A stretch of 64,000 nt of DNA. Source: Endocalyx cinctus. Lineage: Eukaryota; Ascomycota; Sordariomycetes; Amphisphaeriales; Apiosporaceae. Each line of letters starts with the position of its first letter. Position 1 is the first letter of the stretch. Below are positions 1 to 64,000 of the stretch, in pieces. Location: NCBI GenBank assembly GCA_001600455.1, contig BCKC01000001.1, positions 5,544,441-5,608,440 of the forward strand, given 5' to 3'. Under the pieces are notes generated by a model that made no database searches, had not been told where the DNA came from, and saw only the letters and a list, made by a program, of their open reading frames with translations. Made by a program: the position numbers and the translations under genes.

Positions 1-1274
1 TCGCAGGAGCAAGGTATGGGTATGGACTTGTACGGTACTAGCGCGGTAGCGAAAGAAGTCTGGGACCGCGCTGATAAATACTTGTTGGATACATATGGTA
101 AGTCATCCCCCCAAGACTACGGTTCTTATGACCTCTTACTAATTATTTAGGCTTCTCTATACTCAACATCGTCAAGAACAACCCTAAGGAACTTACTGTG
201 CATTTTGGTGGCCCGCGAGGAAAGGCTATCCGCGAGAACTACATGCAGATGACTTTTGAAACTGTTGCCGCAGATGGATCTATCAAGTCCGAACGTATCT
301 TCAAGGAAATTCACGAGAAGACTACTAGCTACACCTACCGGTCGCCTTCTGGTCTTCTGTCAGCTACACAGTTCACCCAGCCTGCCCTCACTCTGATGGA
401 GAAAGCTAGTTTCGAGGACATGGTTGCCAAGGGCGTAGTATCAAGAGACAGCACCTTCGCAGGCCATTCATTGGGTGAATATTCTGCTTTAGCCGCCCTT
501 GCAGAGGTCCTGCCTATCGAGTCCCTAGTTTCCGTCGTCTTCTACAGAGGTTTGACAATGCAGGTAGCAGTCGAGCGTGATGATATGGGCAGATCCAACT
601 ACTCTATGTGTGCCGTCAACCCTAGCCGCATCTCGCCCAGCTTCGGTGAGCCTGCTTTACGATATGTGGTCAGCAACATTTCCGAGGAGACCGGCTGGCT
701 TCTCGAGATCGTCAACTATAACATTGCTAACATGCAATATGTCTGTGCCGGTGACCTCCGAGCCATTGACACTCTTACGAGTGTCACAAATTACCTCAAA
801 ACTCAGAACTTTGACTTCGAAAAACTCCGGAGTCAGTTGAGTCCAGAAGAGTTGAAGGAGCAACTCACAAACATTATTAAGCCTGCTGCGCAGCAATCTG
901 CGTCAGCGCCACAGCCCATCGTACTATCGAGAGGTTTCGCTACTATCCCCCTCAAGGGTATTGACGTGCCTTTCCACTCTACCTTCTTGCGATCTGGCGT
1001 GAAGCCTTTCCGAAACATTCTCCTCAAGAAGATTCACAAGACTTCGATTGACCCAGCTAAACTAGTTGGAAAGTACATCCCCAACGTGACGGCTCGTCCA
1101 TTTGAGCTTACTAAGGAGTACTTCCAAAACGTGTATGACTTGACCAACTCGCCTAAGATTGCCCAGATTCTGCAGAACTGGGACAGTTACCAAGATGATG
1201 CCGGCGCAGTTAATGGCACAACTGGTATTAACGGTAACGGTACGTCAGAGGTCCAAGTTAACGGCAACCACTGA
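1..1274 (+). CDS. FAS1: Fatty acid synthase beta subunit, C-terminal part (5' truncated by window edge)
   Basis: This is the malonyl/palmitoyl transferase end of the fungal type I fatty acid synthase beta subunit, which loads malonyl-CoA and releases palmitoyl-CoA in the cytosolic FAS complex. Exon 1-97 (open at the window edge) reads into intron 98-150 (GTAAGT, branch-like TTACTAAT, TTAG) and exon 151-1274. Splicing joins ...DTYG to [11 protein letters not shown], as in known FAS beta proteins. The acyltransferase nucleophile motif [13 protein letters not shown] is present, and the typical end ...[21 protein letters not shown] is followed by an extra Gly/Asn-rich tail of about 25 residues ending VNGNH. 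It is probably the housekeeping gene. A metabolite-cluster FAS (the aflatoxin HexB type) cannot be excluded because an AflR-like gene lies 4.6 kb away and the diagnostic upstream part is missing. Confidence 0.93.
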
Positions 1275-3574
1275 ATACCGACGGTGTAATGCTAGTCTGA
1301 GATGATTAAAGGGGGTCCGGTTCATAAAATAGAGATAGATGGGCTTACATGTATATTTGCCATGTTAAAAATACGACTTTACTATGATTGTTAAGTTCAG
1401 ATTTGCTGTGTTCGGTTACACATTGTTAAATAGATTTGGGTTTCCCAACAACATTACGATATGATATTTTTATAATCCTTAGTTCTCTACCCGTCATAAA
1501 AAATAATTCTACTATGACTTCGTAGTACTCCTTGACTTGCCTAATCGCAAGGTACCACATAAGCAAATATGTAGTAGTCGTCCTGGGAGACGAAGCGTTA
1601 TTACCGCGACTTCTCACCGCACTGAGTCAGTAGACCGAAGTGGAAGATGAGTGTCGGTGAATATGTAAAGAGACATTCTACCTAGCCTAATTTTCTCTCC
1701 GTGATTATCGGTAGTTATTGGGCGTCAGTCAGTTAGGGACTGCGGATGATCTCCCTTCGGTGGATTACGTGCATTAGTCAACTACTCCGCCATGTAAACA
1801 AAAGGCTGAATTGCTGACTGTGGCTTTTGCAGAGGAGATTATGTTATGTACGAAGGGCGGTAAAGATGTCTCGTAGGTGAGAGAATAATATTACAGAGTG
1901 GTATCATGGCTTAAACGATACTCGTTGCAATTTACTCGCCGGTTTGCTAAATATCGATGGTGTCTTATTTGCTCGAGCCCTCGTCCCTTTCCAAATACTC
2001 TAATCTGACTACATCATGGGTCGATATTCAAAATCATGATTTCATCTCGCAGGAAGTCAATATTGTATCTGCGTGATATTGTAGGACTTGAATACAGTAA
2101 CTCTTAGCCTTCGCCATCGACGTAGCATCAGTAGTATTGGGTCGAGATACGAAGACTTTATTAAACCCGGTTCACGTATGCAGTATGATGTGCTTTTATC
2201 GTGTAGCCGCGTTCAGGGCTGCTGTAGGCCTCTTTGGAGAGTCTCTAAACGGTATTTTAGGCGAAAAGTTGCTGCAGAATAATGCGCTAGAAGGTAGGAA
2301 TTACTTCAAGGCATAGTAATTTTTACTCATTTTTCTTCAATCTTGAAGTTTGACGTTATGAATCTAGATAGCCAGAGAAGATTATGAAGTCACAGGGTGA
2401 CAATTGTGGCTTTGGTGCGAAGATATTGATACTTCTGAATAATTCTAGCGCCCCTATCTCTTCTAGCTCTGCGCACGCTACATTCTCTTTGTGCTAACAA
2501 ACGTCTTGAATAGGAAGCTGATGTTATATTCTTAGCCACTCGAGAAATCAAATCGTCAGGGTTTCCGCCAGTCTGCGTGAGGTGTTACTCTCGACTACGT
2601 GTTGACGTGCATAAGTACGAAAGCTAGGGTATATCTCCTTTTAACAGGAGTCAATTTCTACTAAGGTGAGGCATACATCAAGCCATGGTGCCACACTCAA
2701 GGTAACGTCAAGGCGATTCTTCCATAGCCATTCTATGAAAAGTACTCATCTGCAGGACGCATTGTTTCTCTAGTTAACCGGGCGGAGGTGAGTGAGTCCT
2801 TTTGGTTATAATTAATTAAAAATTCCCCGATATCGTCATTTCTATACTGCATGCGCCTCATGTACGGTAAGATGGGGTATCTTATCCCCAGCGTCCCTCA
2901 GATTGGACAATTAACGATGAGATGACTACCTTAGTCGCGTATGGGGTTTCTTGCCGCCCAAGGCACCGTTGTGGCTAAGTAATCTCCCGTGCTCGTCCCC
3001 CGTTTCCCCTTCTACCCCCCTTTTAGTATCCCTATCTCCACATGTACATCAAAGAAAAGGTCCAATGCCACCCACCTAGTTAATGTTTAGACACGTGGAA
3101 TTGATATGTCATATTCATCGGGAGATTAGCTACGACCGAAACTCGGAACGCCACGACACTAGCAGCCCTATCTGTCCTACTACTACTAGAAGGCCCCCCT
3201 CCCCTGAGGACTGCATGGGAATTACTGCGTGGCGGCGTCTAAAGAAAGGGAATTATCCTCCTATCCGGTGGGGGAGGAGAGCTAGAGGGGAAGAGACGCA
3301 AGCAAAAAAAAAAAAAAAAAAAGGAAGGCGAAGTTCTACACCGCCTTCGCCACTTCCCTAACTTCTTTACCGACCGCCAAATGAGGAGAGTAACGGGTAG
3401 GGCGTATACTAGTAAGATAGGAACATCGTTGAATTCTACCTGACAACTGAGACAACAAAGATGAGATGATGCATGTCTTGGCTTCGTCCTTATACGTACT
3501 CGAGTCGGGCGACGTGCCGTCTCGTTATGTTATGTAATCACGAGCGGATTCCGGTCAAGTGGAGGAGGAAGAGA

Positions 3575-3612
<38 letters not shown>

Positions 3613-5861
3613 AGAGTAATATGTCCTACGTACCCACCTCTTTCAACAACGCCATGATTGGAGGTTCGTCTGTACTTCCCAAGGCGCATTGCATACACGC
3701 CATCTGGGGGATTTGAAATTAAGAGAGAGGAAAAAAAAAAAAAGGAACGTAATTTCACGTTGAGCATGTGCGGCTAGCATGCGTCAATGCGCGCGCGTGC
3801 GTGAATGTCAAACAGGAACGTTAGGAGAAAAAGATAAACGAGCAGCGTCCATCCTTACCAGGCAGAGCCAAGCGCGGTCTCAGCCATTACGACGGCCGTC
3901 GGTGTTTTACCTTTTTTTTTTTTTTTTTTTAATTCTACAGGGCTTGATCTTAGTTATGCGGGCTTCCGTCCCCGGGCAAGGTGTTTGGCGAGCTGCTCAG
4001 GAGATAAGGTATATGTAAATAAACAAGTTTTGGGGTCTGGTAAGCGTGTGTGCGTGTCGTTGCAGCGCTGGCTTGCAGAGAGCCCTTAGTTTCAGGCGAG
4101 GCGAACCAGATCGTAACGGGGTGAGCGTCGCCGATCACGACTCAAAGAGAGATACGGTGATTACTTTTTTCACCTACCAAGGAGACGTTCCGCTGTAAGG
4201 GGAGGCAGAGATAGATAGATAGGCATTGGATGCAATCTAACTAACCATGAAACCATAAATAGATTTTTCCCACACGTCGGTGATGGTAACCCATATGGTT
4301 CACGTAGGGGAAGATCAACTCGGCTCGCAGACAAACCTTGAACTAACCTCTGTTATTCCTGACCCAAGTAGCTGAATAGATTAGCGCAGATCAATTAAGC
4401 AGAAGAGGGTTCTTTCGGCAATTCTCCCAGGGTAAGTCAGCTATTCCGCCGACACCTGATTACCGTAACCGTGAACAGAGTGACATGGTTCATGACAAGC
4501 GTCATCTCGGGTAGTGTAGGTGGGCGTATGCTAAAAATCGTCTGAACATTCCGCACTTTCATCATACGCAAACTGCACGTGGCTCAGCAAAAGCTAAACA
4601 CCATAACCGAGACTTGATATTGGTGAAAAAAAAAGGGGGGTTACTCTACCCTGGTAGAAGAGGAATTGATTCCGCGCGCTTACAGGGAACCCTGAGGATG
4701 GGGATGGGGCGGCCACGTTCTTTTGACCATCCGGCTTGGCTTTCGTAGGATTCGCATAAAAGAAAGAGAAAAAAAAAATTAATGTATACTATATAATACT
4801 ACATCCCTGTGGCGATTGTGATCAATATAAGATGAGATCCTTGTTCTGAGAGCCTCCAGCTGGTAACCTTGGTATCCTAAGAATACTACATCAGATATAT
4901 ACTACCTAGTATAAGATGCAGTAGATATACAATTTTTCTTTTTCTTTTTCTTTTTTTTTGCATCCTTGGAGAAGGAGGGTAATATTATGTTGTTAAAAAC
5001 AAATATGACCAGTCAAACAAGTCAGTCAGTCAGCTTGTGGCGAGGCCTTGGTCCACAGTAGCTGAAAAAGATTCCGCTCGTAGTTAGCGCAGCATATGCA
5101 AGCCTGCGGTTACATTTTTCAACAGACCCGTGCATGATTATCACCTAATTCTTTTTCTTTTCTTTCTTTCTTGGGCGTTTGGTCGTAGGGTATATGCATT
5201 ATACTAGGTAGTTAATTATACGTGGATGGTGATGGCCTGCACAGTCATGACCACCCCCGTCCAATGATACCGTCTGCCACGGGATCGCCCGTTAAGGTTG
5301 CACATACAATGTACCTGAACAAAAAAGAAAGGAAAACATGTAAGATCGAGTCCAATATTTTGATCGATTTAATCTTAGATGTTCTGTAATATATGCTTAC
5401 ACATCATTCCCTGCTCAGCTACATACGCAGGTAAAGTAGTCAAATCTGTATTCCTCGAAATCAGCTTCAATGTCTTTCTTCTCGGTCGGACGGATCTTTC
5501 TCTCCCTCACACACTCTCTTTTCTTTTTTCCACGTTGATATTACTATACTACTATTTAAAGAGCGAGTGGGTGGTGAAATATATTTTTTGTCTATGTTGT
5601 TAATTTATGAATGGTATTATATTACACTCTATGTATGACAATATGTAAGAAAAAGAAAAATTTTAATATAACAAAATGCCTCAGGTTTTTTCCAAATCGT
5701 AGAATACACGTAATTACATAATATCATTCTTGCTAACCGAAGAAATCTACATAATTTTTCCCCTAAATAATATCAATAGAAAAAAAAAAAGAAAGGGATA
5801 TTTACCAAACTGACCAACATACAATAGTACACCTTGAAAGAAAAGACAAAATCTAAAAATA
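1275..5861. other. Long intergenic region, no supported gene
   Basis: There are 4.6 kb without a convincing coding frame. Only short stop-bounded frames (about 90 codons or fewer) occur and none shows a recognisable domain or intron signals. The region holds homopolymer and low-complexity runs, including a GA microsatellite (3579-3607), poly-A near 3304-3322, poly-T near 3911-3930 and pyrimidine-rich stretches near 4930-4960 and 5150-5170. It contains the 3' flank of the FAS gene and the 3' flank of the zinc-cluster gene, so both transcripts converge into it. Confidence 0.7.
3579..3607. repeat. (GA)n microsatellite
   Basis: About 14 uninterrupted GA units in intergenic DNA. No function is implied. 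Confidence 0.9.
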
Positions 5862-7373
5862 TCAAACTTGCCTAAGAATGCTCATAGTTTCGTGAGAAAT
5901 ACTCCTTAAATGCCTCCTCATATCCGCCTCCAACTGGGCAAAAACAGCCGTAGAAATCATCGTAGTCTGATTATTATAATTATTATTATAACCGGAGAAA
6001 TCCGAAGCTGCCGCGGTCATCGGACTACCGCCCGCCGAGGAGGAAGAATCCGGACGTTCGATCGCTCTGAGGCGTTTGAGCAGACGTTCGACCAACCTCA
6101 TGACGATCTGCAACTCTTCCAACACCACCTCGGCGCTGCTGCTGCTGTTGCTGCTGCTGTTGTGGCCTCCCGTAGTCTCGCTATTTTCGTAGTTGAACCT
6201 CATCGCTTTCGAGTACCGCGCCATGACCTCGAACCCGATCAGGACGAGGAATAGCCGCAGATGCTCGTCTCGTCCGAAGCAGGAACACTCGATAAGCTGT
6301 AAGATGTGATCTATCGTCTCCGACGTCAGGATTTCCTCGTCCCTGCCCATTTTGAGCCGTACCAGTATATTTGACGATTGCGGGAGGCAGTCGTGGGGTC
6401 GGTATTGGTGTTGATGCTGAGGAAGCGGTGGATTGATGCGTAAAGGGAGACTACTGCCGGTGTGAGGCGTCATCGCCACGGCCCTGCCCTGGTTCTGACC
6501 CTGGATCGGCGTCTCGGGCGGTGTGGTGGAAGAGAACATGACCGGTGATGTGTGGTTGCTGCTGTTGATATAACTGGCTGTCGTGTGAGGGTGGTGACTG
6601 CTATCGTAGCCGCCGCTTCCGCATGGAAGGCCGCTAGACACGCTCGAGACGCTTCGAGAGTGATGCTGATGCTGATGCTGCGCTTCCCGTCCGTCTCTCA
6701 ACAAATCGGGGGGTCCGCCTAGGGTGTGGTGATTATGTTGATTCTGAAGGTAGCTGAACCCGTTCGACAGGTTAGACGTCATATCCGAGGCCACCGCCAT
6801 GCCTTGCAAACTCGAGGTAGGCCATCCCGCAACGGACGTCGAGACGTAAGTAGTCGGTATGAAGCAGCTCTGGGAAACAGCGGCGGCGTAATCGAAGTCG
6901 AAAGCGTTTCCGCCGAGGCCCGCGGTCGAAGAAGCAGTAGCAGCAGCAGCAGCAGCATTAGCGTTCCCGAGCGCCATACCGGCGGTGCCGGCGTGATGGT
7001 TGTGGTTATGGTGATGGTGATGATGTGGGTTATTTAACCAAGCGTACTGCACGTCGTTCGTCTCCGGCAGCGGCGAGGGAGGGGTCGAGGCGCAACAACT
7101 TCCGGTTACCATGCCGTTACCGATAGTACGGTTATTGTGGTTATTGTGGTTGTTGGGATCCGCGTTCGTGGTCGAGTTCTTCAGCTTCGCGTAGGCCGGC
7201 AGGCGGCCGTACCGGTGGGAGAGGTCATACGAGCACGTCAGGCTCTTCTCGCCGCACCTGGCGCACACGGGCTTCTCCTTGCCGCACTTCACCTTCGCGT
7301 TGGCGCAGTTGGTGCAGCTGTCTTTGTATTTCTGTCGCGTCCTGGTCGTGCTATTACCTTGTTTTCCGGTCAT
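5862..7373 (-). CDS. AflR-type Zn2Cys6 transcription factor
   Basis: A 503-residue single-exon protein. The N-terminal binuclear zinc cluster has all six cysteines with fungal spacing (C20, C23, C30, C37, C40, C47), followed by a short linker containing RYGRLPAY. The middle is low complexity (His, Asn, Ala and Ser tracts). The C-terminal third resembles the AflR regulatory domain: a [16 protein letters not shown] segment, a helix [22 protein letters not shown], then [16 protein letters not shown] and a final [20 protein letters not shown]. Family members act in the nucleus and usually control a polyketide or other secondary-metabolite cluster. No PKS, NRPS or terpene gene is within view on either side; the nearest neighbour is the FAS beta gene. 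The ATG at 7373 is used because it precedes the zinc cluster by a normal 19 residues. Confidence 0.88.
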
Positions 7374-10300
7374 CGTATATATATTTTTTTCGGAGAGAAT
7401 ATGAGAAATGATTGGCTAGCGGGAAGTCCGTATGTATAGTTTTGTACGCTATATGTTGTATGTATGTATGTATGCGAGTGATGTAGATGTGCGTGCAATA
7501 TATTTTAAAGTCTATTACTGTATAGAAGGGTAAAAGAGTTGCGAAATATTTATTGCTTCACGCGTTACACTTACATAGCACTTCCTCTGGGGAGGTTCTA
7601 TTGGGTCTATATACGTGTTCGACGAGATCTGAAGAGGCTGGAGGCCTGCGTGGGACTTTAACATGAGCTATGTGGCGGGCGTACCTTGTAAACTTCACGT
7701 ACAAAATTCGACATCGATACGGGGTCCCTTTTTTTATTTCCCCTTCCTTATTAATCGTATCGAGAAAGTAACGCCTTTACATTAGATCACCCGTTGCTGC
7801 ACGTATGTATACTAGTTAGTACAGATTTCTTTTTCTTTTTCCTTTCTTTTTTTTTTTTTTTTTTTTCCCTCTCCTTCCCACCTTTACCGTATTTGGACTT
7901 TATGTACGGAGGTCTGTTGGTGGGTTGTATGGATGTATAAGCCGCTGTCTTATCAATTATGAATGCAGGGGGGATACAGAAGAAAAAAAAAAAGAGAAGG
8001 AAATGTAGCCTGCATGACGGGCTGATGATCACCGTATTTCTTGCTTGTATGTCAAAAACCCAATTGTGGCTTTCTACTCGTCGTTCCCTTTAGACTCATA
8101 TCATTGGTCAGGAGGTATACTCAAATATATGTTTCTAGTGAAGACTATCTCTCTATATTGGTCAATTTCTTCACCTATCAACAGAGGTATATTGCAACTT
8201 GACTTTCTTTCCTTGCTTCCTACCCATGCTATTAAAGAAACAAATATGAAAAAGAATACGTACACGTATATATTTCGTGATATGGTTGCTCTCGGATGTT
8301 TGGTCTTCCTTAGATAGAGAGATGCCAAGTGGCCCCGTATGTAGCCCATGTGGGGAGCTGTGATCAAAATTTCTAGGATCTCTCGGTCATCTAGACCAGG
8401 TCCAAGGGTCTGAACTATTGAATCTATACTTGCAGAAGAACGTGGTAATAATGTCCTTTCGGGAGATGTAACGGTTTTTTTTTTTTGCCTCTTCTTCACC
8501 CATCGATTCATCTTAAAAAAAAAAAAAAAAAAAAAAAAAGGGCGCTATGGCTGACATTATGCCGTAATCTTTGTCTATTATGCGCCCATCATCCGGCAAA
8601 TGTATCTGGTGTCTTGCCCAGAAAGATATTTATATCTACCTCGAGTAGTAACCAACCTGATCCCTTGCTTATGTGTGTGGTTGCCCATCTGACCACGCGC
8701 TTGCAGATGGATGTTCAGAACGGAGATTAGTGTTCTATGGGTGAATGGTACGCTGAATCGCTGGATCGGTCGCCTACGAAAGATTGCAGGACAGCGTCTC
8801 CCTGAATTTTGGGGTTCATTGACATCGAACGACGCCGTAAGAACGCATGAGACACCTCGTGGCTCTTGCATCTCTCCTTTACATTAGAAAGAAAAAAAAA
8901 ACCTTTTTGTGTTGCGACGACTTTATTAATGCTTAACCTAGTTAAGATTTCTATGACACCTTCCCGGGTTCTATTCTATAAATGGAATAATACTTTTGGT
9001 CTAGAAGAGTTGTCGACGATATTTCTAAGCGGCTTAGATCTAAGATAAAATGGAGATAAAATGCATCAAAAAATAATATATATATTTTTTTTCTAATGTA
9101 AAAGAGAGAACCCACACCGATCCATTCTTGACACTCGGTATGCCGCCAAAGTCTGGAGTATGCCTTCTTGGCGAGATCGGCACCACGATTCGACTTGGTC
9201 AGCTTGAACCCCAGTCTGAGATAATATTTCTTTTTTTTTTTTTTCTGTTATTCCCTCTCTTGCTTGTTAGAGAGAGGGTTAGAGAGAAGGAAAAGAAGAG
9301 AATGGTAAAAGTCATATCGCATGCCAGTCAGGTTGGTGTACACAGTAAAGTGTTGGTGATATAAAGCTTCCACAGTAGCCTCGGTTTTGGACGGCTTGGA
9401 CAATGTTTAAGGCCTAATTCAGTATTGTTACCGTACTTAGTGGGATCAATAGCTATTTAAGTATGCTAATTATTACCGTTTACGGGTTAATCACCTGAAT
9501 ACAGTCCCTAGGCGAAAAGACTCTAGGATTCTATGTATTGCTTGTCCCTACTAGTATAAAAGAACATCTTAAGAGCTTGGTATATACTAGATAGAGCAGA
9601 TCTCATCAATTAATAAAAATAAAGAATAAAAATAACATAAACAAAATTGATAACGAATATCGTCAAAGATGCAGCAGGAGATTTGGAATACTTATTACGG
9701 CTGTACTGTGTCTGCGTGTAAGTCTACTACCATAGAATAAATACTCCCTGGTCCCCTACCGGTAGCCGAACTGCCGAGTAGCTAACCTAAGCTGGTCTGT
9801 CACTGTAAATAAATAAAATAAGTGAAAATATGTAAGCGCTATTTCGATTTTTCATCCAATCAAAGACGTTATATCTTCCCAAAATGGTCTTTTTAGACGA
9901 GGGAACGTAACCGTACTGCCCAGCCTGCCAGCGTATATACGATACAATAGCATATGGATACTTCCAAGGTTGTAGGCAGACAGCAGGTATACTAGAGCTA
10001 AGTAGAGAGCGGACGCTAAGTAAAAACCACGCAACCGACTTCGCGGATATGCTAATGCAAGTTCCAAGCTGTTTTTCTTATTGCGTCATGAATTGTTGGC
10101 CATATTCGGAGAGAGGCTGAACAAAAAAGCAAAGATACAACAAGTAAGCAATAATCAGCATTAACTAAGTATTATTTTATTGGGGTTAGTTAAGTGCGAT
10201 ATAAGCCTGAGTCTGATACCGGATTGGACCGTCTTGTCTGTTTGACTGACCTCTTAGCTTCGTCACCGAGGACCAGACATCTATTTAGTCGAAGCCTGTC

Positions 10301-12016
10301 AGCATGTCAAGCTGCAACTGGCATACCCATGATTAGTCAATTCGGGAAATCTTCAAAAGGACAGTACTTTTTCAATGTAAACCAATTCAAATAAATATTT
10401 ACTATATAATTGGGCAATCATGATCGACGTTGGTGTTGATATGCTGTGTAATAATTAGAGTGGGGATGTCCCCCTTTTTTTCCCCCGAGGATAGATGACT
10501 AAGTACTTAAGTACTGAGTATGTGAGTGACAACTATTAGAGACAGATGAGTCAGAGGAGGTTCAACGTGGGCTGTTCAATTATAAAAGTGCATGTCTCTA
10601 GAAGTAGTAATATGCATCAACTTATATTATAAATCAACGTTATTTGTTTGACTGAAAGTGAATCCATTCCGAGTAATATCATATCTCGTAAACGATTCTG
10701 CATGTTGAATTAGCCCTCCCTCCATTCTACTTTGGTCACCGGACCCATATATCGTGAAGCTTCACATGTCAAAATTCATCGGAGACCTGTTATCCCTTCA
10801 CGTAGCCAGAATAACGAGGAGCATTCGGCGGCATATGATAACCAACCATGAAACCGTATCCCGGAATGTCTTGCTTATTACGACGGAAATTGGGGACTCA
10901 AGAATACTGGGTAGTAGATGACGTGAACCGATGCCGTAAGAGTTAGCCCTAAAAGATAGAGAATGTAAGGATACACTAGTTAAAACGTTGGTCATTTCCG
11001 GTGATACCAAATTATTATTAGAAATGATCATTAAATGCCATTTTGAAATGTGCTTCGACTCTCATAGAGTAAAAAGGGGGTTGTAGATTTTCACTTGGCA
11101 GCGAAGCCCGTTGAAGGATAATATAACGATACTGACTCTTGAATCACACACGCACTTTTTCATTTCACTGCATGGGTTTCCGTAGTATCATCGCAAGATT
11201 ATCAATGAATGTAATCGAAAGGCTTCTCATCGTGAGACTGTAATAAAACCTGAAGAAATTAAATTCGACCGGTGGGGTAGGTGGATGGACGACGTAGATG
11301 TAATGACGATTCGACTATCCACCGTGTTGATAGCCTCTGGAGATTGGGAATAACTGAGCTGCCCGGAGTTAACAGCTTCGCCCGTCTCCGTTTCCGTGGG
11401 GTAGACATTATTCGTAGGTGAAATTTGATAAATTCTCGCTTTGTTGAGGTCGAATCGTCCGAAGTCGAATCCAAAATCGAGCCATGTCAGGTAAGTGTAA
11501 CTACCACAAACAGATTTCCTTGCAGTGCTAGATATTAAGGAATAGAAGCACGACATTTTCTAGGTATTAATATGCAAGGAAAACAAACTGATGTTACTAT
11601 CGTGATACTCACAAGGTCACTCATGACAAAGATAGGGTTGATGGTTTGGTGGTCTATGACTATATGCGAGAGTTAGTACTGTTCCTGAGTATGGATTACT
11701 GGCTGTATACATACCCGTGTCATTTATCAACAATCGTCTGATGTTCAAGTCCCTCTCTCTTCATGAAACAAGAGAGCAACAAATATTCTTTGTCCAGAGG
11801 TAGGACCCCGGCGCCGAAAAAAAGCCAAATATTCACCATCAAGTATGACCGGTGAACATACCCACGATTTGTCTATAAATACGAGCCGAGACCGGGGGGC
11901 TTGTTGAAAGATATCTATTTTTCCCGGCAATTAGCATGCTAAACAAGGCACACCCACAATAAATCGTCATTAGTCTTGACAACAAGTAACGTATTCCCTC
12001 CAGTAAGAACCTACTG
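7374..12016. other. Long intergenic region, no supported gene
   Basis: There are 4.6 kb between the divergently transcribed zinc-cluster and bZIP genes. It holds a TATG/TGTA simple repeat just upstream of the zinc-cluster gene (about 7455-7473), poly-T near 7848-7866, a 25-A run at 8515-8539, poly-T near 9230-9244, and a palindromic AAGTACTT-type motif at 10498-10515. Open frames are short and lack codon bias or motifs. The frame at 8101-8511 on the minus strand (136 codons) is the longest and looks like chance. Confidence 0.65.
8515..8539. repeat. Poly-A tract, 25 bases
   Basis: An uninterrupted A run in intergenic DNA. It could be a retroposed tail or slippage, but no element body is recognisable next to it. 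Confidence 0.85.
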
Positions 12017-12799
12017 ATGAGTATGGATCTCCAGTCTTGGGATCAACAAGGTGCCGAGGCCATTGACCTGGATGGCTTTGACTTCACCACCCACGTTCCA
12101 GCCCCAGATCTTGAAGAAGAGCAAGAACAGGAACAAGAACCAGCCTCAGCCCCCGTCTCAACACCGACACCGTCATCCCCACCGCGAGCCGGCAACAGGC
12201 GGAAGGACCGGATCACCTCCGTGCCAGCGAAGTTCGAAGCCCTGCACGAAGAGGTGCGAGCCTACCGAGTCCGACGTAGCACGACGAACCCACGGCAGGA
12301 AGGCGACCCGGAGCCGACGCCCTTCGGCCCTCCCTTCATCACGGCCAAGTTTCCGGACGGGCTAACGGCGGAGCAGGTCGCGCACCGGCGCGAGTACAAC
12401 CACCTCGCGAACACGGCCCGGATCCAGTTCCTGCAGGACAAGAACAACGCGTCGGCCACGCGGCTCCGGCGCCGTCAGAAGCAGAAGATCGAGGACCTCG
12501 AGAAGGCCGTCAAGCGGAAGACGGCCCAGGCCCGTGAGCTCTCCTCCCAGCTCGCCATGCACCGCGCCGAGATCGCGTGGCTCGAGAGCGTCCGGAGGGA
12601 GAACGCCGTCTTGAAGAGGGAGGTGGAGGAGCTTACCGGGAGGCTCAACGGCGACGTCGTCGGCGGCGTCGTGAGACACCACAATTACCCCCAGCAGCAG
12701 CAGCAACCGCAACCGCAATATCAGCCGCAGCAGCAGCAGCAACAGATGCAGACGATGCAGCCGCCGCCGCAACTCACGTTCCCCACGATGCCTTATTGA
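12017..12799 (+). CDS. bZIP transcription factor
   Basis: A 260-residue single-exon protein. An acidic and Gln-rich N-terminus (EEEQEQEQE near residues 33-41) is followed by a bZIP. The basic region is DKNNASATRLRRRQKQK at about residues 141-157, with the invariant Asn (N144) eight residues before R152. A long charged coiled coil follows (about 158-210: L161, L175, L189 and L199 are visible, while K168 and H182 fall at expected heptad positions, so the zipper is weak). The C-terminus is polyglutamine (about 225-245). The NASATRLR signature resembles the NTAASARFR type of Cpc1/Gcn4 and Cys3/Met4-like factors, but the protein is not a clear orthologue. GC content rises sharply over the coding region, which supports the frame. 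Either of two ATGs (12017 or 12023) could start it. Confidence 0.87.
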   Translation: MSMDLQSWDQQGAEAIDLDGFDFTTHVPAPDLEEEQEQEQEPASAPVSTPTPSSPPRAGNRRKDRITSVPAKFEALHEEVRAYRVRRSTTNPRQEGDPEPTPFGPPFITAKFPDGLTAEQVAHRREYNHLANTARIQFLQDKNNASATRLRRRQKQKIEDLEKAVKRKTAQARELSSQLAMHRAEIAWLESVRRENAVLKREVEELTGRLNGDVVGGVVRHHNYPQQQQQPQPQYQPQQQQQQMQTMQPPPQLTFPTMPY

Positions 12800-15700
12800 G
12801 AACGAGAAAGCTCACTCCTTCGCCACAACTAGAAAGAAATATAGAAAATCCGACTGAGAGAAATAAATTTCGGTATTCTTTTGACGTGGCAGCACCGGGA
12901 AGTCGAGTTTTACGGGGTGTCTGGCTGTTTGGGTAGGTTTTGGCTGGTATTGCGGGGTGATTTTACTAGGCAAATCGAGCAAAACCTAAAAAATCGCTCC
13001 ACGACATCAAATGTCGTAAGGTATCCTTCGACACCGTTCTTCCTACACAGAATTCACCCAACCCCCATTCTTTGGAATGCAAACATAGGAGAAGAAAAAT
13101 GAATGATATATTAACGAGAGAATGCCTGAAAAGTGTCAGCGCTTCAGGAACAAGGATTTTTGGACTCCTCTCACGACGTCGGCGCTTCTGCCCGAACACC
13201 ACGTCAAGCTTCCAATGCTATAAGCAACCGATAGTACTGAAATTTTCTGGCATGTCGCCGATAGCTTCCGCCTCCGCTGCGAAGTGTTGATAGCTTCAGA
13301 CTGCGTAACTCTTGGCAGCCTCTAATAGAGTGCTACCGGAGGAGCCGAAGCATGATACCAGAGAATCTAGTCTTTCGTCTTTCTTAGGCTTGACATGGTC
13401 TTATTTTGGATTTTTCACCAGCAAGAAATTTATTATCGGATCTTCGCAACTTTGGAGTTCCAATTTTTTTACCAGTAGTGATCGCAACGGGCGTCTTGCT
13501 GATAAGTCTGGTGATGAGGACATGGTATGATGGTATGATTTGATGAGGAGCGAGGGAGAAAGGGGAGAAGAGAGGTCCGAAACAAGTATTCAGTATCTTC
13601 ATATTGTTTACAGGCCACTGGTTTCTATACTGGGTTGATCGGGTTTGATATTTTCTGTGTGGAAGTTCGTTGGTGTCAGTGACCATCGAGGAGAGGTGGG
13701 TATGGTGGTGGTAAGGAGGATCTGGGCCAGGACTGTACCAGCTCTGAATGAGCGTTTGTTTTCAACTCTCGATATGATTTTAACAGTATTTTATTTGGAA
13801 ATAAATTTGACGCATGAACAAATGGCCGAAAAGAATCGAGGCGAGAGAAATCAAAATGTGCACTGTAGTTCGCTTGTAGTCATCTGCGAAAAGCCGATGT
13901 ATTAGCCGTCCGTTTCAAAATAGCACCGACGCCTTACCGAAATCATTTTACAATCCGAATGAAACAGTGTAACTTGCGGCTGAAAATTCATTGGCTGTGG
14001 GTGACTGATTTTCCGGGTCCTTTGACGACTGGTGATCACGACGACATAAGCTGTTGAGAATCGAAGGGTAGTATCGACGAGGAATTCATTCGCTCTTTTG
14101 GGTATAACCTGTTTAAAGGTTTGACCTTCTACCTGCTAACTGAAATCAGTTTTCATCGACTGGGAAGTCAGTCTTTATCCGTGTTAGAGCCTGTAATAGG
14201 AAAAGAGAACAAGCGCCGAGACGGCCGGTATCCATAGGTTAAACTAGGAATATTGTAAGAGAAGCATAAGTGGAGGATATATGGAATCATAGAATGATCT
14301 GAATATAATGATTATGATATAAATTGTTGAATGTTTGAAAAGATGGTTTGGCCCGAAGATCAGACAGTTGAAGATTTAGAGAAATAGAGAAATATAAAGA
14401 CGAAAACTCAGAGGACTCCTGAACTTGTGAGAGGCATAAATATAGGGTCAATTTCAAACATGGAAAAGGACGGAGCATTGTATAAAATATAAATTGATAG
14501 ATATTTATGGAAGAAATGTAGGCATGTATTTTCAATAAGGGTCCTCATGTTCCACAAATCTGTGCCAGTGTAATGTGAGACATATCGAAACTTTTTCCAT
14601 ATGTTGAGGAATATTTAAAGGTAAATTTTGAATGTGGGCGAAGTGTATGATGGTATACGGTTGGTCTGAATTTGGAGATTGTCGAATATGTCTAGTAGAT
14701 AAAATATTGACAAGGTTGACTGCTTAAGTATCCCGTAAACTCCAAAGAGAGTTAAGGGGATATGTCGGAAGAGGGTCGGATCTATATTTTGAGGGTAAAA
14801 CTCCCCTTAAGGTCAGCTTGTCCATAAATGAGAAGAAAATAACTTTGAATATGTGAAAGAGAACCAAAACAATGGTGTATTGTCAAAGCCTCGTGATATA
14901 TAAGGCTGGGGGTCTGTTAGAAAGGTCATGCTGAAAATAACATGTAATGCTAGGGAAGATCACCTCAGGAAGCTCTGAATAGCTCATAACTGATGTTTAC
15001 TTGGAATTTCTGTGTTTTGCCACCTTAATGAACCTCTTTCAAGGTGAATAACAGAGGATAATGGGTGGTAAAGGGAGCTTAAGAGCAGGTGATTCTGATA
15101 AACTGATGAATAACAGAGAAATGAGGCACCCGCAGCAAGTAAAAAGAGAAATAAACTGAAAAGATGCAAAGTAAAATGCCTTTTTTTATGCTGTTCCGCC
15201 ATCCTACGTGTATTGACGACATCGTGTGTCGTCAACTCGATTCCCCACCGGGGCCCCGTAAAAACACTGCAAAACACTGCAAAAACAAAGAGAAAAAACG
15301 GGAAGGAGCTGTGTTAAGCTCAATGGACAACACGTGTCTGGTATGTCCCATAGGAAAACTCTTACCCCTCGTCCCTAATTTTGGTGGGAAAATTCCTCAA
15401 AATCAGGCAAAATCGTGAACCTCCGTGTAGTCCATCCCACACTGTATCGGCTCGTTGTTCGGCAATAAGTGATCCGATTTTGCTTTATTATCTCTATATT
15501 TTAATGGTATTATGATGATATAGCATGTATATTGTGATTGTGCGAGCTTGGCGCATCTTGTCGTGGTCAAATATGTCCTGTTTTGATGAATTTGGCCCTA
15601 GCGTGCGTTATGTGGGCGTGAACAGATAGGGATGTACTATTTAGAGTCAGTGTTATTAATAGAAATGCTTATTTGAAAGATAGGAAAGGCACCTGCAAGT

Positions 15701-16277
15701 TTGGTTATTCATAGGTGACTTATCTGTGGTGAGAGGCCATAAAACTTTTGCAGGGCGACAAACGCCACGGACAGCAAAGCCTATATAAGAGGAGAGGGAG
15801 CAGCAAAGAGACACGCTAAATATTGATCAGGGGCAGTATTGTGTTCATTTAATGACTCAGGTTTCAACTGATTTCATAATCTGCAAGTGAGCAAGGCGAG
15901 GAAGAAGGTCATGCAAACTCCATGGCCAGAGGTGAGCTATGTTATGATAGATATGTACAGTGGGAAATGAGGCAAGCTTTGAAAGAATGATGAATCTGAA
16001 TATAGAAGCTAATAAATTAATAATTATGATACAATACATTTGTAATGGAGCATGTTTCCATAGGTATTGTCCATAGCATGCGCCATTACGTGAAGGGGGC
16101 GGTTATCCCTTAAGCGATACACCGCCAAGATATCTCAGGCAACTATCCCAGGGATCTATTCCAGACGAAAATGCTTCCGAGGTTGAACATATCCCTCAAA
16201 CAAGAAATCATTTGCCTGCCTGTATCGCTCCTATTCCCTAATGACGTTGCCTCCCCTCCCTCATCATACCATTACTG
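12800..16277. other. Intergenic region, no supported gene
   Basis: There are 3.5 kb with only short open frames. Two short inverted repeats share the core acgacat: 13001-13017 (3-base loop) and 15215-15233 (5-base loop). A duplicated aaaacactgc unit lies near 15264-15285. These may be remnants of an old mobile element, but no transposase frame is visible. Confidence 0.6.
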
Positions 16278-16956
16278 CTAAGCAGACGCGGGTACCGACG
16301 TAGTTTCTGGCTGCCCCCCATGGACAGGCTGGCCTACGTAATCTCGCTGATTCTGGGGTGCGACAGGTTTTATTGAGCCAAGCTCCGTATCTGTGTTATG
16401 CGGAGTCGATTCCGGATCTTGGACGCAGGCGTGACAGAAGGCAGCAAGAACAGCGATAGTCAGAAGCCAGATGAGAGCACCGATTCCCGCACAAGCTCCC
16501 ATAGCCGCCCCGAAAGTTTTGTAGTTGCTGTAATCATAATACGCATCAAAGGAGAGGGTGTATGAGGCCCAGGAAGCAGCCCAAGCCCATCCGGCTAGCC
16601 AGAATATGGCACCGAGGAGGTAAGCGACTAACACGGCAATTCGGAAGTAAAAGGCGGGTGCTTTGAGTTGAATGCCATATACACCACCGTAGATAATCCA
16701 TGAGAATATTACCTTTACCCCTGAGCGTTAGCTATCGAATTGTGATTCTCCGAAATATATGAAGTGGACTCACGAGGAAGATCAAGAACCCGGATACGCC
16801 GGAAGAGTAATAAACAGAAGCATTGCCTTGGAGAGAGATGGAGTATGCGGCCAACGCAAGAATGATGATGGAGAGGACGATAATAATACAATTGATATAC
16901 ATTAAAACTTTGGATAAAGGGGGTGGTCCTCGGGCTATCAACCCGCTGGCTGCCAT
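16278..16956 (-). CDS. MARVEL-like four-helix membrane protein
   Basis: A two-exon gene: exon 1 16774-16956 and exon 2 16278-16712, giving 205 residues. The intron 16713-16773 (61 bp) has donor GTGAGT. The frame requires acceptor AAAG, because the nearer CAG is only a few bases from the branch-like GCTAAC and gives an immediate stop. Four hydrophobic helices are visible: VLMYINCIIIVLSIIILAL, then FLIFLVIFSWIIYGGVYGI formed across the splice junction, then a Trp/Ala-rich FWLAGWAWAASWASYTL helix, and ACAGIGALIWLLTIAVLAA. The protein ends in a short polar tail with Pro and Thr. The topology and spacing match fungal MARVEL-domain proteins found in plasma membrane domains such as eisosomes. Exact role unknown. 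Confidence 0.78.
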
Positions 16957-18471
16957 GACGGGATGAAAGTAGGTATTCTAAAAAGTTCAAAAGCAAGAAA
17001 AAAGAAAGAAAAAAAGATTATGTTATTTACAAATGTGTTTCCGCTTATTTTCTCAATCAATGTATTAAATCAATGTTGAAATTTATTTTGAATTTTTAAG
17101 AAATGATAGCTATCTAGTTTGATCCTATTAGGGGTGGGTGGTTGGAATGTCTGAAAGCCATCGACGATCCAAGACTACATACAGTACAACATCAACATAG
17201 CAACAATATGTAATAATAATAAGATAAACAAGAAAAAGAAAAAAAAAACCCGATTTACAAATGGCAAAAACACTTGGACCATCGTCTTCTTTATCTATAG
17301 TATAGAACAAAGAACATGTTTTTAAAAAGCAATTCGCAACCTTTTATGCGCCATCCTAGGTTTGACTAAATGACTGTCTTTCCAGCGATATTTAAAGGGG
17401 GGATCGAGATATCAGCGCATGTGCCCCGAAAGCGCTGAAAGATGCTCTGCCATGGCTGTTTCTAGGCCAATCTAGAGTAGCCTAGGTAACTATTAGCACT
17501 ACGCTTAGGCTCTGAGGTCCCTGATCTTATGCAACACACGAGCTTATTTTAATGAATGCACAAGATATTTTCATCATGTATTTATAAGTATTATGCAATT
17601 TATTATTATGCATTCTATAGACTTATCTATTGTGTACATGTACTGGACCTACTGGACCTACTAGACCTACTTAACCTAGGCAAGTACCCTAGGTAGGTAT
17701 ATCCATACTTTTATCCCTTACATATGTTTTAATTTCATGAGAACAACTCTCAAATGTTTGATAAAATACATTTATATTCCTTCGCGATAGTTATTATTGG
17801 GAATTCTTTATTTACAACAGTAGCGGTGGACATGCAGCCCCAGTCCCATAATGGATACCGCCCATGCCTATCTCCATCTCGGTACCAACCTTGTCAGCTT
17901 ATGTTTAACCAATAATCGATAAAGATAGTCGATGATTGTTCCCCTAACAGGCAATAACGATCGCTGAATAAGTGATAGGTGCCTCCCAAAAAGAAGTTAC
18001 ATTTTTCAAGGTAACCGCAAACCGGTTTACCAACACGCCGTCTGGCCATGCTTGCTGTGCATCTGTCATCTGTCATACTTAGTAGATGGATCCGTGGATG
18101 GCTGTTAATATGTACATGAATCATAATGGAGGGGTGTAAATACCTAAAGAGACGTTCAACAGTTTGAAAAGTACCAAGCTTCTCTTATGCACTCTCTATT
18201 GTGCAGTATTCCGTACATATTCCCTACTTATTTCCTCATAGATCTTACTACGAACCAAGCAGTAACGTCACTTTTGCCGCATAGTGATACGATCGGCCTG
18301 TCTCGAATTTTATCAAATCTACTTCGTTACAAACAACCCGACAGTTCCTCTCTATTCCTGATTCATATTACCGACCTACGATAGAGTATTTTGTGTCACT
18401 AATCCATATTATTCAAACATTACGAATCAGCGAGACAATATCTACTGTTCCACAATCTACGATGTTTCAGG
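16957..18471. other. Intergenic region
   Basis: There are 1.5 kb between divergently transcribed genes. It contains a short degenerate repeat of a ctactggac unit near 17638-17675 and several cctaggt-type palindromes. No gene is seen. Confidence 0.7.
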
Positions 18472-21290
18472 ATGAATCTCTACCATAAAGATGTTTCCGA
18501 AGTATATGATGGTACTGTTGAGGTTCTACAACCTGCTGAGTATGCACGTAGGGCTAATCTAACTATCGATCATGAAACCTTCTGGCCTCATATCAATCTC
18601 TCATCTACTCCTGACTGCCAAATTGACGGACTAACCAGTTCATCTCATTTTCCAAAACTGTATATTCCAATATTTGAGACATCCCCTGAGCATATCCAGT
18701 TTTCAGACGGCGCTATAAAATTTCTAGAGAATGTACTTTCATATACAACGTCTAAGAACGACCCCTTTACATGTCCTCTCGATGAGCGCGCTAAAGACTT
18801 ATCCAAACTGAAAGTCGAGATTCCCTTACTATCAAGCGATCCCGATTATGATTATGCAGAGCTTATTTCATCTATCAAGAAACATAAAAGAATACGTGCT
18901 AGTTCGAAAGATTTCCCAATTGACCCCCTTGATGAATCTAGAGGAGAAGGCCTGCCGTTCCCTCAAAACAACTATGACTTTAGAGATAAGATAAATAGTA
19001 CCCTTCGAAATGAGAAACTGGAACTGTCCAGAGCCACAGTTGCTCATCTAGTGGAAATACTTCGTGATGATTGGAGCCGCCAGGACCAACAAGACATACT
19101 CGATGTCGATACACTCTATGAAAAGGTAAGTGTTGATATATTCCCATCCATTTATGTATAATTTTATTTTATTTATATCTGAACTTAATATCTTCACAGC
19201 CCAGTCGAAGTCTGATAATCACACCTCCTATTAGCCCTTTGAGCGAGGTTGAAGAGCCATTTATTCCCAACTCTTCTGTCCTAGAAGTTGCACTTCTGTC
19301 CGACCCTTGCACCACCCTGAGCGACGATGTCGCAGTGACTCAGGACGCATTATTCCAAGAAGAACCATCCTCATCAACTCGAAATTGCATTCTCACCTTG
19401 TCTCCACTAGGAGATGCACCATTACTTAGTCCCACTTTACCTCGAGCTGCTTCACTACAAGTCGACGTGCCCATTACTCTGTCAAGTTCTCTTCCCCCTT
19501 CGGATGTCGAGTTAGGAAATCCGAAACTAACTAAGAGTATGGACATTGATCAATTATCTGAAGTTGAAGCTGAAAATGACATTCGAGAGAGAATGATGTT
19601 TGACCATGATTCCCTTTTAGATGATGATTTTCGTATACTGGAAGAAAATGCATCCGATGTAACAAGAGCATTAGAACAGGAGCATCTTAACGTAACTGGG
19701 ATTATTGCTCGAGTTAGCATTCCTATCGTGGATGATCGGATTCAAGAACCAGGGTGGGAAAAATTGCCTTCGGATGTGCCATCCCACTGGAGATGGATCC
19801 TAGATGATTGGAAGCAAAAGAATATGGAACCTATTCCTCTATGGGCAGAGGACCGCGAAGCTAATTACAGGTTAAATTGGGTACCCATTCCATCCACCTT
19901 TGAACCGCTTTCACTCGTAGAGCCCATCGATGGGGATATCAACGAGGGATTGCTGTTCAACTTTCAAAATAGCACTGATATCCCAACTAGTGGAAATTAT
20001 GTTCGAAAAATACCGGGATTTTCTATTCTTCGCATGAAACACGATGACGACGAGCAAGATTATTTCTTTCAACTTGAACGTAGGGACAAAACACCTCCTA
20101 CGAACGATTCTTTAGATGCTCTGGTAAGAAAAAGGAGTGCTGAAACAGCTGCTCTGGAAGAGAGAGAAATCTTATCCCCGAGCGGTGGTCTTCGTAATCT
20201 CCTTCTGGGAAAGGAAGATATCAATGCCGTGTCAACTTTGCTGGCGAATCACATGGAATTTAGGGAGATGAAACGGCAGAAGGACACAAAAAGTCGCTTC
20301 TTTGGACTTACTCGATCTCAACCTTCTAGCAACCAGCCTGAAGCTTCCAAAAAACCATTTTCCACTCATCATCCAAGCGTAATTCACGACAATAGATCGA
20401 ATAAAGCGGCATATAAAAGTGTAGAGAGAGTTAAACCAACACTGTGTCCAGAACTCGTCATTCCCTCTACTCCAATAAGGATAATAAAAGCGTTGACACT
20501 CAGTCGTAGTTTGTTCTTGAAGCTCGAAAAGCTATATCCCGGTATGGATATAATTGAGCGTGATTTTGACCGATGGAACATCATGGCATCTGAATTTATC
20601 CCATCGTTCGGGCTGCCCCTCGGCTCTGAAGCTGATATTATCGTCTCGCCGACAACTGGTATAGTTCTATCTTCATATCTTCAAGCCACCCAGAAACTTC
20701 TCCCAGGACAGCCAGGATTGCCAAAATTCCGTAAGCACTTGCAAAACGTATCGCTTCGATACGAGCGACTGATTGTCGTCATTTCGGAATCTAACCCGTT
20801 CGATGAAGCCACTACGCCAATGTCTGAAGCTCAATGTACCTCTTATGCGGACCTTAGCGGGTTTATAGCTAATTTAGATACCGACGCACAATTATATTAT
20901 GTGGGCGGTGGAGAAGAGACACTTGCGAAATGGGTTGTCTCTTTCGTAATTAAACACGCCCCCGAAGCAGCGGAAACTCAAATAGTTCAGAATGAATCCT
21001 TGTGGGAGGTATTTCTGCGTAGAGCTGGCTTGAATGTGTACGCAGCTCAAGCTATACTAGCTTCTTTGAAGTCACCAGACAGTAGTAGAGAATGCAAGAG
21101 AGAAGCATCAGAAGAAACAAAGCAAGTAGATGTAAACTCAGGACTCCCCGCATTTGTAATGATGTCCGCGGAAGAGAGGATCAAGAGATTCGGGAAAATA
21201 ATGGGTGGCAACAGGGTCTTGCGACGAGTGAATCGGATGCTTGAGACTACATGGAATGAGGAAATACTTGGGAATCGCGTCCTAGGCTGA
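18472..21290 (+). CDS. Predicted Zip2/SHOC1-like XPF-fold meiotic protein
   Basis: Two exons, 18472-19125 and 19200-21290 (intron GTAAGT...TTCACAG, phase 0), give 914 residues. The N-terminal two thirds is poorly conserved and acidic, with short motifs such as ITPPISPLSE and SHWRWILDDWK. The C-terminal part reads like a degenerate XPF/ERCC4 nuclease fold: KLEKLYPGMDIIERDFDRW, then ADIIVSPTTGIVL where active XPF carries GD...ERK, then RYERLIVVISE, a YYVGGGEETLAKWV segment, and a helix-hairpin-helix-like FLRRAGLNVYAAQAILASL. Loss of the nuclease residues with retention of the fold is the hallmark of Zip2/SHOC1, which with Spo16 binds recombination intermediates in meiosis. The assignment rests on my reading of these motifs. 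If wrong, it remains a large fungal protein of unknown function. Confidence 0.62.
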
Positions 21291-21763
21291 TCCTGTCCAG
21301 GAATACTGTACGAGAGGCTTAAAATCACCGTGTTTTACTACTACCAAAGAGCGATGGTGAGTTGATTGGAACAGGTAATTTACGAAGAAACACAATTTGA
21401 CAGGAGCTTTCGGCATGCTGAATAAAACCGAGCTTGGACACATTAGTCAAATAGCTTTCATAACATAGATGACCTCAGTATCATTGGCTAAATACAAGAA
21501 CGAACGAACGAACAACATGCAGGCAGGTTTGATTTTCAATGTTATGGAGAAAGATAAATAGATGAGCTATTCGCAGACATAATTAATGATAGTATGACAC
21601 ATGGCCGTCACTACTTGCCGTAAACCTTCTGAGAAGTATCAGGAGACATGTCGATGACGTGCAAACACAACATATCAAGTACTCAAGAGAAGTTTGAGAA
21701 AAAAAAAAAAAAGACAAGGAAGTAAAGTACGCAAGGAATAATCTACATAGCGATAAAATGAAT
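21291..21763. other. Intergenic region
   Basis: About 470 bp between the end of the Zip2-like gene and the tRNA. It holds a (GAAC)n tetranucleotide run near 21498-21515 and no gene. Confidence 0.75.
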
Positions 21764-21775
21764 AAAAAACAAAAA
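21764..21775 (-). terminator. RNA polymerase III terminator of the tRNA gene
   Basis: Just 3' of the tRNA (minus strand) there are two T runs, of five and six bases, separated by one base. This is the expected Pol III stop signal. Confidence 0.8.
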
Positions 21776-21778
21776 GAA

Positions 21779-21849
21779 TGCGCCGACCGCGAATCGAACG
21801 CGGGCCCCAGCATTGGGAAAGCTGGATTCTACCACTAGACCATCGGCGC
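21779..21849 (-). tRNA. tRNA-Gly(CCC)
   Basis: The reverse strand folds as a 71-base cloverleaf. The acceptor stem GCGCCGA pairs perfectly with TCGGCGC. The D arm GTCTAGTGGTAGAAT matches eukaryotic tRNA-Gly and serves as A box. The anticodon arm CAGCT-TTCCCAA-TGCTG places CCC at 34-36, with one T-T mismatch closing the loop. The T arm CCGCG-TTCGAAT-CGCGG contains the B box. The discriminator base is A, and CCA is not encoded. There is no intron. The overall sequence closely follows the well-known tRNA-Gly pattern. Confidence 0.96.
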
Positions 21850-22265
21850 TGATTTGTGTGCTTCTTTGAATGTGACAATAACATCCGTATTTCAAAAGAT
21901 AAAGAACAAACGGTAGCTTGAAACACAGAGTATTGTCCATGTAACCATGAGTATGGACGTGGAAAGGACGACCTGAGTTTCTGAGTTCGTTTGCTTATTA
22001 ATGGTAGGGGGGATGAAGGCTCGAGACTTCTTATATGACGGTGTTATCCATTATCTTAGCGGTTACTTCTGTTTGCTTGTCTCGGTCACACGTCACAGTT
22101 TTCAAGAAATTTAAAGGAATATCTAACTTAAGTATATGCAGGTAACCTCCAGAAACAGCTAATACAAGTTTCTCTCTCGCATGATCACTTATATACAAAC
22201 CAAGCCAATGCAAAAACCAATATCGTACATACCAGTAAAAACGCAACAGGACAGGTTTGCCATAC
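21850..22265. other. Short intergenic region
   Basis: About 415 bp between the tRNA 5' end and the 3' end of the R3H-associated gene. No gene is seen. It probably holds the 3' untranslated region of the latter. Confidence 0.7.
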
Positions 22266-23577
22266 TCAGCAAAGCTCCCATAGAGGTCTCGGTAAATGAT
22301 TCCGTACCACAGGTGCAACAAATCCGGTCTTCATCGTGCTCTTCGTCTCTTTGATGCCCACATACACAACCTTGCGCTCGGGATTTCCGATTAGCACGGA
22401 GCGAGAATCCAGGCCATAATAGGCCGAGATAGAGTGGGTGATCCATCGTCTACGAAAATTTTCCAAATATTTTTTCCGAAGCGGCGAGGATCATGATTAG
22501 TATGTCAAGCAGATCGACTGAAATAGGGTGTATTTCGAGCAGATAGGGGGTGGAGTGGGTAACTGGTGCGAGCAAAGAGGAAAGAAATAGAAAATTACAT
22601 ACCGAAAGGCGCCCCCGTCAGCATCGCCCAGCCCATCAAACACCATACCCTCATCTTTAGTCCGACCCTCCTCTTCGCGCCTCGCCCTCTTCCAACCGTC
22701 GCGCATAGAGCCATTTCGGCCGACGAAGACGATTTCCTCGTCTTCCGTATCATCTTCTTCCTCCTCTTTTTCCTGGGCGACGTTCCTCTCGACGAGGTAT
22801 TTTCTCACCGGTTCCTCCAGGGACCGGACCCAGACGCGCACGGCGGGGGTCTTCTTGGCGCGCGCGAACAGCTCGCGCGGGACCCGCCCGGCCACGGCGT
22901 CGTCCCCGAAGGTCCGCGTCCGCGTCTGTTTTAATCGCGCGGCGGCCGCCCGCTTCGACTCCACCTCGGCCCGGATCCGCAGGTCCCACGCCGTCGCGAG
23001 CTTGTAGGGGACGTGGTGGACCGGGTGCGTCGGTCGGGGCTCCCAGTCGTGAGGTTGGGGCGGTTGCGCGTTAGGGACGCCGACGAGACGGTCTGGAGGT
23101 GATGAGTTTTTAAGTTTTTAGCGTCAATGAATTCCTCCTTTATTTTCTATTTATTTTTTTAAGGAGATAAAAAGAGGTTAAATTACCATTTTCCCATCGT
23201 CGCCGCTGCCGACTCCCTTCCTTCCCTTTCAGGAGCGCCTCCCGACGGCGCATGCTATCTCGGCGGGAAGGGGGGCGAGGCGGCGGCGTGATGGCATCGT
23301 CCACTTGGGCGCGGGGGTCGCGGATCGTCACGTTCGGTTTTTTGGCGGCGCTCCCGTCGAGGGGGATCGATAGGGGCGTTCCGGTACCGCGGGTGGCGGG
23401 GGATATGCTGAGGGATTCGAGGGCCGATATGGTCCACGCTTCGATATCGGGCCTGTTGCCCGTCGTCGTCGTCGTCGCGGGGGACGATGGATGGTTGTTA
23501 GCGTTGCTGGTGGTGTTGCTGCTTGGGATCGGCCCGCCGAGTTCCGGAGGGGGGGGGACGGCGCTATAGATTGCCAT
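22266..23577 (-). CDS. R3H-associated N-terminal domain protein
   Basis: Three exons: 23187-23577, 22603-23092 and 22266-22449, giving 354 residues. Introns are 94 bp (GTAATT...CTCCAG) and 153 bp (GTATGT, branch TACTAAT, CGTAG), and phases agree. The protein starts MAIYSAVPPPPE and contains WTISALESLSISPATRGTGT, RRREALLKGKEGSRQRRRWEN, and across the first junction DRLVGVPNAQPPQPHDWEP followed by RPTHPVHHVPYKLATAWD. These are signatures of the fungal R3H-associated N-terminal domain. A highly acidic stretch (EKEEEEDDTEDEE) follows, and the end resembles the family's GNPERKVVYVGIKE...LPRPLWE. Members are uncharacterised and possibly RNA-linked. No R3H motif itself is seen here. Confidence 0.85.
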
Positions 23578-24390
23578 GGTGAGTGAGCTATCAGTTAATT
23601 GATCGAGAAGAGCGAGGGGATAGATAAGAAAAGTAAAAGAGGTAAAATTTAAGGAGTTGATAAATGGATATATGTATAACTAAATTGCTGTGACTCTATT
23701 CTAATGATTCGACGAGAGAATGATAAATTAATTGTTGCTGACGGATTGTCTTATCTAGAGGAAAGAAGTCATCTACAGTGCTCGCTTGCTGTATGACACA
23801 TCGACCAATACTGACTCGGCAGCTCGGTAGAAGCGGGAATAGTCTCACGTAGCTTTTAGTCTGCCAGGGTTAAGCCCCTTAGTCAGGGGTGGCAATGGAG
23901 GGGACATTAGATAAGAGTATATCCATAAATATAGCTTTAACCAATAAGATGTCGAGCGCAAGCACGAGGGTTAAAGCGTTTGCATATTTTGTGGGTCAAT
24001 TAAGAATGGGGGGAGCTGAGCTCCGGATTTCCAGTCATACACAGTAAAATACCTAATTAAAGAAGAGTCAAGAGAATATGAGGCTTAAATAAAAGCATGC
24101 AGGATATAAATTACAATAAAATCTGATAAGTATTTCAAATGAAAAAAGAGTCTTTAGATGAAAAGAAGATGAAAAATATAAGAAGATGAAAAATAAAACA
24201 AGTGAAGAAACTGTAGCCCGTATTTTCCACTTCTGTTTTTTGTCCTTTTGGAAGGACAATAGCTCTAAACAATCAACAAGTATCTCTTTCGCCAACACCA
24301 CCATACCCTTCCCCCTCTGCATCATGTAAATATAAACCAAAGACAAAATAATAATAATCAAAAATCAAAATAAAAGCAAAGAAACACAAA
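23578..24390. other. Intergenic region
   Basis: About 810 bp upstream of the R3H-associated gene and downstream of the apple-domain gene. AT-rich, with no gene seen. Confidence 0.7.
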
Positions 24391-26094
24391 TCACTTTTTC
24401 TCTGGTGGGCCCGCGAACTCAGCTGGTATCCCTGGTACATCCGGTATACCCTCGATCCAGTTGGCCGTCATCACATTTTGCCTCAGAGGGTTCTGACTAT
24501 CCCTCAAACCGGAATGGGAAGAAGCGGAAGAATTTCTGCCAACACCAACGCCGGCCTGCTCGCCCGTGTCAACTCTTTTACCGTTCCCGGTCGTGACGAT
24601 CATACCACCTAATCCAGGTCCCGTCCCTATTTCCCCGGACCTGTCGACGCCTAGCCGTCTCCCGCTTCCGCTGACGACTCTGAAGTTACCCCCGCCACCC
24701 GCACGTCCTATCGGTTTTCGGTTATTGGATTCGCGACTGACGCTGCGGGACGGTCCGGGACCCTCGTCGTCGGACAACCTCTCGGCGCCGTCGCGTCTTC
24801 TCCTGAAGAGAGACGACGCGGCCGCGCCTAGGAAAGAAAACGGACCACCACTGTCGCCCCTTTTTTCGTCGATATCGAACCCGTCTCCGCGTCGTTGCCG
24901 CTGCTGCTGTCTTCTCCGCCCCCAGAGGACGAAGACGGCGAGGATCAAAGACACCGCCGCCGCGCTGCCGATCACGGGCGCGGCGATCCACGCGTTCGAC
25001 GACGACGATGATACCGTCGAAGCCCCGCTCTGTTCCGCGCTCGCGCCGCTATCCCCCGTCGACGATGCTAACGAGGAGGAGAAGGAGGCGGTCGCGACGG
25101 GAACCAAGGCGCCCGGTCCGATGACCGACTCCTGCGACACGAAAGCTTCCACGCTGCTGCTGACCACGACGCCGTCGCTAGCGGACACGGTGACCGGGAC
25201 CGTGAGCACGGTGGTCTCCCCCGGAGCCGTTACCGTGAACGTCGTCGGTACGGAAGCCATCTGGGCCTGGGTCGGGGTGAAGAAAGTCATGCTCTGCGCG
25301 GTCGCGTCCGTCCCCGCCGCCGCCGCGGCGCCGTCCGAGCCGTCGACGAGGACGGCGCTGTCGACGCCCGATAAGGTGACGAGGTTCGGGTCGGCGAGGC
25401 CGAACGGCTCTTTGAGGTAGCAGTTCTTGAACCCGGTCGACTGCTTCGGGTCGAAGCTGACGCCGCCGCACCGGGAGTCGCCCGCGCACGCGTCCACGCA
25501 GTCGTCCAACGACTGGTGGAACTGCTGCTCGATGTCGTTTCCGTTCATCACCTTGTTGCACTGCATCTGGAAGAGCCGGCTCGGAGCCGACGAGCTGCCC
25601 GAGGACGTGAAGTTGGCGCCCGTCCCGAGGTTCGCGCAGCTGCTCGTGGGCCCCGGCTGCGGGAAGATGCCGGCGGCCGAGTCGAAGATGCGGCTCGATC
25701 GCGTCTTCTCCGGTATTAAGCTCGTGAGGAAGACGCAGTCGTTGTTGAATTTTAATTGCACACCTTCGCATCGGGGGTTTTGGAACGATGTGCTGTTTTG
25801 TAGGTAATAATTCTCGGTTAGTCTTTTTTTTTTCCTCCTTTATTTCCTTTCTCTTAACCGTCGTACGTACCATTGAGCCGCGCATGAGGCGAGCGAGTCT
25901 ACCTTTTTACGCATGATTTCCGAACCTTCGAATCTGGTATTGCAGAAAACGATAAACGACTGCTCGTTTCCGATCATCGTGCCGTTGCCGCTGGGGCAGG
26001 GCGCATGACTGACGTTATTAGAATTACTGCTTTCATCGTCGCCTCCGTTATTATTGCCCCCGCTCTGCCTGGAAAAAATATTTGGTAGTCTCAT
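24391..26094 (-). CDS. Apple/PAN-like domain single-pass membrane protein (5' end uncertain)
   Basis: Exons 25871-26094 and 24391-25792 are joined by a 78-bp intron (GTACGT...AACAG, phase 2), which creates ...LASCAAQC|TSFQNPRCEGVQL. Two Cys-rich apple/PAN-like modules are visible: PCPSGNG...FIVFCNTRF...LASCAAQC...CEGVQLKFNNDC, and LFQMQCNKVMNGNDIEQQF with CVDACAGDSRCGGVSF and NCYLKE. A Ser/Thr/Ala-rich stalk, one membrane helix (WIAAPVIGSAAAVSLILAVFVLW) and a basic, Ser/Gly-rich cytoplasmic tail follow. This is the layout of fungal cell-surface apple-domain proteins. With the ATG at 26094 the protein has 541 residues and no signal peptide. A TTTTTTCCAG just inside that exon may be a real acceptor, so the true start, with a signal peptide, probably lies upstream and was not found. 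Confidence 0.75.
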
Positions 26095-27745
26095 CTCTAC
26101 TCTTTCTGAAGTATGCCCTTCTCTCTTCTCTAATTACGATAAAATATTAAAAATGAATTTGGCCAGCAAATTAAGTATAAATAATAATTGACTAAATCAC
26201 GCAGTGTATAGCCATCGGTATCATCAAGATACTAGAAAACGAAAGGAATAGCACCAAATATGAGAGGGTAAAGACAAGAACCGAAGAAGAGAGCAAAAAA
26301 TCTCGAAGTAAAATCTAAGTGCCGCAGCACTGACTTCGTGAAGAATATTATATCTTCTTAGGTATAGATTGAGTAGATAATTAGGAATCACCCGGCTATC
26401 TTTCCCACCCTCGTGGGCCATGTACGCGGTTCGTGGTTAATATCTGAGACGTCTGTCTATTCATCCATCGAACAGATCCGAACCCGTCGTACATAAAAAA
26501 ATCTTACCTAGTACTGTAGTTCTCGCGCGGTATTGCGACCGTTCGATGAACATTCCGCCCACTCTCTTTTCTCCAACTGCCATAAATCCGTCGCCGTATG
26601 AAGAACGCCCCTGATCGCCGACGTTGTGAAGACTGAACCAGAAAAGTTGGAGTTCTTGGGACATGATCGACCCCTTGCCGGCATTTTCATCCATAAATAC
26701 TTTTTTTTACCCTCCCTCCTTTTCGTCTTTCCCTTTTCTATTTCACCCCGATCTATGTCTTCACGGAATATCAGATAATGCGGCTAAAAAAGAAGAAAGA
26801 GAGATCCCCCCTTCCCAACACCAACACTTTTGAAACCAATTTTTTGGGGGAGACAACAGGGTGGGTTGAGGTTGCAATGTAATGCCGTGTTCCCATGCTT
26901 AATGCATATTTATCGATGCTTAACTTTATGCAACGTATGACAAGCGAGGATATTTGGGATGAAAATCACGACTGGATAACGTTTCGGACCTGACAAGATT
27001 TATTAGTAACTACCTAGGTACTTTTTCTACCATAGTATTATATTCTGCACCTATCGCTATCATTCTAGAATACGTAACCTTGCAGAACACATGAAACGCT
27101 GATTGTACTTTATACTTCAATAGAATTATCCACTTACCCAGTTTCTAGAGTGGTAATGGGGACGCGACGTGCCGAGTACGTAGGCCTTTGGAAAAGAATT
27201 TCTCGAGACGAGTGGCAAGAATCTATGTATTTAGAAATGGGTGACTATGACTCGCGAAATCAGTGAAACCTAAGACTCGATTAGATGTTACCGTTGTTCA
27301 CAATTACTTTTCTGCAAGCAAAGATGATCCATTTTTAAGGTCTTAAAAAGAGCGCGCCATGCTGTTTGGATTGTAAGTGGTATTTTGTGATAACACATGG
27401 GCAAATGCCATCGTCTTTTCATGCATCCCTTGGCATTAGGTCAGTGCACACGGCTCAGTAGTCGTCATTATAGCGGTCTACCTCAATACCAAAATTTCGG
27501 ATTTGGAAGAAAATAGAAAGATATTTTGCATCAGCATTGTATTTACAGCTAGTAGTTCAAGAACATATACGTAGTTCACAGTCCAATGTGTGTCGTTTTG
27601 CTGACCTAGAAGTCATCTATATCCATCATGTATCTGCTTTTGCGGGCAAAGTCGTTAAACCTAGCAGATATTCGTACATGGGCGATAAGATAGCACGCGG
27701 TAAGACAAGAGTCACATGGTGGTCCCTAATAAAAGGAATATCACA
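26095..27745. other. Intergenic region with one possible orphan exon
   Basis: About 1.65 kb. Apart from the possible exon listed at 26508-26694, no coding sequence is supported. It includes the likely promoter and 5' exon region of the apple-domain gene and the 3' flank of the PQ-loop gene. Confidence 0.55.
26508..26694 (-). CDS. Possible orphan or first exon, 62 codons
   Basis: An ATG at 26694 (minus strand) opens a frame of 62 codons plus one base, rich in C- and G-ending codons, that runs to a good donor (CTAG|GTAAGA). The peptide includes ELQLFWFSLHNVGDQGRSSY and SQYRARTTVLG and has no recognised domain. Its phase (1) does not match the best acceptor in the downstream apple-domain gene (which needs phase 2), so direct joining fails. 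It could be a separate small gene or be linked through an unseen exon. Confidence 0.3.
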
Positions 27746-28926
27746 TTATCGAATACCAGAGCTGCCGATACCTCCTGGAGCAAGAAGTGGCTGGTTCTCA
27801 CCAACTCCTTGCACGCTTTCGCGATCCAAGGCACGCTCGATCTCTTCTTGTGTTTCGCCGTATGCTTGTAAGTGGGCTGAGTATGGACCTGGTGACGGCA
27901 ATACTCGGGGTGTTGTACGGCGGTTGTAAGATGGTCTCTGCGGGGGTGGCTCGAGGGAATCATCAGACCCACTGTTCCTCTGCGAAGACCATTCGTAGTT
28001 GATGGCCATCGTCAATAATATGCCTTGCATGATAGCTGTCAGTACGTAAACACCCCAAGAGCTCCAGCCATCCCAGCCTAGACGGGCTCCAAGACTAGCA
28101 GCGAAAAGGAAGCCGCCAGGAGTCTGGATACACATCATCAAAATGCTTAGACTCCCCGCATGCTTGAGCTTGTAGGTGGTCCAAATCTGGGGAACATATT
28201 GAATGGCGGCAAGGACAGCAGCCATGATTCCTAGAATATTGGCCCATATACCAAGATAAGATGGAGCGGCAAACGCAAGTGAGGCGGATATGATCACCAC
28301 AAATAAACCGTGAACCAGGCATATACCCGCAACGCCGAGAGCCGTTCTCCATGTAGGTTGATCGGGATCGCGGGGTGACTCGTCGTCCGCTAGATCGTTA
28401 TTATCGCGTCGAAAGAAGACCAAGAACAAAACCAAGCTATTTCGTATTAGAAAAAGTATTGTTTACTTAACGCGGATAAATGAGAAAGAGGGAGACTAAC
28501 ATTATGGCGAAGCAGATCCATTGGGTACCAATCTGTGCAATACCCAACAACCCCGCCGTACATTCAAAAGGACTGACTTCTTTACAACAGGCGACGTCGG
28601 CTCGTGAATCGGGAAGAGTCAGGATGTTTCCAAACTGGGAATTGGCGGAGGTAACACCGAGCAGGACGAAGTACGGGGATATGCCTTCGGAGGAGCCTCG
28701 AGATATTATTCGATAGTGTTGGGTCACGTAGGAAAGCATGATTCCGAGTACGATAAGACTATTTAGGAATAGAAGTCATTAGATTGAATTTATTTACCGT
28801 GATATATACCCTGATACAGAATGACCAAGGGGAAAAGAGAGTATTCGCTTACATGGAAATGAAGAAGTTCGTAAACCCTCCCTCGCGAAGAAGGTCGCAA
28901 CGACCTTCGACTAAGGAACTATCCAT
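27746..28926 (-). CDS. PQ-loop repeat membrane protein
   Basis: Three exons: 28853-28926, 28501-28758 and 27746-28436, giving 340 residues. Introns are 94 bp (GTAAGC...AATAG) and 64 bp (GTTAGT...AATAG), both phase 2. The protein begins MDSSLVEGRCDLLREGGFTN and then has about seven hydrophobic helices. The first PQ-type loop lies around SSEGISPYFVLLGVTSANSQ. The second is canonical (QYVPQIWTTYKLKHAGSLSI). The cytosolic C-terminus is polar and ends with ENQPLLAPGG, where the ENQPLL part could act as an acidic dileucine sorting signal. PQ-loop proteins include vacuolar/lysosomal cationic amino-acid and cystine exporters (Ypq, cystinosin) and related transporters. The substrate here is unknown. 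Confidence 0.88.
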
Positions 28927-29743
28927 TGCGAAGATGATATTTGTAGAAGCGAGTTCGATATAAATTATGAGAATATTATAGACAAGACGTATGATTCCTC
29001 AATAAAGTTTGTAAAAGTTAAAAAACGGGAATAAAGTCGGTAAAACGATCGAGTCATACAATAGGCGCGGTAGTGGTTTCTAGATGCAACTTAAAATGAC
29101 GATGATTTGCTAGATGCCCGACTCAGAGGGAGAAGAAAAAGAGACGCGTAGAAATGTATATCTAGGCGAGATATAAAAGTGAGGCAGAAGGAATTTAACG
29201 CATGGTTTTTGTTAAAGCATGGTTGTACCTAGGTGAGATGGTGAACCCGTGATGGTTTCCTTTTCTCAGGGTCGAGGTTAACTGAATAACCTTGGTGGAA
29301 ATGACGGTACGAAATGGTACCATGTGATGATTCAAACAATCATTCATTGATAGCTTCAAAACGCACGGACTTTATGACAAGGTAAGCTAAGTTACAAGGG
29401 TTGAACAAGGGTAGTCTCCACTATAAGATACTGAAGTAGCAGAGTACTTAGAGCTAAGCTAGGTACCTAGCTCGGCAGCCTACGCTCTTTAATAGTCCTC
29501 TATATTATTACTCAAGGACTTAAGGCTAGGTACTACCTTAAAACTATTACCGTTACTTACAGGTGGCTGTGGACCCCGTACCTGAATGTTCGGAATATTT
29601 TTGACCTCTGCTAATTAAGAAGCTAATTTTCATATCATCAACTAAGTACTTAAGTACTTAAAAGTAGCCGACCTTGGAATATCGACTCATCTTCATTCTT
29701 ATTTTCCACAGCCAATGAGTTATTTAAATTAAGTGTACTCGTA
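28927..29743. other. Intergenic region between divergent genes
   Basis: About 820 bp shared promoter space of the PQ-loop gene (minus) and the WD-repeat gene (plus). It contains the palindromic motif actaagtacttaagtact at 29641-29658 and a ctaggtacctag palindrome near 29458. No gene. Confidence 0.75.
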
Positions 29744-31162
29744 ATGGATCAGCCTAGTGATCATGTCAGACAAAGAGTAAAATTACTTGCATCAACAGAT
29801 CAAGAAGAGTCTCAATCTACATATACATCTACATCTCCGGCTTCAACTACTTCATCGAGCTCTTACATATATGACGATGATGAAAAAGATCCACCTAATC
29901 TGACTTATTTCGAGACAGCTCAATGGACGGCGGATGGTACAACGCTGCTTACATATTCATCTTCAAATGTAATATCTGGCTATATTGTTCCCGAGAACCT
30001 TCTATCGGCTGAATCCCCTCTTTCCCTATCTCCTCAAGCAAGTATCCAGCTCCCGGAGCGTAGCAATGTAGTAGCCGGAGCCCCGTACTTCAATCTCTCC
30101 GACCCATGGACAACTCAAGTCCTCGTATCAAGCCGCGATCATCCTATCCAGCTATTCTACCTTAACCCCACGTCCTCCACCCCTCCACCCGCATCGTCTT
30201 ACCCATTTACCAAAGTTCGCTCCGAGGATTTCCTCGCCGCCACGGCCCTGGTATGGCCTAACCCCGGTTCGCACTTCATAGCGGGTACCCGTAACCTGCT
30301 CGGCGTATTTGACGTCAGCCGAGCCGGTTCCGAGCCTGTAGTACGCGTCAAGACCATCCCTTCCGAGCGTCATCTCTCTAAAGGTGGAGGGGTAGGTATG
30401 CGAGGTACGATCTCGAGCTTGGGTGTTCAGTCGCCCGACGAAACCGGAGGGAGCTTAACCGCCGCGGGAACCTGGACGCGCTGGGTCGGGCTTTATGACC
30501 TCGCGCAGGCCGGCGAATGCGCCGCTACGTGGAGCGTAAGCTCGGCCGCGGACGAAATCAAGGCAGGTTCAAACTCGGATAACGTGGTAGATGTCGGCGG
30601 CGACGGGATTACGCAGACTATCTGGAGTCCGTGCGGCCGATACCTGCTTATCAACGAACGAAAATCCAACGGAATCCTGATATACGATGTTCGCGTCACG
30701 GGAAAACTACTTGGCTGGCTATCGGGGAGAGAAGCGGAAGGGAACCAGCGAATCTATTGCGATGTATACCCAGCAGCAGAGGGAAGCTCGGGTTTTGAAG
30801 TCTGGTCCGGGACCACACATGGCGCCGTGAGAGTTTGGGAGGGCGTCAGCAGCCATGGAGATATCCAGGAACCGACGTGGTCTTGGGACGCCCACCAGTC
30901 AACCATAGGGAGCACATGTATGCATCAAAGTGGATCCGTCGTGGCTACCTGCTCTGGATCGTGGACATTTTCAGACAAGGATATCAACGAAATCCAACCC
31001 GAAGATGATTCTAGTGAAAGTGACGAGGATGCCGATACCCCAGTTAGCAAATTATCTTGGATGCAGCGGAGGAAGACAGAGTGTGGGCTAAAGATATGGA
31101 ACATCTTAAACGATCCTGCAGATGACGATCACACAGAAGAACGGCAAGATAATGGAAATTAG
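29744..31162 (+). CDS. WD-repeat protein, WDR79/TCAB1 (Swt21)-like
   Basis: A 472-residue single-exon protein. A low-complexity N-terminus is followed by a seven-bladed-propeller-like WD region. Recognisable pieces are PPNLTYFETAQWTADGTTLL at the start, a middle with DPWTTQVLVSSRDHPIQLFY and EDFLAATALVWPNPGSHFIAG, then GTISSLGVQSPD, then ITQTIWSPCGRYLLINERKS, and DVRVTGKLLGWLSGR. The order 'sudden-death/operational WD blade, RNL-F-sites, PDETGGSLTAAGTW' matches fungal homologues of human WDR79 (TCAB1), the Cajal-body factor that binds CAB-box RNAs and telomerase RNA, and of yeast Swt21, which is linked to pre-mRNA splicing. A nuclear role is inferred. The acidic C-terminus (DDSSESDEDAD) is typical. 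Confidence 0.8.
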   Translation: MDQPSDHVRQRVKLLASTDQEESQSTYTSTSPASTTSSSSYIYDDDEKDPPNLTYFETAQWTADGTTLLTYSSSNVISGYIVPENLLSAESPLSLSPQASIQLPERSNVVAGAPYFNLSDPWTTQVLVSSRDHPIQLFYLNPTSSTPPPASSYPFTKVRSEDFLAATALVWPNPGSHFIAGTRNLLGVFDVSRAGSEPVVRVKTIPSERHLSKGGGVGMRGTISSLGVQSPDETGGSLTAAGTWTRWVGLYDLAQAGECAATWSVSSAADEIKAGSNSDNVVDVGGDGITQTIWSPCGRYLLINERKSNGILIYDVRVTGKLLGWLSGREAEGNQRIYCDVYPAAEGSSGFEVWSGTTHGAVRVWEGVSSHGDIQEPTWSWDAHQSTIGSTCMHQSGSVVATCSGSWTFSDKDINEIQPEDDSSESDEDADTPVSKLSWMQRRKTECGLKIWNILNDPADDDHTEERQDNGN

Positions 31163-31542
31163 GCTGATTAATACCAAAACTTCGCTAATTATACCCCATC
31201 TCGAGGATTATCTTCAGGAAATTACTATGAATTAAACATTAATTTCTCAACCTAGAAGAAAAAAGGGGATCATTTCTATTCATCTATACGAGATTTTCTT
31301 TGGCGACACTCTAATGTTGCCAGTTATTTCTTTTTCCCATGGACACCCAAGGCCCTTCATACGAGAAAAACTCTATCTAGTTTGCATATCCTATTTATTG
31401 ATATATTCAAACGAGTGCCGTCATCAAAACCAATCAAACGGCCATCCACGTCCTCTATCTATTTAAATACCGTTATCGTATGGGCTTATTATGAATTTGC
31501 TAGAGTCTGGTTCTCATACTCGAAGCAGTCACCTAATGAATA
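31163..31542. other. Convergent intergenic spacer
   Basis: About 380 bp between the 3' ends of two convergent genes. No feature beyond probable 3' untranslated regions. Confidence 0.75.
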
Positions 31543-32643
31543 CTACTTCTTGCGAAAAAGAGAACGGAGACGACTACTCGACTTCGCCCCGCTTACTCTT
31601 CGGGCCCGGATTGGAGAGTTCTCAACGGCTCTACTCGGAGAGATCATGTGTGGGAAGGTCTGTCTTCCCCTTATTGGAAGTGACTTGTTTACGCCAATCG
31701 GAGAGATGTCGCGTGTGTTACCGGAAGATGTATCGGTGGCACCATAATATGCTTCGGAATCGCTGCCGTGACGAGTCCTCGGATCTACATCCGCTATCTG
31801 CGGACTCACGGATTCGATGCTGTTTTCCGAATCCGCAGCGTGGTAATTGTTCACGTTGCTCCGCTCGGGTGTTTGGCGGAGAGAATTGGGGTCTAAAACG
31901 CGAAGATATGCCGGCGGAGTTCTAGGCGTAGATTGGTGTCTGTATCTTTCGGGTTTGGGACGACGATGTTCTTCATCGGGAATTGGTACAAATTGTGAAT
32001 GCGGGTCTGCGGAATTGAACCAACAAGGCTCTGAACTAGCTTTCTTATGGTACAGAAGACTAGGATCCGGCGTGGATTCAAGACTAAAGTCATACCTCTG
32101 CTTTGGAGTGTCTGGGGTATTATTGGAAGTCGGGGTACTCCATAGTACGTTACGATCCGTATTAGCACGTTGTTTAGATTTAGGGGTTGTGGGTTTGGGC
32201 ATCCGGACTTGACCTGTTGAACGGTTTTGGCGATTCTCCGGTGAGCGTGGTTGAGCTTCCTCCATTTGGTAGTACCGGACTGCCATATTATGTGTGACTA
32301 TGCCGAATAGGTACGGGATATCTTGCCACGGAAGAGCCTGGGAACCACGCATCCCTGTTTGTATCTGAGTATGGTATATGTCCCTGTCGCTTTTGAACCA
32401 CGGATCTGAGAACCTTTCTAGAAATTCGTCCCATTCCTCGGTCACGGCTTCTGTGGTACACTTTTCGCATTTGATATCAGCCTTCCAACCGACTCTCGGC
32501 TCCAGATTTTGGCATATCCGAAGGGGTCTTTTGGCTTTGAGTTGGCGCATAACTCTATCGCAGAACTCGGTCCGCTGATGCAAGTGAGGACCTTCCGCTA
32601 CCTCGCATCCGCATTCCCACTGTCCGCGCAAATCCCAGCACAT
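31543..32643 (-). CDS. Unrecognised 366-residue protein with N-terminal cysteine pairs
   Basis: A single open frame with no domain I recognise. The first 70 residues carry cysteines in patterns that could bind zinc: MCWDLRGQWECGCEVAEG, then EFCDRVMRQ, ICQNLEP and IKCEKC. The segment AVTEEWDEFLERFSDPWF follows. The rest is polar, rich in Pro, Ser, Arg and Asn, and probably disordered, ending in a basic SSSRLRSLFRKK. Codon use and length support a real gene. Short, disordered, Cys-headed proteins of this kind are usually lineage-restricted in fungi. No function is proposed. Confidence 0.7.
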   Translation of the reverse strand: MCWDLRGQWECGCEVAEGPHLHQRTEFCDRVMRQLKAKRPLRICQNLEPRVGWKADIKCEKCTTEAVTEEWDEFLERFSDPWFKSDRDIYHTQIQTGMRGSQALPWQDIPYLFGIVTHNMAVRYYQMEEAQPRSPENRQNRSTGQVRMPKPTTPKSKQRANTDRNVLWSTPTSNNTPDTPKQRYDFSLESTPDPSLLYHKKASSEPCWFNSADPHSQFVPIPDEEHRRPKPERYRHQSTPRTPPAYLRVLDPNSLRQTPERSNVNNYHAADSENSIESVSPQIADVDPRTRHGSDSEAYYGATDTSSGNTRDISPIGVNKSLPIRGRQTFPHMISPSRAVENSPIRARRVSGAKSSSRLRSLFRKK

Positions 32644-34075
32644 GATTTTTAAAGATCTAAGCCGAATCTATGATAAAAACTAAATCAGTAGAGAAAAATT
32701 CAACGACTTGTGAAAGAGATTTATGGTGATGAATTCGTTACTATGTATGTTGTTTTCTCGGCATAACTGGCATGTGCATATACACGGACGTATATCCATT
32801 ATATATACAATTTTTGCACGAGCACTTCACCCAAGTTACATTCATAAATCACTGATTTTGATAGTCGAAGACAAGAATATTCATACTTACTCCAACGCAA
32901 ATTTTAATCTATGATCAAGGCGATTCACTGACATATCGACACTGTCTTTACTTCTTCGGATGATGAAGCTGGATGTCAGAAGCTGTGAAGACAAAGATAG
33001 TTCTATTTCTCCCTTCTAATTCATGGTTGATCAGTTCATACTCTCCAGATAATTTACTTAGAATATGAAGAAGCGCATGCTCTGCTTCAGCGGCTTCGAC
33101 TTATCTAGGAATAAACATAGTGAATTCTGATTCAGTCACTTTGCATGGATCCTACCCTATTCACTCATCTTTCACTAACCTAGTGGACTTTGAGCCCTGA
33201 TATCACACAATGTACGGAGTAATATTATGTGAATTATAAACCGATTACAGGTGCCGGAGCGTTAATCACAGACTAGATACTCGATTCGTAGTTCCGCTCC
33301 GCGAGTGAATCATCAGGAAGATCTCGCATAAAAGAAAAAGAAGAGATCATAAAATAATTGCTTTTCTTGCATCAAAAATTTTAACGGATACGAACGCCTT
33401 TTCCAAGATTCGTCTTGCTAGTAAAATATTTTAGTTGCAGAAGAGCTTAGTGGTAGCTGCATGAAACAAACAGCTCACTAACAAGATAAATATTGGAAGG
33501 GATACAATTCTTTGCTTTTTCTGAGACTGATATGACAATGACGTATTGTGGCTTTGGGCGCGAACCGCTGAAAACATGACGTTTGATAATACCGGTCGTC
33601 TTGTTACATACACTACCCCCTCAACACACTTTCGTGCGCCTATGCAACTACGTAATATCAGCTCAAAGACATGGTCACGGAGTAGAAGAGGTAAGGTCTT
33701 ATAAGGTTGCGACTGCTGGTTCTAATCACGGCCGCAAGCTAGTTGTTTACGTTGAGTGAAAAGGAGGAAGAAGAAGAAAAAAAAAAAAGATCGCTATTGA
33801 TTGCCGCGCTATAACTTGATTTGAGTGAGGAACAATTAGGACCCATATTCATTCTCATATATTGTTTCGTAAGATATCTAACCATGGAAACCCTCCTAAA
33901 TATAGACATCTTCGAGTCTACCGTGTTTGACTTCAATCTACATAAATTATAACAAATAAGGGGGGGAAATATTGAAAAAAGGCTTGATATGTAGACAGTT
34001 TGAGGTTAAAAAAAAGTTGTTGAAAGTTCATACTCATATCCTTCACATTTTCACTATTATCATTCTTTTCATTTT
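32644..34075. other. Intergenic region
   Basis: About 1.4 kb, AT-rich, upstream of the unknown Cys gene and downstream of the naphthalene reductase gene. It contains a gtacggagtaat motif near 33213, related to the tactccgta motifs near 50.9 kb. No gene seen. Confidence 0.7.
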
Positions 34076-35286
34076 TTACATCATCGCGTGACCGTCGCAG
34101 CCGATAACCTTTCCGTTCATCCATCCACCGTCGTTGGAAGCGAGGAAGCAAGCGGTACGGGCGATGTCAATGGGTAAACCGACACGGCCGAGGGAAGACC
34201 ATTTTGCGGCGTACTAGATTGATTTTGTCAATTACCATGATACTTTGTTCCGTGTATAATATTATAAATATCGAAAGAAAACTAAAATAGCACTTACTTC
34301 GTCGACTTGCTCGTCGTTCAAGTTCTCGCCATCGGGAATGTACTCCCGGCATACGGCGTGGTACATGTCGGTCTTGATACCGCCGGGGGCGATGCAGTTG
34401 ACGGTGATCTTCTTGTCGCCGAAGTCGATGGCCATGCAGCGGACGAACGTCTCGATGGCGCCCTTGCTGCCGGAGTAGATGGCGTGCCTGGGCACGCCCT
34501 TAGCCTGGCCCGTGATGCTCCCCATGAGGATGACGCGGCCGCCGACCTCGAGGTGCTTGTAGGCCTCGCGGGCGACGAAGAACTGGCCGCGGGTGTTGAC
34601 GGCGAAGACGCGGTCGAACTCCTCGGGGGTGACGTCCTTGACGTGGCCGAAGGAGACGACGCCGCTGTTGGAGGCGACGATGTCGAGCTTGCCCCAGGTC
34701 TTGACGGCCTGGTCGAACATGCTGACGATCTGGTCGACCTGCGACACGTTGGCCCGGATCGCCACGGCGTCCGACTCGTTCTTGAACTCCATCGCGTTCT
34801 TCTTGATCTGTCGTACGACCTCCTCGGCCCGCTCGGTGCTGTTCGCGTAGTTGACGATCACCTTGGCGCCGCGGCGGCCCATCTCGAGAGCGATCTCTCG
34901 GCCAATACCACGACCTAAAGCGGAGGGTGGGTGTGATTAGTTTATGTTTAGTGGTGGGTGGGGTTTTTTTCTCATTTTAGGTAATTATGTTTTGTTTGAA
35001 GAATTTTGATTGGCTGTTGTGTTGGAACAGGGGGGTGGGTGTAAGGGAGGATGGGGGGGCGCTATCGCTCGGACATGAAATGGGGAACTCCAGGGCTAAC
35101 TATAGAGAACCGTTTTCCAATAACCAAGGCGGAGGAGTGGGAGGTAGGCAACGGCTGAAAAAAAAAAAAAAAGAATGGCTTACCGGCACCAGTAACAAGA
35201 GCGACCTTGCCATCCAGAGAAGCCGACCTCATTCCTAGAGGGCCGGGGATGGCGTTGTAGTCTACGGTTCCAGTGAGTCCAGGCAT
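34076..35286 (-). CDS. Hydroxynaphthalene reductase (DHN-melanin pathway SDR)
   Basis: Three exons: 35184-35286, 34298-34914 and 34076-34213, giving 285 residues. Introns are 269 bp (GTAAGC...TTTAG, phase 1) and 84 bp (GTAAGT...TCTAG, phase 0). This is a classical NADPH short-chain dehydrogenase. The cofactor motif TGAGRGIG (residues 32-39) is rebuilt by splicing, and the catalytic residues are Ser167 (GSITG), Tyr181 and Lys185 (YSGSK). Long stretches such as [19 protein letters not shown] and [18 protein letters not shown] are diagnostic of fungal tetra-/trihydroxynaphthalene reductases, which reduce T4HN to scytalone and/or T3HN to vermelone in DHN-melanin synthesis. The protein ends in Met, like Magnaporthe T3HN reductase as I recall it. 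About seven extra residues (within [14 protein letters not shown]) interrupt a normally shorter loop. No melanin PKS or Cmr1 regulator is nearby. Confidence 0.93.
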
Positions 35287-38200
35287 TTTGAAAATAAGAA
35301 AGTGATTAAAAAAATCTATGTGTATATGGTATAAAAGGTGTAAAGAAGCGAGAGTATTGAAGAAATAATTGAAAATATGAAATCGACTGAGCGGTCGCAC
35401 CGGGTTATTTATCTAAGATTGAGAGATTAAGATATTGGATGATGAAGTACAAGATCACCTGGGAGAGGGGAGAATGATGTCGTATATGTAGACATACGCT
35501 CAACCGTCTACTATCTACCTATTGTGTACACGGACCTTGGCTTGGAGAGATGCCGGGTGGCCGGACATGGTATCACGTCGCTGTCTCATAGCGATAAATT
35601 CCATGTCCGGACCTAGGCAGTGCATATAAGACAAAGTAGCTGAGGTCCGGGAGATGACAAATATATCGAACTCCCCCCCAGATCGTCGTTGTGTATTCTC
35701 CAAGTACACCCTTACGTCTCCAATGCCGGGAGAAGCAGGACATTGTTACACAGCTGCTACGTACGAGATTCAAAAACACGTTATCTGATTAATTCTTTTC
35801 TTTATTTTTCACGCCCTTAATTTAGGGATACGAGATAAAGAGAAAAGGGCTGGTAAAAGCAATGTTTCGGTGTTGGGGGCTGTTCGATTGCATAGGCTCG
35901 GATCCGGTAAGGCTAAGTAAGACCGACGCGATATTGCGGTTGAATTCTTTTTTTTTTCTTTCCTTGAAACCCAAACTAAATGCACGCTATGAAAAGTGTA
36001 AATTTATTTCTTCTTGGCTGAAGAATCTGTTAGTATGTTTCTTCAGCTGCAGTACTCCGTGCCCATATGAGATTTCCTCCCTTTTTTCCCTTCAGTCTAG
36101 TCAACGACGGCCTACTGATTGTCAGCTTCAACCGGATCTAGCGTGATGAAGGAAGTGGCTTAATGGACTAGAGCCCGCCCATACATGAAGTCTCCCGTTT
36201 TATCACTTTGGTCTTCCGAGTCTAGCCAATCTTTCTGGCCAATTTTTCATGGTGATATGAGCGTCATGTAGTGCTTAGCTCACCTAGGAACAGCGTACAT
36301 TACCTATTATGTCATACCTCATTCACTCGGATCCCAACAACCCAATCTCTAAATATAGTCTGTTTGAAAACCGGGATTCTAGCTCAGACTATTCAGACTA
36401 TTGATTGAATTGCCTCGTTTTGAATAATTGGCATTCATCGACAGTTTCATGATGACCGGGTCAATATCGATATTCAATACGGTTGACTTCGTCGTCGTCA
36501 TAACGCACAGGGTCATGGCGCTAGCTGCTAATATATACCAGATTTTGGGAGTCTTCATGATGATAGGTAGTATCACTAGTGCCCTAGTCACCGCGTATTG
36601 TTACGCACTGACGAAGGTTTTTTCTTCTTCTTCTTCTTCTTCTTTTGGAAAGGTTATACGATATCTCCATGATGTCGAAAGACCGAGTTTGGATTATCTG
36701 GGAATATCTACCCAGATGACACAATTTGACCAGCCAGTGTACGGTATGTGAGATAAAAAAAGAATGATACGTCATATATTGTCTTAGACTAGTCTAACTA
36801 TTTCCTTCTTTCCCATCTACGGTAATTTTTATATAGCAACCTCCGTCGACATTGAAATTGCAAGGTCAAAATGCATCGCCTCTCTTTAAAGACCACGTGT
36901 AAACCTGTAGACCTGTAAACCTAAAGCACAGACTTGCACAGATTTTGAAGCTAAGACGCATTATGCACCTAACATGGTTATATTGCTGAATAACTGCGCG
37001 CGGTTGGAACGAATACCTGAGAACGATAACTGTCAGAGTATCTGTCGTCTTAATTTGAGGGTCCAACTAGGACCCCGGCGTTCTACCCTAACTTAAAAGG
37101 CGCCATAGCCTTCCGCCGCGACTTATTCGGGCTCTGCTCTGTAGGCACCGAAACCGTTCGCATATATTTTTTTCGGTCTATGCGGTGAAAGCACCGTAGC
37201 CGTCTGCTGTGACTTCCGTATCTGCATCCCTTTCCGCTAAAGCACCGCTTGCCGTCTCGCCGGTGGAAGGAGGGTGCAGGTCAAGTATCGCGAAACCTGA
37301 TAGAGATGGTTAAATTTCAAAAACAAAGAAGGTTTATTTCATTGTTGTATGTATGAAAGAGGTGAAATTGAACGAGAGCTTGTAGATATATTTGTCTGGG
37401 TAGAAGCGAATACGTTGATATTCTTTCATAAAATGGACCATTGTTATTTAAACACTCATCCGCTATGAACTCCTGATAGTGGCACAGCTCAATAATCGTA
37501 GATACCTGTTCCTTAGAAGATATACTGTAATTATGGGAAATCTAATCTATCTAAGCACTATATTGAAAAAAAAAGGAGTTTTATTTAATTCTATTTCATA
37601 TCAGAATAGTCTAAACGTATTTTATCCTCTAATTATCTAGGAAGATAAAATAATGGTTATGATCTCTCAAATGGTATCCCCTTTCTGACCTTGAAGCTGG
37701 AAATCACCGACGCTTAAATTATCAATCGCTCGACACAAGTGATATTTTAATTTCCATGTCAGCTAGTATTTTATACGTTGTGATCATGAAACAATAAGTC
37801 GCAAAAGATGCAAAAAAAAAAAAAAAAAAAAAAAAAAAGCAGCCAATATTGGACTCGGAGTATGTATACTAGGCCTGAACACTCCACTCCGTCTTGGCTA
37901 TACTTCACCAAATCACTTGTGCACTATTTCTTCGCCTGGCTTTATATTTTATCAATCAAAGTAGTTCCCGTCAAATAATGATAATATTATAAATTTAGAA
38001 ACTTAGTATTGCTCTATTCTGTATTGGATATTCTCTTTATTGGATCAATAGTGAGATGGAACCTGTCCCTACCCTAACACCTCATTTCGTTCGGGCGACT
38101 GGCCGTATCATACATCAAGACCGAACGTTTAACGAAGTCATATTTATTAACCCCATGAAGCAAAGAGCCGCATGTGGTGTTCTAAATAAAAACATGCAAA

Positions 38201-38922
38201 AGGGAGAGTTTGCATGTGAATTGATCGGACCCCCAAAATTGCAGCCTGTCCGGTTATCCAACAGAGCACAGAAAATTATATCCGTAAATAGGATTCTTTA
38301 GTGGCGGTGTTCATGGCACCAATCACGGTCCTCCTATGCATAGTTAGTACTGATAGCTGAATATACCGATTTTTTTATTTCCCGAAAAGGTAGGGGGACG
38401 CATGTCAGGGAACCGCAGTTGTGGATGGCAAATATTGAACAATGGTTTCTTCGAACCTCGCTGAAAAGAATACGAAGGCAAAATCAGATACTTCCCGTAG
38501 GCGTACTACAATCTAATATAAATATCAGATTCCACGAATCTATTAAGGTTTGAACGATATTAAACGCTGTGAAGATCCCGCTCTTGTAGACGTCAAAAAT
38601 AGTGTCAGCTTAATGCTTGTGTTTCTGAAGGATTACGAGTTGAGGGTGCAATGGAAACATCGAAGATCCTATATTAAATTACCCAATGGGCGTATTCCGA
38701 TGTTACAGTGTAAGCATTTAGTTAGATATTGCCCATTGGTACACAACATATAGCAAGTCCGTCGTTCTGTATATCACGTTACGGATCCCATATAAGAAGG
38801 GTCATCCTATGCTGACTGGAAACGACTGCGTCTACGAAATTTGAATTTTCTAGTGAAATGAATTTGACTTCTGTCCTGTGGGCATCCGGCTTACACCCAA
38901 CCGTCTCGTCAACCAGCACATA
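35287..38922. other. Long intergenic region, no firmly supported gene
   Basis: There are 3.6 kb. It includes a (TTC)n run at about 36618-36641, a 27-A run at 37812-37838 and several short frames. Frames at 38056-38301 (81 codons) and 38550-38753 (67 codons), both plus strand, have weakly protein-like composition but no domain and no connecting splice signals I could confirm. They may be remnants of a decayed gene or noise. The frame at 36428-36751 is hydrophobic with a Ser run from the TTC repeat and is probably not coding. Confidence 0.6.
37812..37838. repeat. Poly-A tract, 27 bases
   Basis: An uninterrupted A run in AT-rich intergenic DNA, with no recognisable element attached. Confidence 0.85.
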
Positions 38923-41180
38923 ATGACCCAAGAAGACGTCGGCGTTAACGGTGTCGTCGCCCCGGGACCACCCTCGGGTAGTTCGGGCGAGCGATGCGAG
39001 TTCAAAGCGTACCAAGAAACCGTCGGGGCGGGTGGGTCGCGGGTATCGCTAGAGCCCCTCTCGGACCCATTCGGGCGGCTCCAGATGCACGACGACAACT
39101 TCACCTACGCCTTGGCTATCAAGAGAACCTTCGCGGCTAACAACACTAGCGGAAAACCCAAGAAGACCATCCTCCGGGTAAACTCGCCGCATATTCTCAA
39201 GGCCCTGCAGGAGATAACCCGGCTATACAACCCCGGAACCCACGCCGCTTCTACCATGTCGGACTATAGCTTCGACTCACCTTTCGACATGAGGAACCCC
39301 TTCTGCATCTTGGCGCACTACTGGGACGAGCTGGACGAGTACCGGAAGGCTGCTAACCAAGAATCAGAAGTCCGCAGGCACATGGACTTGCTGTTTCAGT
39401 TTATGCACCGCGAGGTGAAACCCGATCGGGACACCGCTCTGAGACAGATGGGGGCGAAAAACATCGACTTCCGCCACGCGTGGCTGCTCTTCCGGCCCGG
39501 CGACATTCTTTACACCGAGTACGAGCGGCAGCCTTGGCTGCTCCTGTGCAGCGGAGAAGCCGCCACGTACGGCGAGGACCGATCGGGAGGAGGTCCTTAC
39601 CTCGAGGTTCGGGCTACTTACACCGACCACGACGGCTCGGTCCTCGGCGACGCCGAGCATACCGTCAGGATATGGCAGCGGAAAACTTTTCCCGTCGCCG
39701 ACGGACTCGTTCCTATCGTCTCCTTGGACATATACCCGCGACGGTTCGTGCCTAAGGGGGACGCTCTGGAGCGACAGCTCCGGCTTCGCGGTCAGAAATT
39801 CATGTCCTTTCAGGATCGGTCCGTGGTCGCTTACGACGGGTCGGTCGAGTGGTTCCGAGACCCGTCATCATCTTCTCCTTATTCTACAGATTCGCACCAT
39901 CACCACCACAACCACGCTCCTACCTCCTCCCCTCCTCCCACCTGCACCTGCCAAAAGACGAACCACGACGTCTGGCTTCCGCGCGAGGAAAACGTGGGCC
40001 GAGTGATTCTCGACCGCGCCACCTTCGGCTCCGAATACCCGCTCTCGCAGCAAAAAGTCAAGCGGGCGGATCCCCGACCTTGGTTCTGCCCGCCCTTCAC
40101 GGTGGGGTACTCCCTCGGGAGCGGGAGGTGGGGTCGCTTCCTGGTGGACGACGTCTCCGATACGCTCGATTGGAACCCGCGCCCCTGGGAGGCCCTCGTG
40201 CTTCCCCAGAAGGACAAGATGCTGCTGCGCTCGCTGACGACGGCGCACGAGTACGACGACGCGAAGAGAGGCCGCGGCGGCCTCGCGATCTTGCTGCGCG
40301 GCGCGCCGGGGTCGGGAAAGACGTTGACGGCGGTGACGACGGCTGAGGGGGCTCGCTTGCCGCTGTTGCCGACTTCGGTGGGGGAACTTAGTCGGGGTCT
40401 AAAGTAAGTTTATTTCTTCCACTTGTTTCATCATATCCTTTTGATGCTGCCTTGGGTTCAGGGGTCAATACTTCCCAACTTAAAAAAAAAGGGGTAGGAA
40501 GGGGTTAGTGGGAAAATAATTAGCTAACAAAAAAAAAAAAAGTCTACCAACTCCTACTTCTCCATTTGCTGATAACCTGCGAAAAATATTGCGCCTGGCT
40601 ACTACGTGGAAGGCTGTGGTACTCCTGGAAGATGCGGATGTGCTCGTCGAGGGTCGCGCGGAAGGCGACTTTTCAGACCGCGGTACGTTCTTTCCCCCTT
40701 TCTTCTACCTACTAACATAAATATCAAACAAATTAAAAAAAGAAAAAAGAAAGAAAAAAACTAATATTTTCCGTCTTCCCCACAGAAATCTTTCTCCGCG
40801 AACTTGAGGCCTTCAACGGCGTCATTTTCCTCACCGCCAACCGAGCCCAGTCCCTAGACACCGTCGTCAAGTCGCACATGAACCTCTGCCTCAACTACGG
40901 CCGACCGGGACCCGAGGTCCGACGACGGGTTTGGCTCAAGCAGTTACGGGACATCCCGAGAGTGGATTCCCAGATAGATCCCGAGGACGAGAGTTTAGTA
41001 GTTGAGCACTTGGTGCTGACGGAACTCGACGGCAGGGAGATCGCGAACGCGGTCGTGATGGCGCGGACGCTGGCGAGGAGCGAGAGGTCGCCGTTGACGA
41101 TGGCGCATCTGGAGATGGTGCTGGATGTTAGGAAGGAGTTTGAAGAGGGGTTGAATAGGATAAGTTGGAGTCCGTTTTAA
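38923..41180 (+). CDS. AAA ATPase with altered catalytic motifs (DUF7025-AAA architecture)
   Basis: Three exons: 38923-40403, 40543-40682 and 40786-41180, giving 671 residues. Introns are GTAAGT...branch GCTAAC...AAAAAG (phase 2) and GTACGT...CCACAG (phase 1). The start is the ATG at 38923, as the frame closes upstream. The N-terminal half has the 'AWLLFRPGDILYTEYERQPW' and 'FMSFQDRSVVAYDGSVEW' pieces typical of the region before the AAA module in large fungal AAA proteins. Walker A is intact (GAPGSGKT, 460-467). Walker B reads VVLLEDADVLVE (EDAD, 523-526) where the family has DEAD. Sensor 1 (TANR) is present. The arginine expected in the SRV/SRI motif is His571 (VKSHM). ATP may bind, but hydrolysis could be impaired. 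Compare the intact relative at 59,081-61,303. Confidence 0.88.
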
Positions 41181-42467
41181 TTTGATTGTGGAATTAAGGG
41201 GAGAAGATATCGTGTAAGATAAGGAAGGACACCAACTACTAATATGGCGTTTAAGTCATTTTAATCAGCAAGTTGACTGGATATATGAGTATATGCCAGG
41301 TAGAGTTTTAGATATCCAGATCATGTTAATAATATAAGCGTAATCTTGAAAATAATGGCACGCCGCCCATAAATAGGGGAATGTCCTGGTGGGTAATGTA
41401 TCCTGTTTTCAGTCTGTATAGGGGCTTAAATCGCATAATTCACTAATGACAAAGAAGTGTGAGGACTAAGAAGGTTCTCTAATACCGTACTTCCTTTGAT
41501 GCCACGCACTATAAAAGGTATTACTCGCAGTTATTATTCACCTCGGAAGTCCTGGAATATCACTTCAAAACCCATATCACCTTAGTCGTTCCCCGTGGTA
41601 CACTCGGTCCTGTGAATAGTAACGATTCATTTATTGGTGCGAATACATATATAACGATGGATTACCTATAGCATTCAGTGTCTTTGTCGCTTAGTGGTCG
41701 TGTCATAACAATCATAAGTGTATTACGACAAGTAAATGGTACATTTCAATGGCGAACTGTCCACGTGAATGATAATACAGTGGTTGTTTGTGCATTAACG
41801 CATATTTCTAACGCCTACCCACTAATTCACCTTTTTTACGTTAATGACAACGAGACACAACAAGACACAGGCAAATAATATATAAATCTTTTTTGATCCC
41901 CCTTCCGAGGGTTTTTATTTTTCAACTTTTTTTCATACTTTTCTTATTTTACAAATAACTTCCTCGGGCCTCACCACCCTTGGACTCGAATTACCACCCT
42001 TTCAATAACTACCACTTTATCTTTCCTTCCTTTCCTCTCCTCGATGTTGTACTCTAACACGACATCTTTTCTTTCGGATCCTCCTTTCACTTCACTTTAC
42101 TTCGGATCCACCACTTAGTTCTCTTTCAGTTTCAAACACAACAATACCGATAGCTGTTTGTCGTCGGTCGGTCTGGTTGGCCATGATTGAGAAACTGAAA
42201 GAATATAATCCACATCTCTGATTGAAACAAGATGGATAGGTATGTTGACGTCTTTTTTTTTTCTCTTTTGGTCGGGGAGGTATAATTTGAAGAAACCGGG
42301 TGTACTGATTAAGGGATCATCACACTAGGAAAAAACAAATAAAAAGAAATAGAGCGACCTGGCTAACCGGGTTCAACACCATGGACGATACATTTTGCTC
42401 GCGAGTCGAGTTCAGTACCATGGAAGATATACACCGGCTTGCGGGTCAAGCTGATCCCCCCCGGCAT
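41181..42467. other. Convergent intergenic region
   Basis: About 1.3 kb between two convergent genes. It has pyrimidine-rich stretches around 41940-42140 and no supported gene. Confidence 0.7.
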
Positions 42468-43550
42468 TTACACGTTGGGGAACATCCATCGCGAGAAGCG
42501 CTTTCCCAACGGGAACCGGTACCGATTCGGGATGGGGCAGATGCGACGCTGGAAGGCGACGTCGTTGGCGTTCAGGAACGGCACGACGTGCTGACCGGCG
42601 AGCCCGAACTCGTAGACCTCCTCGACGTTGCGGAGGAACTTCCAGACCTCGGAGCGCCAGCGCTGCGACGGCGTCTCCTGGTGGTCGCCCGAGAGCTGCA
42701 CGACAAGAAGGGAGAGCTCGATGTCGCCGATGTCGATGGCGGTCGGGAGCGCGATCCGCTTGATCAGCATCTTGTCGGAAAACGCGTCGACTGCGAGCTC
42801 CGGTCGAGACGGCGGGTGGGTAACGCCCGAGTTGGGGTTTTCCAGGTAACGCCTCTTCTTCAATCCAGCGATTCGGGCACCCCACTACGACAAAAAAAAA
42901 AGGACAGTATTAGTATATACCAAGTCAAGAACACTTTGTTTCGACAGGCCCAAGGCGGAGAGGCTACTCACGATGTTTTCAACGGAAGAGGGGATGTCAA
43001 TCGCGAAGATGTCATTCTCAAAAGAGATGCAAGGACCCAAACGAAAACGAGGTTGTACCAGGGGATTCAAAGGAAGACGGAGTTGCATGTTGAGAGGTAC
43101 GCAGACCGGATACATTCTGGGGTCGGTGATATCGCCGGTTTGGAGCCGCACGTACATATCCTTCGTGGCCATGAAGGACTCCCAGCAGACGAGAAATACG
43201 ACGGGGCATTCGGCGGATACGACGCGGCGATGCGGGGTGTCGAGGACGACGACCCGGTCCTGCAAGGGGACGAAGCGTCGCCAGATCATGATACGAATCT
43301 CACCGGGGAGACCCTTGAATCTGGTGAAAGAGAACATGACCGGCGATCGATACGGAGGAGGGTGTACGATAGGGATGTCTACGGCGCCTGCCTGGTTCGC
43401 AAGAAGTACTTTCGGCATACTCTCTACTTTGTCGAGGCAGGAAATCGATGTATGGTTCTGGTGGCACAGGGAAAACGGAGGCTTAAGCTCTCTTAAAAAG
43501 ATTATCGGATTCTTTGTCGAAATCTCTGTCGAAAAGGCCATCAGTTTCAT
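42468..43550 (-). CDS. 2EXR-domain protein
   Basis: Two exons, 42972-43550 and 42468-42884 (intron 87 bp, GTGAGT...GTCGTAG, phase 0), give 331 residues from the ATG at 43550. A later ATG (MPKVLLANQ) is an alternative start. The core FSFTRFKGLPGEIRIMIWRR, then RVVVLDTPHRRVVSAECPVV and FLVCWESFMATKDMYVRL, matches the 2EXR domain that is abundant in ascomycetes and resembles F-box leaders (F..LP.EIR..IW ... L.VC.ES). The second exon contains LKKRRYLENPNSG and WKFLRNVEEVYEF. The function of 2EXR proteins is largely unknown. They form large, fast-evolving families. A 371-codon frame on the plus strand spans the same DNA but is antisense noise. Confidence 0.82.
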
Positions 43551-43692
43551 CGAGCGCAAAAAAAAAAAAAAAAAAGATTCAAGGTCGACGACGAAAAGAA
43601 GATAAGTGACTCACTATTTTCTACGGATATAACGCTCAACACCAGCGTATATCGCGAAAATTAGAGTAGCTTCAGGTCTTACTAGACTTAGG

Positions 43693-43824
43693 GGCTAAGG
43701 ATTGATCGAAGCTGGACTGCGTAACGGCTCAGTTAGTACCGCTTGATTGGCAATCGAGGGCTAGGGATGAATCGAAGACGGACTGCCTAACAGTCCCGAC
43801 AGCACTGCCTGGTTGGTAGAGACG
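43693..43824. repeat. Diverged tandem duplication, 66-bp unit
   Basis: Two adjacent 66-bp copies (43693-43758 and 43759-43824) align without gaps at roughly 70 percent identity. Shared blocks include atcgaag, ggactgc and taac. Confidence 0.7.
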
Positions 43825-44447
43825 AGGTGGGGCGTTACTGTCTTTTTGTTGCTTCTTCGGGTCACTTCTAAACGAAGATAACGAAGATGCGAAGACAGCA
43901 GCAGCAAACACATACGCACCCTGAAACCCTTATACCCTGGCCACAACACGAAAAAAATTCCGGTTTGAAGGCAATCCCCACAGGAGAAATACTCTCGACA
44001 CAGTAAAGGGTTGGAGGATTTCTGGAGGATTATAGGGGGAGGGGAATCTGAATTACAAGGGCAAAAATCTTTTTTCCTTACTTACCGAGAAAGATTAGGA
44101 CTTGGGCGAGGTCTACTGAGGTAGACCAAAGGTTTATCACAGGCAACGCTCTTATCTGGTTGACCGTGATGGAAATCGAAAAAGCGTAAAGCTAGATAGA
44201 CGAACAGAGTATGAAAAAGGAAATGTGTGTGTGTGTGAGTGACTAACTAAGTGAGTGACTGAGTGAGTGAGGGAGAAGTTACCTGAAGATACGCCCTCTA
44301 TTTATACGTTTAATGCGAGCCAAAAGTGCACCGGCTCGGCAAGCGAAAACATGTCACGAAACATTCAATAGCAGTTGTGTATTCAACATCGAATCACTCC
44401 CGGCGTTGGGCGTTATTATTACCCCCTATTATGAGACTACGACACAC

Positions 44448-44500
44448 TTCAGGTAATGGTGTACCTTCAGGTAATGGTGTACCTTCAGGTAATGGTGTAC
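44448..44500. repeat. 18-bp perfect tandem repeat, three copies
   Basis: The unit ttcaggtaatggtgtacc is present almost exactly three times in a row. Confidence 0.95.
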
Positions 44501-44896
44501 AAACACCAAAACTGCTACTAATTGAGCCAGCAGGCCGATACCTGGTCCTAGTAAATTTACTTCTTGCATGGTTTACGTACCTGTTTTTGAGAATGAACAA
44601 TGTAATGGAAGAGCAGGTAATGCTTCTTGGGAAGTAGTCAATGAATGTGGGCAAGAAGACAAAGAAGTGGCTAGTGTGGCTTGAACTATTCACCATACCG
44701 CAAATTCGGCACTGAATGGAGTAATCATACGATAACAAATCCGCGATGTGTAAATAGTTAATGGTATTAGTCCATGATATCAGGCAATGGGTTTCAAGAG
44801 AATGCAAAAATGTTAGACTACGCTAAAAAAAAGGGTCACGAGATGGGTCAAGGCCTGGAGGTCAATGATACAGCACACCATTCGGTGAGAATGAGT

Positions 44897-44932
44897 GAGT
44901 TAATATTACTTTAAGAGTTAATATTACTTTAA
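44897..44932. repeat. 18-bp tandem duplication
   Basis: The unit gagttaatattactttaa occurs twice head to tail. Confidence 0.93.
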
Positions 44933-45110
44933 TTTAATAATGACGAAAACCGAAAACAACGTATGGGGGATTTACAGGTAATGGAAAAGATATCAGACCC
45001 TAAAGTTACTATACATAACCTATCGTTCACCGCTGAGGGTAATTTTATGGTAATTTACGCTCCGTGAATGGAATCAAGAATCGGCACGTGTTAATTTCTA
45101 GGTGTACTGA

Positions 45111-45138
45111 TTTTTTAATGAATATTTTTTAATGAATA
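45111..45138. repeat. 14-bp tandem duplication
   Basis: The unit ttttttaatgaata occurs twice head to tail. Confidence 0.93.
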
Positions 45139-45235
45139 TATCAAACCAGTCTGCGATGTACATTTGTATCTATATTCAATACTGCTCTGAGTGAGTACAC
45201 AAATCGAGTGAATGCCCTTTCGAAGACCCATGATT

Positions 45236-48013
45236 TTACATTCCTGGGTCCACTGGCCACTCGTCCAGCACGACCGGATCACCAGTAATAGTGAAGTTCC
45301 ACGCCGTCTGGGTAGGTACGTCGACTAAAAAACTATAACTTCCAGGATACAAAACCATATTTCCATTTTCGTCGTGCCGTCCAAGACTTCCCAGCGTTAG
45401 ATTCAGGCTAGCGGTTGCGTCCGAGGCCGACGTGACATTGAATAATCGCTGATACGCTACCAGCCTCTTGATCGGATACGGCTGCGGCCCATGCTCCCCG
45501 GCTAAGAAACCCAAGACCACGAAATCGGACGTCGTCTCTCCTACGTTAGCTACGGAAACCGGCACGCTCATAAACGGGCAATCTTTCTTGGAAGGCAGAG
45601 AACAGTCGTCGTCGTTCGTCAGATCGGCCGTGTCCCAAGTCAGGTCATCGTCCAAATCCACCGCGGTCTCGAACGTGGTGTAATGCAGCCCGAACCCGAA
45701 CGGCACCGTCGCCTCGTCGTACCACATATACGTCCGACCGGGATTCCCCGTCGTCGCGTCCGGCCTCAGGTTCATATCCGTCATGGCGACGTCGTCGGCG
45801 TAGCGAGCCGGGTACTGCGTGACGGGCAACCGTCCCGCGGGCGCGGCTTTGCCCGTGAGCACGTTCATGAGGGCGTCGCCGCCCGACTGCCCCGGGTACC
45901 CGGCCCAGGCGATGGCCGAGACGTTCGGGTGGTTCAGGAAGGGCGCGTCGTCGCGCTGGCCGCCGAACTGCGCGAGGACGAACGGCTTGCCGAGCCCGGC
46001 GAGCGCGAGCACGATGTCCCGCGTCTCGCCGGACCAGCGGATCAGCGTGCGGTCGTTGCTCTCGGATTCGCTCGACGTCGTCGGCCCGTCGCAGTATATG
46101 ATCACGTCGGCGGATCGCGCCGTCTCGAGGGCGCTGGTCCACCCGTTCGTGGTTGGGTCGCCGAGGGCGCCGTAGTAGAGCGCTTGGACGTTGGAGATCT
46201 GGATGGAGGCATCATGTCGGAATGGAAGTCAGTGTTTGCAATAAAAAAAATAGCTAACCACGTATTAAACGGGGCCACCGCCGGGGGAAATATCAAGGAA
46301 TAACAAAGAGTTTTTAATTCTCACTATGGATAAAATAAAATTAGTATCGACAACAGAAGATAAATTAATAAATAATAAGAATAAGATTAATAATGGCAGA
46401 AAATTTAAACAAAGAGACGAAGTTGTAGACAAAGAAGCTTTTTTCTTTGTCCATGTCCATACGTACCCTGGCTAGCGGCATAATACGGCGAGTGCAAATA
46501 TTTGGCAACCCCCTGATAATTACCTTGCATGTCCGTCGTGGCATTAGCCCAGGTACCGATCACGGCGATAGTCATGTTGCCCTCCTCCGGAATCTGTAAG
46601 GGCAAGATTCCGTCGTTCTTGATCAGCACGATACTCTCCTCGGCCGCCTTTCGAACCAGCTCTTCGGCCTCGGAGGTGAACACGTCTGAGAAGTCGAGAG
46701 ACCGGTACGGGACATTGTCGGCGGGATCGAAGTAACCCAGCTTTATAAGGGCGGAATAGAGTCTAAGTATAGCCCGGTCGAGGTCTTCATCATTGATCAG
46801 ACCTTGGTCGTACGCTGCCGGGAGGTGCAACTGATAGTACGTCCCGCAGTTTAGATCGGTTCCGGCAAGAAGGGAGCTTGCGGCTGCGGCCTCACGCGTG
46901 GGTCGGTAGTCGTGCGGCATGTAGACATTCTGGATGGCATCGCAGTCCGAAACAACGTACTGGTAGTCTCTAGTCCAGTTCCAGTGGTCTCGAAGGATGT
47001 CCTGGAGGATATACTGGTTGGAGCACGTGGGGATGCCGTTTAGAGCGTTGTAGGAACACATTATCGAGCCCGTGTGCATTTTGGCGCAAGTCTCGAACGG
47101 CGGCATGTAATATTCGGCTAATTCCTGGGGGGTGATCTTAGCGTCGAACTCGTAACGTTCGTTACCCATCCAATCTTCGATGTCGTATCCAGCAAAGTGC
47201 TATCAAACCCGGGTGCGGAAATATTAGTATATAAAAAATAAACCGAGAATAGTTGTTAACGAGGAGAAGCTATAGTTACCTTGCAAGTTGCTACAACTTT
47301 CAAGATTTCCGGGTCTTCGCCACCCTGCAGACCCTTGATAAGAGCGGCGACATATGAGCTCAGATGGAACGGGTCTTCTCCTGGCACCTCCTGACCTCGT
47401 CCCCACCGCGGATCGCGGTAAGGGTTGATATTCGGGGTCCAAAAATCAAGACCGGACCTATTAAAGTTGTTGAAAGCACGAGCCTCAGTACTAACGACGG
47501 TAGCAACCTTCTCAATTAAGTCGTCATCAAACGCAGCGCCCATCAGTATGGGCTGCGGGAAAGAGCTCGCGTAGGAGAAATCCTCCCCAGGTGTGTCGCT
47601 GAAAGTCACACCGGGCGAAGATGCCACGCCATGGAGTGCTTCCTCTGTTTCGATGACATTTCTCCTGAAGAAATTAGCTTCTTCCCCTCTTTGTTTTTTT
47701 GAGACGGCCCCGAAGGAAAAGGAAAATGACAAAACGTACGCCACCATTCGTAGGCTGGGATCCCGAGCCTCTCGACCCCGGGCGATGCGCTGATCAGGAG
47801 CTGGAACTTCTCGTCCGTTTCGAGGGCGGCGACTAGAGCGCCGGCACGCTCCGCTATAGAAAGATCGGTATTACAAACATCATTTGTAGCTAGGGGTCCG
47901 ATTGCGCAATCGGGGAAAATATGTCCTACGGCGTTGACTCCTAAAGTCATGGAGCCCAGGAGAGAACCCAATAAAATCTGTGCCATCATGGTAACAGGTC
48001 TTTTTTTGTTCAT
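45236..48013 (-). CDS. GH3 exo-1,4-beta-xylosidase (one splice junction unresolved)
   Basis: A secreted glycoside hydrolase family 3 enzyme that releases xylose from xylo-oligosaccharides. Exons: 47740-48013, 47280-47644, 46467-47199 and about 45236-46198. The first two introns (95 and 80 bp) splice in phase, giving YEWWQEALHGVASSPG and VATCKHFAGYDIEDW. A signal peptide is visible (MMAQILLGSLLGSMTLGVNA). The nucleophile is Asp298 in VVSDCDAI. NRSGLDFWTPNINPYRDPRWGRGQE is family-typical (read as two pieces). The C-terminal part has AGYPGQSGGDALMNVLTGK, PAGRLPVTQYPARY and a fibronectin-III-like end with SVPVSVANVGETTSDFVV. The obvious donor of intron 3 (GTACGT at 46466) leaves phase 1, but the best acceptor (CCAG before 46198) needs phase 0, so the gene is one base out of frame there. 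Confidence 0.88.
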
Positions 48014-48134
48014 TAAGTTCTTGAGGACAATGAATCACCATCGACCGAAGCAATTCCATTTCATTCCCTTTTCTTCGTCTTTATGAGCCACCCCCAACGC
48101 AAGGCAGCACGGTCCTCGCATCATCTCCTCACTT

Positions 48135-48209
48135 TCCCCGCAATGGGGAGAGAGAAAAACCTTGCAGTGTTGTCATCGTCGGGCCGGAGCTCATGCATGC
48201 TGCGCGGGG
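48135..48209. promoter_or_regulatory. Two candidate CreA carbon-repression sites
   Basis: GCGGGG matches the CreA consensus SYGGRG, at 48135-48140 (reverse orientation) and 48204-48209 (forward), 122-196 bp upstream of the beta-xylosidase ATG. The consensus is short, so this is only suggestive. Confidence 0.4.
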
Positions 48210-48441
48210 ATGCAGAGAAGCTCCAAGAATTCGGGGTATTTCCGAGTAGCATCATCACCACTCATCGCAACTCGCAAGAAGTAAAGCTCGCAACAACTTC
48301 TGCGTAGTATGGGACGTGATCTGATATCGATAAGATCACTTGGCACAAACGGATTTGCATTACACCGAAGGCGCGTCTTTACTAATTGGTTGGTGGGAGA
48401 ATATACGATGCGTAAGGCACATGCGGATTTCGATGAATTTA

Positions 48442-48448
48442 GGCTAAA
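48442..48448. promoter_or_regulatory. Candidate XlnR/Xyr1 site
   Basis: GGCTAAA, the xylan-regulator core, lies 429 bp upstream of the beta-xylosidase ATG. It is plausible because xylosidases are classic XlnR targets, but a single short match could be chance. Confidence 0.35.
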
Positions 48449-48784
48449 TGTAAAGAATGCGGAGTTGAGAACCCCAAACATATGCAGGTGGGTTAGGTGC
48501 CGATTATACGCATGGATTGAGGTTAAAACCCGGGCATTTGGTGTGTAGTATACAGGCCAAGTAACCGGAACGTTACCGAGCCTGAGAATATATTATGCTT
48601 CAAAATTGAATTGCATACCGTATCAAGTAATTATTTTGGGATTATTTCTGAGATGTGCGCGTTTGCTGTAGCCTAGCTACTCTAAGACGTCGCCCCTCTA
48701 GAAGACCAGAAGATTCTAGCTGAAAGCGATTTGCTCTTAGCAACACTAGAGAAATAATGAAAGCGAAGGCATGATAGAACGTTG

Positions 48785-50392
48785 CTAGATTATAGTGACA
48801 TGATCTAAATGTCCCCAACCCTCCTCTACACCGCAGGTACAGGCTACTCTGCAGTCTCCTATGTGCCTCCTCAAGCGCTTCTGCGATGTATCGCCTTTTT
48901 GAAAAGTGCGCAATGGCCTAGAGGAGTGAAATATCCACACAGATGGCCATTCCAGACCATCGACGCTTGACAACTTTTCCAAATCTTTCTCCAGTTGTTT
49001 GGCGGCTTGTGCATTGCTTGTCACTGTAGTCGCGCCGCTAGCCCATCCGTATGTCAGGACAGACCTGCTAAGATTTTTCAATTCCCCCAGTGCTTTCTTG
49101 ACATTGGGGGTAAGACGGGATTGGCAGTCATTCTCATTCGCATCAACGATACGTATCGGCAGTTGAAGGCGAGACGGAACATCCCAGATGGACAGGTAGC
49201 GTAATTCCTCTAATCGACGCTCGGGGGATCTCGATTCGTCGACGGTGAGCATGAGACTAGCACGAGCGCACTCTGAATTCGACCCCACCTCGTTGATGAT
49301 ACGAGCAAAAGCTGCAGCAGTTTCTTTAGTACACACGAGCTGGTGACCTTCCAAAATCGGGTATATCAGAGATGTCATGTGTATCGTATCTTCTATACGA
49401 ATATGATCACTTTGAGTCGAGGGGAACCATGGCTCTATTTCAACCTGCATATGGGTGATATCAGATGCCATAGCAATCAGAACAGATGGATCGAGGTTCA
49501 AGACCTTCTTAATGGTCGTCATAGGACCGGGAACCATCAGGTTCAGCAACGTTTTAGAAAGTGGTTCGGACGAAGGCACATCAACCGCACATTTTATATT
49601 TATGCCAGTTTGCCGACATATGTCAATGACTCTATCGATCTGGTCATGCTCACCCTCGAAAAGACGAGGAAGTATGAGATATGGAGTAGGAGTTTGTGTC
49701 CTGATGCGATGCTGACTTGCTATCCGGGCCAAATTCCGGGCAAGTTTAATCACACTTATATCATCATAGCTTTCGGCAGCGGTTCCGTCATACTCGCTGT
49801 CGTCATCATCGCCATCAAAATCTATAGCCGCCTCGGCCATCTCAAATGCAAGTTGCGTATTAGAGGTTGAACAGACCTTATACCATGAAAGCCCACCGTC
49901 TGCAATACAATCTACCATGAGAGAAGCTTTACCGGCCCTTTTCCGCGATTCACCTTCGGAATAACTAATGCGATGCCCGGGGGCTAATATAGGTCGATCG
50001 ACGTTACCAAGGTCAAAAGGGAAACGGATCTTGACGATGTCGCGTGATCTCTTGACGGTATCCCAAACGGTGGTGTAAAAAGGGAGATTGCTGGACCAGA
50101 TTCGAGTCATAGGAACGAAATTTGTTTCGGCTTCCAGCCTTACCTTTTCAAAGTTTTCGATTTCGATGTTGAGATTGCGAGAGAAGGCAGCATGTATGGT
50201 GTTGGGAAATTGTTGATAGTAGTACCCATCGAAGACGTTGGATAGGTGCTTGCTGAATTGATCGAGTTCTGATTGTACCGTCTTTGCATTTTGGAGGAGC
50301 TTATCACATGCCGCTAACTTCGCTTCAACATCATATGGGTCGCGTTCGCCTGAAAGTAGCCCGTCCGAACGGATGGTCTCATCAGATGTCAT
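48785..50392 (-). CDS. DUF1308 (C7orf25-like) protein
   Basis: A 535-residue single-exon protein. The N-terminal part (about residues 20-150) is helical, with LAACDKLLQNAKTVQSELDQ. The segment KASLMVDCIADGGLSWYKV strongly recalls the start of the conserved domain of human C7orf25 and its homologues. An acidic insert (DFDGDDDDSEYD) follows. The C-terminal part contains LDPSVLIAMASDITHM and YPILEGHQLVCTKETAAAFA, where the family has 'LDTTTL.A..S.L' and 'PILxGxxLVCTxxA' blocks of the PIN-like DUF1308 domain. The acidic residues of a PIN fold could be present but were not mapped. The biochemical role of the family is essentially unknown. It is divergently arranged with the urea transporter gene. 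Confidence 0.8.
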   Translation of the reverse strand: MTSDETIRSDGLLSGERDPYDVEAKLAACDKLLQNAKTVQSELDQFSKHLSNVFDGYYYQQFPNTIHAAFSRNLNIEIENFEKVRLEAETNFVPMTRIWSSNLPFYTTVWDTVKRSRDIVKIRFPFDLGNVDRPILAPGHRISYSEGESRKRAGKASLMVDCIADGGLSWYKVCSTSNTQLAFEMAEAAIDFDGDDDDSEYDGTAAESYDDISVIKLARNLARIASQHRIRTQTPTPYLILPRLFEGEHDQIDRVIDICRQTGINIKCAVDVPSSEPLSKTLLNLMVPGPMTTIKKVLNLDPSVLIAMASDITHMQVEIEPWFPSTQSDHIRIEDTIHMTSLIYPILEGHQLVCTKETAAAFARIINEVGSNSECARASLMLTVDESRSPERRLEELRYLSIWDVPSRLQLPIRIVDANENDCQSRLTPNVKKALGELKNLSRSVLTYGWASGATTVTSNAQAAKQLEKDLEKLSSVDGLEWPSVWIFHSSRPLRTFQKGDTSQKRLRRHIGDCRVACTCGVEEGWGHLDHVTII

Positions 50393-51805
50393 CTGAACTT
50401 GTTTTTTTTTTTTTGCCGGTTCGTAATATTAAGAGTTGAAGTTGTAGGTGGGTGTTCCCACTAAACAAATTCATAAATTATAGTAACTTCGATCCCGAGG
50501 TCTCCAGAGTAGTTTTTAATTCTTATTGCATACGCCATACTGTTCTTTATGGTAGATATTTCGTTATGCTTCTATCGCAGACATTAAATGCGATATAAAT
50601 AAACAGGCAGAAATACTCCGTAATTTTCGAGAAGTTATCGTCTGGATAAGAGTGCACAGACCACTGGCCTAATTTAGGCATCGGCTGATCGGTCTGTGTC
50701 GGCGCCCATTCTCTCTGCGCTCCGATCACCTTAGTAATGATACTGTTTATTATCATATGAAGACAGATCGAATATTTATACCATTGACTTACTGGCCACG
50801 CTTCTATATATCACATATCATAATTATAACGCTATAAATCCTTATGAGTGAGTGGCTGTTAGGTTCTGGTTGGTTCTCATAAAAAAAAAAGTCCTAGCTA
50901 AAAATCTCTCTAAGTCTAGTTTATATTGAGCGGCAGTATCCGTACTGCCGTACTGCCGTAATACTCCGCAGTAGCCATGGATAGAAATAATACTCCGTAG
51001 GTAGGATTTATATGCAGGGTTGTTCCAATTGACGATGGGAATGCTCATTGGCCTCCATTATAGAACAATTTTATACGCAATGGATTCTTCAGCTCGTCAA
51101 TATCGTGATTGATGAAGCTCTATAGACTGTGTCAATAATACTCCATCGGATGAATAATTTTAAGAATTTATTTCGATGTCTGATCTAAGAAGGTTTGTCG
51201 ATCGTATCCCCCGCATTGCAACCAAAAATTGAGGACGAGAGAGATAGATATTGATCGACCATTCAACCAATAATGTTCGGTCAGACATTCTCTTATCTAT
51301 AACTCTATGTCATACCCTACCAGGTACTTATCTTCAGGTTTAGCAATAGAGAAACAAGCTTTCTTGGGCGTCCGGCCGTATCTTTGATTCGCCTATAGAA
51401 TGTCAACTTCCACGCCGTAACCCCACTACTTTGTACTTGGCGTTCCTCGACAGCCGCATTTCTTATCAGAGCTTCCCCGTCTCTGTTGTGCTTGCTAAGG
51501 TAGGGCAGGTATAACCTTTACCTCGCACCTCTCCGAAGATGTGATCTAATTTAATGTAACCTTATAGACGAAAACCACAGATTATAATCTTACGCTGAGG
51601 TAATGGATATATATACTTAGGTATACGCCTAATCTTATTCATGGGGCGCCCGATAGATTTCTTCTGATGAAATACATCTCCCCACTCTTGTTTCCTAACA
51701 TCAGCTTTCGTACCTAGATATTTTAGATGTTTGGATAAAATCAGTACTACCATTTTCGTATATACTTTCTTTTGACTCTAATACATTTCTTAGAAATATC
51801 TCACA
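50393..51805. other. Divergent intergenic region
   Basis: There are 1.4 kb between the DUF1308 gene and the urea transporter. It contains several tactccgta-type motifs (near 50620, 50961, 50990 and 51137), a triple ccgtactg unit near 50938-50958, and a set of GATA sites nearer the transporter. No gene is seen. Confidence 0.7.
51242..51468. promoter_or_regulatory. GATA-factor site cluster upstream of the urea transporter
   Basis: Three HGATAR sites in reverse orientation, CTTATCT at 51292-51298 and 51327-51333 and CTTATCA at 51462-51468, plus AGATAG at 51242-51247, lie 340-560 bp before the ATG. AreA/NIT2 GATA activators bind such sites at nitrogen-scavenging genes, so nitrogen control of this transporter is expected. 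Confidence 0.6.
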
Positions 51806-54410
51806 ATGGCCGGTGGTGGAGGAGGCTCATCTGGTGCTGTCGCACCTCCTCTCACCCAGGCCTATGGCTATGGCATCGTTGTCGGATTGGGCTTCCTATT
51901 TGCTTTAGGAATGATTTTCACCACCTGGACACTGAAAAGGTTTGGTAATTGAATTAACCTTTCCTGATCTTATCGCTAATTCCATGTCAATTTTTTAGAT
52001 ATAACAATGAGCTACAAACCAGTGAAATGTTTAACACAGCCGGAAGAACGGTAAAATCCGGTCTTGTCGCTGCCGCCGTGGTTTCTTCTTGGACATGGGC
52101 TGCTACATTACTTCAATCTACTGGCATCGCTTACAAGTACGGTGTTTCAGGCCCATTCGTATGTACTTCTCTATATCTCTTTATTCCGAAACTCTTTCAT
52201 CAGTCTTAAACTTTTAAATAAATCATATCTAATATTGATTCTATAGTGGTATGCTGCAGGTGCAACTGTGCAGATTATTCTCTTTGCGACGCTCGCCATT
52301 GAGCTGAAGAGACGTGCTCCCAATGCTCACACGTTCTTAGAAGTGATCCGAGCTAGATATGGTAATAACCTTGCAATCTCTCCGCACCAAACATGATTTT
52401 AGTTAACTGTGTTTGAAGGTCGCATCACGCATTGTGTATTTATTTGCTTTGGTCTAGGTGAGTGGCTTGATTTCTCCAATCCTGCGCTCGTACCGAACAC
52501 TTCAATTTAGCTAACATTTTGAAGCAACTAATACTCTTGTGACTGCTATGCTTTTAACTGGAGGATCTGCTGTTGTCACTTCTCTTACGGGAATTCATAC
52601 TGCCGCAGCTTGCTTCCTGCTACCTCTAGGCGTCGTCATCTATACCATGTTTGGTGGAATCAAAGCTACTTTCCTTACCGATTATGTAAAGCAACCCCCC
52701 CTATATTATGAATCTTGCTACATCCAACTCAGTAACTTGCTATGAATTTCACCTGCTTACGAACTGTGAATAGGTTCATACTGTGGTAATTCTGGTGATT
52801 ATTCTTATTTTCGCCTTAACGACGTACGCTGCACCAAATGGAGTGCTTGGTTCTCCGAGCGTGGTCTATGATCGTCTAGTAGCGGCTGCTGCTGCGCACC
52901 CCGTCGACGGAAATGCTCAGGGTTCATATTTAACGATGCGTTCTCGAGAAGGAGCCATATTTTTTGTTATCAACTTAGGTATTTCGACACACCCCTAATT
53001 CATTCCGATATCGCTAACATCCTTTATGTAGTCGGAAATTTTGGCACCGTGTTTATGGATAATGGTAAGATTCACCCTGCCCACACACTCACGCGCAAAC
53101 CCATTTAAGACACCTATTTAAGGAGTAACTCTCGCTGACACCGTTAAAGGTTATTACAACAAGGCAATCGCCGCTCATCCTGTAGCCGCCCTCCCTGGTT
53201 ACATATTAGGCGGACTGGCATGGTTCGCTATCCCATGGCTTTGTGCGACTACTATGGGTCTCAGCGCACTTTCCCTTGAGGGTTACCCCGAGTTTCCTAC
53301 GTACCCTGATCGAATGAACTCCGCCGATGTCAACGCCGGACTCGTGTTGCCATATGCCGCAGTCGGTATTTTAGGAAAGTCGGGCGCAATATGCACTCTT
53401 CTCATGATCTTCATGGCCGTCACATCAGCCACGAGTGCACAGCTCATTGCAGTCTCGTCTATCTTTACATACGACATATACCAGTAAGTTGAAATTCGTA
53501 TATTTGTTATTATTCCTACCATCTGACATGACGGAATAGGACATACATCAACCCAGAAGCGGCGGGTTCGAGACTGATCGCGATTTCCCATGCCAGCGTC
53601 GTGGCTTGGGGTACAGCGCTCGCTGGATTTAGTGTCGGTCTTTTCTATGCAGGTATCTCTATGGGATGGCTATATTTATGGATGGGTGTCATCATATCAG
53701 GTGCAGTGCTTCCCGCTGCGTTGACCCTCTTGTGGAAACGGCAGAATTGGATCGCGGCGGCGGTGTCCCCCGTGCTGGCCCTGATTTTTGCATTGGTCGC
53801 ATGGACCGTAACGTGTGCGAAACTTTTCGATGGGCAACTGACCGTCGACAATCTCGGCAGCAATTACCCCATGCTTGCAGGAAATGTTGTTGCTCTGCTG
53901 AGTCCGCTCATATTTGTGCCCGTATTGACGTATGGTTTCGGCCCCGACAATTACGATTGGGCTTCGATGGGTGCAATCAAACAAGCCAACGATGCGGATG
54001 CTAATCAAGCAGATGCTAAAGTGGAAGCGGCCCCTACAACTCCAATTATAGTACACTCTCCGGAAGAGGATGTCACAAAATTAAACAAAGCCTCCCGTGT
54101 CGCGAAAATTCTAACTATCTTCATGACTTTGGCATTCATCATTGTTTGGCCGTTTCCCATGTACGGCTCGAGCTACGTATTTTCTAAGCCCTTTTTCACC
54201 GGTTGGGTAGTGGTTGGGATTATTTGGATCTTCTTCTCGTCATTTGCTGTGGGAATCTTCCCTCTGTGGGAAGGACGAGCGAGCATGATCAGGGTCACAA
54301 AGGCTCTCTTCGGCCACGGTACTATAGCGCAGGCCATTCAACCAAATAACAACATCGATGGAGAAGAAGTCTCGGCGACACCAGATCCAGGTGAGAAGAA
54401 AAAAGAGTAA
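51806..54410 (+). CDS. DUR3: Urea/polyamine active transporter, DUR3 type (sodium:solute symporter family)
   Basis: Nine exons: 51806-51939, 51999-52158, 52247-52361, 52419-52457, 52525-52685, 52774-52978, 53032-53064, 53150-53483 and 53540-54410. All phases agree and give 683 residues, the usual length for fungal Dur3 proteins. The protein is a multi-pass plasma-membrane transporter. Typical pieces are [104 protein letters not shown] and [20 protein letters not shown]. Dur3 proteins import urea with protons and, in yeast, polyamines, to feed urea amidolyase or urease. Exons 4 (39 bp) and 7 (33 bp) are very short. The upstream GATA sites fit nitrogen repression. Confidence 0.95.
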
Positions 54411-55038
54411 ACGAAGTGCCGGCCCAACGGAGACGATGATGTCGGTCTCGGTATGTTGTGTGGTCCACATGGAACGTGTTTCGTTTGATGTTGTCGATCC
54501 TCTTGAAGGTGACAGCACGGCATTGACAATGCTCATATTTAACAAAAATACATGTATTTAACCGAAATCTCAAAGTGTAAAGTATCGCTGTTGTCGGAAA
54601 CTAGCTTTACTGTCTAATCCATGTTAAGACTTTGGGTTAGGTCACATCTGAATAAACCCAACTCGATTGGATTTTCGATATCGGTTTCATGAGTTTATTG
54701 GCAACCACACAACGGAGAAGAAATGTTTTTAAAGCATAAAATGATCCGACAAAGACAAGAGAATCATCGCTCGGACAATTGTCTCGTATTTATCCTCCCG
54801 TCTTCCCTAAATGATCACCTTCGGCAACAAGAAAATCATACCTCCATCCGCCTCGCACCATGGCCCAAGCAAACACGGGAATTGAGCAAAGCATGGGAAA
54901 CCCAAGGAAACAAAAATATCTCCTACATCCTGGAAATTAAATAAATCGTACTTTATCTAGTTTAATTCTCCCGCTTCTATTCTACGTAATAATAAAAATT
55001 AATCAAAAAAAAAAATCTTGGTAGCCTATTAAGCCGAA
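54411..55038. other. Intergenic region
   Basis: About 630 bp between tandem genes. It holds the 3' flank of the urea transporter and the promoter of the cutinase-family gene. No gene is seen. Confidence 0.75.
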
Positions 55039-56020
55039 ATGACGCGTATCACTCTTCTTCTACCGCTGGTGCTGCACTTAATCGTGGGAATCGCCTCAGC
55101 CGCGACCCACCCCTCCAACCTGTATTATAGCAACGTGTATCGACGGCAGAACCAGACCTGCCCCGGCGTGCACATATTCGGAGCGCGCGAGACGACGGCG
55201 CCGCCCGGTTTCGGCTCCTCGTCCACCGTCGTCGGGCTCATCCAGGAACGTAACGCGGGCTCCACGATCGAATCCATCGTCTACCCGGCCGCGGGCGGGT
55301 CCGGTACCCAGTACGCGGCGAGCGTCTCCGTAGGCATCGCGGCCGTCGCGGCTCAGACGGCGATGTTTAACGCTATGTGCCCCGATAGCAAGATCGTTAT
55401 GGTTGGCTATTCACAGGTATTTTCCCTCTCTTACTTCTGTTTTTTTTCCTAGCGACAACAAACTCGAAAGACTAAAAAAAAAAATTAGGGCGCCCAAATT
55501 ACAGACGACGCTTTCTGCGGTGGGCCAGATGGACTGAGCACGAACTCGAGTCGCCCCACTATCTCGACCGGAGTCAGAAATGCGGTCGTCGCTATCATAC
55601 TTATGGGAAATCCGCGACATGTGGACGGGTTGCCTTTTAACGTAGGGAACGCCACGGCTGGAGGGGTAAGTACCTACTTTTCTCAGTTCTATATTCCTTC
55701 GAAATGACAGGTCAAAACATGTAATACTGACAGGAGAGAACAACAAAATTCACTAGTTCGCGGCTCGACCTCGCGGTTTCCGATGCGATGCATTTGAGAA
55801 TATTATTCAAGCCTACTGCGACGCCGAGGACCCCTTCTGTGCCAAGGGGAATAGTTCCGCTACCCATCAAGGTTACGGCAGGGTCTACGGTCAGCAGGCG
55901 TCTGATTTCGTGCAGAGACTTTTGGGTACGGATACTAGGACGAGCGGCGCATGGGGAATTAGAGGAGACTGGTTTCTTCTCACGGGATTCCTCCTTGCGA
56001 CCATCTTTCTTGTAGTCTAA
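55039..56020 (+). CDS. CE5 cutinase/acetylxylan esterase-family protein with C-terminal hydrophobic tail
   Basis: Three exons: 55039-55416, 55489-55665 and 55757-56020 (introns phase 0), giving 272 residues. A signal peptide is present (MTRITLLLPLVLHLIVGIASA). The alpha/beta-hydrolase nucleophile lies in GYSQG, rebuilt by splicing (Ser125). The acid is in CDAEDPFC (Asp210) and the histidine in ATHQGYG (His222). Cysteine positions (TCPGVHIFGARETTAPPGF; FCGGPDG; RCDAF) fit CE5. The DPFC...THQGYG end resembles acetylxylan esterases at least as much as true cutinases, so the substrate could be acetylated xylan, which would pair with the nearby beta-xylosidase. Unusually, the protein ends GDWFLLTGFLLATIFLVV, a hydrophobic tail with no charge after it, as in GPI-anchor signals. 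Confidence 0.9.
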
Positions 56021-56612
56021 TCTATGATGTATTATATGGGAAGAAAATCGGTTGATGGTTTTATGAATACGGGTACGGGTGGATAGGCTGTTTTCTTTTT
56101 TTCCCTATGAGCGCTGTGTCAGGGTTCAGCTAGGAGTTTTTGTTTATGACAATCATGTATTAGGTTAAATAATTAAGTGATGGACTGGGAATCACGCAGA
56201 CGCTGATATCATTCAAATTTTCATATATTTAACGAAAGCGTTTGCCGAACTCTGAAATCACCATGCATTTAATCCGGTCTCTGAAAAAAAAGAGAGAAAT
56301 AAATGAGCCAACATACCGCCGGTGGGCGAGTAATCGGGTACTTGCTATAAGACTCATGATAGCCAACGCCTGAATATGCTCCAAGAACTTTTCAAATAAC
56401 ATTATTACTTGAAAGAAGAAAATCTATATAAATCAGCATGGAAAGATGGCTTATAACTTCAAAATGAAAGTCTTCAAATTCAAAAGCGCAATTATATGGG
56501 CTGTTTCAAACACGTATTTTTACATCGCAAAGAAAGTCGTCGTTGTTATCTTATTTACCACATTTGAAAAATATATATATACCCGACCTTCCAAACACTC
56601 TACGCTATCACC
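56021..56612. other. Intergenic region
   Basis: About 590 bp with no gene. It is the promoter space of the chitinase-like gene. Confidence 0.7.
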
Positions 56613-58296
56613 ATGCGCCTCCCTCGACACATATGGATCTGGCTGAGCACACTCAACCTAAGCCAAGCCGTGTACGATTCATCTTCTCAAAACAACGTTG
56701 CCGTTTATTGGGGTGCGCAGTTTATACCACCACTCGTTATATCCAGTATGTAAATTATGGTAAACTGAAAGCTGATAAAATAAACAGGGCAGAACTCGCT
56801 GGGCAGCGCAATCGGCGACCCGGATAGACAGGGACCGCTGCTAGACTACTGTCAGTCGAACGTCTTTTATCGCGATGTATTCAGCTAGGTTCAAAGAGCT
56901 AATTATCATTATTCTTTCTCTTAGGTAAAAAACATGATAGTATCAATGTACGTAAAGAAATAAACGAGTAGGAAAATATAGCTAATCTCGAACCCCGTTG
57001 CTAGATTATTCTCCTAAGCTTCTTGACAGCTCCAGACCCGTCGAATCCAGGAAACCTCAACTTTGCTAACTCTAATGTTGATGCTACGGCGTGAGCTTAT
57101 TCTTCTTCTTCTTTCCTACCTCGCCTTCTCCTGAGTCCTTTGGTATATTCCAAGAAAATAAATAAATGAACACAAGAACCTCCCACTAACGAAAGACACT
57201 TACAAAAAACAGCTGTGCGGTAAAGCAATGTCAAGAACGGTATAATAAAACTATCATGCTCTCTCTAGGCGGCCCTATGGGCAACAGTTGGACTTTCGGT
57301 AGCGTCTCGGCGGCAGAGCGAGCCGCCGAAGATATCTGGAGCGCCTTCGGGCCGACTATTACTCATGGTAAGCACGGAAATAAATCTGCCCCTACTCCCC
57401 GACCTCTAGGTACCGCAGTCGTGGACGGGTTCGATTTCAGCTTCGAATCGCGGTTCTACAACATCACCCCACTCGCCAGCCGACTCCGGTGTCTGATAGA
57501 TGAATACACCTCTTCCCCTCACCGGGGGAACCACAAGAAGTTCTACCTCTCGGCCTCTCCGCAATGCCTGTTTCCCGACGGAAACTTAGACGCGATACTT
57601 AGGCCACCCAAAGGCGAGGTCGAGGTCACGCCCCTCGACTTCGTCCTGGTGCAGTTCTACAACAACGAGCGCTGCGACATACGGACCATGAAGACGTTCA
57701 AATTCCGGCCGTGGAACCACTGGGCCCGCCGTCACGGCGCCAAGGTGCTGATGGGCGTCCCCGGCGGCGTCGGCGCCGTCTCGGCCTCGAACCGCGCCTC
57801 GTACCGGACCGGAAGGGACGTCACCTCGTTCGTCGACGCCGCGAGGAGGTTCGACCGCTTCGCGGGGATCATGATCTGGGATATGTCCTGGCTCGATAAC
57901 AATACGGCGTTCATGGCTCCGGTCGTGAGGGCTTTGAGGGTCGGTCCTAGAACTGCTGGAAGAACGGTAATCCCGCCCGAGGGGAATTCGACTTTCTCCT
58001 CTGCTTCTGAGTCTTCGAGTAAGGCGAATACGCCGCCGGCAGACGCCTCTCTCTCCCCTTCGAAGGGCAAGGTTTTGAGTATAACGAGTACCCCATCCTC
58101 TCAAAGTAGTCTCGTAACTAGCACGGCTGCGCCATCTAGTGATACGATTGTGACCGTGACTAGTACTATTACTATTGCCGTTACGGTGCCTGGAGTTGCG
58201 AGTCCGTTAGCTTCCCCTACAAGTCATCGAAGTAGAACTCATTCTGTTTATTCTCCTGCGTGGGATGTTCTCACGATCCTCCCCATTGAAGATTAG
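56613..58296 (+). CDS. GH18 class III chitinase-like protein with altered catalytic motif
   Basis: Five exons: 56613-56712, 56788-56876, 56925-56947, 57019-57090 and 57213-58296. All phases agree and give 455 residues. The N-terminus MRLPRHIWIWLSTLNLSQAV acts as a signal peptide. Splicing rebuilds the class III chitinase order: VAVYWGQNSLGSAIGDPD, LLDYCQSN, VKNMIVSIFLTAPDPSN, LNFAN, MLSLGGPMGNSWTFG, then VVDGFDFSFES. The catalytic DxxDxDxE here reads D166-G-F-D169-F-S171-F-E173. The general acid Glu is kept, but the preceding Asp is Ser. Later blocks KFYLSASPQCLFPDG, VLVQFYNNERC and GIMIWDMSW are intact. A Ser/Thr-rich tail (about 100 residues) suggests O-glycosylation or wall association. 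It could be a weak enzyme or a chitin-binding lectin. Confidence 0.88.
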
Positions 58297-59080
58297 TCCA
58301 CCAAGTCTGCAGATGGGTGGCGTGTCGAAAAAAAGGTATTTCCCCGCTTATCGCACGTGTAATGAAGGAGGACTCGTAGTCTTTTTTCTAGCTGGGAGAA
58401 CTGGCTTTTACGACGAAGCCTGTTCAAGAGTCCTTGGAATACTAGCAGGAATCTTCTTGCAATTTTGACTATAATTCTCTGTTTGGCTGGAAAGGTTCTA
58501 TTTGTTTTGTTTTCTTTCTTTTATAATTTATTCAAGCAGCTAGAGCGTGATGTGAGCATCTGGTTTAAGGTTGAGATTAATATATCAGCTTCTCTGTTTG
58601 GGTTAAGAGAGAGTGACGAACACGTAGCCGAGGCTTTGAACTTAATATAGATGTTGTCGTGGCAAATGATAATCATGATTGAAGTACGTGGGTATTGAAG
58701 AATGCTGTGAAATTCAGGTCGCTCATTATTATTTTCCTGTAATTCGTGTTACAGTACATCCTGTTGCCCTTGCGCGATGCCACAAGTGATATCATCATAA
58801 CTCTCTCTGCCCGTACAAATAGTCCATCTACATACGGTTACTACCTACGACAAGCATGAGACATGAAAAGCTAGTTATCATAAGTAAATCGATCTCGAAT
58901 CTAACGGCTTATTTCCGTAAAAATTGTAAAGAAACTATCTAATGTTACAAATCAAAGAAAACGATATTCTCATGTAAATTCACAACCGCCGTAGAAAAAT
59001 AATAAATCCGTACTTTATCCTTTCTATCTATTCGCCTGTAATCATCGTCCAACAAAACTCTCCGTAAATGAACCAACCCC
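58297..59080. other. Convergent intergenic region
   Basis: About 780 bp between the chitinase-like gene and the AAA ATPase gene, both ending here. No gene is seen. Confidence 0.75.
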
Positions 59081-61303
59081 TTAAGATTCATCTCCAAGAG
59101 TGCTGAGTGCCTGAACGCGTTTATCAGCCAACATATAAAGGCGATCCATAGGGACCTTAGCGCCGCTCTTGACAGACAAGAGCTGCGCCGACTTGATAAG
59201 GTTCTTGATCTCGCGACCGTTGAGAGGCAGCTGAGCCAGGTCATCGAAGGAGGAACCGTCGCTCGCGACGTCGAACTTCTCGGCGCCACCGGCGCGATCG
59301 ACGAAGTTAGCCCAGACCTGTCTTCGGGCGTCCGGTAGGAGATCGCGGTACGGGAGGAAGAGGTCGACGCGGGACTGGAAGGCGTGGTCGATGCTGGTGA
59401 TACGGTTGGTGGTGAGGAACAGGATTCCCTGGTAGTACTCGAGCATGCGCAGGAAGATGGAGACGAGCTCGTTGCGGGCGAGCGACTCGCTAGTTCGCAT
59501 CCCGAGGAACACGTCGGCCTCATCCAGCAGGAGCATGGCGTTCCACATGCGGCAGAGCTCCAGGGCGCGCTCGAGCGCCTTCTCCACCATCGGCGGGCTC
59601 GTCCCGAGGTCGCCCGCGCTCATCGAGTACAAGGGCACGCGGGACTTCTCCGCCACGGCTTCGGCCGTGAACGTCTTCCCCACTCCAGGCGGTCCGTACA
59701 TCAGGATGATGAGCCCGCGACCCTTGTCCGGGATGAAGTCGTCGAAACCGCTGTTGGAGATGCTCTTGGCCTCGACGAACTCCCAGGCGAGCTCTTTCTC
59801 GTTTCCGGGAAGGACTAGCTTGGTGAAGGCCTCGTCGTTCCAAGTCATCTCCTGAAGTTGATCCACGCGTAGCTCGCACCAGTCTTTGCTCTTCAGGTCA
59901 AAACCCTTGAGCCAAGGAGTCGTCATGAGGCATTGTTCATCGGTCAAAGGGGAGAGATCCTCAACTCTCTCGGCCGGGCCTTTAGCAGCGGCGATATCCT
60001 CCGTCTCATCGACGACGGCGGCGGAGAACTTGCTATCGTATGCCATATCTACGTCATCCGTCTCGTCAGTAGCAAGGTCAGATTCATTCTCATCTTCATC
60101 CTCGTCTTTGTTTCCTGTCAACGATCGGAGCTTCGGTTTCACTATGTTACAGCTGCGATAGTAGGCGTAGGCGTCAACGCAGACTTTGCCGGCGACGGGA
60201 CGTCGTTCCGGCTTTTCCGTCTCAATAAGAACTTTAGTTCCATTCGAAACCATGAAGTGGTAACCGCGGAGCTTCTCGAATTTACGACCGCGCTCGATCA
60301 TAGACTCTCTAACGGTCGCCTCATCGCTCAGGAAGGAGATGGGAAATACGGGGAGCGCAGTTACTCGACGGTATCCCTCATATTCCCAAATGGTGAGAGA
60401 ACTCGTGGCGTATCCGCTGGTTTCTCCGTTCCAGTCTACATATTCCATATCGATCACCCATCCCTCCGGGTTGTTGCAGCTTGCCGGTTGCTTTCTGTAC
60501 TTGAGGACGCGGCAGACGGTGTCGACGCCGTAAAATTTGGTCATAACGATAGACCCCGGAGGGAAGACCTGCCACACGTTCTCGAAGCTGACCTTACCAG
60601 TAGTTTTGGTCATAGCACGAGATAGCACGGAAGAGGAGATGATCGGGGACAGGAAGCCGAGAAGAACGGAAGCGGCGTTCTTCATGGCTGGGTCTTCAGC
60701 TGTGAGCTGAAATTCCTTAAGAGCATCCCATCGATGAACGAGCGGCATAAAGGGAGGCTCGAAGGTCCAGTTGATTAGACCCAAGTCGAGATCCTGGTAG
60801 TTCTTGAGCACTTCTTCGAGGACGAGTCTCAAGGACTTGTCTTGGATGGTGATACTTTGGGTGACCCAGTGGTTGTTTACAAATCCAAAACGGTGGACGA
60901 TGGGGATTTCCGCAGTACGCTGATCTAGGTCTTCTCTATCGTGATCGACGTTATCGAACTCTGACCAACGGGAAGGGCAACATTTCGACGGGCATCTGTG
61001 ACGATACCAGTTGCTAATGAGCTTGGATGAGTAACCAAGCTTCTCGCTTTGCTCCTCACCGCTGCTCTTCATAGCTATGGGTGTGACACTGACACCTTCC
61101 AGGACTAGAGTATGGTCTATTTTCTTGGAAGTATCATTCTTAGCAGAATCGTTCTGAGGAGTATTGACGCAAGATATATCGACGATTGAATCTCGGGTGG
61201 TACGACGTGCCGCTGAAAGATGTTAATAAGGGTGAATAGAGTTTACATATAATATTGAAACTTGATAAGTTGAGAAGGACTTACTTTGTTTAGTTCGGGC
61301 CAT
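59081..61303 (-). CDS. AAA ATPase (DUF7025-AAA architecture) with a histone H3-like N-terminal tail
   Basis: Two exons, a 19-bp exon 61285-61303 and 59081-61212, give 716 residues. The intron (61213-61284, 72 bp) has GTAAGT, a TTAAC branch-like site and CTTTCAG. The ATG is in strong context (A at -3, G at +4). The N-terminus reads MARTKQTARRTTRDS; the first nine residues equal histone H3. Next come an unconserved linker, a Cys-rich patch (HRCPSKCCPS), the pre-AAA region with ENVWQVFPPGSIVMTKFYG and MVSNGTKVLIETEKPERR, an acidic linker (NKDEDEDENESD) and a full AAA module: Walker A GPPGVGKT (513-520), Walker B LLLDEAD (567-573), sensor TTNR (607-610), arginine-finger-like SRV (Arg621). It should be an active ATPase. 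The frame stays open from the acceptor to the previously obvious Met54, which supports the small first exon. Confidence 0.88.
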
Positions 61304-62398
61304 GATAAGGTATAATAGTTGTAAGAGTAAGTAGATGATATATCAGATATCAATATCAGCGAAGTTGAAGGAAATAAGAGAACTGGTTTAGTAATAACTC
61401 GAGGGAGAAACTTTGTAAATAGAGTAAAGTGTTTATGAGAAAGAAGAATCATTTTGAAATAATTCAGAATATATCATCTATTATATACCCATAGAAAATA
61501 GATATCAACGTCTGTTTAATCAAGGCTGATTGCGGGGATTCCACCTTACAAGGCAACTACCGCCTCTAGCTCTAGGCAACATAGGGGAAGGATTCGGCTT
61601 GCAGAACGATACCCATCCTCATGCGTTTCAACTTTATCTACCCCCGTTTTAGTACTCAATGAAAAATGAAATTGAAAGATAAAGAAAGATCAATGAGTCA
61701 CATAGATAATCCTTCAAACTTCTAGTGTTCATTTAAAAGAAGAAGAAAGGTTAGAGTATAAGAGATATGATTATATAATCTTGGGAGTTATGCTGAAGTT
61801 TTCTTGACTAGCAGAAAATGGCGGGTTCTGATTGGTTGGTTGCCTTGGGTTGCCTTGGGTTGCCTAATCTAGAAGCTATGACCTCTGGCTCCTATCCATA
61901 CTTCACCAAGGTCAACATCATCAATCAATTCCATTCGCACATTTTCAAGACAGTGTACCCCATTTGTTGGAGATACGAAGGTTGGCGCTATCCATCCAGA
62001 TAAGTTGTAATTGACGCCTCTCCTAGTGTAAGGGATGATGGTTTGGTATCGCTATCTCGCTAGACGGCAAGCGGTTGGTGTATATTTGCTCAATACGGCC
62101 GCATGAGTGAGTCACCTCTCGAAGTCGTGATTATAACAACTTTTAACCGCGTTTGAATTGTAGATATTCATAGCTAATTGGAATTTTTCGTCATAGCTAC
62201 GTCGCTCGAGGAGAGAATTGCGAGGGCCTTTCGACTACCCGAACAAGGAAACAGGTAGTAAACCATACACGCATCCAAGTCCATAAATGTCCACTATTCT
62301 CAACTTTCCATACTGACCAATAGGACCACTTATCACCCTTATCAGGAAACACTATGGAAATCGTTTTGATATCAGTTTGCGGGAGAGATTGCATTTCC
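61304..62398. other. Intergenic region
   Basis: About 1.1 kb: promoter of the AAA ATPase gene and 3' flank of the aldo-keto reductase gene. It contains one short tandem repeat, listed separately. No gene is seen. Confidence 0.7.
61838..61865. repeat. 10-bp tandem repeat, 2.8 copies
   Basis: The unit ggttgccttg is repeated head to tail. Confidence 0.93.
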
Positions 62399-63514
62399 TT
62401 ACAATTCACCGACGTCATCGTCTAGGACCGTAGGGTCATCCAAATCCGCAAACAACTTCACACCCCAACCCTTGCCGGGGTTATTCATCCGAGTCCTCTT
62501 GTCTTGATTTGAAATAGACTTCATCTCCTCGTCCGTGTAGGTGATGTTCAGCGCTCCGTAGTTCTCCTCGATATACGCCTCGTGCACGCTCTTCGGAATG
62601 ACGACGGTACCGCGCTGCAGGCCCCAGGCGAGGATCGCTTGCGCCACCGTCGCCTTCTTGGACTCGGCAAGACTTTCCCAAAAGGGGTCTTTCATGATAG
62701 GATCGAGACCTCTGTCGTACTTCGGGTTCGTGTTCCCCAAGGGGGAGTAAGCGATCACTTTCACGCCGATCTCGTCGTGGAAGTCGACGAAGTCCTGCTG
62801 TTGCAGGTACGGGTGAGTCTCGAACTCGTGCGCGTACGGGCAGATCTCGCACGCCTTCATGATCGTCTCGACGTCTTTCTTGGCGAAGTTGGAAATCCCG
62901 ATGTTTCGAGTCAAGTTCGCCCGCACGAGATCCTCCATCACTCGCCAGGTGTCGACGATTGACATCTCCTTGTCGAGTTTGGTCGTGTCCGGGACAAAAG
63001 CGACCGGCCAATGCATGAGATAAAGATCGAGGTAGCCCACACCTAAGTCGTAGATAGATTTTTTGATAGCCGTCATAGCTTCATCGGACCGGTGTTGAGT
63101 GTTCCAGAGTTTGCTCGTGATCCAAATATCTTCTCGAGCCACATTTGCTGCTCCGATACCTTTCCCTACTTGATCTTCGTTCCCTTTAGTCAGAGTTAGC
63201 GAGAATTTTCTCCAAAGAAAAAAAAAACACGAAGGATAAGATTCTTACTGTAGATCCAAGCAGCATCGATATGGTTATAACCTGATTCTAAAGCGAATTC
63301 TGCGGCATGAGCGACCTATTTTAAAGTAATTAGTATTAGGCACACGGTATCTAGAAACCTGTCCTATAAAATTACGTACTTTGTCTCTGTCTGATTGCCA
63401 TGTCCCTAATCCCAAATGTGGTATGTCGTGAACATTAGAAGAGGGTATTTCCGTTTGTCGCAGCGCCGAGACAAACCCCACAACTGTGATTAACCATGTT
63501 GTAAAAGAACTCAT
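62399..63514 (-). CDS. Aldo-keto reductase with secretion-like N-terminus
   Basis: Three exons: 63380-63514, 63249-63315 and 62399-63183. Introns are 64 bp (GTACGT...AATAG, phase 0) and 65 bp (GTAAGA...branch GCTAAC...AAAG, phase 1), giving 328 residues. The AKR barrel is complete: HLGLGTWQSDRDKV, catalytic Asp62 and Tyr67 (HIDAAWIYRNED), Lys92 (ITSKLWN), His125 (DLYLMHWP), then NIGISNFAKKD, KVIAYSPLG and the NADPH-binding VIPKSV. Unlike most family members, which are cytosolic, it starts MSSFTTWLITVVGFVSALRQ. That is a short polar start, a hydrophobic stretch and a small-residue end, which looks like a signal peptide or signal anchor before the barrel. The substrate is unknown; polyols, aldoses and secondary-metabolite ketones are all possible. 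Confidence 0.9.
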
Positions 63515-64000
63515 TATATTAGTAGTAAGAAATGGAATTTATCCTACTTAAGTCTAATCCGCGTTCAATAATACGATGATGAACAAACTCAAGATCCCAT
63601 TAAATTTTCTCCTGAGGAGAAAGAGAGGTAAAGCAATAGACGTCGCAATGATTGAGATCAACGGATCGGACCCCGGCACCTCCGCATTTGCCTTTGGGGC
63701 TTGCATACGTACATGACATCACCAAACACAGGTCTCCGACCGTGACGGGTGTGATAGATAAGAGGGTCGTGTGCGTATCTATACGTATACGGCAACAGCG
63801 TTGATTAACGATAATTCAAAATGTATCTCTCTAAGAGGCGTCCTTAATTATCACAGTTGATATCTGCTCATATGAATCAAGCTTAGAAGTTAATTATGTC
63901 ATGTAATCACTCGATAACTCTTGAAAAGGGGTAATTATACATGCAATCATATAGTTATTTATCTGCGTTTTACCAGGTACAAATATATTTGAAATCAATA
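63515..64000. other. Upstream region of the aldo-keto reductase gene, to window end
   Basis: About 490 bp without a gene. It probably contains the promoter of the aldo-keto reductase gene. Confidence 0.7.

Follow-up and report, generated by a model that had tools for sequence, protein, structure and literature searches.

A histone H3-like N-terminal tail on a fungal DUF7025-AAA ATPase: gene structure, conservation and possible function

An AAA+ ATPase gene of Endocalyx cinctus is predicted to encode a protein starting with MARTKQTAR, the nine residues with which histone H3 of the same fungus starts. Comparable starts mark orthologues in two fungal classes, and we lean towards reading the tail as a long-established mimic of the H3 tail, N-terminal and of the Lys4 type, by which the AAA+ motor would dock on a complex reading the H3 tail. 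The DNA analysed, referred to below as the window, is a stretch of 64,000 nt (assembly GCA_001600455.1, contig BCKC01000001.1, positions 5,544,441-5,608,440 of the forward strand).

Structure of the gene and of the predicted protein

The first exon of the ATPase gene (61285..61303, minus strand) measures 19 nt, reads ATGGCCCGAACTAAACAAA, and has its ATG at 61303. It codes for MARTKQ, and its last base opens the codon for Thr6 (numbered as in H3, A1-R2-T3-K4-Q5-T6). The exon is followed by a phase-1 intron of 72 nt (61213..61284, minus strand), featuring a GTAAGT donor from 61284 and a CTTTCAG acceptor. Exon 2 (59081..61212, minus strand) includes the remainder of the AAA+ ATPase and the stop codon. 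Its start (61196..61212, minus strand), assigned by sequence and alignment, completes Thr6-Ala7-Arg8 and continues with Arg9-Thr10-Thr11. The predicted spliced product measures 716 aa, and reads MARTKQTARRTTRDS onward. The 19-bp exon, the 72-bp intron and the MARTKQTAR start had been proposed in the initial annotation, and their sequence and coordinates are confirmed on the minus strand; position 61198, at which that annotation let the feature begin, is a point within exon 2 where no feature boundary lies.

Exon 2 lies in a frame open from 61222, whose first ATG encodes Met at 61072. This is residue 51 of P0001, the exon-2 frame model of the window ATPase, in which the tail is present only from Ala7 on, without MARTKQ. 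The stretch 5' of this Met carries LVLEGVSVTPIA, which aligns with an element conserved in orthologues. Since LVLEGVSVTPIA precedes 61072 and the frame has no ATG before that point, translation is unlikely to start there, and exon 2 needs another exon upstream. Upstream exons were searched for in 1.5 kb of DNA, as an ATG followed within 600 nt by a GT[AG]NG donor, and joined to the exon-2 acceptor by a single in-frame intron. Six candidates were found. An intron shorter than 1 kb (72 nt) is featured by the MARTKQT exon only; the other five candidates have introns of 1056-1251 nt, and start in or beside an aldo-keto reductase gene. We infer that the 19-nt exon is spliced to exon 2 in the cell.

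By its Pfam matches, the window protein is a member of the fungal DUF7025-AAA ATPase family, with a single AAA domain. The tail is followed by a linker with the conserved LVLEGVSVTPIA element (61073..61195, minus strand, delimited by alignment). The linker is highly variable; most of the nine rows starting with MARTK have an acidic one, and in the window protein it is only mildly acidic. DUF7025 (PF22942; 60329..60610, minus strand; residues 205-298 of P0001) scores 87.3 bits against a cut-off of 27, and is matched by 30/30 members of one homologue alignment. The AAA core (PF00004; 59360..59707, minus strand; residues 506-621 of P0001) scores 66.6 bits, and features Walker A (GPPGVGKT) at 510 and Walker B (MLLLDEAD) at 563 of P0001. 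The ATPase matches DUF7025 and AAA families; no histone family was detected by Pfam up to E 0.1. The AAA part is predicted to adopt a fold similar to p97 D1, the structure comparison covering mainly residues 457-711 of P0001. Identity to the D1 domain of p97/Cdc48 and to other AAA+ unfoldases is about 21%; the ATPase has one AAA domain, and features DUF7025 and the H3-like tail where p97 has its N domain. Residues 1-25 of P0001, a model with the tail from Ala7 only and hence without MARTKQ, have AlphaFold2 pLDDT values <50, so that disorder is predicted beside the H3-like tail.

Comparison with the histone H3 gene and with orthologous N-termini

The degenerate pattern ATGGCNCGNACNAARCARA, which describes the H3 start, has 2 matches in the 44.76-Mb genome, one in the ATPase gene and one in the true H3 gene; the reversed pattern, used as control, has none. 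The shorter pattern ATGGCNCGNACNAAR is not informative, because it has 12 matches versus 10 in the control. The true H3 gene, located on contig 4 (C4:2468320), reads ATGGCTCGCACTAAGCAGACTGCCCGTAAG. The nine residues MARTKQTAR are identical in the two proteins, and Thr11 is also common to both, but the ATPase has R in place of K9. A comparison of intron positions had been suggested in the initial annotation: the intron found at codon 6 in the ATPase gene has no counterpart in the H3 gene, which is uninterrupted there. Six of the 8 codons following the ATG differ between the two genes, all synonymously; the peptides are thus alike, the DNA is not.

A recent capture of the H3 promoter or first exon was considered, and is not supported: codon 6 of H3 is free of any intron, positions 61001-63000, compared by blastn (plus strand) with a 3-kb H3 locus, gave chance words only (best 16 nt, E 0.29), and for the 711 bases comprising exon 1 and the DNA upstream of it no second copy was found in the genome. 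Close paralogues with an H3-like tail were not seen in this genome, in which the H3-like exon pattern is confined to the ATPase and H3 genes. Among the own-genome matches listed, the best other one by E-value is 45% identical to P0001 over residues 424-693, and the highest identity is 56%, over 119 residues.

N-termini were compared in the best 120 of 173 homologues found in a protein collection; the best 120 of 161 found by an alignment-based search add no new id to this set. Orthologues start with MARTKQTARRSK in Xylariales sp. AK1849, MARTKQTARKST in Bisporella (12/12 residues shared with H3 including Met, 11/11 after Met), MARTKQTARRTT in Apiospora arundinis, MARTKQTARKRT in Microdochium trichocladiopsis, MARTKQTARGGV in Xylariales sp. 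PMI_506, MARTKQIARKVN in Oculimacula yallundae, MARTKATARTRK in Thelonectria olida, and MARTKNDH in Thozetella. Leotiomycetes are represented by Bisporella and Oculimacula, and four orders of Sordariomycetes by Apiospora, Microdochium, Thelonectria and Thozetella; the two Xylariales strains are assigned to the order given in their source names. Among the homologues listed, orthologues starting with MARTKQTAR reside in Xylariales, Amphisphaeriales and Helotiales, and variants retaining 8/9 residues in Hypocreales and Helotiales. MARTK starts carry names from Xylariales, Amphisphaeriales, Hypocreales, Chaetosphaeriales and Helotiales. Splice sites in species other than E. cinctus are those of the database gene models, orthologues having been compared as proteins.

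A first tree, built without the N-terminal part, included 85 rows: the window protein, joined by 84 out of the 120 homologues listed, each with an id up to P0090 and a length of 585 aa or more. The window gene falls in a clade of 56 rows, separated with 100% support from 29 other rows. The same clade is supported 100/100 in a second tree of 61 rows, from which the clade rows P0040, P0056, P0072 and P0077 were omitted, as were 20 outgroup rows out of 29. Among the homologues listed, MARTKQTAR starts are found in 6/56 clade rows and MARTK starts in 9/56, versus 0/29 outgroup rows for either; MART and MAR starts are found in 11/56 and 12/56 clade rows, respectively. Rows P0003 and P0010 from Leotiomycetes, along with P0032, are nested in the Sordariomycetes part of the clade in both trees, which may reflect gene transfer or an old duplication.

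Residues were counted by position in the 34 clade rows that have a Met start and 50 or more residues ahead of the core motif; the 22 rows dropped from the 56 have fewer than 50 aa before the core, lack a recognizable core motif, or do not begin with Met. P0012 (MMART) was counted without its initial M. The commonest residues at positions 1-8 are A-R-T-K-Q-T-A-R (14, 19, 18, 12, 11, 11, 13 and 11 rows), while the commonest residue differs from H3 at each of positions 9-13, the last examined. Position 9 is K in 5/34 rows and R in the window protein, and the H3K9-type motif A-R-K-S/T around K9 is not kept. At least 6/8 H3 matches are found in 8/34 rows, versus a mean of 0.0 and a maximum of 0 in 2000 within-protein shuffles, and at least 4/8 matches in 12/34 rows, versus 0.036 on average, and 2 at most, in as many shuffles; these comparisons overstate the evidence, because the rows are related and not independent. 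In the nine MARTK rows (36 pairs), identity is 86% at residues 1-9, a value to be read with positions 1-5 fixed by the choice of MARTK rows and QTAR free (exact in 6/9 rows); it is 17% at residues 10-12, 31% in the linker and 74% in the core. The motif is kept in orthologues beyond its surroundings, with numerous losses.

Most rows of the window subgroup lack the tail. The nearest row by tree path, P0004, starts with MPRKAVDQD. In both trees the window protein groups with Camillea/Biscogniauxia rows and with a Xylaria-type group, which carries the tail in 0/11 rows; in the window subgroup (15 rows in the second tree) the tail is found in the window protein only, and P0012 (MMARTSRRG) features a remnant. 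The mimic proposed in the initial annotation is thus sustained at the level of sequence and by orthologues of two fungal classes. Orthologues without H3 likeness, which had been named as evidence against it, are partly found: of the 34 clade rows counted above, 22 have fewer than 4/8 matches. Starts such as MARTSR, MGRTQQ, MPRTRP and MPRSVQ, found among the homologues, look like real erosion of the tail. A missed small first exon is one cause of absent tails among the orthologue models, some of which show visible truncation or disagree between close sisters (P0008 vs P0053, P0013 vs P0017). Orthologues lacking the tail may accordingly reflect erosion, mis-annotation, or both; some may be wrong models, not demonstrably all.

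At the least, as many trait changes are needed in the second tree as there are rows with the trait (9 for MARTK, 17 for a loose form), and parsimony for this reason cannot tell one gain with losses from several gains. Sister models truncated at an internal Met (P0017, P0024, P0028, P0032) contribute to this result. One gain followed by losses is the history we would prefer, because exact or 8/9 tails occur in 3/4 multi-row subgroups of the second tree, the fourth has a MARTS start (P0005), and a repeated origin of eight exact residues is unlikely.

Proposed function and competing explanations

The consensus ends where the N-terminal/K4 determinant of H3 ends and K9 is not kept, which fits the H3K4-type mimicry suggested in the initial annotation. 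Because several related fungi keep the match to H3, the enzyme may be recruited by histone readers. An ancestor of the DUF7025-AAA gene would have acquired an N-terminal extension copying H3 residues 1-8. Methionine aminopeptidase would remove Met1 and expose A-R-T-K-Q-T-A-R on a flexible, usually acidic tether, and an AAA+ hexamer would show six such tails together. The tails could enter pockets reading the free H3 N-terminus, be it a PHD finger, the BIR domain of Bir1/survivin, LSD1, or a COMPASS/WD40 groove, and the motor, brought in this way to chromatin reader complexes, would remodel them or displace them from H3. Met removal, oligomeric state, binding and nuclear location of the ATPase are features that we infer; docking and Lys4 methylation are likewise conjectural steps. 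Against docking, Ala N-termini are often acetylated by NatA, and acetylation would block several readers. Candidate readers in the genome include 16 PHD match places, as well as two BIR stretches that lie next to each other and perhaps belong to one gene. Some orthologues start with MPRS or MPRT, and because these starts are SNAG-like, LSD1 is worth considering as a reader.

Host-encoded N-terminal H3 mimics are, to our knowledge, few, and usually match just a few residues. Here the eight residues after Met are identical to H3 (11/11 in Bisporella), and are carried by an ATP-driven machine. With an N-terminal H3-tail mimic taken as a protein having at least four H3 residues directly after Met1, the ATPase has 8/8. 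The match of PAF15 to H3 is shorter than that of the ATPase. SNAG factors are transcription factors, which resemble the tail in N-terminal position and in MPRS/MPRT-like letters, and are not identical to H3 in sequence; the MPRS/MPRT starts of some ATPase orthologues recall them.

N-terminal H3-like tails are already known. The N-terminal tail (A-K-E-R) of the non-histone protein Shugoshin Sgo1 (PMC9253516) is bound by the BIR domain of Survivin, its free Ala entering the H3-tail pocket. Sgo1, unlike the ATPase, is a vertebrate centromere protein with a loose likeness to H3, extending over four residues, and binding has been measured for it, whereas the ATPase is known from sequence. The H3-like N-terminus of the non-histone protein PAF15 is read by the PHD finger of UHRF1 with an affinity close to that of H3 (Kd 2.2 uM vs 1.5 uM; PMC7060239). 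PAF15, which is PCNA-associated, differs from the ATPase in having no AAA+ motor. In Snail/Gfi1 factors, the SNAG domain is described (PMC12612597, PMC8080763) as an H3-mimicking hook recruiting LSD1, an H3K4 enzyme. The host-encoded histone mimic of G9a/GLP, which is methylated and read by HP1, is internal and of the H3K9 type (PMC9768651); the ATPase tail, in contrast, is N-terminal and of the K4 type, and K9 is not kept. What appears to be new is an eight-residue identical tail on a fungal AAA+ motor. No report of an H3-like tail on a fungal AAA ATPase was found among the matches listed in the open-access literature, most subscription journals lying outside it, and no open-access paper was found with the word DUF7025.

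As a mimic, the ATPase would be a natural non-histone protein expected to compete with H3-tail readers or to recruit them, and its tail offers a test of whether H3K4-modifying enzymes act on a protein outside the nucleosome. The mimic reading would also supply a functional lead for the DUF7025-AAA family.

The leading alternative, to which we assign a low probability, is that the tail is a short linear motif conserved for a different function, such as a nuclear localisation signal, an N-degron/acetylation signal or a phosphorylation site, and that its likeness to H3 is convergent, no H3 reader being bound. The basic residues R2, K4, R8 and often R9 could serve as a weak nuclear signal, R2, T3 and A1 are the best kept positions and K4 is less kept in the counts given above, and some rows start with MPR. 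A generic basic motif, however, would predict neither eight ordered H3 residues ending sharply at position 9 nor the 12/12 match in Bisporella.

Quite unlikely, in our estimate, is an elaborate form of mimicry, in which the AAA+ ring of a lineage of filamentous ascomycetes acts as a soluble multivalent H3-tail decoy, by which H3K4/N-terminal readers would be stripped from chromatin, remodelled or titrated away, a Tudor-like DUF7025 possibly restraining the tails until the motor is engaged, and COMPASS perhaps methylating them, which would tie recruitment of the motor to H3K4 methylation activity. DUF7025 is predicted to hold an SH3-like barrel, and the models offer a weak lead towards a Royal-family (Tudor/chromo) reader. 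The proposal that the tail serves as an autoinhibitory pseudo-histone, bound either in cis or across ring subunits by this barrel, with DUF7025 being a Tudor-like histone reader, seems decidedly improbable.

We regard as very improbable that the tail is an inert relic, left by an ancestral fusion with, or duplication of, the H3 5' end that supplied the start codon, and now passively decaying. A relic would be consistent with the loss or blurring of the match in many orthologues, and with its absence from all 29 outgroup rows among the homologues listed. Against it, residues 1-8 are exact in six rows of two classes, yet the adjoining linker is only 31% alike; the codons have diverged synonymously from those of H3, and the own H3 gene lacks an intron at codon 6. 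Chance or a gene-model artefact is scarcely credible: the first exon is just 19 nt long and predicted from the DNA, but the same start is found in gene models of other genomes, the genome pattern matches are confined to the ATPase and H3 genes, an upstream exon is needed, and the chance of eight given residues after Met is p ~2e-10 with uniform codons, or ~2e-6 over an assumed 12,000 genes.

Neighbouring genes and other DUF7025 proteins

The aldo/keto reductase frame (62399-63244, minus strand, 125.1 bits) is the next upstream of the ATPase gene, on the same strand. A frame similar to glycosyl hydrolase family 18 (chitinase-like; 57190-58296, plus strand) scores 26.7 bits, just below the Pfam cut-off of 29.6, and has a Ser/Thr-rich C-terminal part. 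DUF7025 has 24 match places in the genome. A second DUF7025 gene resides in the window (38857-41180, plus strand, 61.8 bits). Its P-loop is GAPGSGKT, another AAA piece follows downstream, and the listed frame shows no H3-like start. Four homologues outside the clade (P0071, P0082, P0083, P0087) have in common the acidic N-terminus MA[IV][IV]T[AG][ST]PPDS[DE]TEVIV[AS]V[DN]E, which we presume to resemble a SUMO-interacting motif; three of them carry the names Achaetomium, Chaetomium and Chaetomidium. The DUF7025-AAA family may swap N-terminal docking motifs.
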